A DNA stretch of 64,000 nucleotides. Source: Ceraceosorus guamensis. Its lineage: Eukaryota; Basidiomycota; Exobasidiomycetes; Ceraceosorales; Ceraceosoraceae. The notes under the pieces are model-generated. The model saw nothing but the letters and a program-made list of their open reading frames with translations, did not search any database and was not told where the DNA came from. Position numbers and translations under genes: made by a program. Positions 1 to 64,000 of the stretch are shown here, one piece after another; within the stretch, counting starts at the first letter, position 1; each line of letters begins with the position of its first letter. Location of the stretch: NCBI RefSeq assembly GCF_003144195.1, contig NW_020290017.1, positions 1 to 64,000 on the forward strand, given 5' to 3'.

Positions 1-1736
1 CAAATCTGTGCGACCAGCCGAGACACCCTCGACTTGGGAGCGGTGCATCAAGCAAACACAAAATTTGCCGGTGCGATGAGATGCATTCAGAATTCACACA
101 TCACACAGCTTCGGACCCGGCGGCAAGAGCGGAGTTCTCAACCCAAGTTGCGAAACGTTCTCAAGGAGCCCGTTGCGATGTGAACGTCGGCAAGAGGGCT
201 GGCTTCGCCACGCGTGCCCGACCCCGGGACGGACCAGCTGGCCAGCCAAGTCAAGTCGAGGAGCGAGCGTATTTCCCCTGCACATGTCAGCACTCTGAGC
301 GCCCCCGTGTAGAAGCTGCGAGAAAGTCATCGAACAGTCGTGACTGCCTGCTGCGCACATTCACATTCCTGTAGGAAAGGTACTCGAGCTCGCTTCCTTG
401 GCCAAACAAAACGAGGTGCATTTGTGCTTGGCCCATCCGGCGGCACAAGCCCAGGATGCGCGACGGCGAGATTGCCGAGTTGCAGCCGTGGTCCGATGTC
501 TGCGGCCAGAGCTCGGGAACGAGTGCCAGTCTGAGTGGTGGTGCTCGATTGGAGATGCGATTACGAGTGGAGAGGCGTAAGGCCATCGAGTCTTGAGTCG
601 TGCATGGAGCGCAAACGAAGCTTCGAGGAACTTCAATGTGTGACAGAAAGGCGCTCGTGTACATAGCGCATACAGCAGCGTGAAATGGATGCCCCCTGTT
701 TCAAATGTCCAAAAATGGCAGCCTGCAGCAGAATTAAAGCTCGATCGTCCTGTGCCTACACACGCGTAGGCCATGCAGCTGATGCGCCTGCGCTGCTGTG
801 GGCTGCTTTGCGCACGACATCTCGCGGCGTTCAAGAGAAGAATTCGTGATTGACCTGCTGCGGATGACTTGCATGAGCATCTATATATACAGTATATAGC
901 GACGCACGACCTTCAGACGCGCGACCGGGCGTCTTGCGTTTCAAACCATGAATCCTCAACGTTGCGAACCGAATGGGGGTGGGTCCCTTAACTGTGATCT
1001 GAGATCGAGCCCGTCAAGGAGAGCATATACCAAGGTGGGCTGCACACCTCACAAATCCACGATCGACTTTTGACAGCATCAGCATGCAAAGAGCTGCGAC
1101 CTGCCGATCATTGAACACGCGGATGCAGCACTGTGACTACATACAATACCCAGCTCCTCTAGCGCTTCACTTGTCGTCTTCGCATGTGAGCCGAGCATGG
1201 TCCCTTGAAATTCTCATTCTCGCTATAGGCGGCAGCCTGCACGCTTGCTGTCCCTGAACCAGGCAGGTTAGAGTCGCGAATCACGAGTCCTGCAGAAATC
1301 GGCCCTCACTCGGAAAGGTCGGTTGCGCGCCAGATCGTGAAAGAGGATGGATGAGGGCAAAATCGCATCACGCCAAGGCGAGGCGGGGACGATCGACGCT
1401 TTCTCGATCTTTCGACTCGGTGGTCGGGTCTCGCTCCTTCGTGCACGCCTACTCACGTGACTACTACTACTCTAGAATTTTCTGGTAGTCACGTGCAGCA
1501 CTCCAGAAGGACGCGTCTCATCAGGCGTTCCCGCACGAGCTTCTGAAGCTCTGGCATGAGCACCTTTTTGTGTGTGGAGTGATGCGCGTCGTCACCTTCA
1601 TTTTTGCCCATGGGTTGCGCGGCGCGGTACACCCACCAAGACTGTCACTCGCCTCTTGATATGTCTCGATCATCTGGTCTGTATAGTCTTCCAATAAAGC
1701 AACAATCCATTCGACCTGGGCAGATGCAATGACAAG
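1..1736. other. Intergenic, no supported gene
   Basis: No reading frame here has family-like composition or sensible intron signals. A TATATATA stretch lies near 882-889 and an 11-bp perfect inverted repeat at 1454-1495 is listed separately. The right-hand part should hold the promoter of the gene starting at 1737. Confidence 0.5.
1454..1495. repeat. 11-bp perfect inverted repeat with CACGTG ends
   Basis: The left arm CACGTGACTAC (1454-1464) and right arm GTAGTCACGTG (1485-1495) are exact reverse complements around a 20-nt AT-rich spacer. Each arm carries a CACGTG E-box. It lies about 240 bp upstream of the start codon at 1737, so it could be a paired bHLH-factor site or a small hairpin element. 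Confidence 0.7.
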
Positions 1737-2420
1737 ATGTCGACAGCAACGCATAGCCCGCTCGTTCACGACGGCTCTGTCAGAGATGAGAGCGACGACA
1801 TGATCGTGGACCCGTCGAGTCAGCCCGCCTGGAGCAGCGAGCAACCATCTGCGCCCAATGTGATCGAGATCCTCAAGGCTTTCTTTGCAGCGCAAGAGCA
1901 GCGCCGATCTCACTGGGCAGAGTTCGATGATGCATTGGCATCCATCAACTCCCCTGCGGATGCGGCGTCAAACAGTGCTCGATCCGGCCAGCATCACTCT
2001 TCCTCTGCCCAGGCCGACGCACACGACTCGCCCGCAACCTCAGCAAGAGGCTGTCAAGCATGCAGTGCCCAGTCTCTTTCATCGCTCCCGCTCACAGAGA
2101 CAGACCTGCCAAGAATCCTATCCCTCGTCACTGCCGGCCTTCTCGACGCCTCTCATCGCGTTCGCACGTGCTCTACGGAATTGCGCGGCAGGCAAGAAGA
2201 GGACCTCGCAACTTCAGTGGATCGCGTTCAGGATCTGGAGAACGATGTGCTAAGGAGCGTCGTGCGAATCGAGACTATCAGAAGGGACGGCCAGAGGGAT
2301 CACCATGACGAAGTGCAACAATGCTCAGACAGGATCCGCTCATGCAGAGAGGAGATTCAGGAGGCATGTGCAGAGATACAGGCCGAGCTGGCCGAGCGGA
2401 CACTCGAGACGGCAGAATAG
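1737..2420 (+). CDS. Hypothetical coiled-coil protein, 227 aa
   Basis: This is an intronless frame of 227 codons that I do not recognise. The N-terminal 40 residues are acidic and Ser/Pro-rich. Residues about 40-60 may form a short helix (VIEILKAFFAAQEQ), and residues 65-115 are Ser/Ala/Gln-rich and probably disordered. From about residue 120 to the end the protein is charged and helical, with regular Leu/Val/Ile spacing (for example ENDVLRSVVRIETIRRDG and QEACAEIQAELAERTLE), consistent with a coiled coil. There is no signal peptide or membrane segment. The ATG at 1737 is the first in-frame one with a plausible context. The gene converges on the P-protein C-terminal gene, whose stop is 300 bp downstream. 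That the frame is real is inferred from its length and heptad-like C-terminus. Confidence 0.5.
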   Translation: MSTATHSPLVHDGSVRDESDDMIVDPSSQPAWSSEQPSAPNVIEILKAFFAAQEQRRSHWAEFDDALASINSPADAASNSARSGQHHSSSAQADAHDSPATSARGCQACSAQSLSSLPLTETDLPRILSLVTAGLLDASHRVRTCSTELRGRQEEDLATSVDRVQDLENDVLRSVVRIETIRRDGQRDHHDEVQQCSDRIRSCREEIQEACAEIQAELAERTLETAE

Positions 2421-2720
2421 ATGGAGAGCATATGTGATTGCTCTAATGAGCTGTAAGCGAGCGACGCGCTCAGGCTTCGTTGAGAAGCGAGGCTGCGACG
2501 GACGAGATAGAGGGAAGACAAAGGCAAGATGCGAAGCCAGGTGTATGCTGTTGAAAGACGGTGACGTTGGTTTGCTGCTGGTGTACATCTTGTTGTGGTG
2601 TGGAACATTGATCATCAAGGCGAAATAGTGAGACCGACCGCGCATGCGCCCGTAAGCATGCCCGGTGGCTGGACGGAAAGGGACAAGAAAGGGACAAGAA
2701 AGAGACAGGAGGCGAGCCCT

Positions 2721-5284
2721 CTATTTCTTCTTACTTTCCTCAAACGCATAGTCGGCCACATCACCGCATTCACAAATGAGGTTCATATCGCCGTGGCTGC
2801 AGAGGAGTACTCTGTCAGCTGAGATGGCCACTCGTGATGCTTCGATCTTCGACTGCTCATCCTACTCACGCGTCATCAAGGCGGCCAACGGAGGGCCAGA
2901 ACTTTCTCTCGCGAGTTGCTTGCGAAGGGTACACCGCCAGCTGACGAGAATAAGGCCTATCCCACTCTCCATCGCTCAAGCACTCGACTGGATGAGGGGC
3001 ATTCTTAAGAGAGTTGTTGGTCGGATCATCGCCTTGCTTTCCGTCTGCAATGTCTTGGATCTCGCCGCGAATGGAGATCATGGCGTCGCAGAATCTGTCC
3101 AGCTCGGCAAGCGACTCTGACTCTGTTGGCTCGATCTACAAACCGACCAGAGAACGTCAGCCATAGTGTTCTGGCCACAGATAGGCCAGCTGTATGCGTC
3201 TCACCAGAAGACCAGTGCTAATGGGCCACGAGCAAGTTGGAGAATGAAACTAAGGCAGAAGGACGTTGGAAATCAGATTCCGGGCAAACGGTGTGATGCC
3301 GACATCTCGATACTCACGCCGTAATCATGCAGACGTTTGGCAACGTCGCTGACTGTAATCTTGTGCGCTCCAAACTCGGCAAGGTCGAGCAAGAATTCGT
3401 GAGCGCAACGGCCGTTTCCATTGACATATCGAAGCTTGTAGTGTGGTGCGAGGCGCTTTGCCATGTAGTTCGCAGACAGCAAAGAGACCGTGGAGCTCTT
3501 GCGCAAGCCTTGCCAGCCCAACATCTTTATATAAGCCCAAGCAATGGTCAAGATGCTCGCGCTGCCCCATGGCGCAGCAGAGATCGCTTCGATTGCCTTC
3601 TCTCCTCCAGCTCGACTGTCTAGAGGGTGACCGGGGAGGTATGGCGCCAAGTGAGCAGCACAACCAATAGGTCCAACGCCTGGCCCACCGCCACCGTGAG
3701 GAATAGAAAAGGTCTTGTGCAAGTTGAGATGGGTGACGTCAGCACCGATCACACCTGGGCTTGTCAGTCCGACCTGAGCTTGCATGTTTGCGCCGTCCAT
3801 GTAGACCTGACCACCGTTCGCTGGACCGAGGCGGAGATCGTCCCTAGTCAGCTTTGCTACAGTCAGATCATGCGCTCGCATTGACTCACCATGAATGAGC
3901 TCGCACGCCTCCCGCACACCCTCTTCGTACACTCCATGGGTGCTCGGATAAGTTACCATGAATGCAGCTAGAGAATCTTTGTACTTCTCCGCTTTCTCGC
4001 GCAGATCTGCAAGATCGAGGTTGCCGTCCGCCTGGCTCTTGACAGCAACAACTCGCATTCCAGCCATGACAGCACTAGCGGGATTCGTTCCGTGCGCAGA
4101 GGTGGGGACGAGACAGATGTCCCTGTGACCCTGGCCATTGGCGTCGAGATACGCTCTGATGACACTGAGGCCTGCAAACTCCCCTTGAGCGCCCGAATTG
4201 GGTTGCAGCGACACTGCAGGGAAGCCAGTGATCTTGCAAAGGTCGGACTCGAGCTCAGCGATAAGCTCGGCATATCCCTTTGTCTGCTCGGCCGGTGCGA
4301 ATGGGTGTATGCCGTTGTATCGAGGGTCGGAAAGCAGGCTCATACTGGTGGTCGAGTTGAGCTTCATGGTGCAGGAGCCGAGTGGGATCATCCCATGTAC
4401 TAGCGAAAAGTCCTTTGACTGCAGGTGATGGATGTACCTCAGCAGGTCTGTCTCGCTCCGATGGGCATTGAAGACGGGCTGTGTCAGGAAGTCGGACTCT
4501 CGAGCGAAGGGGCCCTGCTGCCCTTGTGCGTTGCCGATCGAAAGCGTCTCGAGCGCGGCGGCATCGAGGCCCGCGCCACTGGCGAGGCGGAGCAAATCCT
4601 CGTGCCTGAGCTCCGGCTTGCCAGCTGCTCGCGCGAACGCATTGATGACGTTCAGCAGCTCCTCGAACGTGACGGTCTCATCAAGGGTCACGCCGACTCT
4701 TGTAACTGAATCAGCTCTGACGTTGAGGCGAGCTGCCGCAGCCTCGCTGTGCACCTTGGCTGCTGGAACGCTGATTGGAAGTTCGATGGTGAGAGTGTCG
4801 AAAAAAGCTTCACCGGCATTGTCAGCCGGCAGACCAAGATCAGAGAGCGCGAGCGCCAAAAGACGGGTCTGCGCACTGAGTGAGGGAGAGAGAAGGGTAG
4901 CAGCATCGGTCAGTCATCCGCTGCGCAAGTCGATTCTCGATGGCGAGCCTGATCTCCCTTTTGCAGGACGCGAGCAGCGGGATCGAATCAATCCACTCAC
5001 TGCACCTTGGCTGCGATCTTTCTGAGCCCTTTGGGGCCGTGGTAGCAAGCATACATGGCGGCCATGTTGGCCAGCAGCGCTTGCGCTGTGCACACATTTG
5101 ACGTGTAGCGGGAGCGCTGCTCGGCCGTCGTGTAGTGTTGTTTTGCCTTGACATCCTGGGAGGCTGCTGCGTTGGCCGAAGTGGTCGCGAATTTGCGAAG
5201 CGACGTTGCAACAGCCTTTGGCGCCGATACGCTGGCTTGCGCCAAACGCTGACTCCGGGGCCCGGCCAGTCGTACGAAGGACAT
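2721..5284 (-). CDS. GCV2: Glycine decarboxylase P-protein, separate C-terminal (PLP-lysine) subunit with its own presequence
   Basis: Six exons: 5284-5001, 4875-3890, 3820-3318, 3249-3205, 3135-2870 and 2796-2721; 719 aa. The P-protein decarboxylates glycine and passes aminomethyl to lipoyl-H-protein in the mitochondrial glycine cleavage system. The first ATG opens an Arg/Ser/Ala-rich, acid-poor leader ([18 protein letters not shown], then [12 protein letters not shown] with an R-x-F cleavage-like site). P-protein homology starts abruptly at about residue 60 with [20 protein letters not shown], exactly where the gene at 6264-7649 stops. It then continues to the usual end, with [37 protein letters not shown], and [17 protein letters not shown] carrying the PLP lysine (Lys459). 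Small exon 4 supplies [15 protein letters not shown], and the tail ends GDMNLICEC. The 69-nt intron 2 has no stop and keeps frame, so unspliced reading adds 23 residues. The missing N-terminal part lies on the opposite strand. Confidence 0.93.
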
Positions 5285-6263
5285 TGCTGCCGAGAGCGCT
5301 CGATAGTGTCGCAAGGCGATTGTCACAGTTGGCTAACGCTGGGGGTGCCGAGCGAAGGCGGAGATGACGAGAGTCACAATCACGCAGCTGAATCCAAAGC
5401 TGCTAACTCGAGGAAGTGCTGGTTCTGTAGGTGATGAGGAGGTGAGCAAGACGGCGAAGGCAGAAGCTCTTTGCCTGACCAATCAAGAGACAGCTAATGA
5501 TTGTGAGCTTGCGAAGAGGAGCTATCGGTACAAGTCGCGGTCGCCCTCATCCATCACGGTTGCTCTACTGTAGCTGTTTCACGCAAGCATGCAGCGGCGG
5601 CAACGTGAACGAATCTTTCGCTCGCGCGTCCCTACTGCATGCATGCTGCTGATGCGCGCACCATCGCAGCCCACACAACCGAAGAACGAGAGCAGCAGGC
5701 CTGCTGTGCACGTAAGGTACGAGTCACATCTTCAGACCACTCAATCCAGCAAAGATCGTATCGGTTCGACAGCGACGATGCGCCAAATTGCTCGGGGACA
5801 TCTCCGCGGTCGCGACGCGTGTAAAGCCGGCTTCTTCCGCGCTGCCACCGTGCGCTCGCTCGCTGAATCGATTCAGATTGCGACCCGTGACCCGGCTCGG
5901 CCTCTTCAGCAATCGTGAATCGTGAATAGACGGGCCTCTTTCATTTTGTGCGGCGCGGTCAAACGCTATAGCAGCGCGCGAAGATTTCTATGCAGCCAGC
6001 AATCCCATTCACCACGATTTGTAATCTAAGTTGCACTCACTGACTCTTGACTCAAACTCTTGACACGGCTCGCGACTTGATCATACATTTTGATCGAGTC
6101 TGGTCCTCGATCCTCCCACCAAGACGACACGTTGCTATCGGAGATCTGTATACCTCCTTGAATAGTCGCGCTATTCAAGACCGACTCAGACTGCTCACAT
6201 CAGCAACATCCTCGACCAGCAAGGCTCCAGGTGAAGCAACCTCGCTCCTTGCGCGAGGTCAAC
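5285..6263. promoter_or_regulatory. Shared 979-bp divergent promoter of the two P-protein halves
   Basis: This interval separates the start codons of the minus-strand C-terminal half (5284) and plus-strand N-terminal half (6264) and must hold both promoters and 5' leaders. It contains no convincing gene. A doubled AATCGTGAATCGTGAATAG motif lies at about 5912-5931. Sharing one interval would help keep the two chains in step, but no specific factor site could be assigned. Confidence 0.6.
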
Positions 6264-7649
6264 ATGAGTCTGCGTCAATCGTTCGTCGCAGCTGTATCTC
6301 TGCGCACCACCGCACCGGCACGGAGGGCTTTCATCAGAACAGCTTCGGCGTTGCCTGCAGCAAGCCCTTCAGCCACTCCCTCATCTACATCTCAGGCTCC
6401 CTCCTCGCGGGCACTGGCATCACAGGCTCAGCCATTGCCGCTTGGTAGTGTCTCCGAGAGCGTCTTCGCTCCACTGGATGACTTTTCTCCTCGGCACATT
6501 GGTCCTCGCGATGAAGACATCCAGAAGATGCTCGCCGAGTTGGGCTACAAGTCATTGGACGATTTCATTGCGGACGCTGTGCCAAAAGAAATCAGGCTCG
6601 ACGCCGACGGATCAAAGACGACGGAGAGCTCGAGCTCAGCAAGCGCTACTCCTATTATCGCTCTGAGTGAGAGCGAGCTGGCAAGAAGAGGTCTGGAGAT
6701 TGCCGAGAAGAATGCCAACTTCAAGAGCCTCATCGGTCTGGGATACCACAACACCAATGTCCCTCCCGTAATCCTGCGCAATGTGAGTAAGCGTCACACG
6801 TGCTGGCACTGGCAGCAGAAAGATGCAGAAGGGGGTCTTGAGGCTCAATGTCCCTGCCCAACTGTCTGCCAACTGTCTAGGTGCTCGAGAATCCCGCCTG
6901 GTACACGAGCTACACGCCGTATCAACCGGAGATCGCTCAAGGTAGGTGCTCAGACATTCCTGCACCTGTTAGCCAGACGCGCAGTTCTGACATACAACTT
7001 CCTCTCCTCAGGTCGACTGGAATCCCTCCTCAATTATCAAACAATGATCAAGTCTTTGACTGGCCTCGACATCTCCAATGCGTCCTTGCTGGACGAGGGA
7101 ACGGCTGCTGCCGAAGCAATGACGCTGTCGTACGGTCACGGCAAGTCCAAGAGGAAGACTTTCCTGGTGGATGAGCGCGTGCTTCCGCAGACAATTTCCG
7201 TCCTTCGCCAGCGCGCAAGAGGCTTCGAGATCAACGTGGAGGTGGTGAATCTGTCACAGGGCTTGCCAGAGTCCCACAAGACATCCAAGGATGTCATGGG
7301 CGTCTTGGTACAGTATCCTGACATCGACGGGCGTCTGAAGGACTGGTCATCCTTGGCAGAAGAGACGCACAAGGCGGGTGGTTTAGTGGTCTGTGCTGCT
7401 GATCTGCTGGCTCTGACGATGGTCAAGCCGCCTGGAGAATGGGGCGCAGATATTGCTGTCGGCTCTTCGGCACGATTCGGAGTGCCCCCGGGCTTTGGCG
7501 GCCCACACGCTGCTTTCTTTGCAGTCCGAGACAAGCTCACGCGCAAGATGCCCGGAAGACTGATCGGAGTCAGCAAAGATGCTCGAGGAAGCAAGGCATA
7601 TCGCCTCGCCCTCCAGACCAGGGAGCAGCACATTCGACGTGCGCAGTAG
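6264..7649 (+). CDS. GCV2: Glycine decarboxylase P-protein, separate N-terminal subunit
   Basis: Three exons: 6264-6782, 6881-6941 and 7012-7649; 405 aa. The ATG at 6264 opens a mitochondrial presequence rich in Arg, Ser and Ala, with an [10 protein letters not shown] stretch matching the usual R-x-F/I-x-x-T/S cleavage pattern. P-protein homology begins at about residue 73 with [19 protein letters not shown]. It proceeds through [62 protein letters not shown], and [14 protein letters not shown] to [11 protein letters not shown]. The reading then ends Ala-Gln-stop. In one-chain P-proteins the next residues would be [20 protein letters not shown], which are absent here but present in the divergent gene at 5284. 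No further P-protein exon is found downstream on this strand. I infer that the two products assemble in mitochondria, like bacterial GcvPA/GcvPB. Confidence 0.93.
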
Positions 7650-10600
7650 GCCCTCTCTCGCGCTTCATCAACACCTCCGTCCGGAAACCTAATTGCTGCC
7701 CAGTCTGTCCTCAACGGGCAAGTGGGTTGGCAATCCCTCCTCTCAGCAGCCATTCTCGCCCGCGTTGTGCCGAGCCACGACCGTCGGCCCCACATGCCTG
7801 CCTCATCGCTACAATACTCTGACTGCTACTTCTCATGCACTCAACTGTCACGCTGGTCACGTTCCCATCAATGTATGCTGTTGTCATTTCTTTCAGACAG
7901 GTGGCTCGGCAGCGCTGTCTCGATCATCCGGCACAAGCTCTGCCTTTGGCAGGCATGCACCACGCTGAGGGTGCTGAAGAAGCCAGATCGCTGACAGCCT
8001 TCGACGCAGGGTCTGCCTGCTCAAGTTCTACCGATAAGGTTGAGGTACAGTAAGACAAGTCACGAGCAACGAGATGCAGACAGCGGTGCAAGCCGCGTAA
8101 ACTTGGAAATTGCCAGAATAGGCAAGCGCGGTGTGCACGAGGAGATGCTGCCCCTTCCTTAGCGCGCCGCCCGACATCGTCTCCATCACGTCACTGTACT
8201 AGTCTAGTAGTAGTAGACTACGACTCTTGACTACTACTACATACTATTGGTCCGGCATTCATAGCTGCATCACTGCACCATCATCACTCACAATTTTACT
8301 TTAAGTTGCGCCGGCAAGGTTGGATGATAAGTACGAATCGGCACCGTCATCGGCGCGGTATGAGGCTCTTTAACTTGCTCGCTGGAAATCCCTCATCGAC
8401 GCGCAAGGGCTCGTCTACAGGGTCATTGAGAGACCTTGGGCGGCCGGGGAAATGAAAACACAATGAGGAAAGCCATCGCTTCCAGTGCTGCTTTCATTTT
8501 GGGGCGGCACGTGTAGGACAAGGGGAGAGTCAGCTGACTTTGTGAGCTCGCGATCCTCCAATCTAGACTACAGCGACTACACGCTTCAGAGCTCATGACG
8601 CTCGCAGTCATATCGGCCTGTCCAGTCTGCGATACTTAGCGCGGTTTCATCGGGGGGAAGCCCGTTGTCTCAGATCGGGCTCTGCGCGCGCTTGACACTA
8701 TATCAATCCGACACTCGGTTGCTTGTGTGGCAGCAGTCTCCAAGGCGAATGGTAGATGTTGAGATGGAGAAGGTGTTCAGAAATCCACCATGCAACTCTA
8801 TCTCTAGCGCACCGAGGCGTGCGCCTATCCTCTGACTGATCATAGCTTTCCGAACTCCACGCAAAATGATGAGAATAACGCTTGAACGGATGGTTGCTTG
8901 TGTATCGGCGGGTCGGATTCTCGCAAGCAGCGCTATAGCGCTCGCACTCGCTTTCGCACGCTGCGAGCGAGGAACCACAAGCAGGCTCAAGACCCTCATC
9001 CGGCTGCGTTCATCTGATCAGCATGCTTTCCACGTGCGTTCCGGAGTTGCTGGGGCAGCAGACGACGTGCCCGTTCCACGTAAAGATGGTTGGCATCGCC
9101 CATAGCATTTTGGTCATGAGGGTATCTGCATGAGGACCAGGATGAAGATGATCAGAGCTAGGACATACGTGTGATGCCTGCTTCTGAAACGCTAAGTTGC
9201 CGATAATTGTCTCGGCAACAACCAGTCCTGAAATAAGGTTGGACGGTGGTTCATCATGGTCTCACCTTCGTCGCGACTAGCGTGAAATTTATGACCTCCG
9301 CGGCCAACACAAGCTGCTGTTGCTCACACGCGCCCTGCTGTCAGTCAGGCGAGGCTGAAGGTGGGCGTGGCGTGCATACCGTGCAGCAGCAGTGTGAGTC
9401 ATGGCGGGCTGTATGCATCACGAGCAGCACAACCAGCACTACTGAGCTCTGACTCACCACTCACTCAAACCCATGACGATGCATGCTGATCGATCGAGGC
9501 CCAATCTTCTCGACTTTTTTTTGGGAGAAGACACAAAGACTCGATGACGGGCCAACGTCGCGTTGCTGCACCATCAGCTGTCCGGGCGCTAAGAAGCTCA
9601 CAAATGACGACTGCGTGTGACTGACAGGCCATCTGACCACCATCAGCATCGCGTCTGCTTTTCAGCGAGCAGAGCAACACCTGCTCCGATCTTGTCTCTG
9701 CTCAGCACGACAACGCACAACAAGACGACCCATCGTAGAGACTTTCACAGCAGCAGAGCACTCATAATCAACCCATATCAAGGAAAAAGGACATCATCCC
9801 ACCCGAGCTCTCCGAGGCTACACAGCCACTGGCCCCTCAGCATCACCCTTGGAGAAGCGAGAGGCACCTTCGACTGCGCTAGTCCGCGACGTACTACCCA
9901 CAGCTCGACTCAATCCCCGCTGGACAGCAGTGCACGAGCCCGTCTCTCTTTGTATCGCTCGCTATAGCGTGGCCAAGTCGCGCCGGTCGGGACGCTGTGG
10001 CGCAGAGACAGCAGCCCACTCTGACTGCGACGGGATCGGCGGGCCTATAGAGCAACCTCAACGCCTGGTTTCTCCGCTGCTCAGTCGAGCGCGCCACCCA
10101 CCTTTTTCTCGTCGAGTCAAGCTGTGGCGAGCCCTGTGCCAGCTGAGAGCGAGCTTCACAGGGGAGCAGAGCCGAAACCGAGTCGATTGATGAGCATCTC
10201 GCCTCCTGTCAAACCTATAGTGATCCCGGTCTCCAGAAGCGACGCGGCTTCACACGAATCAAAGAGCAGTATCCCACGGCGCATCAATGGCTGCTGTGGC
10301 CTAAGCGCAGAGTGACTCGGTGTTCCAGTCCTTGTGTCACGTTCTTAGCGTTAGATTGCTTAGGTGAGTTCAGGTTCAGGTTTAGCGCTAGACAAGACTC
10401 TCTCCGTCCCGACACGGAGAACTGCCCAGCTTGCTGCTTGGAGTGAGGAGCGCAAAAAAGAAGCCGGTGGGAAGGCCCCCCAAGCTTTGAGCCCTTGCTA
10501 GCGTGTGCGTGCCCGCTCAGCATCCATCCATCGTCTTGTGTGGTTGCAACCTTGCTGGCTCAGCGGGGAGATTCTGCTCTGTCGTTGATGCTCCTCAGCG

Positions 10601-10972
10601 GTCCTCTCTGGCTCTTGCCAGACTGAACTCCCAAAGCTGGCTTTCCCTAAACAAATGTCGCGCTTACGTTTGCGGGCCTTGGTGGACCAGTGTTCATGCT
10701 AGTCCAGGATGGGAACAGACGGGTCGAGGTGGTGTATATGCTGTCGCTGAGTGATGCGCGCACCCGTGACAGACCTCAGAGCAGCTGTTTGGATGCCGCA
10801 TGCTTGTTTGCGACTCGTCATCCTCACTGACATCGGTTTCCCTCTGTCATCTATACCATGATCTCAGGCCTCCTACCCCATCTTTTGTCGAAGTAGAACA
10901 AAGCATACCAAATCCTACATCACGGGCCACGCATCCTAAAGTACGCGGCTCTGCGAATTGCCGTTACTTACG
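7650..10972. other. 3.3-kb region without a supported gene
   Basis: It directly follows the truncated end of the P-protein N-terminal half. Frames here are short and unlike known families. A 7-bp perfect inverted repeat (TAGTCTA/TAGACTA, 8200-8220) is followed by CTACTACTAC. A frame at about 7835-8053 contains AQAL followed by a Met and a His-His pair, faintly reminiscent of the missing P-protein segment but too weak to call. The last few hundred bases probably include the promoter and leader of the gene starting at 10973. Confidence 0.45.
8200..8220. repeat. 7-bp inverted repeat with TAG/CTA words
   Basis: TAGTCTA (8200-8206) and TAGACTA (8214-8220) are perfect reverse complements around GTAGTAG. 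CTACTACTAC follows about 10 bases later. The word composition resembles the inverted repeats near 1454 and 34455. Confidence 0.6.
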
Positions 10973-13252
10973 ATGCCCGCGCACATCAGCGACACCTACT
11001 GCACCTGCTTGTACGTGGCTGCTGAGGGATTGCCACTCTGGCACCCGGGACGTGTTGACCTGGGTGACGTTGGATATGTGCGCGATGGACGATTTCATGT
11101 GAGTGCAAAGCTGTGCCTCACAACTGAAATGTTGTTGACATCCATATCCGCCCAACACGCAGAAACTCTACAATGTAGTCGATGGACCGTCTCTGGTGCG
11201 AAGTGAGGCGGCACGTCCGGACCTAGCAAGACGTACCCAATCAGGTTCCAGGAGTCCACCGGGGTCCCCAGGTGCTGAGCAGTCCGCTTGGACCGCAGTC
11301 CCGGCTTTTGCCACGATGGGCCCTCGCAACAGCTTCTCTGGGGAAAGGCGAGCCAGCGCGCCGCTTAATGTTCCCTCCTCGCCGTCGTCGTCGCCGAGAT
11401 CGCGTCGCACCTCTCTGATGGGTGCGTTCAGAAGCGAGGAGGAGCCACAGCCACCTCTACCCATCTTTGTCGACGAAGCGGAAGAATCGGCTTTCGACAT
11501 TGGGCCTAGAACTAGCGCCAATTTTAGAAGTCTAGGAGCTGGGGTCGGCGCTGAGGTGACGGGTACCGCTGGGGGGACTCTAAGCTTCGAAACGGTCAGT
11601 CGATCTGGGCCAACACGGCCTCGACGCGACAGTAATTGACTCTTCACCACGACCCACACAGTCTGGCGGAGACGGTGCCCTGCTCGTGTCGCGCGATCCT
11701 ACCGTTCGAAACGAATTAGAGCACCTCGGCACCTTGAAGGGTATGTGTGTGGCCCATGCTTCCCAAAGCGAGAGACTTGTGCAATTGATGCTGCTTGCCG
11801 CGCCGTCCTTTAGCATATGTCAAACAGCACCGTCGATGGATAAGCTACCACTACGGACAGAGCGAAGACATGGAGGCAGACGTGAGTATCTTCGATACAG
11901 TTGTGCGTTGCTCGTGGTGCCTAACGCTCACTCATGGCCGCTTCTCATGCAGGAGCTTTGCCTCGTGTACTCAACTGACAGAACGGTAAGCCCACTGCGG
12001 TTATTGAATTGCGAACGAAATGTCCTGATCGCCTGCTTTCCTTCTTGACCGCAGTCTGATTGGGCCTGTGCCGTCCAGCTTGGCGCAGCTCAAGGCGCCA
12101 AAGTGGACTTCCACGTGTTTAGTGTTGGCACTGCTGGCGTATGGGGCGAGTGGCGCTCTACGTTATCTGCAAGCCAACGTGGTCCTCATCGAGGTGAGGA
12201 AGGCAGTTAGTCGCCACCGCTGAGCGCTTGGCTGACTGACTTTCACTTCACTTCTCTCTCAGATCCTTCACAGTACGAGAGAGCACGACTGGAGGCTGGC
12301 CTTGGCCAGAGCGGTACTGCTACTCCCGCGGAGTCTGCTCCACATGAGCGCGAGCCCACAGCGTCAAGTAGAATCGCGAATTGGCGGATGAGCGCTGCTG
12401 TAGAAGCTGGACCGGTTAACATTGAGGCAAGCACTGGGAGCGCTGAGGCGGCCAGCGCTCAGCCTGCCCAATCAACTGCTGGCGCCGGTCAATCGGTCGG
12501 TCCAAGCAATACTGCCGCCCTCATTTCCGAGGTTGGTCGCGTGCCTGCCTTTCCGGATTGGCAGTGGGCGCCCGGCAATCGTGAGTGCGCTTTGGCGCGG
12601 GCCGTGTGCCAGTGGGAAAGAGCGATTCGTGTGTGCTGATGTTCTTGCTGTTTTCACAGCGTTCCCGGCCGACCAAACAATCGTCATCAGGCGTATCACG
12701 GCGCGCTCCCGCCTGGGCCTTGGATTCTTGCCAATGCGCATGGCAGCCTCTGCAGGACCGAGACGTGATGGGCCTGGCGATCGTCGCTCTAGCGGCAGCA
12801 CGAAAGTACCGACATCTACAGGCCCGTTGGACCTTCTTCATGAGTGGGTCTTCCACACGGAACTTCGTGCTCAAATTTCCATCGCGAGTGACTCAGACGT
12901 CGCGGAGGCGATCTCCTCATCGCCGATGCGCAGCATCACCGCAACCTCCAGTCCTGCTCAGCTCAAACGAGCTATCTGGTCCGGAGCAAGCTGCAGTCTG
13001 CGCGTAGAGTGCGACCAGGACGGCATCGCCGTGGTTTTGCCCCGCGGTGAAAAAGAAGGCCCACAAGTCACGGTGCTAGGTCAGCATAAGCAGAATTGTG
13101 GATCACCGAAACCCTCGCTGGGTCGCATCAGTCCGCCAAGCTCCTGTTTCCTTCGACCGCCCGCTGGCGTTCGCTCTCCTCTGTCCGAATCCAGAAAGTT
13201 CTCAGCATCTCTTGGTATGGCCCATGCGGTTGCAGCCGAGCAAGACGCTTGA
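10973..13252 (+). CDS. Uncharacterised basidiomycete-family protein, 595 aa
   Basis: Eight exons: 10973-11098, 11163-11594, 11662-11740, 11814-11881, 11953-11985, 12055-12193, 12263-12580 and 12660-13252. The architecture matches a large basidiomycete family of unknown function. An N-terminal block reads GLPLWHPG...VDLGDVGYVRDGRFHKLYN. A Ser/Pro-rich stretch leads to SGGDGALLVSRDPTVRNEL. A central block reads YVKQHRRWISYHYG, then ELCLVYSTDRTSDWACAVQL, and ends near GEWRSTL. After a linker comes TIVIRRITARSRLGLGF, then WVFHTELRAQISIASDSDV, the usual C-terminal 'host position, acidic DD/SD' block. There is no signal peptide or membrane segment. The extreme C-terminus is uncertain, since a donor-like GTCAGC at about 13080 could remove part of the tail. 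The stop is 471 bp from the convergent eS17 gene. Confidence 0.78.
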
Positions 13253-13723
13253 TCGAAGCATTCCAATGTAGGCTGGCCGCTACAGAAATCGCAATGTACG
13301 ACTCAATGCAGACACGTCAAGCACTATACACCCATCATCATCTTACCTGGAACGATCCGTCCGGACTCGCCCGCGAGGCCTCGCAACGGCCGACTCCCAC
13401 CAATTGTAAGCTCACCACGAGCAACTATGCCTAATGACGGCCACACAATGCACATCGTTCTATACGCGCTGGTTTTCTCCGGCTCCAACTAGATTGCCAG
13501 CGAGTCGGTTGGGATGCGATGCACGAAGACTGTGACGGGTGCTGATTCGATGCATGGGCATTTTCACGACGCTAGTCGAGAGACAGTGTACAGGAAGCGC
13601 AAGCCCGAGGCGCTGGTAGTGGTGTTGATGATGCATGAGTTTTCATGTGCGTGTGTCTAGGAACGGCGAGTCGGGTCAAAGAAGACCTGCCTCATCCTGG
13701 TTGCCGAAGGCTGCAATGCCAAT

Positions 13724-14653
13724 TTAGCGGCGACCCGCACCAACGACAGTTCGGCCACCGCGGCGCTCGGGAGCTTGGAACTGTGTGACAGGTGCGGAAA
13801 CACTGACGGGCAGAGAGTCGAGGCCAATGGATTTGAGCATCTCCTTGGTGTCGGGGTCGACCTCAAGACCGCCGGATGCGGTGGTGTCAAGGGCAGACAC
13901 TTCGGGAACGTATTGATCCTGCATATTGGAGAGGAATGAGGTCAATTTCGCTCTGGTCTCTCTCGCTTTCTGATGCGGAGCTGCGGGGGTGTGGGATGTT
14001 CCTTGTTCAGGCTCGACTACTCACCTTGCGCTCACGCTCCTCCTCCTGCAGCTTGAAGCTGATACCGCGGACAGGTCCCTTCTGAATTCTCCTCATCAAG
14101 TGGGTGGTGAAACCGGCAATCTTGTTGCGGAGACGCTTGGAAGGCACGATGGCAACCTCATCAATGACGCGCTTGTTGGTGTGGAAGTCAACAGCGTTGA
14201 GACGAGGGCTAAGGGCGCGGCAAAGTTGGAGAGGTCAGAACTTCAACCTGTCTTCCTACAAGTACCAAATTGAGCCCTAATCTGAAGCGATTGATGCCTG
14301 TGTCGACGCTCCGCTTCCTGTGCACCTTCACACAAACATGCCTTTCACCCAAAGACGTCGTCGCCTGTCTGCATCCCGTCATGAAAGAGCACTCACTAGT
14401 AACGCTCAATGAGCACACGCGATGCGCGCTTAACGGTCTTCGTACGGACACGACCCTACAAGTGTAGATTCCAGCAATTTGAAAAGGGCCCCAATACCAT
14501 CAAAGCGATTCCAAGCATCCAGCGAAGACAAAGTCCAGCACCATTCAGCATCAGCGATTCAGAATTCAAGCAAAAAGATTGACCAGCGAATAGTCAGTCG
14601 TCGATACAGTCTGGGCAGAACGCGGCACGGTTCGTGGAGATAATACGCACCAT
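13724..14653 (-). CDS. RPS17: Small ribosomal subunit protein eS17
   Basis: Four exons: 14653-14651, 14455-14397, 14208-14025 and 13918-13724; 146 aa. eS17 is a structural protein of the 40S subunit. The spliced product starts [21 protein letters not shown], with [36 protein letters not shown] and [19 protein letters not shown] following in the family order. The C-terminal tail ends [13 protein letters not shown]. The length is that expected for fungal eS17. The first coding exon holds only the start codon: a 195-nt intron with a GTGCGT donor follows the ATG directly. The gene is divergent from uS8 (start 15494). Unusual for this window is only the exon-1 arrangement, which is common in ribosomal protein genes. 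Confidence 0.97.
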
Positions 14654-15493
14654 TTTGGCTGATCTTGAGGGTTGTTGAGGTGAGAGTGCGTTAAATCTTT
14701 GCGGATGGTGGAGAGGAATGTCAGACGGCGATGGAAGCCAACCCTCTCGATGGCTTGCCCGCCTGCGCTTGATGGCAGGTGCCGGTGCGCGAAGTCACAG
14801 CACGTGACGTTGCAGCTCGCGACGGGCACGCAGCTGCCGCGTGGCTCGGCCGAGCGAGCTGCGGCCTGCGCCTCTAGCCAAGGGACGCGGCAAGTCGAGA
14901 TGAAAGCATGCATGCAGAGGAAGTCTTGATTTGGGGTTACGATTCAGGAGCCCAGCGAGCGCTTTAGCCTTCTTCCACTTCCACGCAAACCACTACAGCA
15001 TCCGCTCACGACTCAACTCACTCTAATTTCCAGTAAGTATCTTTCCGTTAAAAGAAGGCCGCTCCTCCAAGGGCTTCGTCACTGCAATGCCACTTTCGCC
15101 AATGCCTTTGTACGCGCTTCGTGGAGGGTTCGGTCTTCCCTCCAGCTTGCACCAATGAAACCTTTCCCAGAGCTCCACCACCGCGTCCGCTGGCTGGGTT
15201 AACCCTGATGTTGTTCATCAAGTCGGTTTGGCAGGTGCATTCAACGGCTCTGCATCCAGAGATTGGCGGTGCAGGTGCTTTGCTCAGGAGACAGTCGAGC
15301 CGCTTTGCTCGGTATCTAATAGATGGACTGAGCAAGCAAAGCAGTGGTGGCCGGCGATGAAGGGGGCTGTATGGAGACTCTTTGGAGCGTCAGAGATCGG
15401 CGCATCGTTTTATTGCTGGAGCGGAACAGTAGGCTGACTGCTCAGCCTTTCTGTACCCGCCTGGCAGGATATCCCTCTCAAAGATCGCCCAAA
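14654..15493. promoter_or_regulatory. Divergent promoter of ribosomal genes eS17 and uS8, with a likely 5'-UTR intron
   Basis: The 840 bp between the two start codons hold both promoters. A strong donor (CAG|GTAAGT-like, GT at 15033) and a pyrimidine-preceded acceptor (CTGGCAG ending at 15467) lie 26 bp upstream of the uS8 ATG, suggesting a leader intron of about 435 nt on the plus strand. Ribosomal protein genes often carry such leader introns. This is inferred from splice signals only. Confidence 0.55.
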
Positions 15494-16345
15494 ATGGTCC
15501 GCATCTCAGTCCTGGTGAGTTCAGCAATCTGCGCCTAAATTCGACGCGAACTTGCGAAACTGACCCTCAACTATCACGTACAGAACGACGCGCTCAACAG
15601 CATTGTCAACGCAGAGCGCAAGGGAAAGCGCCAAGTGCTCCTCAGGCCGTCTTCCAAGGTCACCATCAAGTTCTTGAGCGTCATGCAACAACATGGTGAG
15701 CATACAATGCGGAGCACTCGACTTGGCGACGAGCACGGCTGTTCTCCTCAGCCTCGGGCTTATAACTGTTGGGCGATCGGCCGGGCCGCGATTCACACTC
15801 GCGTCTCGATTCTCCCCACCGGTGCTCATCTTTAAGAGCCCGACAGAGCAAAGCTTGCTCGAGCCCTTTGGGCCGGGCGCTTGCACTAGCGAGCTTCCAT
15901 TCCATCCTCGAGTGGGCAGCTTGCCGGCACTCAGCTACATGCCCAGCCCAGTCGCTCTCGAATCGAAAGCTGACTGAAGATTCTTATTGTTCGTGTTTGC
16001 AGGCTACATCGGCGAGTTCGAGATTGTTGACGACCACAGATCAGGCAAGATTGTCGTGCAGCTCAACGGAAGAATCAACAAGGCTGGTGTCATCTCTCCC
16101 CGATTCAACGTGCCCCTCTCCAGGATTGAGGGCTACGCCTCCAACTTGCTCCCCAGCCGTTCCGTCGGACTTGTCATCCTCACCACTTCGGCTGGTATCA
16201 TGGACCACCACGAGGCCAGGCGCAAGCACGTCGGTGGAAAGATTCTCGGGTATGTAGCATGCGTTTGTCCAGCAGACGTGAAAATGGGTCGTCGGGCTGA
16301 CGATGGACTCGGCTACTCCAACTCTTTTGCAGATACGTCTACTAA
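15494..16345 (+). CDS. RPS22: Small ribosomal subunit protein uS8
   Basis: Four exons: 15494-15514, 15584-15695, 16003-16249 and 16333-16345; 130 aa, exactly the eukaryotic uS8 (S15a) length. uS8 binds 18S rRNA in the 40S platform. The product begins [20 protein letters not shown], continues [52 protein letters not shown], and [16 protein letters not shown], and ends GGKILGYVY. The last exon codes only for the final Gly (partial), Tyr-Val-Tyr and stop. The second intron (307 nt) is long for this genome. Divergent from eS17, giving a co-oriented promoter region for two proteins of the same subunit. Confidence 0.97.
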
Positions 16346-17118
16346 GCGTCTCGATCTGTGCTGCTTATGCAAACCAGATTTTGGCGAGTCAAGCTGTTGT
16401 CCTAGCTCCGCACCGAGAAGTGTCAAGCCTCCCTGTACTACCTTCATGCATTACGCTACCACAAAACTATGCGCACAGCACAATGGCATCAATGGTCACC
16501 CCACTGCGTGTGGGTGGTTCGCGATCTGTGCTACATCTGCTCGTAAACTTCACCGCCAATGCTCGTCGGTAAGCGGTGAAGCCCATCGGTCTTTGTCTTT
16601 GCGGTCGTCATTTGTCAAGCTGCTCCTTCTTGCTTGTCAGGCCGTGAGGTAGATGGGGACTCGAAACCTCACACTGCCACGGTCCATGTACGGTCCCTCG
16701 CCGCGGGTCACATTCGTGATTTGACGGATCGACATGCATCAGCAGGCGCGTGAAATCTCGGAGCATGCATGGTCTGCGCGCATGCGCCCCTTACTCGATC
16801 ACTGTTGTGGCCGACGCGGGCCAAGGAGCCGCGTGCATCAACCACCCACAGTGACATCTCTGTGCACTGTTTCTAACTCACGACACCCCGAGTAACACCT
16901 CTTGACTCCTATCGCCTAGCCTCAATTATTCCGTTCAGACCTCGTCTTCGACTGCTATAGTTCGAGTCATAGCATTGGTTTTGGCATTCACTTCAAATGT
17001 ATGACGAAAGCACGCCGAACGTCATTTAGTCTAACACAGCCTCATTGCGACAGCCCTCTGTTCGTAGTTATCACGCCTCCCTCCACACATCCGGGTGTCC
17101 ACTCTCCGCTGCACCACA
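16346..17118. other. Intergenic between uS8 and the large hydrolase gene
   Basis: It holds the uS8 3' end and the promoter of the gene starting at 17119. No further gene is supported. A box-B-like GGTTTCGAGTCCCC on the minus strand near 16655-16668 was examined and does not fold as a tRNA. Confidence 0.5.
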
Positions 17119-20100
17119 ATGCCCGAGCGAGCACCATCCATAGCACCCTCAACAATCTCCCGATCCGGCGTGAAGCTCAGCTCATCACCAACAGCTGCAC
17201 AGGCCACACTTAGCCCCGCATCGCAAGTACCATCGACCTCCTACCTCTCTAGATCGGCAGAAAGCGCGACGCGCCGGTTGCAGAGGGTGGCGAGTGATGC
17301 CAGCTTCTCTATTCGCACTCCGCATCGCAAGCAAAGTCAGACGATCGAAGATTGCAAGCCGCCACGCGATGTACTTGCGGAAGCATTGAGCCCTGCTCAA
17401 AACTCGATGGATCCCACTATAGCGCAAGCGCCGGATCCAATCGCCTCCACACCCCCACACGAGCCACCAGCAGCTGCGCCAGAAGCACGATCCAGTGCAT
17501 CTATCAAGCGTCCATTGACACCTCCAGCTGCTTCACTAGAGGCCTCGGCCAGAGCAGCAGCTCGTCGTCGAACATGGTGGGGCTTCGGACCTCTCGAGGC
17601 GGAGGCCGAGCCTCCAGATGCTCCAGACGTACAGAGTCTTTGCCCGCCTTCTACTGCGGAGGTTGGCCGAGACGCGGTGATGAGGGAGAGAGAGGAGCCA
17701 CCTCCCCCGATGAATGATGCAGAGGCCAGATTTAGAGCGGAGCTGATGGCAGAGGCGCAGAGTGAGACTGCCTCCTCCTCTTTGCCAGTTTCGGCGGGCA
17801 CGCAGTCGAAGCGCAGCAGCTGGTTTGGATGGGGGGTCGCTGCCCACACCGATCCTGAGGCGGACCAAGGTAGCCCTCCTTCTTCCGCTGAGCAATCAAC
17901 ACGGATCCAACAGAGTTCTCCGTCTGAAGAGAGGGCGTTACAGGCTCCAGAGCTTCGCAATGGGTCCACTTCGAGACGCACTGCTCGTGGTGGTCGCATC
18001 AGCGGCGTGGCCAGAGGTGCTGTAGCGCAAGCATCTCCACTTCGCCAGGGCTGGGGTGCGGACTCGGAAGCTTCTTTGCAAGGATTACAAGATCCTACAA
18101 CGAAGACTGCTGATCTCGAAGGCACGGCGGAGAACGCGCCCGTGCCTGAGCTAGACCGCGAAGTTGCGGGGACGGTGCCACTTCAAAACCCTGCTGCCTC
18201 AGCCGGCAGTGGCTGGGGATGGCCTCTCTGGAATCGTTCTGCACCAGAAGCCAATGACACAGCGCAGCTCTCACTTGAAGCGCTACGTTTGCAAGGCGAG
18301 ACGCCAGCAACACAGGGTGCGGCTGAGCATTCCTCTGCTGGTGACGGCACAATAGCAGCGCCCGCCTCATACTACGACACTACCGTCGGTCTCATCTCTC
18401 GATGGATGCCCGGATGGCCGAGAATCCCTGAGCCGTCAGATACGGCGGACATCAGCGCTTTAGACACCGCGCAGGTAAAGCAACCTCCGCCCGCTCTGAC
18501 ACCCGCCGAGCAGGTCAAAGCAGAAGCATTGGCTCGCCCTGCTCATGCGCCTATCCAGACACCAGAGCTCGAAGCCCGGAAAGCTGTTCTGAACAGCGCA
18601 ACTAAGAGTGGATGGATATCGTACTTCAGCTCTCGAAGCGCACACACTGCTAGTCATCGTGTTGGCGACGCGCCTGACGGCCCTGAGGTGATGGAAATTG
18701 ATTTCGAGGGATCTAACGAAGATGGCACTCCGGCCAATGCAGCTGGCTTGCGCCCTGCTAGTCAAAACTTCGGCAGGCCACGGGGCGCCAGCGGACTTGC
18801 TCCTCCGGGCAATGGCGACGGGGACGGTGGAGCCGGGCGCAAGAAGAAAGGCAAGCTCGACAACGCCACGCCCACGAACGGCGCGCCGACGTCCTCAAGG
18901 TTACAGAGTGGCCCTCCTGGGCTGGCGCACAAGCTTTCGAGAGGCTCTCTCAAAGGGTCTGAGCCATCTCGCAGCTCGATTGCTGGTAAAGGGCCCACGG
19001 CTGGAGGGAAGGCTGGAGAGACGCCTGTCGAAGGTAGCCTCCAGGAAGGTCCTCAACCTGATCCCGCTCCTCCAGCGAGCCGACCTCTGACGCCACTCAC
19101 TCGAGGGGGCCGAGGAACAGGTGGGCCATCGGCTCCTGGCGAGTCGAGTTCGGGAAAACCTCCCAGCATAAGTCCACCTCGAGCCAATCTTATCTTGCCT
19201 TCCTTCGAGGACACCTTCGATCGGCCTCCTCGCTCACATGCGCCTCCTGGAGGACTTGTAGAGCGGACTTTGAGTGCAGTGACAGCTTGGGTTGGGGGCA
19301 GAGAAAGGAAGTTCTCGACCTCGTCCAGCAAATTGCGTCGGAGCTCGTCGATCATGGAAGCTGGACCTGCTGCAGTAGCTCGACGAGAAGCTGCAGAGTC
19401 TGAGAACAGGCTACCACGGACATGGGCAGTCATGGGCCTCAAGGAGCGAGCGAAGTCACGAGGGTGCAAAGAAATGGACAAAGTGGTCGTGATTGGAATT
19501 CATGGTTGGTTCTCGGTAGGACCGCTTGCGAAGTGGTTCGGCGAGCCTACTGGCACCAGTACCAAGCTAGCTACGATGATGGCCGACTCCGTCAAGCGGC
19601 ACTATGAGGGGGCAGGCTTGGAGCCACCCAGCACAGAGCACGGGCGTTTGACGGTCATTCCGCTTCAAGGCGACGGGAAGGTGGCTGATAGAATCGACAA
19701 GCTGTATGCCGCGCTCCTCGCGCAGCAGCAATGGGTGCAAGCAGTGAAGGACGCAGATGTGCTGTTTATAGCTGCGCACAGTCAAGGCTGCGTGGTCGCA
19801 ACGCATCTTCTGGCGCGCCTGCTTGAGCAGGGAACCGTCCAGCCTAACCGCACAAGGACTGCGCTGCTCGCCATTGCCGGCATCAACCATGGTCCCTTCA
19901 ACAGCTTGCGCTCAGGCGTCAGCAACTACTACTTGAACGCGTTCGAAACGCCGGCTGCCAAGGAGCTGTTTGAGTATCAGTCCAGCAGCAGCACCTGCTC
20001 GCGCCAATACTCTTCGGCTCAGCGTATTGTTTTGGACAAGGGCGTCAAGGTGGCTTATGTCGCCTCAGTGGATGACCAAGTCGTACCGTTGTACTCTGCA

Positions 20101-20826
20101 CTCAACTCCTCCACAAGTCATCCTAGCATCGTGCGCGCTCTGTACGTGGATAGCCGAGCATTCCCTCGCGTCGACTTTGTAAGTCGTCTCGCTTTCACCA
20201 TCATCTGCGCATGTCACTTTCTGACCGCACGCTCTCTCAATCGACCCGGCCACAGTTGACGAACCTCTTGGCTTTCTGCGTTGGCGTGCGGAACGCGGGC
20301 TTGCCTGATCACGGACTCCTCTCTCTCCTGTCTGCTTCGGTAGCGGGCTCACTCTACGCTGGGGAAGGCCATAGCAAGTGCTATGAAGAGCCATTAACCT
20401 ACGATTTTGCTGCTCGTTATCTTTTAGGTGAGCGAATCAAAAATTGCTTCTCCCTCCTTTCGATTGTTGCTCACATTACACTTACTGCATTTGCGCTCGA
20501 CAGAAACTACATCACCGTTGCGCCCTCCGACATTACTAGTGGGCGAAAGCGCGCCTCCAGCGCCCATTTTCGAAACATTCGAGCCACAAAGGTGGAACCC
20601 CTACTCGCTTCCCTGGGCGTTGCGCGGGATCTTGGAGGATGTGGCAGTCCGAGAGCTTTATTCCTCCGATATTGCCAAGCTGCTCAGCGACTATGCGCGT
20701 TGGTCGCCCAGCACCAAAGTGCTGAAGGATGTCCAGTGGCGATTGGAACCCATGCGCCTTATTCCAAGACCACCCGAAGCTCAAGAGGTTCCTCGATCTG
20801 CAGCAAGCTCAGTATCAAAGCTGTAA
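17119..20826 (+). CDS. Large alpha/beta-hydrolase-fold protein with disordered N-terminus, 1184 aa
   Basis: Three exons: 17119-20178, 20256-20427 and 20504-20826. The start chosen is MPERAPSIAPSTISRSG, the first true ATG. Residues 1 to about 770 are Ser/Pro/Ala/Glu-rich and low in complexity, with repeated short aromatic islands (TWWGFGPL, SSWFGWGV, SGWGWPLWNRSAP, LISRWMPGWPRIPEP, SGWISYFSSRSA), which look like short linear motifs in a disordered chain. The last 350 residues form a hydrolase domain: VVVIGIHGWFSVGP (oxyanion-type strand and HG), a nucleophile elbow AHSQG with Ser888, VDDQVVPLYSAL as the likely acid, and GEGHSKCYEE as the likely histidine. There is no signal peptide. The fold call rests on the Ser-Asp-His order and motifs. 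Substrate and location are unknown; a cytosolic or membrane-associated lipase is a guess. Confidence 0.85.
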
Positions 20827-21858
20827 ACACTTCGACGTGATGCAACCCATGCACACTGGCGTAAATGTGGTCAGAACGTGGCAATCCGAGGGCATGCACT
20901 AGGCTAGAGCATGATTGCTTGACGACCGTCTATGAGAGGCAGCGAGCGCGAGGCGCCTTGATCGGCTTCTGCCTGTCATCCTCGAGACGTGACCGGAGTA
21001 AGGTAAATGCATCGGCGAAAAGCCAGCAGCTCAAGACCTCGACTGGATGCTTGATGGATGTTTTGGTGGAAGTCGATTAGCGCACCACTGCTACACAATA
21101 CCGGTTCCATGGGCTCTCTTCTGTGACTGCGGTCATGACCAAGCAGAAGTCTGCGAGGCAAGGAGGTGCTGGTCGACGTCAATGTCATTACAGATGGCCC
21201 ATCCTTATCGCACAGCGATGAGAGGAAGCTGACCGCTGAGTAGACACTTGCCGCGAGGACCTCGGTGCTGTTCGGCTTGCACAATTAGCATATTGCCACC
21301 AGCATGGCACCTTTCACCGCGTACTCCAAAGCTTGGTGGGAGCTGCGCAGACAGGTCTGTAAATCGCGCTTTTTGGCGACGCACGGCGGAACAATCCTCG
21401 TGGTGCATGTATGGCACGTTTCATCTACGCCGGGCGCTCAATCGAGAACCTCCTCGATGACGCCCTGCTTCAATTTCCACTCTCATATGAGCGAGGTGGT
21501 CTCCAATCATGCGGCCACGACGACGCCAAATCAAGACTCATCGATGAGCGGATGACATCGTTGCTAAAAGCTGAATCAAATGTGAAACCAGCAGGCAACG
21601 AGTGTCGCAGAGTCCCGCTCGAGGTCCCACTCTGACTCGAGCTTCAGGTGCACACAGGGACAGCAGGACAAGGCAGGGAGTGAGGGATCCGCTCTTGACT
21701 TACGACTTGCGTGTGGCGCGTGCGCACGCGCGCTCGCACGTGCTCGCTCGTATCCACTCACAACACTTCATCGGAAATCACCAATCCCGAACATCGCGAG
21801 GATGTCAACGTATTTGAAAGTTCGGAGGCAGCTCACTCAATCAGAATCACGCCGATGG

Positions 21859-21922
21859 CGTGTTTGGGGCACCGCAACGGTACGTGTACCGCCGGCGTGA
21901 CGTGCTTGGGGAAGCGCAACGG
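21859..21922. repeat. Imperfect direct repeat, two 22-nt copies with 42-nt period
   Basis: Copies at 21859-21880 and 21901-21922 match at 19 of 22 positions (CGTGYTTGGGG...GCAACGG). In one frame they give CLGHRNG and CLGKRNG, but that frame has no other support, so a simple duplication is the safer reading. Confidence 0.6.
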
Positions 21923-22880
21923 CCCACATGCCGCCCGGGGAGTCGCCCTCTCGCCCCGCTTCAAAAGTGACGGTCGCAATCAAGCAATCAATGATATCCT
22001 GATCCCCGCTCCTTTGCGGCGTCGATGTATCCTTCATCATCAATTTCAGGCGTCCGTGCAGCAATGAACGACCGCAATCAGGACTCGTCGATATCGCGCA
22101 ATCTCTTTGGTCTGATAAGGGTCGCGTAGGCCTCGGATGGCGTCGCTCAAGCGCTCATCCTTACTCTTGCATGTCCGCCTGATGCTTGCAAGCACCAACC
22201 GTGCATGCGACAAGAGGAAGAGTCACCGGTGAGGAATGGATGCACATGTCAAGATAGCTTGATGGCAGACCTGCCCTGCGCAGCTTCTGCATGCTAGCAC
22301 GACTTGATTGCCACACGGACAAATTCACACTCTCCATCGATAGCAGCTACAGCGATAGGCGAGTAGGCAAGCACGCTAGCATCTGATAAGCTTCCGAGTC
22401 AAATGAACATGCAGCAGGTTTTTGCTTATAAAGGGCGGAGGCATCCAGAGACTTGGACGTCAATTGGGTCGGTGCACGTAGCCCAAAGCTGCCCTGACTC
22501 GGACTCTGCTGCAAAGACCGCCGCCTGCTCCATTCAGCTTGACTGTCTACGAGTCTGGCACTCGAGGCACTCTGCATTCTCCACCTGCTGAGCTAGCAGT
22601 AATCTCCCCTTTCTGCAAGCGTTGCTATAGAGCGTTTCCGCTCATCGCGTCCTAGCTTTGGCCCAGCTAGGCGGCAAACCAACAAGGCGTCACGATCTGG
22701 ATTCGTGGCTGTACCAACGAGCACGTCGCGGGTCTGGGCAACCTCGATCGAAAAGGTGCTCTCGCGAGACGCGACCCTGGCCAAACACTCATATGAACCT
22801 TCTCATCTGAGCCTTTTCATTCACGATTTAATCTGCTTCTGTCTGGACTGGTGCACATACCGACAACTACGTACATAGCG

Positions 22881-22907
22881 CTGCTGCTGCTGCTGGCGCT
22901 GCTGCTG
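22881..22907. repeat. CTG/GCT trinucleotide tract
   Basis: Five CTG units, one GCG interruption and further CTG units in non-coding sequence. A simple repeat with no visible function. Confidence 0.7.
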
Positions 22908-24000
22908 AGGAGCATCTCCCCCAGGCTGTGCACGATACAATAGCTATACAGGGTAGAGTAGAGTCCCCCACGCCTATTCAAGGTCCATCAAATTCAGCCA
23001 TTGCGCGGTCTCATCTCAGTCGGTCTCGCCGTTTGGCGTCACGCGGTCATCGATATATATACATTTACGTGGCGAGAGATTCAGAGTCAGAGTGAATCAA
23101 CGCTCAAGCATAGATTAGAAGAGGGATGGATTAGACTCATCAAGACACTGGCTCACTACTACGTACTATACTCTCGACTGTGATGGAAATCGAGGGCGCA
23201 CCACCTCAGACAACGTCTACATACTGATTCAAGATTGAGGGCGCCTCTGGTAGGGTCACTCGCCCAGTCTTGAGCGCGAGCAGTCCATCCAAGATCGTGA
23301 ATCAAAGTCACGAGCAATTCTCTAACTCGTTGAATTCTGATTAGGTCACAACGATCAAGTTTCGACGAGTTCTATACCTGCTTAGAGAAAGAAAGCAGAT
23401 CATTAGCTGCTGAAGGTCAAAGCATTTGCGAGTCGCGGCGGCCGGGACGATTTTGCATCACCCGTGGCCTGCCAGCAGCAGCAGCTGTGAACCACACGTT
23501 CGCGTTGCGTGCGTACAATTCCGCAGGCGCGCAAGCCCCAATCGACTTCTGTGGCGCCGTCAAGGCCCATCGCTTCGCGGTGCACTCAAGATCGAGTCAC
23601 CACAATGCTCTCTGTTCAGCTCAACTCGACCCGCGCCTTACATGGCGTCCCTACCGGTCCACGGCATCCATCAGCATGCTATGAAAGCGCCTCACCGACA
23701 GATGCAGGTTGCACCAGCGGATCAAGTGAAGCGCAGCAGGTGCGCATTCCATCACGGCCGCGATCGGCAGTGCCGTACAGGCGGCCCTCGCAATTCAGCA
23801 CCTGGGTAGAAGTACCTCATTGCTTGCTTGCATCGGCAGGCATCGATAGCCGGTAAGTTGATCAGGTTCAGCTTGCAGTCATGTCGGGAAAGCATGCATG
23901 GGGCTGTCGTAGCGTGATCACGCGCTTGAGCAGGCACTGATCCGAGCGTTTCGCGCCTGCTCCGCGCCTATCTGCTCATAGCCATTCGTCCAGAGGAGCC

Positions 24001-26900
24001 ATGACGCCGCCTACCTGTGACGTTGAACGTCCATCACAAAGTCAAGGTCGCAGGCACTGTTTGCCAACAGAGCAAGGGCTAGACTATCGCTCGTCGCCAT
24101 CACTGCACGCGGACGAGTCTAGCAGCTCCGCCTACAAGCGTAAACGTAGCAATTCTTCAGCTCAAATCGAGAAATCCGGTCAGACCAGGGCTTCTGGTAG
24201 CAATACGACACCAATCAGGCCAAGGCGAGGTACCAAGGAGCGCGGGGACGCGAAGATGCAAGAGGGTGCTGACGACCTTCAGAAACGATTGTCGAGCCCG
24301 TCTTTGAAAGATTATGCCCTTGCTGCTTCCGAGCTTCCTCAATCTAAAAGACCACGCTCTGAAACACACACGGCTGCTCATCGCCGATCCGAATCACTCG
24401 ACAGCTACGTGGACAAGTATCTTGCAAGCACGGAAGGGAGCGGCGAGGAGAGGCAAGACTCCGCGCCGACAGTTCCTGCCATCACCACGTCTAGCTCGGC
24501 GTGCAACGATTTGGGCACCTTGCATAGCGGCCAGATCGATCCCAATGCGTCCGCCAACTCGTCGCCTTTGAAGGCTCTGATCGTCCTGCTGAAGGCGAGC
24601 TGGCAAGCAAAGTCCGCCGTTGCTGCCCCCGCCTCTCACACTGTAGAAGGTAAAAAGGCTACCGATGAGCGCTGGACAACAGTCTTATCGTCGACCTATC
24701 GAAGAGTCTTGACGTGGACATCACATGGACCAGCCGACCGTCGCAAGCTTGCACTCGAAGGAGCGCTCTCTGTGGCTGGTCCGCACATCATTCGCGAAGA
24801 CGAGCAAGCCACTCTGGACGCGCTCTGGGATCTCTGCGATCACGACGACGAGAAGGTGAGGCCTCCGTCAGACCTTAAGTAGCATTACTAGACTGATTGG
24901 GCATCCACGTCCGTAAAGATTCGAGTGATCGGCTACGCGCTAGCTTCGCAGGTCTCACGAAAGTTCCCACGGTTTGCTGCTAGCTCGGTAGACATCCTCA
25001 TTCAGTGCCTCACCGTCCCTGGATGCTCCAAAGAAGAGATTGCTTCCATTCATCATGGTATTGAACAGCACATGCGAGAATGGCCTCAGAGCACCTCAAA
25101 AGTGTTGCTGCAGAATATCGTCGAGAAGGAAGAGTGGTGGACGCACCTCCTCACCGCTATCGAGACAATCATTCAAGGCTCATGGAGAGTCCATACAGAA
25201 GCTGCGCTGCTCAATGCGATTCGCGCCGAGTGGGTGCCATTGAGCTCCAACGTTGTACTCTTCAAGCGCATCGCCGCGCTGCTGGCTCAATTTGAGTTTG
25301 CTCGAGCGGCCGACGAAGCGGCTGAAGCTTCGAGGACGGCAATTGTGCGATGGTTCAGTGAAATCCTCAGGGACGCTTTGGATGCTCATCTGTCGAGCAA
25401 CGAGGTCGAAGAAGGCGAGGCAACCGAATTAACTTCAAGCTCAAAGGAATGTGCAACGCAAGTTGCACGGACCAGTACCTCCACTCACTTGCGGGTGGAC
25501 GGCAAGAGCAATGGCATTATCAATGTAGATGCAAGCAGCCCATTCGAAGGGTTCCTCATGCTTATAAAGAGGCAGAAGACTGGATCGCTCTGGCAATTGT
25601 TGAGCGCGGTGCTCCCTGCCGATTCAGATGCCGCGGTGCTTCCGCTAGATCTTCTAGATGACTATGCTCTGCGCGAAATCCTGCGCGCTGTAGCACGTCA
25701 GCTGATAGACGGACGAGCAGACCCTATGATCAGAGGTCAGAGTCAAAATTTGCAGAAGTGGGTGTCCCTTGCTTTCACCGTGAGTACGGCCGTGAAGTAA
25801 TCAAGCCTGAATTCGGCGCAAGGCTCACTTCAGAAGATCTGTTTCCGCAGCGGCTGTGCCCCCTGGACTTAAAGGGGCGGCCATCAGGGCCCCTTACACT
25901 TGTTGTGTACGAGGCGTTAATACTCACCATGACCGTGACACATCCAGTGGTGAGTCAAGCTTCGCAAATGCAATAGGCTGCAGGACCGACGACTCTGACA
26001 TGGCCGCCACAGGAGGCTTCGTCTTCGGAAGTGTTGGTCGGCACTGTCGACGCTCGCAGTCGTCTTCAAGCGTTGTACAGACGTAGCCAAGCCAAACTCT
26101 CTGACCACGCACTGATGTACCCTGTCTCGGGAAGCGTGCACACCCGAATGCCCTCTCAAAACCCAGCGGCTTTCGTCCTGGCTGCTTGCAAAGTACGTCA
26201 TGCTCTGGTGGCCCATCGTTCATGCTCGATTCCACTGATACCACATGATCGCTCGCATTTCCAGGAGTATCTCAAACCAGCACGTAATCGACGCGTTCCC
26301 ACCTTTTGGCCTACCTGGATAAGGTCTAGGCCCTGGCCTGCCACTGCCACGCCCCAATCCGCACAATTCTCTACTTCTGCTACTCATCTGAGGCCGCCGG
26401 CGCAAAGTACCGTAAGCCGCGGAGTTGGAGCCTCACACCGACATGCATCTAGAAGCCTGTCGCCGCTGCCGCGCTGGAGTGTAGACCGCGACGAGCAGCA
26501 CTACAAGTTCAGAGATGTCTTGCGCTCGGCTGACCGCGAGCGATCTCAGCGCCACAGCTCGAGCGGTGCTAGTCGACACGACGTCACGAGAATGGTGACG
26601 CCAAGTCCGACAACTCCAAGTGCATCGACAATCCCAAGACAGCCTCGACGAATGTCTACTCCTCGAAGAGGCTCGACAGAAGTCGGTAGTCCCGTATCGC
26701 CTTGGACAGCATCGTCCTACGACCCACCAGATGGCACGTCGGCGTTGGGCAACGCTTTCTCTCGCGCAGCACTAGATAGACAGATGCAGACCCCGCGTCT
26801 GCTACGACGCAAGCCTACCCCAGAGTCTCGTTCGACCGACTCTTACGCGGACGGGTCGCAAGAAGAAATCCGAGTTCGTGGATGCGCTGGATGGCGCTGA
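24001..26900 (+). CDS. API5-like HEAT-repeat protein, 876 aa
   Basis: Five exons: 24001-24855, 24919-25779, 25851-25949, 26013-26192 and 26265-26900. The first 190 residues are Ser-rich with a KRKR-type nuclear signal (YKRKRSNSS). Residues about 195-400 contain helical repeats resembling apoptosis-inhibitor-5 proteins: RRKLALEGALSVAGPHIIRE, then TLDALWDLCDHDDEKIRVIG, and YALASQVSRKFPRFA follow the API5 order of 'alternate helix, DLCEDED, IR, KxFP'. The middle part is helical (SVDILIQCLTVPGC, WWTHLLTAIETIIQ, VLFKRIAALLAQFEFARAAD). The C-terminal 250 residues are disordered and rich in Ser, Pro, Arg and Thr. Exon 3 (99 nt) was recognised by its flanking splice sites and preserved phase. The API5 assignment is by motif likeness and is moderate; a generic HEAT/ARM nuclear protein is the alternative. 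It ends 83 bp from a convergent methyltransferase gene. Confidence 0.72.
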
Positions 26901-26983
26901 TGAAGGTTCATTGGCCAGCATCACACGCTTTGAACGACCACACGAAGTCCCACCGCAATGCATGACAATTCCCGCGACTTTGC

Positions 26984-27784
26984 TCATTTCCGCCTCCAGA
27001 TCATGATTTCTTCCTTGCCGTTTCGTTCTGGAGCGCTCTTACTCGGCGGCGCGTGGTGCTCGAGCTCGAAAGCTTTCGAAAGTAATGCTTTGTGCTGATC
27101 CGACGAGACGTTGTACTATTCGCAAAGGAGAGAAATGATCCGGATTCGAATGAGCGGCATCATGGAATGCAAATTGGTGTCACAGCCTCTGCTCACCGGC
27201 GGCCCGGCGTCACTCAAGGGCCCGATAGGATACACCAGGCAGAGCAACTTTCCCCCTGGCTTGATAAGTCGAGCATAGGTGTCTGCCCACTTCTGGTGCA
27301 GCGTGCTAGGCAGGGCGCAAAAGAAAGTGTAGTCGTATGCAAGATCAAAAGCTTTGATTGTGCCATCGTTCTCCTCTTCTGAGTCGGCTTGCGTGGGCTC
27401 AAGACTGAACCAGTCTGCTGCCCTTACGGACATTTGACTCGAGGCTGGAGTTGATGACTGGCTATCCAGCCATTGCTGAGCCGCTTCGACTGCCTTTGGA
27501 CTGATATCCACGCCGACGGTGTGCAAGCCTCTGGATGCCAAGAGGGCCACGTCGTAGCCTCTGCCCATTCCAGGCACGACAGCTCGGCCAGAAGTGGGGA
27601 GCAGCTCAGACGTCTTTGCCTCCGAAAGCGTAGAGACCAGCGCTGCTTGAGCTTGACCCTTGTCCCACGGCGTCAAGCCGGCTTGCCATGCTGAATCCCA
27701 CTTGCCGGAATCGTGAGCACCTGCTAGCATCTCTCGTAGCTTCTCCACACCTGGCGGCAAGCCCGAAGCGTTGGCGGTCGACAT
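26984..27784 (-). CDS. Thiol methyltransferase, TPMT superfamily, 239 aa
   Basis: Two exons: 27784-27197 and 27115-26984, separated by an 81-nt intron. The product is a class I SAM-dependent methyltransferase of the thiopurine/thiol/halide methyltransferase group. The N-terminal motif WDSAWQAGLTPWDKG is diagnostic, followed by the SAM motif VPGMGRGYDVALLASRG, GVDISPKAVEAAQQWL, DLAYDYTFFCALPSTLHQKW and KPGGKLLCLVYPIG. The second exon supplies GPPYNVSSDQHKALLSKAFE and the C-terminal EEIMIWRRK, both expected. The family methylates thiols, sulfide or halide ions; the substrate here is not knowable from sequence. An in-frame upstream ATG (about 27979) would add an Arg-rich leader that could be mitochondrial, but MSTANASG at 27784 fits fungal relatives better. 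The gene converges on the API5-like gene and diverges from SFI1. Confidence 0.9.
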
Positions 27785-28339
27785 GGTGCGATCAGCAGTA
27801 GTACGAATGGTAGGTGAATCGCGGCGACTGCGCTGTGATGCGCCCCCTGGACCTGTGTATGATGCTTGACAAAGGGGTGGAGACACATCCCTCTCGAGTG
27901 TAGAACAGCACCTCTTAGCCAAATTCAAGATTGTCAGCGTGCGGGAGCGAGACTTGCACCTCCACTCAAAACTCATCAGACTCGTCTTGGATCGGGCGAT
28001 TCTTATCACGTGGTCGCCGTTCGGGAACGGGAAGAGAGGGAGACACGGGAGAGGTTCACGAAAGGGCGCCCGCGCGCGAGACGCGCGTGGACGCGAAGGG
28101 CAGCCAGTCCCTCAACAGCTGACGATGCATACGCTCTCGAAGTCAAGTGTTGTTCTGCCCGCGGTGGCCATTACTGAACCACAATGCCTACAGTCCACCA
28201 TGGTCACCGACCCGACGAATCAACAGTCAAAAGTGGATGACTTCACATCGAGCCTCGTCAGCGTCAGCGTGTCGGACGACGGCATGATAGCAAGATGTCA
28301 CACTGACGCTCGAGTCGCGACAGTGTAGGCCACCTCGAG
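27785..28339. promoter_or_regulatory. Divergent promoter region, methyltransferase and SFI1
   Basis: A 555-bp interval between two divergent start codons. It must hold both promoters. No individual element stands out. Confidence 0.4.
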
Positions 28340-31300
28340 ATGGCTCTGCCTTCAGACGCGTCTCGTCCAGCAGGATTGCGACGGGATGTGCACGACACTC
28401 GCACGCCCCTCTTGGCCCATCGTGTAGCACAGCTCAACTCTTCCTTGCTATCTGTCCGCGCCAATGCATCCTCCATCTCTTCTGCCTCCTCATCCTCTCG
28501 ACAGCCCCTCTCGGCCACCTTTGGCACGCTCAGCACCGCCGACATCGCCTTTTTTGATGCGGTCATCACCCACCTGCACAGCGGCGGAGCGTCCGATTTT
28601 GCCTCTCTAAAGAAGGCCTACAATGCCGTCAGAGCTCTCCCAGTGCCAAGCCCTTGCAATGAGGAGAAGGACGCATTCTTGTGGGACAAGACGCTTTGTC
28701 TGCTCCAAGTGAGAGGTCGCGACTGGTCCAGTAGGTGGGATGCTGTGCGCATGGCGCTTGGACTGGAACCTCGCTCGACGAGCAGCGGTGAGGATGCGAC
28801 GCTGAGGTCAGAGGACGCAAGCGAGAGCAGCGAGGAAGACGTCACGACGGGAGGAAGTGCTGATGAACTGGAGCGCTGGAGACTTCAAGCTGCTCATACC
28901 AACATCCACAGAAATCCTGGCCATAGGCACGCAGTGCGACTCCCAGACGCTCTGCAGCAACAAAGCCAGCCATCGAAGCTACAGTCTTTAGCTGCGCAGG
29001 CGCGAACGCTTTCTCGGCAAGCGGGTCGATTTCAGGATGGCGATGATGGTAACAGACCGCACGGGCAGGATAAGGGAGCTTATGTGGACACTGCTAGCGA
29101 TTCTTCCACACTAGCACCTTCAGCGACGTATGCCATGTCGGAACGTCAAAAGGCTATTGCTGCTCAGCAATCAGTGCCCCACAAGCTTCGCCAATATTCC
29201 GGCACACCGCCAAATGGCTCCGAGTCGGACTCCCCAGACCTGCAACGGCCCACTCGTGCGATGCAACCCAGCAAGGAAGGTCTCACTGGCGTCAAACCGT
29301 TGAGCCGACCGCACCCCCAACCATCGGACACCGATCGATCGACTTCTTGTGGGCCTGAGGCGAGGCGCGATACATCTGCGCGCACATCAGCCCAGAACGA
29401 AGTGCAAAGACGCTTCGCTGCGGTGATCGCCCGGTCTCGCGAGGAGCGGGCAGCTCTTGCAGCAGCTGAAGCGGAGCGAGTAGCTTTGGCGGAGGAGCTA
29501 AGTCACGCGCCAGCAACACGCTTGGCTGAAGAGCATGATCGACGAAAGATCCTGCGGCCTGCGCTCGGCTGGTGGAGGCAGCGCTATCAGCGATTAGAGG
29601 CCAACGCAGGCCGCGTAGATCGAGCTCATGATCAAATCATCTTGTCCAAAGCGCTGAGGTGTTGGGTAAAGCGTCGCCAGGCCAAAGAGCAGGCCTTGAA
29701 CGCCGCGGGCGGCGTGGACAAGGTGAGATGCCTTCTAGGCGCTTGGAGAGTATGGAGGAAAACGTGTGCGCTTCGTAAGGAGCATCGCAAGGAGGCCCGC
29801 GTTGCCGAGCTCAAATCTGCCTGGGACGCAGTCACGTCAGAACGCGACCACAGGGCGAAGTGGAGAGCATGGGAGGTGAGTCTTGCGTGTGTGCTTTGCA
29901 GCAGGACGCAACATTCTAATCAACGTGATCACACGCAGGAGTGGCGCTCGCGCTTCCTGCATCGCTTTGCTGGAAGACTGCGAGAGGAGCACTTAGTCCG
30001 CGGAGCATATTCAATGTGGAACCTCGCCCTTGCGCGATCACGCCGCTTGAAGTCTGTCGAGAACGAGATGGCCCAGACGATGATGCGCAATCGGCTTGCG
30101 GACTCCTTTGACTCGTGGCAGAAGCGCTTGGCTTTGAGGCGAGCAGAGGCCGAAGCATCGCAAAGGTTAGATGACCGCTTGGTCCGGAGCGCATTTGAGG
30201 CATGGCGCAAACAGGGGTGAGTGGTCGTTCACAAAGTCTGAGAGGTCGTCAGCGCTTCAAGAGTCTCACTCCTGTTTTATCTGATCTCACGACAGTGAAT
30301 TGAATGTTTTGGCAACCAATTACCTCGCGCTGCGAGTCAAAAGAGGCGCTTTCAAAGCTTGGCAGACAGCGACGAGCGAGCGCGCAGATCGGGCGCGCAG
30401 AGAGTCGCTCGCCGATCGCTGGCGAGTCAGACGGAAAAAGCGTCAGGCTATTAGCCGCTGGCAAAACAAGTATCAAAAGCTTGCGGACATGCAGGATACC
30501 GCCTCTAGTCTTCTTGTCATACGAGAAGAGCGCCTGCAACATCGCGTGTTGACGCAGTGGATGCTGGAAGAGCGCCTCGTCCTTGTGTGCAGGGTCCGCA
30601 GTTCTAGGACAGTTGCTGCCGCTTTCAAAGCTTGGAAGGATCGGAAGTCGCATTTTGCGGCGTTGCTCGAACCGAAAGCAGAGCAGGTCCAGGCTCGCTC
30701 GCGGCGCGCAACCACGACCAACGTGTGGTCGAAATGGCGGCGAAGGCATAGTCTTCATGAAGCTGATGCTGCCGAGGCTGACGCGTTTTTCGCCAAGCGC
30801 CTGTTGTCCAAAAGCCTGGCACAGTGGAGCTCTTTGCTGGAATCGCAGCGTCAGATGCAGCGCAGAGCCGCTAAGGTCGCCGAGTTTGTCGCTTTGCGAA
30901 GATCGTGGCAGGAGTGGGCAGCTCTGCTGCGAGAAAGGAGATGCGCGGAGTTGCAGTCGCGGAGAGCCACCATAGGAGTCAGAGCCGCTTTCACCAGTGA
31001 GTGCGGTTCCCTTTGTGGTGCCCGTCTTCGATGTCGGAGCGCTGATGAAGGTTTCGGTACCTCATGTCCAGCCTGGCGCGCTTGCGCTGCGGAGCGCGCA
31101 AAAGAGCGCGTGGCAGTTGAGAAGGTCACTAATCGGCGGGACGACCGCATGCTACGACTGGCGCTGGGTCAGTGGATGAATCGAGTCATCGAACAGCGCA
31201 GTCAAGCGCTCCGAGCCTCAGAGAGATGGGACAGCATGATGCTGAGAGGCGCATGGTCACAGTGGGTTGCTGCATGCGTGCGCCACGAGGACCTAATCAA

Positions 31301-32862
31301 CCTCGGCCAGAGCTTTGCGGACGTCAAGAAAGAGGGTGAGTGTTGTGTTGAGCCGCATCGGCTTCGAGTGGCTCACTCCTTCATCGATACCCTCTTGCAG
31401 AGCGCACACGACGCATTTTGAGCAGTTGGCTGTCTCGAACGCGGATCAACCGGGGCCATCGTGTAGCTGCCGAGGCTTTCAAGGCAAAGCGAGACCGGCG
31501 CAAGATGGAGGAAGCATGGGTTTTGTGGACCGAAAAGCATTACGACATTAGCCTGCGGCCATTGGTGCGTCTAGACGCCGCTTGTTTGGCAAAAGTCCGC
31601 CTCTGACCTTGTCTTTTGTCTGGATGCAGGAGTATGAGGTGGCGATGAAGAGGCAAGAAGGCGCTGCCAATGCCGTTATGCGCAAGTGGCAGGCTCGCAC
31701 CCGCGTGCTGCCAGCTCTCAAACTCGATAGACAGAGGCTGCTTAGCCATTCGTGGGACAAGTGGAGCGACAATCTACCGGTGGCTGTGGCTCGTCGACAG
31801 GCGATCGATCGAGATAGGAATCAAATGCTGGGCAAAGCGTTCTTTCATTGGATCAGGGCAAGCAAAGCCAAGCGATCGATGCGTGCTGCGGCGTGAGTTG
31901 CGGTTTCGAATGAAGTGCGCGTCGGTAGTCGAGAGTCGCTCACCAAGTTCTGATCGTTCCACAGGCGCTTCGGGGGCCCTTCAGCCGTGCGCCTGCGTGC
32001 TGCAGCGCAACTCCGAAAAGTCAGCCCATTCGTGCACCGGCCGAGCTCCAGTCCTGGTGCTTCGCCAGTACCAACAGACTCGACCAAGGAGTGCAAGCCA
32101 GAAGTGAATGGAGCGCCAACGCCAAAAGCTCACAGACCTAACATCAAGCCAGCTCAGTTCAGTGAGAGCATCCTGTCTGCCACAGCCACACAATCGCCTA
32201 GCGCCCGGCGCGCACCAGAGGTCACTCTGGCGCAATTGGCAGCGTCACCTCTGAGGAGACTACGCTCGGCAAATGCAGTGATCGAAGGCGAAAGACGATC
32301 GTCTTTAGACCGCCCTACGGACACTCTCTCCAGGCTACGGCAACAGGCTGTAGCGGCACCATCCGGGGTGGCGACTCAAGTAAGGGGCCGCGCAAACACT
32401 CAAGCAGCTGGCGATCGGACGAGACCCGTTTCCCCGACGGCTCGACCACCACCAAGTCGCATGCCGACAGAAGCATCGAGTGCGCTTCGTCGTTGGGCGC
32501 ACGGAGTGGCTGCTTCAGCAGACGTAGGTGTACTCGGACAAGACACCATCGACTTTTCGGAAGCAGAAAGCGATGCAACGGAACGTCGTCCAATCGCGCA
32601 ATCCATCACGTCTCCATCCTCCACCTCTGCTCTCTTGGAGACCACGTCGGCACGAAGACAGGATGCAAGGCGACAGGCTTCGCCAGCGCCATCACGAGCT
32701 CAGTCCGCTATGGATCATCGGACTGCGGCAAGCCGAAGGGCGAATCGAAAAGCAGAAGCGGAACGAGAAGCACGCAAACAGGAAGATGTATTGCAGCTTC
32801 TGAGAGCAAGACGGAGACAGAGAGCGCTCCAGCCGGAAGGAGCAACGGATAATGAGGATTGA
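28340..32862 (+). CDS. SFI1: Sfi1-type spindle-pole/centrin-binding repeat protein, 1367 aa
   Basis: Seven exons: 28340-29875, 29939-30216, 30296-30996, 31072-31335, 31401-31564, 31630-31892 and 31965-32862. Sfi1 binds an array of centrins along a long helix and forms the half-bridge of the spindle pole body. The diagnostic feature is about 22 repeats of the form A-F/L-x-x-W-(K/R) spaced by roughly 25-40 residues between about residues 410 and 1060, for example ALRCWVKRR, AFEAWRKQG, AFKAWQTAT, AISRWQNKY, VLTQWMLEE, AFKAWKDRK, ALGQWMNRV, AWSQWVAAC and AFFHWIRAS. The first 380 residues carry a helical N-domain (DIAFFDAVITHLH, RDWSSRWDAVRMALGL), which is typical of fungal Sfi1, and a disordered linker. 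The last 300 residues are Ser/Arg/Pro-rich with likely kinase sites. Phases of all six introns agree. Confidence 0.92.
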
Positions 32863-33427
32863 GCACTGCGTCGTTGCCGCTTCGGCCTCGATCGCAAATG
32901 ACGCCCGATCAACTTGTATGACCAGCAGAAAATGTATTTGTAATCTTGCGAAGCATCTTCCGTCTGCCGTGTTCTGAATTGTTGCTTGAGGAATCCCCGC
33001 CAGCTGGGACCAGGTCAGCCTTTGAAAGCGCGATCTACCGAAATTAGGTACAGCGGCGTCCTAGCTGCTGACACGATTCGGGGAGGACGAGGTGCGCGCA
33101 GGAGAGCGCTCCTATTGCTTGTAATTGCCTTGGCAGTGTCTCATGTTGGGGCGCTCCCGTTTCAAAAACAAGTCAGCCTTCGCGAGGGATGTTCGACCAG
33201 CGAGCTCGGGGTCATTGGTTGATATGGGCATGGTCCGAATTAGCTTGGGCCAAGCATCGCGATGCAGGATGGTGTGTCACCTGATCAGCACTTGTGGGCT
33301 AATGAACATTGGCAGCAAGCCTGGCTCTGGTAGGATTGGTGTGGTGGCTATGAACGCACCACGTCGTCCGTGTGCCATAGATGAGCAGGACACGCAGAGC
33401 GAAGAGCATAGCAAGCTGGAGTCTAGA
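32863..33427. other. Intergenic between convergent SFI1 and a small membrane protein gene
   Basis: A 565-bp interval that should hold two 3' ends. No gene is supported. Confidence 0.5.
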
Positions 33428-33769
33428 TCAGGTTCGTCCGAGGTCGAAGGATACGCGAGGTAACAGATCCGCAAGCTTGAATGTTGCGGTTGAGTCTTTG
33501 AGCTGCGGCCAGTAGATGGCGACGAGGAAGCAAGCGGCGAGAAAGATGGCATCGAGGGTGAGCAGCAGGGAAGGGCTCCACCTAGTCTTTGCCTCGGGCC
33601 CAGACGCGGTCAAGCAGGTCAAGCCGCCTTTCTTTTCCGATGCACCGCTCGACGAAGATTTGGAATCGTTGCTTGCGAAAAGGCCAGGAATGGCCGGGTG
33701 ACCCACGGGTGGAGTGCCGGTGAAGCCCAAAGGACATTTGGGCGCGTTGTCGCTTGCGGATGATGACAT
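33428..33769 (-). CDS. Small single-pass membrane protein, 113 aa
   Basis: An intronless frame that I do not recognise. The chosen start is MSSSASDNAPKCPLGFTG; the frame is open further upstream, but that extension looks like 5' leader. The first 70 residues are Ser/Gly/Pro-rich, with an unusual CPLGFTGTPPVGHP motif and a second Cys (GGLTCLTAS). One hydrophobic segment (SLLLTLDAIFLAACFLVAIYW, about residues 68-88) is followed by a 22-residue amphipathic tail with FKLADLLPRVSF. It looks like a C-terminally anchored protein with a cytosolic head. No signal peptide. Real status is supported by composition and the clear membrane span rather than by a family match. Confidence 0.55.
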   Translation of the reverse strand: MSSSASDNAPKCPLGFTGTPPVGHPAIPGLFASNDSKSSSSGASEKKGGLTCLTASGPEAKTRWSPSLLLTLDAIFLAACFLVAIYWPQLKDSTATFKLADLLPRVSFDLGRT

Positions 33770-34454
33770 GATGCGATGGAGCTTGAATCTGTAAGAACGA
33801 TGGGCGAGGTGTCGAGAGGCGGGGGGGAAAAGGATTGCAGGCTTTGATGTTGGTTGAGCGCCGGTGCTGGGAGGGTGCGAGTGAGTGAAAAGTTGGAATA
33901 GGAGCTGCATGGGGACGATGAAGAGATGAGCGTGCGACTGCGGTCTTGGCAGCGCATCTACTGTGTGATACATCCATCGAACCTGTTGACTTACGCGTCG
34001 AGGTCCGCTGCGCGACTCATGACTGTGCGCACACAGCAGCTGCTCCACCTCTGCGCGCGCGCTTGCAAGAGGAAGGAAGCTCCAACCACAACTTTGCGCC
34101 GCGTGCAAATCTACACGCCCCGACCTGATTATTCTCGACTGTCTGACGGTCCGCTTGGACGGCCTCGCTGCTGACTCGCGCTATTCGCGATTGCGACAGT
34201 CACGAATCAGAGAGACACGTGAGTGGGAATTCGGTGGTTACAGTATTCACGTGATTGTGACTCTGATATGACTCATGACCGCATGCTGCTCGATCAACCC
34301 AGCAAGCAGCCTTGCCTCACTTCCTCCTCCCTTCGCATTGACCACCCGCACTTGCTCCCAAATCAGCGAGTAAGCGTGACGGACGCGATGCCAAAGGATC
34401 GCAGGGCAGCATGCAGCAGCCAAGGCGCAGAATGAGCGGATGCAACACATGCAC

Positions 34455-34482
34455 ACTCACGACTACTAGACTACTCGTGAGT
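34455..34482. repeat. 8-bp inverted repeat ACTCACGA/TCGTGAGT
   Basis: ACTCACGA (34455-34462) pairs perfectly with TCGTGAGT (34475-34482) around CTACTAGACTAC. It combines the CACG and ACTACTA words also present in the inverted repeats at 1454 and 8200. Confidence 0.65.
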
Positions 34483-34620
34483 CGTGACTGCGATGCCAAA
34501 GGGGTTCCTGCATGCAGCTAGCTCATGCGGCATATCTCGATTCTGAACCGCCGGCAGGCAAGAACAAGCTTTTCAGCTTCTTATTGAGACCGACGTCAAG
34601 GGCGGGCGGCGAAGCGCAGC

Positions 34621-34645
34621 GCAACGCAACGCAACGCAACGCAAC
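34621..34645. repeat. GCAAC pentanucleotide repeat, five units
   Basis: Five exact tandem GCAAC units in non-coding sequence. A short tandem repeat. Confidence 0.85.
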
Positions 34646-35669
34646 TCCGCCTTCGGCACGTCGGCAAGGGGCGATCTACATCAGCAGTCAGCACATCCAC
34701 CACCGCGCCTGCCCTTCGCATTCAAACGATCACAAGTTCGCTATTCAACTTGGGCTTCCGAATACAAGGTGACATGCAAGATGTAGCAACAGTCCAAGAG
34801 TCAATATCTATTCACAAGAACGACATGCGGGCAGAACGAGGTGGCAAGGTTTTACAGAGAAAGCGCAGGCACAACCTACACCAAAGGCTCGTGAATCGCC
34901 CCTCTGCTGGCGGCGCATTTCATGGACCTACTCTCCTGGCTCTGGGTGCTCATTACAACAAGCTCTTCTGTAGTACTACTACTACCACCACTGCTGCCGC
35001 TGCTGCAAACTCTGCTGGATGCCGGTGTTGCCGCAAGCCACACACGCAAGGCTAGCGCGCACCTCACAGTCTGCTTGCCTGCCTGCCTCCCTGCCGTAAT
35101 TAGCAACGGCAACGGCTCGCTCCTCGCAGCCAGCTGCAGCATCGCACAAACGGCACACCGAAAGCGAGAGCGCGCTCCACAGCCTGCGATGTATCCATAC
35201 AGCTTCGAGTGTCACACATGCTCTGCGCAGTGATACGAGGGGTCCGGGCTGGAACGGAGATTCAAACGAGCATGATTGCAGCTGCGTGCTCTCTGCCTGC
35301 TCCTCGGGCGTGGTGGAGAGGTCGAGTTGCGTAAAATACTTGGGCAGAGGGCTCTTATTTCACTTCACGCTCGCCTTGCTGGACCCGAATGTCCATGCCG
35401 AATCGGCACCGTTCAGGGCGATGTACAGGTTCGTGCCTCTTGCGCAGCCCCTCAACGCAGGACAATCACTGCATCGGAGTCTCGCTGAACGCCGAGCGTG
35501 CTGCTGTGCTGTGCTTTGGCAAGCGATCATTGCCGACGTCGACGATGGCATTCAGTTCGACCCTTGTCGCCATGCTGCACGTTGCGCTACGAGCTCTTCA
35601 CCATGTTCGTCCACAACGATAGCCATATACTCAAGCGCTCGCTCGTAGCAAAAGACGTGAACAAGCAAG

Positions 35670-38078
35670 ATGCGTGCGCAAGCAGCTTTCTACCTGGCTC
35701 TGAGCTCCCTGCTACTGGCTAGCGCAGCCCAGGCTGATAGAGGGGCATCAAGGAAAGAACGCAGCTCCAGCGTACAACCGCGAGCTGTGCTGTCTCACGA
35801 CTTGGATCGACATGGCCGCTTCAATCGAGTGACTCGGCGGAATGCTTCTTACGATCGGGCAGAAGCGGTGGAAAAGGACGTTGGGCTTGGCGGAGGCCAA
35901 GCTGCGCCTGGCTGGTCGCGCACTTCACTGAATGCCAGAGGAGATTTTGTCAAGCGCGACTTGCAATTCATCACGGATATGGCCGCCACAGACCCCGTCG
36001 GGGCTGCTCAAGCGGTCCAGCAGATTCCCTACCTTGCCAACAACGCATCGGGAGTGACGGATACCGCAGATGTGAGTTTGGCGCAAAAATTGCGCAAAAA
36101 AGGGGCGAGTCCTGACTCTTGTGAGCTACCAACACATTCATCCGCCACATTGTATGACAGCAACTGTGAGTGGTTGATGTATCGACGGTAATGGTGTTCC
36201 GATGCCTTCTCGTCCCTGACACTTTTGGCGTTCCGCTGCCCCGATGCGCGTTCGCGCTCACAGCGTAAGCGGCGATAGCAATGAAGCACAGCTTCCGTGG
36301 AATAATGCCACAGCTTTTATGTGAGCTGAAAGGTGCACGGATACAACGTCGTCATCTCTAGCCGCCATGCCTGAGACGTGTCGCTCGATGATCTTTGCAG
36401 CGCTACTGCTTCCACCAACATCTCTGCCGCTGGTGGCTGGACCGCTCTGCCCCAACAGCAGGGCTACGACCTGAACAGGAGCTGGGAAGTCGTACCGGGT
36501 GCAGTCATGGTGCGTCAACGATCAAAGCTGATTGCAAGGCATCCAGACGCTCACGGAGACCCTTCTTTCCCACATTCAGCCGTTCTACATCACCTCAGCT
36601 GGCATGTATCAACGCGAAAATGTAAAGCGGATAGTCGTCACTGCGCCTGGAAAACGTGAGTGGGCATCCGCGTTCGACGCAGACTGAACATTGTTTCCGC
36701 TCATGCTTCCGTCATTGTGCCATGGACAGCTAGAGACACTTGGCTTTATGCCAATCTAGCGCAGAACGCCGCCGCGGTCGTGTATAACAACCAGAGCAGT
36801 GGAGTCACAAACGGATCTGTGGTCATCGTCAGCCCTGCCTGGCTCAACGAGGTGGACCAGCAAGCGGGCAGCGTGCAAGGCAACGAACTGTACTGGAACG
36901 GCTCTGCGTGGGAGTATGGTGGAAATTCGGTCGGACCCAAACTGAACCACAGTCTGTCTACGTTTGAGGTGCTGGACTACTTTTTAGACTCGTTTTTCGA
37001 CACTGCTCAGTGGCCAGCGCTGAGTTCTGTCACTCTCGTAGGTCAGTCGCCCTCGCTAATGATTCGGGATGATGCCCTTTGGCCGGCTACCTGACACGTT
37101 CTGCAATCATGCTTGTCTTTTTTGTAGGTCACTCGATGGGCGGACAAATGGTACAGCGCTATGCTACGCTCAAGAAGCAGAAACAGTACGACGACAATGT
37201 CTACTACTTTATTGGCGATCCGGGAAGCTACACTTGGCTTTCCAAGGACAGACCGTATCCTAACGCCACGTGCGATGCACAGGCACAGCAGTACCATTAC
37301 GGTCTCTACGGGAATCAGACCAAGGTGATCAAGTACGCTCGCAAAGATGTGGTGGCAAACACGACCTACATCGTGCAGCGCTTTCTGAGTCGCAAGATAC
37401 ACATGGCATATGGTCTACTGTGAGGGTCTCACGCGCTGGCAAGCTTGGCACTGTGCGTCATTCGCTGACAGTGCTGTCCTCCTATTCAGCGACAACGGTG
37501 CTGGTGACACGCACTGCCAAGCGAGAGAACAGGGCGGGAACCATCTCGACAGGGGCTCCCAATTTGTCCTTTCCCTCGCGAATCTCACAGGCACCAAGAC
37601 GCTCCCGCCCACCCATTCCGTCTCTTTCCTAGGTAACATCAGCCATCAAGACTACGCCGTGTACAGTTCAAATAGCTCCTTGCAGTTCCTCTTCGTCAAC
37701 GAGTTCGGCAACAGGTATCCCGACATTGTGCCTTACAATCCTGGCGAAGCGATGAACGGCACAAAAGCCGTTCCGCCAAAGCGTCCTTACGACACGCATA
37801 ACAACAGGCTCCTAGCGTGGAGCTTGTTCGGAGGCAGCATCGCCTTTGTCGTTTGCGTCTTCTCCATCTTGCCATTCATCTTTACAGATAATTGGAACGA
37901 AGAGGATTACAAGAGGGACATTGCCAGGTTGGCCCAGGTTGCGCAGTACCCTACCGGCTTCTCCTCGTTCGCTAAAGGCGTGAGCAAGAAGCACGAACCG
38001 CAGTTTTCGGACAATAGCATTGGCAGCCGACGAGGTCTGCTGGATCACAACACTAGTCAGCACAACTTGATCTATTGA
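35670..38078 (+). CDS. Secreted, C-terminally membrane-anchored alpha/beta hydrolase, 624 aa
   Basis: Eight exons: 35670-36071, 36161-36165, 36264-36320, 36401-36509, 36547-36655, 36730-37041, 37128-37419 and 37490-38078. The product starts with a signal peptide (MRAQAAFYLALSSLLLASAA). A propeptide-like, RR-containing stretch follows. The hydrolase domain carries VKRIVVTAPGKPRDTWLY, a nucleophile elbow VGHSMGGQ with Ser334, NVYYFIGDPGSY, and the basidiomycete signature GAGDTHCQAREQGGNHLDRG near the expected acid and His-containing loops. N-glycosylation sequons are frequent. Near the C-terminus, LLAWSLFGGSIAFVVCVFSIL is a transmembrane helix followed by a charged cytosolic tail, so the enzyme probably faces the ER lumen, vacuole or outside. 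Two model points are uncertain: a 5-nt microexon and a 37-nt intron, both needed to keep frame between clear exons. Substrate unknown. Confidence 0.82.
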
Positions 38079-38331
38079 GTAGAGGAACCAACATCGACTT
38101 TGGCGGCAGGCCCGCAAGCTCCCCCCTATACGAGTACTGAACCAATCTCGACATATTTTGTACTTTTTAGCCTCATTCCACTGCGGGCATTTGGGAATTT
38201 GACCATTTGCGCTGCCGGTGCAAGTCCTGCACAGCACTCTTGACTAGGTCATTGCAAAGCACTGAAAGTTGAACAAAAGCGTGTGCGTTTCATGCACGCT
38301 AGGCAAGCCGTAGAAACGCTGCGGGGCACGT

Positions 38332-39743
38332 CTACGAGAGGATGTACCCGCCATCCACGACTGCATCATAAGGGTGCCAAGTTAGCCTGCGTCGCAGCAA
38401 CTCGCGCTGACTTGACACAGGTGGCACTCACCAAAGTCCGAACCGGTAGTGTACGTGGAAGCGTCGGAAGCGAGGTAAAGGTAGATGCCCTTTAGCTCGC
38501 GCGTATCGCCTTGTCTTCCCAGTACGGCCATCCTGTAAGCTTCTTGCAGTATTTGAGGTCTGGCTCCCATGTCGGTCTGGAAGAAACCTGGCGAGACCAT
38601 ATTCACCCGAGCGAACGCTCTCCATTCCCTAGCAAGGCATTTGCCAACTTGTTTGAGATGAACGCCACGCAGCCACATCACGAGCATCAGAGGCCGCTCA
38701 TCAAATACGACTAGGAGAAAAGCTGCTGCCCCTCGTACTCACGCATTGTGCAGGCGGCTTTGGAAGCATTGTAGGCGCCCTGGTCGACTGGCACGTTGAC
38801 AATGTGCGCCGACATGGAGCTGGTGATGATCAGGTTGCCGCGCCCTTGTTTTTGGAACACCTCTCCGGCAGCCTGATACATTGCAGCAGCAGCTCTTGGA
38901 AGTCAGCGCGAACCAGCAGAGCAAAAGCGGGGCTAGCTGCGCACTGCGGCGTCTCACCTTGGCGACGTGGAAAACGCCAAAGTCTTGGATGATCGCCGTT
39001 GAAGGTCAGTGCACGGCGTCGATGACTGCGTGTCACCCTGCAGCCCTTTTCGACTTGCACTCACAGTTGATATCAGTCTGATGATTGAAAGTACAGCGTA
39101 TGAGCCAGGGCTGACCAGATCGAAGCAAAGAGATCATTGCCGCGCGCGCTTACCTGCTTATGGAACTGCTCTGGAGTCTGCTCCAAAATACCGCCCTCTA
39201 TGCATACTCCAGCATTCGCGATCTGCAAAGTCAATGAGCGTCCAAACACCTTCAGAGAAGAAACGCGTAATGGCGACAACGCAACAGAGAGCCTTGTGCG
39301 CGCCCGCGCAGAGAAAGACTCACCGCCACATCCAGCTTTCCAAAATCCTCTACGACCTGCTCGACCGCTTTGCGCACCTCTTCCAGATCAGTGACGCCAA
39401 CCTTGTACGCCTTGACCTTGACGCCAGTCTTTTTTGCCAGCTCCTCTCCCTTCTCGATGGCAGCGTCGTTGCTATTGTACCAAAGCGCAACGTCCGCTCC
39501 CGCCTCTGCCATAGCTTCCGCAGCTGCGAACCCAATGCCTGCCGCTGCTCCGCTGATAGCGACCACCTTGCCCTTCATGCTTGACGTGGGAGAAGGACAG
39601 CGTCAGCTTGGCGAGCATATGATTGGCTAGCCGGCTGGAGGGCGCGCGACTGACGAGAAGAGGTCGAACACATGGCTCGAAGCTACCTTCGGAACTGGGC
39701 GCGGTTCAATCTGCTTGGCTTCGGGATCATACTCCATCGACAT
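38332..39743 (-). CDS. Short-chain dehydrogenase, NADP-mannitol dehydrogenase/sorbose reductase type, 275 aa
   Basis: Eight exons: 39743-39655, 39579-39324, 39222-39154, 39077-39065, 38983-38958, 38872-38743, 38647-38432 and 38360-38332. The product is a classical SDR. It starts [18 protein letters not shown], leading to [21 protein letters not shown] (nucleotide-binding Gly motif), [15 protein letters not shown] (NAG motif), [16 protein letters not shown] (catalytic Ser), GAYNASKAA (catalytic Tyr-x-x-x-Lys), [10 protein letters not shown] and [19 protein letters not shown], and it ends VVDGGYILS. The long N-terminal leader before DLFS and the tail are typical of fungal Sou1/mannitol-dehydrogenase-like SDRs, which interconvert fructose/mannitol or sorbose/sorbitol with NADP(H). 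Exact sugar is not predictable. Two very small internal exons (13 and 26 nt) are needed for the conserved [12 protein letters not shown] segment. Confidence 0.92.
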
Positions 39744-41168
39744 GTTTGCGAGAGAGGGTGCTGAAGCGTAATTTAAAGGAGTTGGTGGGGGGACAAGGTT
39801 GCCTTGTGAGGAGACGATGAGATGCGCTCGCACTGCGACTGAATGAGGAGGATGTGATTGCAAGAAGTGCGAAGAAGCAAGCGTCACGATGGATGGTCGG
39901 ATTGAAGATTGCGAATCAACCAGCTTGTCGGGTGCGTGCATGGCCGGCCACAAGAAAGAGCATCGTATGCGCAGCTTCCAAGAGCATCGTACCTGCAGCA
40001 GCTCGCTGATGTACGCTCGACTGTAACTGTCATGCTGCTTGTTGCTGATTGATTGCCCTTCATGATGTCAGAGAGACTCACGACTTGGCGATCGGTGTTT
40101 CGGTGGATGAGACGAGAAAGTCTTGAAGTGCAAAACGCATCGACGAGCAAGGTCGTCGACATTCCGTCACCGACACGCCGAGGATGCGAGTCCCGAGCCG
40201 CGACTTCGAGTCGTGATCACGAGTCGTCTGCTTGCCGCTGGGATGTATTTAGGGGTCACGTGACTGTGGCTGCACTCGAGATCGCGACTCGCATTCAAGA
40301 TTCTTTGATTCATCGTTGCATGGCGTCATGAATAAGCCTCCCCCAGCAGCCTCCGCACATCTCGCTCCCCCACCTCCCAGAAGAGCGTGCCATGGGAAAC
40401 TTGGTGCAACTAGAACTTCGATGGCCCGGCTGGCTGCAGCAAGTCTTGACAGTCCAATAATGAGTCGAGTGCGGAGGCTGATTGCGATGATTCACGATTC
40501 ACGTGATCTCCATCCTTTGCGTCCTGCTGACTTGCGCGAGCGCGGCTGTGCTACAGTAGCCGGTAGCCACACGCGTGCATGCGCCTCTGCTGCATACAGC
40601 ACAGCTGCGATCGAGGAAATTGCTGCGCGCGCGCGCCGGGGACGTTGTTGGCTTGGCTTGACTGTGTTCCTGTATCGCGTGACCATCTGGATCGCATCGC
40701 AGGCACTGCCGATGCATGGAAGCGGTCACGACGAGGCAGCATCGACCAGATAACGACGCATCAGACTCGTGACTCTGACCGCTCTGCACAGTTGGCCCGC
40801 CGCACGGGCTGTGCCGGAGTGCCGACGCGGGAGGAGCGGAGATTATTTTCAGGTGCACGTACGCGCGCAGCGGTATATATAGGTGATCGAGGGAATCACG
40901 GTTACTGCGAGTCAAAGTAAGTGCCATACACGCGAGCACGTTGGATATGCGATCGAGCAGGTATTGATGAATCTTGCCCACATTCCCTTTGACCTGTTGC
41001 GCCCTCATCATCTCTCGCTTCCTCCACGCTTGACTGCGCGGTCATACACCGGCTTCTTCAAAAGCGCAGAATTGTGCCTGCTGGACTGATTGCCTCTCCT
41101 CTGGCAGCAGAGGGCCCGCCCACCAGCATCCACAGCATCCGCTCGCACAGCTAGACGCTCAACCCAAG
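39744..41168. promoter_or_regulatory. 1.4-kb divergent intergenic region, SDR and IQM-like genes
   Basis: No gene is supported. It is rich in TCACG/CGTGA words, including a palindromic GTCACGTGAC at about 40256-40265 and GATTCACGATTCACGTGAT at about 40494-40507. A TATATAT at 40874-40880, about 290 bp before the IQM-like start codon, is a candidate TATA element. Confidence 0.4.
40874..40880 (+). promoter_or_regulatory. Candidate TATA element
   Basis: TATATAT lies 289 bp upstream of the start codon at 41169 in otherwise GC-rich sequence. The distance would imply a 5' leader of about 200-250 nt or a leader intron. Supported by sequence only. Confidence 0.3.
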
Positions 41169-43397
41169 ATGCCACAAGAAGATCCGTCACCAGCAGCCAT
41201 AGAGGCTAGCAAGGATCGAGCAGCAGCTCTAACCATTCAAAAGAACTATCGAGGATATCGCACCAGGCGGTCTTTGGGCGGATGCGCCTTGAGCGCTGAT
41301 GATAGGTGGGGGGATGCGGTGCTGAGGCTGAGAAGGGAAGGAGCGGGCAAGCAGAATGCTGAAGGATCGAAGAACAGCGCTGCAGATAGGTGGCGCAGAG
41401 GAGGATTGATGGTTGGGCAATTCGCTGGCAGTCCAGCTTCTGGCGGTGCAGAAGAAGGCAGCAAGGCAGGTGGTGAAGCAGGCGGTGGACAGGTTCCGGA
41501 TGATGGACCTGTCAAGGGCGGTCCGAGTCTGCCTGATCCCGAGGAGCAAGAGGAACAGCATCAGCAAGAGGTCGGAAAGCACACTGAACCTCTTAGGGAA
41601 GAGAGTCACGGCTTGGTCGGCGACGTGCCAGGTGGTCAGAGCGATGGCAAGGTGGACAATGTGCCCAGCGTCGCCCACCAACACGAGTATGGCTTGAAGC
41701 TGCTGGAAAGATGGACCAGGGGCGCAAAAGCGCAGCAGCTCGTAAGTCGATGTATGGCGGGGGTGTGCGATCAGGAAGTCTTGTCCCCCTTCTGCTCACG
41801 TCTCTACACACTTGAACGAATTCCAACTCTCAGTCCAAGATGATGGAGGAAAGCTATTGGCTGGAGGGTATCGACGTGGACCACAGATACGGCAGCAATC
41901 TGAAGCACTATCACTCTGTATGGATGAAGGCCGATACAGATCAAAACTTCTTCTACTGGCTCGACAAAGGCGACGGAAAGCATGTGGATCTCGAAGAGTG
42001 TCCCCGCGAAAGGCTCGATAGCGAGAAGGTCACCTACCTCTCTGTGAGTTCGGGCAATCAGCGCATACGCCAGAGATACAATGATGCTGACAAGTGCACC
42101 ACGTGCCTCTCTCTTTTGTGTGTGTGTTTCGGTGCTACAGGCCGAGCAGCGCTTCAACTACTTGGTTGACATCAAAGATGGGCGACTGTTCTGGCGAAGG
42201 AACGGCAAGGCAGTGGACACTTCTCGCGGCAAGCACAAGGATCTTGGTGAAGGGCGCGGCATTGTGGAGCTTGGTCCGGAGGAGCAAGAAGAGGAGGCGC
42301 GGATCAAGGCGGAGAGGAGAGCAGCGCGTCATGGCGATGATCGGCGCTCCAGCATAGCTTCACTGAGCTCCGAAAGCAGCAGCAGCAGCTCAAGCAGCGA
42401 CGCGGACAGCGAAGAGCGAGCCGAGGCAAAGGAGGATGCAAAGCATTACGGCGCCAATCTGTCCAAGAAGGAGAGGAGGCTAGGTCTGCTCACCAGCAAG
42501 GGCTGGACCGATGCGCTGCTTCGCAAGACGGTAGGCGTCAACACCTGGATCTACGTGCTGAACTCCCGCCATGAATTGTACATTGGAATCAAGAAGACGG
42601 GTACCTTCCAGCACAGCAGCTTCTTGTATGGCGGTCGAGTGCTCAGTGCGGGTCTCATCAAGCTCAAGGATGGTCTGATCACGAGCCTGAGCCCGCTCAG
42701 TGGGCATTACAAGGCCAACAGCGGTGCCTTCAGGTGGTTTGTTGCATCCCTGCAGGCCGGAGGCGTGGATTTGAGCCACGTCTCCATTTCCAAGGTGCGT
42801 GATCGACAAACGCTCATGCGCCACTTTTTTTTGCGCTGACAAAATCTCCTGCCGCGTTGCCAGGCTCTCTTGGCCTTGATGGCGCTCGAGCAGTACGGCA
42901 AATTGACCAAAAAGACGAAAGCGAAAAAGGCGAGCAAGAAGGAAGACAAGCAAAATGCGATCATCGCTGGTGCTGGTAAAAAGAAGGACCAGGAAGCTGA
43001 TGCGCAAGGGCAGGCATCGAGCGGATCTGGCTCGCGCGATGGTACAGCGCACGCTGCTGAGGTGAGAGCAGCGGATAGCGCAGCATCTGAGCAGACTTCG
43101 TTGGCACCGACGGAAGGAGACGACGAAGCTGCTTTTGAAGAGAAGCGCAAAGCGAAGCTGGAGAGGGATAGGCCCAGGACTCTATTCGAGCGGACTTTCG
43201 ACAAGGCAGGACTTCGACATCAACAAAGAGAGACGCGCACGAAGAAGTACGCTGAAGATGCCGCTTCAGGAAGCGAGGGAGAGGGCGGCTTATCAAGGAT
43301 TCTCTCAAGGATCAGCCTGCATCGGAGCCATGAAGGTGCTTCGCAGCAATCGTCCAGGAACCCTTCTCGCGCAACGACTCCAAACCCGCCTCATTGA
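41169..43397 (+). CDS. IQM-like calmodulin-binding protein, 656 aa
   Basis: Four exons: 41169-41741, 41834-42043, 42141-42794 and 42864-43397. An IQ motif (ALTIQKNYRGYRTRR) lies at about residues 20-34. The core is the conserved domain shared with plant IQM proteins: YWLEGIDVDHRYGSNLKHYH, NFFYWLDKGDGKHVDLEECP, RFNYLVDIKDGRLFWRRNGK, then after a Ser/Glu-rich insert WIYVLNSRHELYIGIKKTGT, FQHSSFLYGGRVLSAGLIK and LSGHYKANSGAFRWFVASL. The C-terminal 180 residues are Lys- and Glu-rich and disordered. The domain order and spacing match the family well. Plant IQMs bind calmodulin independently of calcium; whether the fungal protein does is inference. No signal peptide or membrane segment, so a cytosolic or nuclear location is likely. 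Confidence 0.88.
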
Positions 43398-43675
43398 ACC
43401 CGATGAGGCTCGTTTGCGTCTCGAGCTTCGAACAGATACCTCTCTTGTGCCGAATTGGCGCATCTGGCTTGCCCTCTCACTCTAGACGCGCGGCCTGACC
43501 CTCATCGAACCTCGACTTCTCGCCTTTTTTTGCCAATGTTGTCACCACCGAATGCTGTCCCATGGTCAGTCTGACCTTGCAAAGGGATAAATGTACAGGT
43601 AGATGATGCGCGACTCTACGAGCTTCTGTCGAGGATTTTTCAGAGAGACTTTGTGGCCGAGAGGGACGCTCGAAG

Positions 43676-44738
43676 TCACCTGAGACTGACCTGCTTAGTG
43701 TACCACTGCAAGAAGATTGAGCAGTGGTGGTGAGCACCTGACTCGCAGCCAGGGAGGTGTGGCGTCCCATTTTCCTCACCTGGTGCGGCTCGCCCTCTTC
43801 GTCATAGACGACATTGTCAGAGGTGAACCCGAGCCTTGAACGCGTGATGAGAGAGGGACGTCGGACTTGCAAGTCAGCCCTTGTGCGCGAGACGCATATC
43901 CACGAGGAATTCATCGCTAGACTCACTTGTCGTAGAAGCCTTTGGCGATTACCTGTGCGCTCAGGACGAGCTCGACGCTTGGCAATGCTGGCTCGTTTGA
44001 ATCGCCTTGCAGAACTTGCAGCAGCCAGTCCTCCACGGCCTGCATCATGGTCGAGCCGCTGTGAGCAGAAGGAGGAAAGAGAGCCAAGGTTTGAGTTTGT
44101 AAATGTCCTCTCTAGGCAAGAAGGATTGGCCGGCAACGATCCAGACGCACAGTCCTAGTCCCCTCGCCTCCTTGGCGATGGCCACTCTTGAGATCTTTGC
44201 CCCCGCTTTAGGATCCCCGCCCCTAGCCGTCTTTCTGAACGACTCGCTCAACTCGTCATCTTGCGGACTCTTGAACCCTGCTGGGAATTTGTCCCCCTTT
44301 TCTTCGGGCGAAGGAGGAATGGGATAGGGAGTGATGCGGATGGTGCCTTCTGCATGCTCCGGTGTGGATTTCTTGTGCAGGATGAAATGGGCAGAGATGC
44401 GCTCTCGGCTGGCGACGAGCAACACGACGTCAGCACAGACATTTCAATGAAGGGAAACTTCCTGTCGCGCGAACAGATGAAGGACATGATGGGGAAGTGT
44501 GGGAGGGACTTGAGGGATGCCTGACTCACTCATCCACATCCGTGTTCGGGTCGTACCCTTGCTCATCGCAGAACACCTCGAGTCTCACCGCGAGCGCCTT
44601 TTCCACCATGGCTCTCGTAGTGCACAGGCTAGCTGTGTACTGCGACGTTACCGCCTTGCGACCTTCGGCGGATGTGGGTTTGGCATCGCTTGTGACGATG
44701 CCTTGACCCGGCAGTGGAGATGCTTCTTGCGCCGTCAT
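43676..44738 (-). CDS. GNAT-family N-acetyltransferase, 227 aa
   Basis: Five exons: 44738-44530, 44408-44151, 44058-43927, 43834-43780 and 43705-43676. Acetyl-CoA-dependent transferase of unknown acceptor. The N-terminal motif MVEKALAVRLEVFCDEQGYD is typical of the YjdJ/ElaA-like group ('R-x-x-VF-x-x-EQG'). It is followed by DDRERISAHFILHK, GTIRITPYPIPP, and the acetyl-CoA pyrophosphate loop SRVAIAKEARGLGLGSTMM. The end of the fold carries VELVLSAQVIAKGFYDKLGF and the last two exons give EEGEPHQWYTK, the usual C-terminal 'HxxM/WxK' strand. An insert of about 35 residues after PIPPSPEE is charged and Gly/Lys-rich. All phases agree. It diverges from the Dap1-type gene. Confidence 0.88.
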
Positions 44739-45357
44739 CGCCTCTTGACGTAATATTTACGCCGACGTCTATAAATTCCTCTGCCAAACTTGCTTTTCTG
44801 TCCGCGGCAGTGAGAATCATGTACTGGCGTGTGCTTCGTGATTGTCCTGTGATGAGATTGTTTCGCCTAGCAATCAACCATTTCGAAAGGCTTCCTCGCC
44901 AGCATTCCTGCACGTATGGTCGCTACCCAACAGCATGAAAGCTTCCTGGGAGCGGGAGCGCTCGTCCGGCGGCGAGTGCGGTCACGTGCAGAGCGTTGGC
45001 GGGGTTGGCTCGAGCGCGCGCAGCATGCAAGCGCGTCAAGGGCTGCATTTGGCCCGGCTTATCACGCTCAACAGGCGATTAATCGTCCCCGCACGGCACA
45101 CGCACACGCACACGCACACGCACACGCACACGCACACGCACACGCGCACGCCACCAGCAGCCATGCGAGCAAAAAGCTCAAGTGGCTGCGATGACAAACG
45201 CGATCATCACCAAGCTTCGCCGTGCTTTGACGCTCTCACAGTCACGCCCACGACTCTTTACTCTTCATCAACGCATAGACCAGGCACGGCTTTTCTCACG
45301 CGGTGCTCTTTCCAGCACGAACACGGCATAACACATCGCAGCGCAGAGCACACAAGC
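44739..45357. promoter_or_regulatory. Divergent promoter region, GNAT and Dap1-type genes
   Basis: A 619-bp interval with no supported gene. It holds a CACACG-repeat microsatellite at 45097-45150, about 210 bp before the Dap1-type start codon. Confidence 0.4.
45097..45150. repeat. CACACG hexanucleotide microsatellite
   Basis: About eight near-perfect tandem CACACG units followed by CGCACG. The tract is purely non-coding and alternates purine and pyrimidine, so it could adopt left-handed DNA. No function is evident. Confidence 0.9.
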
Positions 45358-46051
45358 ATGATGGAGCCTACCACTCACCCCACCCACCCCCCAAAGGATG
45401 ACCCATTCACCGCTGAAGAGCTGGCAAAGTACGACGGAAAGGATGAGAATGTGCCGGTCTATGTTGCCATCAAGGGTTAGTCACTGTCATGCGATCGAAG
45501 GGGTCCGATCGAGGAAGCCAGAGATTCAGATTGCGAGCGGCTGCAACAGAAAGACTTATTGCCCGCATCCATCCACCATCCACTCGACGCGCTCAGGTCA
45601 GATCTTTGATGTGACGCCAAAACGAGAAATGTACTGTGAGTTGTTGCGATAAGATCACGTCAAAGCCGCACGGATGCGTTCCGCCTGACACATCAAGATT
45701 CCAACTTTCTATCCCAACATGCCGCGCTTCGGGCAACTCGTTTTCCTAACACGCAGCTCCCGGCAAGGGCTACTCGATCTTTGCGGGTAAAGACGCATCT
45801 CGGGCTCTGGGCATGTCCAGCCTCAAGGCCGAGGATGCTAATGCGGATTACAGCACGCTGGACGAGAAGCAGATGAAGGTGCTGGATGATTGGGTGAGTG
45901 ACAGTGCGAGCGCACGCTTTCAGGAACATAGGATGTCGAGATGGAGGTGGGGCACTTGTCGATTCTGATCTCACATCGCGCCTCGCCTTGCGTCGCTCAG
46001 GTCGCCTACTACACGAAGAGGTATAACATCGTCGGAAAGCTCGTCAAGTAG
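45358..46051 (+). CDS. DAP1: Dap1/MAPR-type cytochrome b5-like heme-binding protein, 114 aa
   Basis: Four exons: 45358-45475, 45597-45635, 45757-45893 and 46001-46051. The protein consists almost entirely of the membrane-associated progesterone receptor (MAPR) cytochrome b5-like domain: DPFTAEELAKYDGKDENVPV, YVAIKGQIFDVTPKREMY, SPGKGYSIFAGKDASRALG, DYSTLDEKQMKVLDDW and AYYTKRYNIVGKLVK. Tyr residues in the EMY and GYSIF segments are those that ligate heme iron in this family. Unlike animal PGRMC1 there is no N-terminal membrane segment, as in yeast Dap1. Dap1 supports sterol-synthesis P450 enzymes (Erg11); that role is by homology. Two in-frame ATGs stand in tandem; the first is used. The gene converges on the oxidoreductase gene 124 bp downstream. 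Confidence 0.94.
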
Positions 46052-46175
46052 GTCTACACGCACGCAGATCGCCATTTTGCAGCACGCTTAGACAATGGGA
46101 AATGTGCAAGGAGGGGTCAGGGATCTAGAATTGTCCATGTGGAGACTTGCTCCATCGTGCAGTTCATACCTCCAT

Positions 46176-47639
46176 CTACTGCAGCTTTTGCATGATCATG
46201 TCCCATACATCTAGCTCAAGCGCGGCGTCCTGCGCGAATGGAATGGATCGCCGAGCACAGACAAGTGAGCGATGAGCATTCTCCTAGGTCGGGATAGCAA
46301 GCACGCCCTCGGACAGATGCACTCACGGCAACGGTGGTCTTGAGAGGCTTGTCCTGCTCCAGGGCTTCTGCGAGCACAGTCCATTCGGACGTGTATGCGT
46401 CGACAAAGGTGGGCCGAATCACCCTTTCCTGGTAGGAGCCAGGAATAGCTGGATCGGCCTCCCTGATGATGATGGTGATAGGCAGACCTTTGACGAAGGG
46501 CGTGTCGTACTGAAGCTTGATGATACGTTTGGGCGTAAATACTTCGATGAATGAATCAAATACTGAAAGCGATGATGCGGGGTCAGACGAGATGAGCGCC
46601 GACGTCCTCTGATCGCAGCAGAACCTTCCTGACTCACCGCCAACGCCGTGCAAGCCAGTCTCGAAGCTGACGGCAAAGCCGCCACCTTGACCCTTATTCT
46701 TGTATCTAAAGGCGGCAGTGATAAAGTCGCCCTTTTCGGTGGTATGGGCAGCGTCGCATCTGTCTGGCAGGCCACCAAAAGTTTCCCTCATCAGGCTCAG
46801 ACTGTGAGATCCAACGCTGGCGAGCCACCTGTACGCGCCAACCAGATGCGCCGAGGAAGCCGTCTTGGTACCCAAAAAGGCTTGATGCTGCTCTTCTGCT
46901 TTGGCTTTTTTGTCATTTGCTGCGCCTGCGGGGATGTCCTCCACAAATTTGATCGGGGATGTTCCGCTACGAGACGGGTGGGATCCGCAGTCGTAATGAT
47001 GTCAGCAAGGAGACCTAGCTGTATCTCGCAGCATTGGCGTGCTCACCTCTGAGCTACGAAGAACTCGTTTGGGCCGATCAAATCGCGAACGACGGCTGCA
47101 TGTGGTCGAATACGTTGACAAATGAGCGAATGTCTGCTTTGCATTGGCCATGACATGACAGGAAGTGTCCCTCCCTCACCGTACTGCACAGGTCCAGACT
47201 CCGCTACGAGCTGCTTGAAGATCTCAAAAGCTGGCGCATAGCGTCTCATGTAGGCCACGTTAACCTGCACGCCCGCCTTCTGCTCAGCATCCTGAATTCT
47301 CTCTGCATCTTGTCGCGTAAGACACAACGGTTTCTCGATGAAGACGTGCTTGCCTGCGTTGATAGCGGCGACTGCATGATCGCCGTGATACTCGTCTGCA
47401 CTAGCGATCAGCACCAGATCCACATTTTGCAGCTTCACTAGCTCATCCACCGTCGCGCAGGCTTGGGGCACGCCAAATTTGCTCGATGCGTGCTTGGAAG
47501 CGGCCAAGGACAGATCTGTGATGGCTGTCACTTTGTAGAGGTGAGGCAAGAGCTGAAGCGTCGGCAGATGTACCACTTGCGATACTTCTCCTGCGCCGAT
47601 GATGCCCACGCGGATGGGAAGGGTAGGTGCAGAAGTCAT
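46176..47639 (-). CDS. Gfo/Idh/MocA-family oxidoreductase, 375 aa
   Basis: Five exons: 47639-47180, 47095-47047, 46966-46638, 46562-46327 and 46229-46176. NAD(P)-dependent oxidoreductase of unknown sugar-like substrate. The N-terminal Rossmann fold starts IRVGIIGAGEVSQVVHLPTL. It is followed by VDLVLIASADEYHGDHAVAA, and INAGKHVFIEKPLCLT carries the EKP motif whose Lys is catalytic. The C-terminal beta-sheet domain includes ANVAYMRRY-type sequence (VNVAYMRRYAPAFEIF), VGAYRWLASVGSHSLSLMRE, GFAVSFETGLHGVGVFDSF and KRIIKLQYDTPFVKGLP. The protein ends DAALELDVWDMIMQKLQ, a usual family tail. All phases agree. It converges on the Dap1-type gene and diverges from the Mgr3-like gene. Confidence 0.93.
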
Positions 47640-48424
47640 CTCGGTGAGTCTTGGAACGGTGAGGTCTTGTTTGCCGAAGTGATCCGATGGGCAGTGGAGT
47701 GTGAGGGAGCGAGAAAGGCAGGATGATCCGAGGTGGACACCCTTTTATAATCGAGGTAGCTCTCCTCAAATTTCCGCGACACGGTTTGCAATGGGGGCAG
47801 CGTCCGATGGCAACAGGTGTGTGGGATCGGTAGCCGAAGAGCCCTGGACAAGTGCGCGCGTCTTGATTAGTGTGCCTGTATGCGCCGTTGCGAAGTCACT
47901 CTCGGTCTTTTAGCGGCGTCTTGGGGCTGAGATCCTCGAGTGTGGGGCAGGTATGTTGATGACTGATCAAGCGAGTGCCCGGAGATAACCAAGGCACAGG
48001 TGTCCAGATGACGCTCAGAATGACGCTGATGAGGATGACGCTCGAAAGCCAAAGTGACGTGCGTGCATACACGATATGACGCTCACAAGATGGAGCTAAG
48101 CAATTAAGCTGCATGGAAGGTCGTGCGGCGTGCCACGAATTGACGTGCACGCGCAGGAGAACAGCGATCACGTGTCACTGACCTCCACCTCGAAATTGGT
48201 AAGCGGGCAAAAGAGGGGAAAGTAGAGGCGGCTGCGCTCCCGCTTGCGCGAACTGCATCTTCCCAACGACCACTCATGAACTTTGGGCAAACATCTTTTC
48301 TCCCATCGTCCTTTCATTCCGGCTTTCGCTGCGCTCTTCCGTCCGTCGGCACGTTTACGGTCTTTCACGGAGCGCATCACCTCGTTCGTCACCTAGGTCG
48401 TCGCGCAAGATACGGCCCTCAAAG
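47640..48424. promoter_or_regulatory. Divergent promoter region, oxidoreductase and Mgr3-like genes
   Basis: A 785-bp interval with several TGACGCT words between 48008 and 48082 (four copies close together). No gene is supported. The repeated word may be a regulatory cluster or a small local duplication. Confidence 0.4.
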
Positions 48425-50134
48425 ATGATCGTTGCGAGGTCAGCACTCAGAGCGGTACCCGCCGCCTCTAACGCGGTCAAGGCTGCAGTGCCGCCCACGG
48501 CCCTAGCTCAACGTCATGCTGTTGCCGTGCAGACTTCACAATCGATGACGTGCTTATGCACATGGTCCACCCGCCACGCTTCCACCTCAACATCCACCTC
48601 GAGCGGGCAGAATGGCGATGCTGCGAGCAGCAGCTCGACCAAGCCGAAAGGGACGCATGCGCACGCTTCATCGGCGTCTTCCTCTAGCGACGCGCCCCGC
48701 AAGCCATTTGTAGCGCCACCTCCACCAGGCTCATCCTCTTTTCACGTCAGGACCCTGTTTCGCGTGCTGGTTGGGGCTGGCATCTTGGCGACTGGGTATG
48801 GCCTGTACGAGTACTATGCCATGTTTCAAACTTGGCCAAAGGAGATCAGAGGCACTCTTCGAAGCGCCGTCAAGCTTCACAGGCAGGGTGAAGCTCGACG
48901 AGCTGAGATTGCCTATCGATCGTGAGTGCATTCGGTCGCACCTTTGCTCGGTGACGACGTATTGTCAGATGTCGCTGAGAAATGCCCCTCCCAACATCTC
49001 TACAGCGCCCTGGCCCTGGCTCTGAAGATGGAAGGTGGTGAGCTGGGCAAAGATGCCAACTTGAAGATCAGCGGCATCTCAATCGCTCTCGGCTCGCTTC
49101 TAGAGGAGCATGAGCAGCTGGTCGCAGCGTACGACGTGTACAACGATGCGCTCGCACGACTGCGAGACGAATCGACGGGCGCCAATAGCGGTCCCGAGCG
49201 CATGAGAGCTGTGGCCATTGCGCAAAGACTGGGTGACTTGGCGTCGACCACAGAGGTATCGGCGCATTTGGCGCAGCAGCCGCATCTTGGAGTCACGCAG
49301 CCATCCGACGCTCAGGATGCCGCTGAAGCGCATCTGGTTTGGTCAGTGGAGGAGCTTCTCCGTCTATCGGTACCTGACGACGTTCGAAAAGGCGTACTGC
49401 AGGCGACGTCCGACGAAGCGTCCGCCGGAGTCACGCTCTCCGAGTTGCAGCTTCCTGCTTGGGTTCAACCGAGCGAGCTAGGAGCCAGTCTTGAAGCGCT
49501 TGCCACTCTCTATGCGAATCGAGGCAGGGCAGAGTACGCTGCGCCATTGTACCTGCAAGCAATATCTCTCCTCTTGCCTCCTCCAGAGCAGCGCAAAAGG
49601 AATGCGACCGCGGCAGAGAGGTGCCGCGCTGCAGTGATGATGTCCAACCTCAGCTTGATCTTTTTGCAAGCTGCTCCAAAGGGCGCGGCAGGAGAGGAGG
49701 GTCGATCGCAGGGTAGAATCTGGGCTGAAAAGGGTCTGAGCATCGTAGAGAAGACGAACGCGATGGCTGGCTGGGCAGGCGAGAAGCCAAAGGCGAAAGT
49801 GGAAGGCGGACAAGATGAGGAGCGAGTGAGGCAGGTCAGGGCGGAATGCGCAAGTGCAGAGACTACCTTGCTCTTCAACCTGGGATTTATGAGCGAGGTG
49901 AGTCATCCATCAGACCAAGGTTGGCACGTGCCAATACGCTCGCGAAGCTGAATTTTTTTTTGTCGCCTCATTGCGGATCTCGGGATGCGCCCACAGCTCG
50001 CTTCTGATCCTTGCCAAGCGCGCAAGTACTTTCAAAGGGCTTACAAGCGAGCCGACGATAATGGATTGCGGGAAGCTAGATCGCACGCAGCTGAAGCGCT
50101 AAGCAGGCTTGAACGGAGCGGATCGCTGAGCTAA
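48425..50134 (+). CDS. Mitochondrial TPR protein, Mgr3-like, 508 aa
   Basis: Three exons: 48425-48921, 49006-49897 and 49997-50134. The N-terminus (MIVARSALRAVPAASNAVKA) is a mitochondrial presequence and residues about 40-100 are Ser/Thr-rich. One hydrophobic segment (LFRVLVGAGILATGYGLYEYY) follows at about residue 110, then a helical TPR-type region: LHRQGEARRAEIAYRSALALA across the first splice junction, GISIALGSLLEEHEQLVAAYD, GASLEALATLYANRGRAEYA, PLYLQAISLL and DPCQARKYFQRAYKRADDNG. This architecture matches Mgr3, the inner-membrane adaptor of the yeast i-AAA protease Yme1; the assignment is by layout, not by close sequence match. The first intron acceptor at 49005 was chosen because only it keeps frame and restores a TPR helix. 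It converges on DOT5, 108 bp away. Confidence 0.8.
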
Positions 50135-50242
50135 TCTAGACATTGCATCACTTGCTATCATCACTTGATTCTGCGTAGGGCAATACGAAGTCGTAAATGG
50201 CAAGTCCAATGCGAAAGAGGCTTGGGATGGCTTGACGTGCAA

Positions 50243-51556
50243 TCAAAGCTTCTGTGCAGCCTCGTAAGCGCTAGCTGAGCTCTGTACCACGCACGAACGA
50301 TTAGATGACGACGATTCAGTTTGCGAAGTGATTTGAGCTTTGCCAGGAAGCAACTCACCTCTCCTGGCTTGACACCGACGCTGGAGAGCGCGAGGCGGCC
50401 TTGGCCATCGACGACGAAATGGCTGCGTTTTCAGGAAAAGTGTTGGTTCAGCACAGAGACTTCGCTCACCAGTGCGCATTGAAGCCACCCCTTACCTGCG
50501 GGCGGTCGAGGACTTTGAGCCAGTTCTTCAGACAACGTTTACGGGGCGTCATGTTAGTTTGTGGAGGTACTTGGAGCTCTCTACCGCGGTGGATCACTGC
50601 ACTGACAAAGCTCCAATGAGCTTGCGCTCTGGGTCCGAAAGCAGAGCGTAGGGAAATGAATTTTTCTGGAGGACAATCGTGTTTTGCGGTCAGTCATGGC
50701 GACCTCTCGTCGTTCCTGACACGCGGAGAGGACGTGCAGGAGTGCCTCACCTCTTTCCAGTTCTTCAAGGGAGTGGCGTTGTCGTTGCTAAGACCATAGA
50801 CCGACACTTTGAGCTTCTGAAATTTGCTGTAGTCGTCGCGATAAGTACAAGCTTGCTTGGTGCAGCCTCCCGTGTTTGCCTGAGATCCGAAGAGGAAACA
50901 AGGATCAGCACGCACGACAAGTTACGCAGTAGCGACGAATCGTCTTGCGATATGCACCTTTGGATACCTGTCGATGGTGTGACAGTGGCAAAAGAGCAAG
51001 AAAATCAGTCACCGCTTTTCGACGTGTATGCGCTTTCACGGCAGACTGACGCGAAGATGACGGCCTTCTTGAGAGCGGACAGCTTGACATCGTTGCCAGC
51101 TTCATCCTTGAGCGTGATTTCCGGCAGCTTGTCGCCGACTTCGAGCTTCGTCTTGCCGCTGCTCGCCTTGGACTCAGCAGCATCAGCAGCAGCAGCTGTG
51201 CCATTCGTCTTCTTCTCAGACTTGGAGCTCGGCTTTGGCTTTGGCTTGTCCTCTGTCCCTGATTCTGGAAGTGGCTGTGGCGCTCGCGCCTTTGTCGCCT
51301 TGGATTTGGAAGCAGGTTTGGCGTCGCTCGTGGACTTTTCATCATGCTTCGCCCTTTTGGAAGCCGAAAGCTCGGCAGTCTTCTTGGCTTTGCTTTCCTG
51401 CGCCTCGCCACTTTCGGAAGCGCGTTTCTTGCCCGCGATCGCACTCGCTGCAGCGGCCTTGTCTTTTCCAGCGGATGCTGGAGGTTGAGAAGCGATTCTG
51501 GCCGAAACTCGACGCTCGGTCGATGCCGAGCCTTCGATATCTTTCTTTGGCGCCAT
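50243..51556 (-). CDS. DOT5: Nuclear peroxiredoxin of the Dot5/PrxQ type, 278 aa
   Basis: Seven exons: 51556-51051, 50967-50958, 50879-50751, 50665-50607, 50525-50496, 50422-50359 and 50281-50243. Thiol peroxidase that reduces hydroperoxides. Residues 1-140 are Lys/Ser/Ala-rich with KKRA and SKRAKH basic clusters, consistent with a nuclear location. The domain starts VGDKLPEITLKDEAGNDVKL. The active site spans three exons: VIFA, the 10-nt exon giving Y-P-K, then ANTGGCTKQACTYRD with peroxidatic Cys178 and resolving Cys183. It continues VYGLSNDNATPLKNW, KNSFPYALLSDPERKLIGAL, STARSHFVVDGQGRLAL and ends with EAAQKL. Compared with the usual TPGCTxQAC, Pro is replaced by Gly. Phases of all six introns agree. 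Confidence 0.93.
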
Positions 51557-53338
51557 GATGGGCACGAATGATTGTGCGTCAAGAGAGAGGGAGAGGGAGA
51601 GAGCGGTCGCGCGTTCGAGTTGAGATGGTTCGCTGTCGCCCAATGTTGCACCTTTCAAATGGATGAGGTATTCGCGAACTCAAATCTCGCCTTCTTGACT
51701 TGCGAACTTTGCGGATGATGGTGGATGCATGCATGCATGCCTCTCCTCTTGCTTTTGACGGGCAGCGTGGTCGAGTGGACGACTGAGCAGTTGGAGTAGT
51801 AGATGATCACGCCACGAGCAGATTAGCGGATGACACGAACACACCTCGCCTCGTGAGAAGAAAGTCCGCTCGCATCGCGGCGCGCTTCAATTGGGTTATT
51901 GGCGCGGTGCTGGCTGACGCCATGATGGATATACGCAAGCATTCAGATAAAGCGGTAAAGCCCGCCGCGCCCGCATGTGCTGATTGATGTTGACCACCAG
52001 TAGTAGCGGCTGCTCCTGCGCGACCAGCATGCAGTCAACAAAGCGAGCCTTGGGTCGCAAGCATGCAGCATCAGTCAAGAGTCAAGACCTTGGACTTGAG
52101 ACGCGAAACATGCAACAACACCAAGTCACAATTTGGAGACACAATCACACAGAAGTGTGCATCGATGTGCGGCTAATGGATACGAAGCTTGCCAAGCTTC
52201 GTTTTCTCTTATCGATCGCGTGTGCATTATGGCTACAGCCGGACGGCCTTCACATTATTGCTCAACTCACGACTGCAGAGCCGCAATCAACGGCCTTGCT
52301 CGGCTGTCTCACGCAGACGCACGTCTTCCCTCCCGGGCGTGTGGCCTCACATCGTACACCTCCATCGAGGCTCGTGTATACCATGCAGCCATATAGCAAA
52401 TGGGGCCACGCACGCGCTTTGCCTTTGCCAGTCGTGAAGGGTCACAGAAGGGCTTGCTCGAGTCCAAGGCGCTCGCTCATCCCCCTCCTTCAAGGCCGCC
52501 GTCATGGCGGCGAGTGCCTTGGGCGGTCGAGAGAGCACGCGGTACAGCTTGATGCATGCCCGGGGAGAATGATGCAGAGGAAGCATCCAGCAGCTCATCG
52601 CTTTGCTCTCCTCTTCACATCCACGATTACAGTCGTGAGCGTGCGCCCCTCTGTGGTAAATTTGGTGATCTAGCTAGCCAATCACGCTCCTGTGCTGCCC
52701 TCGTGGTCGAGATGGCGACGCGACAGGTGAGTCAAAAGTCGTGAGTGTGGGTACGTCTGAGCCAAAGGCTCGGGGCACCCTAAACCCCGCAGTTGGCGCA
52801 GGGCGAGGCCGTGCTGCTACAGCTTCCGAGGCGTTGGCATGCAGCTATCGCTCTGCCACGGACCTGACCAAGGTGTTCAGCCTCGGCACCCGCTCGCCTG
52901 CACGCTCTCGGCCAGCTTGGACATGCGATTCCTTGCCAAGTCGCTCGCCGGCAGACGGCTCGCTCGCGTCGTCAATCGGCACCACTGCGTGGGCCGCCGC
53001 CGTTGGCTGCCACAGAAAGAAATTTTGTCTATTCGTATATCGTACAGAATGTCTCTCTCCCCTCGCTGTGCATGCCAGTCCGGCTTCGTCTTGTGCAGAT
53101 GCCGCTTTACCAATGGCCGCGCTGACGTCCACGTTGCTTCTGAAATTGCATAGACGACCTAGCTTAGCTGTCACCGGGCTCGTGGCTCGGCTTGTTGCCG
53201 TAGGCCGCTTTTTCTTCTCATCTTCGGTTTGCCCCATCCCCTGGCTTCTATGCTTACATTGCTCCCCGCTGATGATTCGATCACCTCGATCCGACGACTC
53301 TGCTTTCTGTGACGTTCCGCCAGCCAAATGGGCCATCT
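51557..53338. other. 1.8-kb region without a supported gene
   Basis: It contains the DOT5 promoter, a GCATGCATGCATGCAT tract at about 51726-51741 and a 9-bp perfect hairpin at 52182-52202. Long open frames on both strands between 52741 and 53361 lack protein-like composition and were not called. Confidence 0.45.
52182..52202. repeat. 9-bp perfect hairpin
   Basis: ACGAAGCTT (52182-52190) and AAGCTTCGT (52194-52202) are exact reverse complements around GCC. It lies in gene-poor DNA, with no obvious relation to a transcript end. Confidence 0.75.
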
Positions 53339-53796
53339 CTACATGTGCTTGCTCAGCCTAGCCAAGTGGTAATTGATCGTGGACTTGCTAGGTCTGTTGC
53401 GATTAGCCTGCACACGCGCAGGGTCGTTTCAGAGGGATGAGAGATGACAGTCAGCTTCTGTGAAGCACAAAATACGATCCATGTGATTCGAATCAGTCAT
53501 CAGAGGACAGCACCTGACCGATGCAGCGCAGCATCCCGATTCCGAAGTGCTGCTGAAGATTCCGCATGCGACGCTTCCGACCACCCTCCAGCCACGGACG
53601 TCGAGGCAGTCTTAGAAAGACTCACTTTGCCGCTGTTCATGCACTGTTGCAACACCTTTGCGCTGGCCGCGCAAGGTCCGATATTGTTGGTGTCTTGCGA
53701 GCTGGCCCAGCAAGCCAACATGGCTGCGAATTCTGCGGCGCATGGAGCTTGAGCGACCTCTTTGCGAGGTCGCACTTTGAGATTGTGCAGCTTCAT
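53339..53796 (-). CDS. MRP10: Mitochondrial small-subunit ribosomal protein Mrp10 (mS37), CHCH type, 79 aa
   Basis: Two exons: 53796-53626 and 53407-53339, joined in phase 0 across a 218-nt intron. The spliced product begins MKLHNLKVRPRKEVAQAPC. A twin Cx9C motif follows: C-AAEFAAMLA-C and C-AASAKVLQQ-C, which form two disulfides after Mia40-dependent import into the intermembrane space in other CHCH proteins. The second exon encodes ANRNRPSKSTINYHLARLSK, the conserved Mrp10 tail (STINYHLARL), which confirms both the family and the exon. Mrp10 sits in the mitochondrial small ribosomal subunit. The product is slightly shorter at the N-terminus than many Mrp10 proteins, which start M-V/G-K; a one-codon upstream exon cannot be excluded. 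Confidence 0.93.
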
Positions 53797-56700
53797 GCTG
53801 TCCCAGACAAGGCAGAGCTAGCTGCACGCTCCGACTGCGCTATCAATCTGCGCGGTGGGCTGATCGATGTGGTGACAGCGGTTTGCGCCCAGGATGCGGG
53901 CAGCCAGTGAATCGTGATGGTGGACGTGATGTGCGTGGTCTGTCATCTCGAAAATCACGGAATCAAGAATCTTGAATAAATAAATCACAAATCAAGAATC
54001 ACGAATGATCTTGCCCTCTCGTACGCACGCGAGTTGAGATCACGTGACGTTGTGATGACCACGCGACGGGATCCGCCGCTGCTAAGCTCATCATGCGACG
54101 CCGCGCACCGATCCTACCTTCATCAATCGGACCAGCCATGCGTCTGACGACCTCAAGAGTTCATTCATCGTCAAGCCTTGTCACCAAGTCAAGTGAATCA
54201 TGTTGAGCCTATCGTGTATGCTTCGATGCAGACACCCGATGCCGAAGAGGATCTGTCCGCAAGCCTGCGCTCACGAATGCAACAGCCGTGCGCAAGTGGA
54301 TGCTTTATCAAAATCGTCACACTGGATTCAAATTGTCATGCTGGAAATCTAGATTACCTACAAGACCTGCTGATCTCGTCGAGTGGTCACGCGTGTGATC
54401 GGAGGCTCGATGTTGCGCTCTCGGTCCTCTTGTCCGAGCTTCGAGCAAGACCCTAGATACCACCGTGCGTAGCGCGTAGCTGAGTGCGTACTGGTTGTGT
54501 GCCTAAGCTGCCCGACTGCTCGAGCATCGCCAAGACTGTGACTAGCCCACCCACATTGGCCCCTCACGAAATTTAACGCGACAGAATCCTTCGCCGAAAT
54601 TAGCAAAGCGCTATCATTTTGAGCTTTATGTTCCGCTGCGGGGCCGAATTTTTAATTGCTGTGACTCTCACAGCAGCTCGATCACGATCCGCTCTTGACT
54701 GACCACAGGCTAAACGCCAATCAAGAATCAGGCGCCGACGTCAGGGTGTTACAAATTCTATCGCCTCACATCTTCGATTGGTCGATGAGAAGCTTCTTCA
54801 CGGCGTGCCACCTTGATTGCTAGAAAGAATCACGTCAAGGAACGCGCGCTCAAGCCTTCTTCGCATGCAGCAATTAGGGGAGCAAGGCGGAACGGAATGG
54901 GCGCGCGCATGTTTGTCACCTCGCCGCGCTGCTGGCAATCTTGAATCAGAATGAGGCGCAAAGATCTGATGCGGCGCACATCACGCCATGTCTCCTCCGC
55001 AGCCACATTTAGAGGAGAGGCACGCTACAATCAGAATGGACAGGCACCTAGGCTGTACAGAACGAACGCTGCAAGCCTGTTCGTGCAGACTAGCTGTAGC
55101 TAGGGTAGGACTTTTGCAGCAAGTGAGCCATGCGAGCCGGACAGCCAGCATGCATGCATGCATGCAGCATGTGTGCCTCGATCCCAATTCCGATTTTGAT
55201 TCAGAACCCCGCAGCCGCCCATGCACCGCAGGTACAAGTGTACAGATCGAAACACAGCGAAGCAAGCAAAAACGGCGCTAAGGATCTGCTGCATGCATGC
55301 ACCCCGGCCGGCTTCTGCGATGCTGCTGCACGCCTTGCTTGCTGCGTCTCGCCTTTTGTCGCTTTTTTGCTCTACCCCGGCACGTTAATCGTGCTCTTCC
55401 GAACAAGACAAGAAGTTCGATCGTCAGGATCGAACAGTCATGAGAACGAAAGTCATGAGTCAACGGGACGCTCAGAATGAAGGACAGGAAGCCCAAACAC
55501 TATTCACATTCGTGAGATTAGTCGAAAGCCCGCACCCTGGACGCGCCCTGGATCAAACCAGACCAACGTCAGTCACGTGGGTAGTTGAGGAGCTGGCCAA
55601 ATTATGCCATCAATCAAGAAGAATCTCGAATGAAGGACCCATCACGGACTCAGGCTCACCTTCAGTCACTCCTTCGGTCCACCGCAACGGCCGAGCTCCT
55701 TACGAGACTGCGCCCATGTATAGCTGCTGTACTAGTCGCCTCCTGGCTGGTGCGTTCCATCTCCCCTTCATTTTGTATAGGTGCTCGCCTGCCAGGTCGA
55801 ATGAGCAGCTCGTGTATATCGGTGCTATGATGAACGTAAATTCAAGATTACAATAAGTGGCGGAACGGGATGCGTTTGGATCAAAAGCTTGTCAAATTTC
55901 TGCTTGCGCCTGTCGCTGGGCGTCGGAGTCTGCTGATTGTCGTCCGAGCTGGTGAGCATCCAGCTTAATTGGGCGTACGACTTGCTAGCTCATTAATTTT
56001 GCTTGTGCTGTGATGCAGCCCCGCAATCTGGTTTAATTGCGCGATGTGTGCGATCACTTGGCTTTGCAAAGGCGGGGAAATGCAATCATCTCGATTTGCA
56101 TGAAGGCTTGTTCCCTGCGGCGTGTGATGCCTGTCTGCACGCACACACAGTTATGCGTGCATACACACCGCTGCATGGCTGATGTCTCCAGCATCTGCAG
56201 CGCACCCTCATAGGGTCAGGAGAGAGTCATCAGAGTGCGAGGTTTGCGTGCGCGGCAGATTCAGAGCAGATCGCTACAATAAGCGCGTACACGCCATGGC
56301 GGGTACTAATTATAATTTAGCGAGAAGGAGGAGGCTGCCGCGAGACATGATGATCGTGCGAGTCTCGAGGCTTGCTCTCCGCTTCTTCTCTTCCTCGCCC
56401 GCGTCGTGCCCGCGATCCTAAATACTTGTAAATGAACATGAACGAGGACACTTGCACCAGCATGCCTGCTGGCCGTATGCACCACCACCGCTGCACAACT
56501 ACAGTACTACTGTATCTGCTTACTCCATTTGTGAATGCATGCACATTAGCAGCTGCGAATTCGTGTCTGGTGCGTGATCCTGAAGCGATTCTTGCCTCAC
56601 TGACTGTATACTCACCGTACCCGGTGATACTTATGCTCACGACTGCAGCAGGCGAGTACGGCAGCGGCGAAGCGGTTGCATCTATACGCATGCACGCGCG

Positions 56701-57909
56701 CGCGGGGAGAGGCTGGCTCCATCGAGGTCGAGACCCGCGGCCTGCCTCTCTACGCTCCCTCTGCAGATGCAGCTGTATGTACAGATGATGATGCATCTGT
56801 GTCCGAGCTTACGCATACAGTCACTCAAGTAAATAGACCCGCTCGCTCGCCCAGGCACCGGCACCGCACCGTCCCTACAGGATCGACCTGCTCATCTGCG
56901 ACTCACCCAAATTGCTTCCATCTCAAATCTCCACGCAATCCCATCACTCAGACTGTACCGCTTCCCGTCTATCCGTGCCCGTTCAGCTCAGTCCCAATCC
57001 TCACATCGACCTTTTCCGGTTCCCGCCCTTCACCTCTTAGCCTACAGCGGCTGTAACAGTACAACTTCGCCCAGCGCACGCCTCCTTCCACACGAGATAC
57101 CCGTGCACCAGGAGAACAAAATACAGCCATTTGGCTGTACCTTTCCCGACTGCAAGCTTCCGCCGTCTGCACTACCTTGCTCTGCTCTGCTCTGCTCGTT
57201 CGATCGCTCCGCATCGAGCTTACACCCGGGTCCTCCACTAGCGCCTCCTTAAGCGACAATTCGGACCGTTCATCTTCACTAGCGAGCATCATCCGACACT
57301 TCTGCTACTCGACGGGATCCTTTCCGCGCTGCGAAGCAGTGGCCATATGGAAATTTTGTCACCCAGTTGACCAAGAGCTGCTTATCCGAGCCTCGCTAAT
57401 CCTCGCGTCCAATATTTGACCGAGGCAGCTGAGCTCGCAAATCCGAGTGCCGGCATCGTTCCTGCGCTGTGCAACAATCTCGCAGCCATCCTTCGTCGCT
57501 ATCCTTCCGCGTGCGGTGTACAGAATTGGGTCGCTTCACCTTCCATTGCAATTGGCCGCTCATTTCCACCAATCTACCTCGTTTCATTCGCGCGACTCAT
57601 CGGCGAACCTTGGCTTCCAGCTGAGCTACGCCCTCCACACTCTTTTCCTCGGCGCAGGACCAGTCAGTGCGATCGCATAGGCTCGGCGCAAAGTCATTCA
57701 AGACCGCTTCAACAGACGGTCAGCTCATCCGGTTGTCGACTCCACCTGCTAACCTTTTCACAGCGTCCAAAAATCGATAGCGCCTCATTCAGCCTTGTAA
57801 GACTTTCCGAGGGTGTTTCGGCAGGCCATCAGGTCATCTCGCCAAACGAGGCCGACTCTCGGCTCGATCTGGTCCCTTTCTAAGAAGCCACGCGGCCTTT
57901 CGAGCCAAC
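53797..57909. other. 4.1-kb gene-poor region
   Basis: The longest intergenic stretch in the window. It holds a cluster of AATCA(C/A)GAATC-type words at about 53910-54010, CACGTGAC at about 54042, and a GCATGCATGCATGCATGC tract at about 55148-55165. From about 56830 to 57900 the plus strand is pyrimidine-rich, which resembles a long promoter or 5' leader of the gene starting at 57910. Short frames (for example 54178-54456 and 55440-55856) have no protein-like pattern. Confidence 0.45.
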
Positions 57910-60900
57910 ATGATAGTGGTGGATCAACTGGGGGCGGTGCTCTCTGCCTTACGCCATGCAATTTGGTATTGGTATTGTGCGATATGGCGAACGTGGACCG
58001 CAATGATCTTGCTGGCTGCGCCAGGTGAGTGTCTGCACGGATCTGGGGTACCGAGGAGCTGGAGTCGCTCCAAAATGTGTGCGACAAGAAAGCGCCTGCA
58101 AAGAGAGAAGCCGTTCTCGTGTAGCAGCTTGTTGATCGCCTGCGCCTCCTTCATAGTGACCATCCTCTGCTGCACGCTGCTCTACCTTATGGTCTCGACC
58201 GGATCATCTAGACAGATTGCCTCCCTCTACGAATTCAACGAAGGCTTATCCAACATGAATGAGGCGGAATTTGAGCTGGAGTCGGACGAGTACGAGTACG
58301 AGGAAGATTCAGACGCCGAGCCTTCGAACGGCAAGCGGCCTCTGAGGCGCGCGTACAAGTTTGGAAGCAACGACAGCGTGATTCGCAGGCGCAGTAGTCA
58401 GGTTCGCATCACCAGCAATGACCCTCGCTCTAGACTGTGCATCTCTCCGATACACCTCGACTTGGATGAGCGGGGCAGAAGCGGTGCGATGACACTTGGC
58501 TCCATGCATAGGGAAAATGGATCCCCTCACCAGAGAGGGAGGCGCGAGTCTGGAAGATTGGATCCCCACGCAGCAGCGCAAGCCCTGGCACGCTCGCCAA
58601 ACGGCGAAAGCCCTTCCACCGGGGGAGACAATAGCGCCACCTCGTCCAGGAGGTCGTCCGTATACGGTACTGACGACGGCTCCTCTACCACGTTTGCGGC
58701 GGCTGCAGCTGCTGCTGCTCTCGGTGTCCCACCAGCATCACATGCGCCATTGCAGACTTCGGCGGCGAGCGCAGAGGTTCCAACTCCATCCTCTACTGGG
58801 CCTGAGCGACCGCCGAGGCTGCGGCCCGTGGCGTCAGACGGGTCGTTCAAAGGGAACCCTTTGACTACACCTACACTTCTGAATGATTCGAACCTCGACG
58901 AACCTAGATCTAGCGATGAGAGCGGACCGCTTTCACCCGACTTGCTTTCACCTTCTAGCTCTGCTGCTGGCTCGTTTGCATCCTTGTCAGACGTTTCGAG
59001 CGTGTCGCTCAGCGGCGACGAGCGAAGTCGACCCAGCAGTAGCACTGGACATGGTGGCGCGAGTAGCAGAGGGCATGGAAGGAGACGACCCGCCCCTGCT
59101 GGGCCGCCGCCCATCCTAAAGCGCGAGCCGGAGATTTATGCAGGACTACCCCTCGTGCGTTCCCCAGCAGAGGCAGGCCTGTACCCCAACAGTCAGGGAT
59201 CTTTCAGTGCTGACTGGGATCGGGACTCACTCCGAGACTCGCCGCTGAGTTTCCCTGGGCGCGGAACTGACCCTGGGCCCTGGCCGTTTGAGGGGTCGTC
59301 TTCAGCTGCCGCTTACCTTGACAATGAAGCACAAAGCACGCGAGCTCCCTTCGAGAATTCTCAGTGGAGCACCTCGAATTCGAGCTTGCCTCCGGGTGCT
59401 GGCTTTGGTGAAGCAGCTCTCAGACCGCCACCACTGCCAAGATTGGGCAGCATGACGTTAGCACAGATCAGATCCGCATGGCCTACAAGTCGCAGAAACA
59501 AGCACATTCGGCTGACAGAGCCGGACTGGACTGCTTTCGCAGACTGCCACGATCGAGCGAAGGAACGCCTCGAGACGGCATCCCATGTCGCCTCACACCC
59601 GGATCCTCGATCGCTGTGGTACGTCGGACCGCGCGATGAAGAGCATGCGCACTGGGCTGCGGACGACGGAGCGACATTGCAAGATCCTAGGGCGTGGGAA
59701 AAGCACGAGTTCTGGTTTGAGCGTTTCACGCAAAGCACAGCCGCTGCTGGAAGAGACTGGGACTGGCGCAAAAGGCGAGCGAGAAGACAAGCACAACGTG
59801 CGAAAGAGTTGGGCTCCAGCGCGTCGACGACGAGCTTGCCCAGTGATCTCCCTACGGACAGCCTGCAACCGCCTGCACCTCGTTCAGCTGAAGCCTCCAC
59901 TGCGGCGATCGACAAGCCTCTGCCCTCTGCTCCTACTCGATCCTCATCAGCACCAGTCATTTCAAGTCCTTCGTCTCCGCGGAAGCCAAGCCATCACGTC
60001 GGTCTCACCGATGTGCAGCTTCAACTTCAGCGGCAAGCGCATTCCGAGCGCGTCAGCAAGGTTCGCTCGCCTCCTGCTTCTCCTCTCATTTCTTTTGATG
60101 AGGCCGAGAAGAGCTCGCTACCGAGCATCAAAATCGGTCAAAATGGCGAGGCGATTGGCTTTGGCGATGAAGAGGACGACAGGGGCGACGCTTCTTCGCC
60201 TCTTGGTCGTGCTCTCAAATCTTTGCGGAGCGGCAGCTTCACAGGAAGCCAAACGTCCAGTCCTACGCGTGCAGAATTTGCCTTTGCCGGTGATACAGAC
60301 GCCACGGAACAAAGCGCCAAACAAAGCGTCCTGGCTTCGCGTGCCCCTTACATGGATCGCAACGCTTCGCTGCCCAAGCCCAAACGATCTCGAGCTTCCT
60401 TGCCACCAGTGGGAATCTCACCTCCAGTTATGCCAAAATCCGAATCAGACCTGTCGGGCCGATCAAAAATCCGCAACAGTATGCGCAAGGCGTTGCGGAA
60501 GCCGATGCCCGACCCATTTGCTCCCCTTGCTCTCATGGATGCCACTGAGGCGCAAGGCGCGCCCAGACGACCTCGAAGGGCATCCGAGGCGGATAGGCCT
60601 CGGCCTAATGTAGAGGTGCCATCACCAACGGGCAGATGGAGCAGTCTCACTCCACGCCAGCGCCTCGACAGCCTTCGCAACCTCAAAGCAAAACCGAATC
60701 GACCGCCACCCAGTGCCGTGGCTCCGGTCCCAGCTCAAGACACCTCCACCGAATCCTCTTCGCTCGAGGCAGTCGCTGATCCAAGCACCGCTTGGCTCTT
60801 GGCAGAAGCCGACAGGATCGGGGATGACTCGGATGACAACGTGCCCTTGGCCAAGAGTCTCTCGAGGCAATCAAAGCACGCCGCGTCGCCTCTTATTCCA

Positions 60901-61953
60901 GAGCGAGAGCTTGCAATTTCTACGCGACCTTTGCCCAAAAGTGGCAGCTTGCGCGGCGCGCTGAGCTTGCCATCGAATTCTCCAGCTACTCCCAGCACAC
61001 CAGACGCTGCCCCGTGGGCCGACCTGGGCTTCGCGACGACAATCGAGCGACGTGGTCCCTTGCAACAGATGTGGAGCAGTGCCGATGCTTACGGGCTTCG
61101 GGCTGGGACTGACTATGGTCAAGATTCTATGGATGACTACGACACCAGCACTCAGCCCATCGCCAAATCAGCGCGACAGTCGCGCAGATTCAGCGGTCAA
61201 GCTGCCATGGCTCCTGGAGGAGCGGTCACCATTGGTAGCATGGCATCGGCAGAAAAGGTGTCCTCCCCCCTCAAGAAAGAGCCCAAGAACCCTCCCGTTG
61301 CAAAAGTCGTCACTAGAGGTACTCGCAGCGGCTCGTTACGGAGGCTGGACAGCGCGGGGGGCGATAGCAACAATACCAGCATCGACAGTAGCTCATCGAC
61401 GGGCAAGCAACTCGCGGCGCTCAACGCTGCGAGCAAGCACCGCCATGCTCAGACCAATCCACCGCTTGATCCGCCTCACATTGAGATCAAGGCGCCCGTG
61501 GGTAGCCGCAAGGGCATCTTGTCGGGCACTTCTAGCGCCACTGGTGATGTCAGCTTGGCTGCAAGGACCAGAGGAGCTCGCCGCCCATCCTTGCGAAAGG
61601 CAGCCGCCGAAGCCCAGTCGCCCAGACCAGCACCTACGATGCAGCCAGAGCCAGCGCCTTTTGCCATGGCCCGACGCGCCAGGTCAGCCAGTATCAGTTC
61701 CCGAAGCAGCGGTCACAGCTCTGGAAGAGGCAGCTCGTTAGGTGCCCCGAACGGCATGTCAGGAAGCGTCGATTCTACAAGTCTCAATCGGCGAGCTTCT
61801 AGGGCTTCGGGATCGACCGGCCGCGTTGGGAGCATGGTGGGAGTGCCCGAGCAAGGCGAAAGTGTGGATCACGAAGACCTCGATCACTTGAGCTTTTCTG
61901 CCGATTACGCGACGCAATGGCGCAGACAGACTGCCGCTGCTGGAGGCGCTTAG
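57910..61953 (+). CDS. Large, mostly disordered protein with a possible N-terminal membrane segment, 1347 aa
   Basis: One uninterrupted frame of 1347 codons; I do not recognise a family. If the ATG at 57910 is used, the first 110 residues hold a Trp-rich hydrophobic stretch (IWYWYCAIWRTWTAMILLAA) and a second one (SSLLIACASFIVTILCCTLLY) that could be a signal anchor. An acidic Tyr/Glu/Asp block follows at about residues 115-140 (FELESDEYEYEEDSD), then RAYKFGSNDSVIRRRSS. Most of the rest is Ser/Pro/Arg/Ala-rich, with many RxxS-type sites and a poly-Ala run. A short structured-looking island at about residues 520-640 (SMTLAQIRSAWPTSRRNKHI, LTEPDWTAFADCHDRAKERL, WEKHEFWFERFTQS) is the best candidate domain. 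A GTGAGT at 58025 looks like a donor, but no acceptor keeps frame, so no intron is proposed. True start is uncertain (57910 or 58075). Confidence 0.75.
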   Translation: MIVVDQLGAVLSALRHAIWYWYCAIWRTWTAMILLAAPGECLHGSGVPRSWSRSKMCATRKRLQREKPFSCSSLLIACASFIVTILCCTLLYLMVSTGSSRQIASLYEFNEGLSNMNEAEFELESDEYEYEEDSDAEPSNGKRPLRRAYKFGSNDSVIRRRSSQVRITSNDPRSRLCISPIHLDLDERGRSGAMTLGSMHRENGSPHQRGRRESGRLDPHAAAQALARSPNGESPSTGGDNSATSSRRSSVYGTDDGSSTTFAAAAAAAALGVPPASHAPLQTSAASAEVPTPSSTGPERPPRLRPVASDGSFKGNPLTTPTLLNDSNLDEPRSSDESGPLSPDLLSPSSSAAGSFASLSDVSSVSLSGDERSRPSSSTGHGGASSRGHGRRRPAPAGPPPILKREPEIYAGLPLVRSPAEAGLYPNSQGSFSADWDRDSLRDSPLSFPGRGTDPGPWPFEGSSSAAAYLDNEAQSTRAPFENSQWSTSNSSLPPGAGFGEAALRPPPLPRLGSMTLAQIRSAWPTSRRNKHIRLTEPDWTAFADCHDRAKERLETASHVASHPDPRSLWYVGPRDEEHAHWAADDGATLQDPRAWEKHEFWFERFTQSTAAAGRDWDWRKRRARRQAQRAKELGSSASTTSLPSDLPTDSLQPPAPRSAEASTAAIDKPLPSAPTRSSSAPVISSPSSPRKPSHHVGLTDVQLQLQRQAHSERVSKVRSPPASPLISFDEAEKSSLPSIKIGQNGEAIGFGDEEDDRGDASSPLGRALKSLRSGSFTGSQTSSPTRAEFAFAGDTDATEQSAKQSVLASRAPYMDRNASLPKPKRSRASLPPVGISPPVMPKSESDLSGRSKIRNSMRKALRKPMPDPFAPLALMDATEAQGAPRRPRRASEADRPRPNVEVPSPTGRWSSLTPRQRLDSLRNLKAKPNRPPPSAVAPVPAQDTSTESSSLEAVADPSTAWLLAEADRIGDDSDDNVPLAKSLSRQSKHAASPLIPERELAISTRPLPKSGSLRGALSLPSNSPATPSTPDAAPWADLGFATTIERRGPLQQMWSSADAYGLRAGTDYGQDSMDDYDTSTQPIAKSARQSRRFSGQAAMAPGGAVTIGSMASAEKVSSPLKKEPKNPPVAKVVTRGTRSGSLRRLDSAGGDSNNTSIDSSSSTGKQLAALNAASKHRHAQTNPPLDPPHIEIKAPVGSRKGILSGTSSATGDVSLAARTRGARRPSLRKAAAEAQSPRPAPTMQPEPAPFAMARRARSASISSRSSGHSSGRGSSLGAPNGMSGSVDSTSLNRRASRASGSTGRVGSMVGVPEQGESVDHEDLDHLSFSADYATQWRRQTAAAGGA

Positions 61954-64000
61954 CAATCGTGACATTCAGACATCCATGTGGTCGAATGACGACTTGCCAA
62001 ACAACAACTCGACGTGATGCTCTCAGAACAATTTGTCTAGGCAAAGCCGAAGAAACCGAAGCCCGGCCGTGGTTGTTCCCTCTCACCAAGAATTGCGGAA
62101 CAGCCGCAATTCGTGACACAACTCAGCACACATACCCTCATAGATCACTTGGCCCTGTACGAGTGACCGCGCAGGTGGCACATCTACACGATGTGTGCTT
62201 TGCAGCACCATTTTCGTACACACAATCTCACACATTCTTTACCTCGTTTCCCTGCACCGGGCTTCTTTGCCCACCACACTCACTTTGCCTCTTCTGTGCT
62301 GCGCCGTTGCGCATGCTAGCTCCACATCTTCAATGTCACAATCGCAATCAGAATGCTTTGTTTGTCCACACATCTTCCATGGCGCGCGTCAACGTTCGAC
62401 TGGCAAAGGGGGAAGCAAAAGTCGCCGTCGATAGGACGAAGACAAGGAGGTGATTGGTTGCGCGGTGCTTGAAGCCCGTACTTGCTGCGTGGGCCCACTT
62501 CGTACCCCTGTACGCCGTCCCCTTGCGGTTAAAGCAGCTAGGTGGATCGTCGACCGAGCAGAGCACGCGGCCGAGGCCGAGTGCAAACTCAATCGACCCT
62601 TCACCCGGTGCCATTTTCGGCGACTTGCAACACGGACGACCACGAATGACCCTTGAAAAGCTTTGCACCACCTGGGGGTCTCTGATTAGAACGTCTGCTG
62701 TGGTCGAACATCCTTGCATGAGCAGGGAATCCTCTGCTCCATGATGACTGATTGAATTTCGCACTCTCCACCTTTCCACATCCCACCGTACCAATTGTGT
62801 ACCGTGGTCCGAAGGCTCTCTGCCGCTGATTTAGGAACTTTCAGCAGCTGCAAGGTGGTGCAAGGAGGACGCTTCAGCTTCGGTCAGCGCAGCTAGGGTT
62901 CACGACTCGGAGCAGCAGGACAACATATTGCAGCGAAGCGTCTTGCCGCGTGTATATGTATCGCTGCACGACGCGATGACCTCGCGCGTGCCCGCCCGTA
63001 TGAGCGTGCGGCATGGACGACTCGCACGCGAGAGGCTGCGCGCTGATGCCGCCATGCCGGCATGGCCACCCCGCGCGCGGAGAGCGTGCAGCCCGACTCA
63101 CACGAGCAAGCATCCTTGCACGTTTGGAAACCACTCACGCACTCACACCCATGCACCAGTCAGCTATAGTGCACGCATGGATGTCAGGGCACACAACGCG
63201 ATGCGGAGCAGCTCTAGGTCAGACCAACCAACACCTGCTGTCCTCGACGCGTATGCCCCTGCGTCGCGTGCGTGCTTTTTGAATGCAAGGAGTCAAACTC
63301 TCGGGTCCATGCAACCGATGGGCCCGGGGAGCGAACGAGACTAGCTGTACCGATTCGTGATTGTGCTTGACTGAGTCGACTGCCACGGGGGCTGCGTATA
63401 TCCGCACATTTGAATGCGCAAGCAGATCCCAAATGCTGTCAATCACCAGCATGCATGCAATCACGAATCGAATGTGGACGACGCACGAAGGAGCATTCGT
63501 CACTTGGTATGTACCGCCGCGCCTCCTCCGCGGGCAAAGGACAGCAGCGCAGCGACAGTCACAGTGACAGCATCAGCATCAGCGTCAGCGCTCACAGCAC
63601 AGCACCGCACGGCACGACTTGGTTTGAACAAAGTTTGCGGAAATTCACCATTCGATTCCCACTGCACCCCATTTGCCACACTTGCATCGTCAAGCACGAA
63701 TATACATGTCGAAGCTTCGATCTGCATGTATGCTAGCTCTGCTACTGTACTGCCGCGTCAATCCCTCCATGCAGCGCCACTTTTGGCTTTGCTTGCTTGC
63801 CTTTGACTGGTCCAGCAGCTGCTGCTGTCGGAGTGAAATGATGATTTTCTCACACCCATTGAACCTGTCACACGCGCACATGCCGCGGTAAACAGAGCGT
63901 GGGACTGCATGCAGTCAAAGTATAGGGTCGCACGAGCATAGGAACCCTCAAAGCAGCCCCGTGCATCGTGTGCGCCTCGGCCTCGACCCCAGTTTGAGCA
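61954..64000. other. 2-kb region without a supported gene
   Basis: It starts with the 3' flank of the preceding gene, which includes a 9-bp perfect hairpin at 62090-62112. Beyond it are short frames on both strands with no family resemblance, a run of CAGTGACAG/CATCAGC words near 63555-63595, and TATA-like AT stretches. A gene crossing the right edge cannot be excluded. Confidence 0.45.
62090..62112. repeat. 9-bp perfect hairpin downstream of the 57910-61953 gene
   Basis: GAATTGCGG (62090-62098) and CCGCAATTC (62104-62112) pair perfectly around AACAG, 137 bp after the stop codon. It could be a structured 3'-UTR element of the upstream gene; this is inference from position. Confidence 0.65.

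What the first reader, a model, noticed from the sequence alone, without database searches (positions are those of the whole stretch)
2721..7649. Mitochondrial glycine decarboxylase P-protein split into two divergent nuclear genes
Seen: the plus gene encodes P-protein from [14 protein letters not shown] to REQHIRR and then stops. The minus gene resumes at [18 protein letters not shown] and runs through [15 protein letters not shown] to the normal C-terminus. Each has its own ATG, presequence-like leader and phase-consistent introns. Lengths (405 + 719 aa) sum to one P-protein plus a second leader. Known: eukaryotic P-proteins are one chain; many bacteria use separate GcvPA and GcvPB subunits. 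Inference: a eukaryotic gene fission has recreated a two-subunit enzyme that must assemble in mitochondria. I know of no described case in fungi.
Basis: partly seen in the sequence, partly recalled or inferred. Interest (0 to 1): 0.95.

Follow-up and report, generated by a model that had tools for sequence, protein, structure and literature searches.

The report
Mitochondrial glycine decarboxylase split in two
In a small group of smut-related fungi, the gene for a core mitochondrial enzyme that breaks down glycine has broken into two back-to-back genes, each with its own start and what looks like its own mitochondrial address tag, so the enzyme is probably built from two separately made pieces.

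Summary
A plus-strand gene (6264-7649, 3 exons, 405 aa) and a divergent minus-strand gene (5284-2721, 6 exons, 719 aa) together encode one glycine decarboxylase P-protein, cut at HIRR|(EKA)|TSN. The seven introns are GT-AG. Two searches of the assembly found no other P-protein gene; T- and H-protein genes are present. An assembly error is very unlikely: Ceraceosorus bombacis also has two separate P-protein entries, and metagenomic relatives show an N-half ORF stopping at HIRRAS and two C-half first exons reading HYTT[AS]E[QN][12 protein letters not shown], one with a different Arg-rich leader. Split rows form one clade (100/100) inside Ustilaginomycotina. The halves keep 105 of 107 and 216 of 219 near-invariant positions. 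Most likely two chains are imported separately and assemble into an active P-protein; this is inferred, with no RNA or protein data. The bacterial analogy is only partial: the cut maps to residue 313 of 438 of Thermus GcvPA, inside the first PLP-fold unit, not at the GcvPA/GcvPB joint. Ten paper-library searches showed no report of a split eukaryotic P-protein.

The parts
6264..7649 (+). N-half P-protein gene: exons 6264-6782, 6881-6941, 7012-7649; 405 aa; leader about residues 1-65, then [10 protein letters not shown]...[18 protein letters not shown]
   Evidence: spliced translation; PF02347 positions 2-314 of 429
2721..5284 (-). C-half P-protein gene: exons 5284-5001, 4875-3890, 3820-3318, 3249-3205, 3135-2870, 2796-2721; 719 aa; holds the HLNLHKT motif
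   Evidence: spliced translation; PF02347 positions 312-429 plus PF21478; motif
5105..5284 (-). New leader of the C half (60 residues), ending in the junction peptide [11 protein letters not shown] before TSNVCTAQ; same exon as the start of the body
   Evidence: no second match in the genome at E up to 10; junction peptide also in P0241 and P0242; basic, acid-free
5285..6263 (.). 979-bp stretch between the two start codons; presumed shared regulatory region
   Evidence: position only; function inferred
7638..7649 (+). End of the N half, ...R-A-Q-stop, where unsplit proteins read R-E-K-A-T-S-N
   Evidence: alignment; P0011 ends HIRRAS

Best explanation
In an ancestor of the Ceraceosorus lineage the single nuclear gene for the mitochondrial glycine decarboxylase P-protein (GCV2/GLDC) was cut between HIRR and TSN, and the two parts came to lie head to head. 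Each part is now an independent gene with its own start codon and leader. Both products are imported into mitochondria, lose their leaders, and bind each other to rebuild the fold: the N chain is the large domain of the non-catalytic first PLP-fold unit; the C chain supplies that unit's small domain, from the long linking helix on, plus the whole catalytic second unit. Shown: gene structures, no second copy found, presence of the split in relatives, sequence conservation. Inferred: import, leader cleavage, assembly, activity, and origin by one inversion of promoter plus N part.
For: Complete spliced frames for both halves. No other P-protein found in the 23.8-Mb assembly, with T and H genes present. 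C. bombacis has separate N and C entries, each listed with a longest contig of 1,514,893 bases. P0011 N exon ends HIRRAS; C-half first exons P0241 and P0242 read [16 protein letters not shown], and P0241 has its own Arg-rich leader. Split rows one clade, 100/100, in both the N and the C tree. 105 of 107 and 216 of 219 near-invariant columns kept; only A416 lies in neither half. Leaders of the window N, window C and P0241 are basic and acid-free. The break lies before the long helix 422-463 in the AlphaFold2 model of the unsplit Jaminaea protein.
Against: No transcript, protein, localisation or activity data. The deposited C. bombacis N model ends differently (from GRLIG to TGGSAALSR... instead of ...HIRR), a similar sequence exists 3' of the window's N gene, and the C. 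bombacis C entry lacks its first part including any leader; I read these as faulty models but cannot prove it. The metagenome evidence is ORF calls of unnamed organisms; no contig with both halves was seen, an ORF can end by running into an intron, and P0242 has only 7 residues before HYTT. Split copies are further from unsplit relatives (means 72% N, 67% C) than these are from each other (82%, 75%), so some relaxation is possible. 30 of 770 control ATG-started 35-mers pass the leader filter. The inversion origin was not testable: no relatives' DNA was available.
Confidence: 0.85

Rival explanations
1. One P-protein is still made: the two transcripts are joined by trans-splicing (or the halves by protein splicing) into a full-length chain.
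For: The halves are complementary with almost no overlap.
Against: The C half has its own ATG and leader in the same exon as TSNVCTAQ, with no splice site needed between, and a relative shows a different Arg-rich leader at the same place (P0241), which a trans-spliced body would not need. The E-K-A link is absent from both ends. No intein-like extension on either half: the N half matches Pfam up to its penultimate residue.
Confidence: 0.04
2. Only the C half still works (alone or in another role) and the N half, or the whole pair, is decaying.
For: Split copies have diverged more than unsplit ones; stems of 0.47 (N) and 0.39 (C) changes per site.
Against: 105 of 107 and 216 of 219 near-invariant positions kept; frames open and introns intact; N exon still 86% identical to P0011 over 202 columns; partner genes T and H present.
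Confidence: 0.08
3. Assembly artefact: a local inversion error cuts a normal gene.
For: The layout equals a normal gene with one part flipped.
Against: The C half has a leader and the N half a stop where a flipped normal gene would not; C. bombacis entries and metagenome exons show the same break.
Confidence: 0.01
4. The split arose by inverted duplication of the whole gene followed by complementary loss, rather than by one inversion.
For: Also gives a head-to-head pair; T-x-E-Q-x-x-R at both ends could be a doubled segment.
Against: No remnants of the missing halves beyond shuffled controls (28, 5, 8 and 30 of 60 shuffles reach the observed scores); the doubled segment is not significant against shuffles (38%, 15%, 62%) and only marginal against background peptides (5%, 5%, 27%).
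Confidence: 0.3

Closest known systems
Single-chain eukaryotic P-protein (GLDC/GCV2; human 6I33) and its single-chain bacterial kin (4LGL)
   Same: Same sequence nearly end to end when the two halves are added together
   Different: Two genes and presumably two chains here; E-K-A between HIRR and TSN replaced
Bacterial two-subunit P-protein GcvPA/GcvPB (Thermus 1WYT chains A and B)
   Same: P-protein encoded by two genes
   Different: Cut at residue 313 of the 438-residue A chain rather than between A and B; here nuclear genes, head to head, with organelle-type leaders
Split nuclear sdhB (sdhB-n/sdhB-c) of Euglenozoa, which PMC5664110 calls the only gene in pieces of mitochondrial origin residing exclusively in the nucleus (passages read)
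   Same: A mitochondrial enzyme subunit encoded by two complementary nuclear genes
   Different: Other enzyme and lineage; there the split separates two domains, here it cuts one PLP-fold unit before its linking helix
Split cox2 (cox2a/cox2b) of chlorophycean algae and alveolates (PMC5664110, passages)
   Same: Two complementary gene products thought to reassemble in mitochondria
   Different: Fission linked to transfer from mtDNA; here an intron-bearing nuclear gene whose unsplit nuclear form persists in sister lineages

Membership tests
Glycine cleavage system P-protein (PF02347 + PF21478) | GDC-P and GcvP2_C domain matches covering the protein | tested here: met
   N 2-314/429; C 312-429/429 plus GcvP2_C 2-122/122
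Glycine cleavage system P-protein (PF02347 + PF21478) | PLP lysine in the conserved HLNLHKTF motif (role of the lysine recalled) | tested here: met
   HLNLHKT present in the C half
Glycine cleavage system P-protein (PF02347 + PF21478) | Glycine decarboxylating activity with lipoyl-H-protein | not testable with these tools
   no biochemical data
Single-chain eukaryotic P-protein | one gene, one chain of about 1000 residues | tested here: not met
   two genes, no full-length copy found in the genome
Bacterial GcvPA/GcvPB pair | chain break between the two homologous PLP-fold units | tested here: not met
   break at Thermus GcvPA residue 313 of 438
Nuclear gene fission of a mitochondrial enzyme | two complementary genes, no intact copy, derived state on the tree | tested here: met
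   the tree rows other than the split ones were chosen for full length
Nuclear gene fission of a mitochondrial enzyme | each half carries a mitochondrial targeting sequence | tested here: inconclusive
   both leaders basic, acid-free, amphipathic, but 30 of 770 control 35-mers pass too; no dedicated predictor, no localisation
Nuclear gene fission of a mitochondrial enzyme | two separate mRNAs and co-purifying chains | not testable with these tools
   no RNA or protein data

The most novel reading that the evidence does not exclude
A conserved mitochondrial PLP enzyme has been split inside one fold unit by a rearrangement of its nuclear gene, and the C chain has evolved a new conserved N-terminal peptide (HYTT[AS]E[QN]RSR[YF]) that replaces the lost E-K-A connection and helps hold the two chains together: a natural split enzyme kept in the Ceraceosorus lineage, with a shared promoter region balancing dosage.
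Probability: 0.45. Interest if true: 0.75.

Novelty: new variant of a known kind. Interest (0 to 1): 0.7.

Why it matters
Fission of a large, highly conserved, single-copy enzyme gene inside a folded unit should be costly at the moment it happens, and the new half then needs a promoter and a mitochondrial address. A conserved case with unsplit sister lineages lets one date the event, ask how a second presequence arose, and test in yeast how a split enzyme reassembles. It is also a rare derived marker for the Ceraceosorus lineage and a natural split design for GLDC, the enzyme defective in nonketotic hyperglycinaemia (disease link recalled).

Tried and rejected
Full-length P-protein elsewhere in the genome: searched with PF02347 and with the Jaminaea protein P0127; only stretches over these exons found. 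The fourth partner, the L-protein, was not searched for.

Leader borrowed from another gene of the same genome: the 60-residue C leader matches only itself at E up to 10. Source unknown.

Remnants of the lost halves (expected if a full inverted duplicate had decayed): best local scores are within shuffles. Downstream of N 28 of 60 shuffles reach the score, upstream of the C leader 5 of 60, the C leader exon 8 of 60, downstream of C 30 of 60. One match runs on to base 7751 past the N stop; I did not align it residue by residue, but the region 7650-8600 is in this test.

Overlapping ends from a staggered-break inversion: T-x-E-Q-x-x-R occurs at the N-half end (TREQHIR) and in the C junction peptide (TAEQRSR), but shuffles reach the score in 38%, 15% and 62% for the three sequences and background peptides in 5%, 5% and 27%; at DNA level 189 and 54 of 500 shuffles do. 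Not supported.

C half unusually fast relative to N: of 25 unsplit pairs with similar N identity (of 136 pairs), 18 have C identity at or below the split pair's. Ordinary.

Other N fragments ending at HIRR (P0003, P0116) were not counted as splits; they end exactly on the motif and may be truncated calls. Not followed further.

Rows used and dropped: one search used 102 of the 119 proteins P0122-P0240 (length at least 980), so unsplit form was a condition of choice; one search used 29 of these plus 3 split rows per tree; P0121 was cut to its first 610 residues (its end looks non-coding), P0011 lost its first 14 and last 2 residues in the tree, P0001 was cut to 380. A1 used 37 rows. Two searches scored 8000 candidates each and listed 120 each, so further split relatives may have been missed; one search listed all 54 of its hits, of which I read 7.
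Full report
What is there. Two spliced genes lie head to head with 979 bp between their start codons. The plus gene, 6264-7649, has three exons and encodes 405 residues; the minus gene, 5284-2721, has six exons and encodes 719. Every intron begins with GT and ends with AG; the splice sites are my reading, guided by the conserved protein, without RNA. The N protein matches Pfam GDC-P positions 2-314 of 429; the C protein matches 312-429 and then the whole GcvP2_C domain. Added together they are one P-protein: against 102 full-length relatives the N half keeps 105 of 107 columns that are at least 97% conserved and the C half 216 of 219. Twelve unsplit proteins of the smut group, each left out in turn, keep 107 (of 107-109) and 211-219 (of 219-220). 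Only one near-invariant residue, the alanine of R-E-K-A-T-S-N, is in neither half by this count; the neighbouring lysine column is filled by Q in the N half and R in the C half. The PLP lysine motif HLNLHKT is in the C half.

It is the only P-protein found. The assembly of the window (23.8 Mb, 199 contigs) was searched with PF02347 (5 matches) and with the full-length Jaminaea rosea protein P0127 (7 matches). All lie over exons of these two genes. Genes for the partner T- and H-proteins are present on other contigs, so the glycine cleavage system does not look lost.

It is conserved, so it is very unlikely to be an assembly error. The best named hits are two separate Ceraceosorus bombacis proteins, P0001 for the N half and P0124 for the C half, 98% over 370 and 99% over 439 columns in the tree alignments. 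Each is listed with a longest contig of 1,514,893 bases, which fits one shared contig but does not prove it. The deposited models are imperfect: P0001 leaves the conserved sequence after GRLIG and ends in TGGSAALSR..., and P0124 begins only at MKLNSTT. The window has nearly the same TGGSAALSR sequence in an open frame ending at 7968, about 250 bp past the N stop, so an alternative last exon cannot be excluded. More distant relatives come from metagenomes. P0011 carries the last N exon and ends HIRRAS, two residues past HIRR as the window's HIRRAQ does. P0241 begins with a quite different Arg-rich leader and then reads [26 protein letters not shown]0242, with only 7 residues before it, reads [19 protein letters not shown]; the window reads [19 protein letters not shown]. 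So between the window and P0241 the leader has turned over while the junction peptide stayed, and the peptide is recognisable in 3 of 3 C-half first exons seen. The window and these relatives are 86% identical over 202 N columns (P0011) and 81% over 566 C columns (P0121). Whether P0011, P0121, P0241 and P0242 come from one organism is unknown, and P0121 does not reach the break, so it is evidence of kinship only.

When and where. In maximum-likelihood trees of the C part and of the N part (32 rows each) the split rows form one group with 100/100 support. Both trees place it among the smut-group rows; in the C tree it sits with the Jaminaea/Sympodiomycopsis side, nearest to four unsplit proteins (98/89), and in the N tree its neighbour is unresolved. 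Named unsplit rows are Jaminaea, Sympodiomycopsis, Violaceomyces, Tilletia, Malassezia and several Ustilaginales. The comparison rows were chosen for full length, so the trees show that the split is nested among unsplit forms, not that no other split exists. The simplest reading is one fission on the Ceraceosorus stem. The stems are long (0.39 in C and 0.47 in N, changes per site), and the window proteins are less like 17 unsplit ones (72% N, 67% C on average) than those are like each other (82%, 75%), so the protein changed faster around or after the fission. The species of the window is named by no tool; I infer a Ceraceosorus from the identities. Ceraceosorales is an order of Exobasidiomycetes; several species are described (PMC11687029, passages read).

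Where the protein is cut. The N chain ends at the equivalent of Thermus GcvPA residue 313 of 438. The bacterial two-subunit enzyme is cut about 125 residues later, between the two homologous PLP-fold units. In an AlphaFold2 model of the unsplit Jaminaea protein (mean pLDDT 73, pTM 0.73) the break (413-417) lies in a low-confidence stretch, 404-420, just before a long helix, 422-463, most of it confident. In fold-type I PLP enzymes such a helix links the large to the small domain (recalled). So the N chain is the large domain of the non-catalytic unit, and the C chain brings that unit's small domain plus the whole catalytic unit. That is a plausible seam, but not the bacterial one.

How it probably works. 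The leaders of window N, window C and P0241 have 5, 6 and 6 Arg/Lys and no Asp/Glu in the first 35 residues, with amphipathic moments of 0.45-0.47; 30 of 770 ATG-started open 35-mers in the window pass the same filter, so each leader alone is weak evidence and the agreement of three is better. The expected route is separate import and assembly in the matrix. The head-to-head layout suggests a shared regulatory region giving balanced dosage. A single inversion that flipped promoter plus N part would give this layout at once. No remnants of the missing halves were detected beyond the breaks and no duplicate elsewhere, which fits an inversion better than duplication and decay, but relatives' DNA is needed. 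The C leader has no match elsewhere in the genome.

Known or new. Complementary nuclear genes for a mitochondrial enzyme are known: split sdhB of Euglenozoa, and split cox2 and rpl2 in connection with transfer from mtDNA (PMC5664110, passages read). The ten paper searches made showed no report of a split eukaryotic P-protein: Ceraceosorus + genome (20 papers listed), 'glycine decarboxylase' + 'gene fission', 'glycine dehydrogenase' + 'gene fission', 'P-protein' + 'glycine cleavage' + 'split gene', Ceraceosorus + glycine, 'gene fission' + fungi + mitochondrial + presequence, 'gene fissions' + 'fungal tree' (21 papers, 8 listed), P-protein structure terms, a five-term search on P-protein, two genes, fungi and split, GcvPA + GcvPB + eukaryote. 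Apart from passages of PMC5664110 and PMC11687029 I saw only the listings. The library lacks most subscription journals. I rate it a new variant of a known kind.

Noticed in passing
window 1737-2420 (+): Open frame with a Pfam DNA repair REX1-B match (36.4 bits, cut-off 24), next to the 3' end of the C-half gene; the predicted 3' neighbour in unsplit relatives if one inversion made the split.
   Followed up: partly
window 7897-7968 (+): The deposited C. bombacis N-half model (P0001) ends in a sequence nearly identical to this frame (TGGSAALSR...) instead of ...HIRR; kept in both genomes, so an alternative C-terminus is possible.
   Followed up: partly
window 15978-16652 (+): ORF with a ribosomal protein S8 match (44.8 bits).
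   Followed up: no
database hit P0122: A P-protein filed under the fern Adiantum nelumboides groups with smut-group proteins in both trees, so it is probably from a fungal contaminant of the plant assembly.
   Followed up: partly
database hit P0003: A fungal-looking 387-aa N part with a leader that ends exactly at REQHIRR on a 1.7-kb contig; truncated call or an independent split, not resolved.
   Followed up: no
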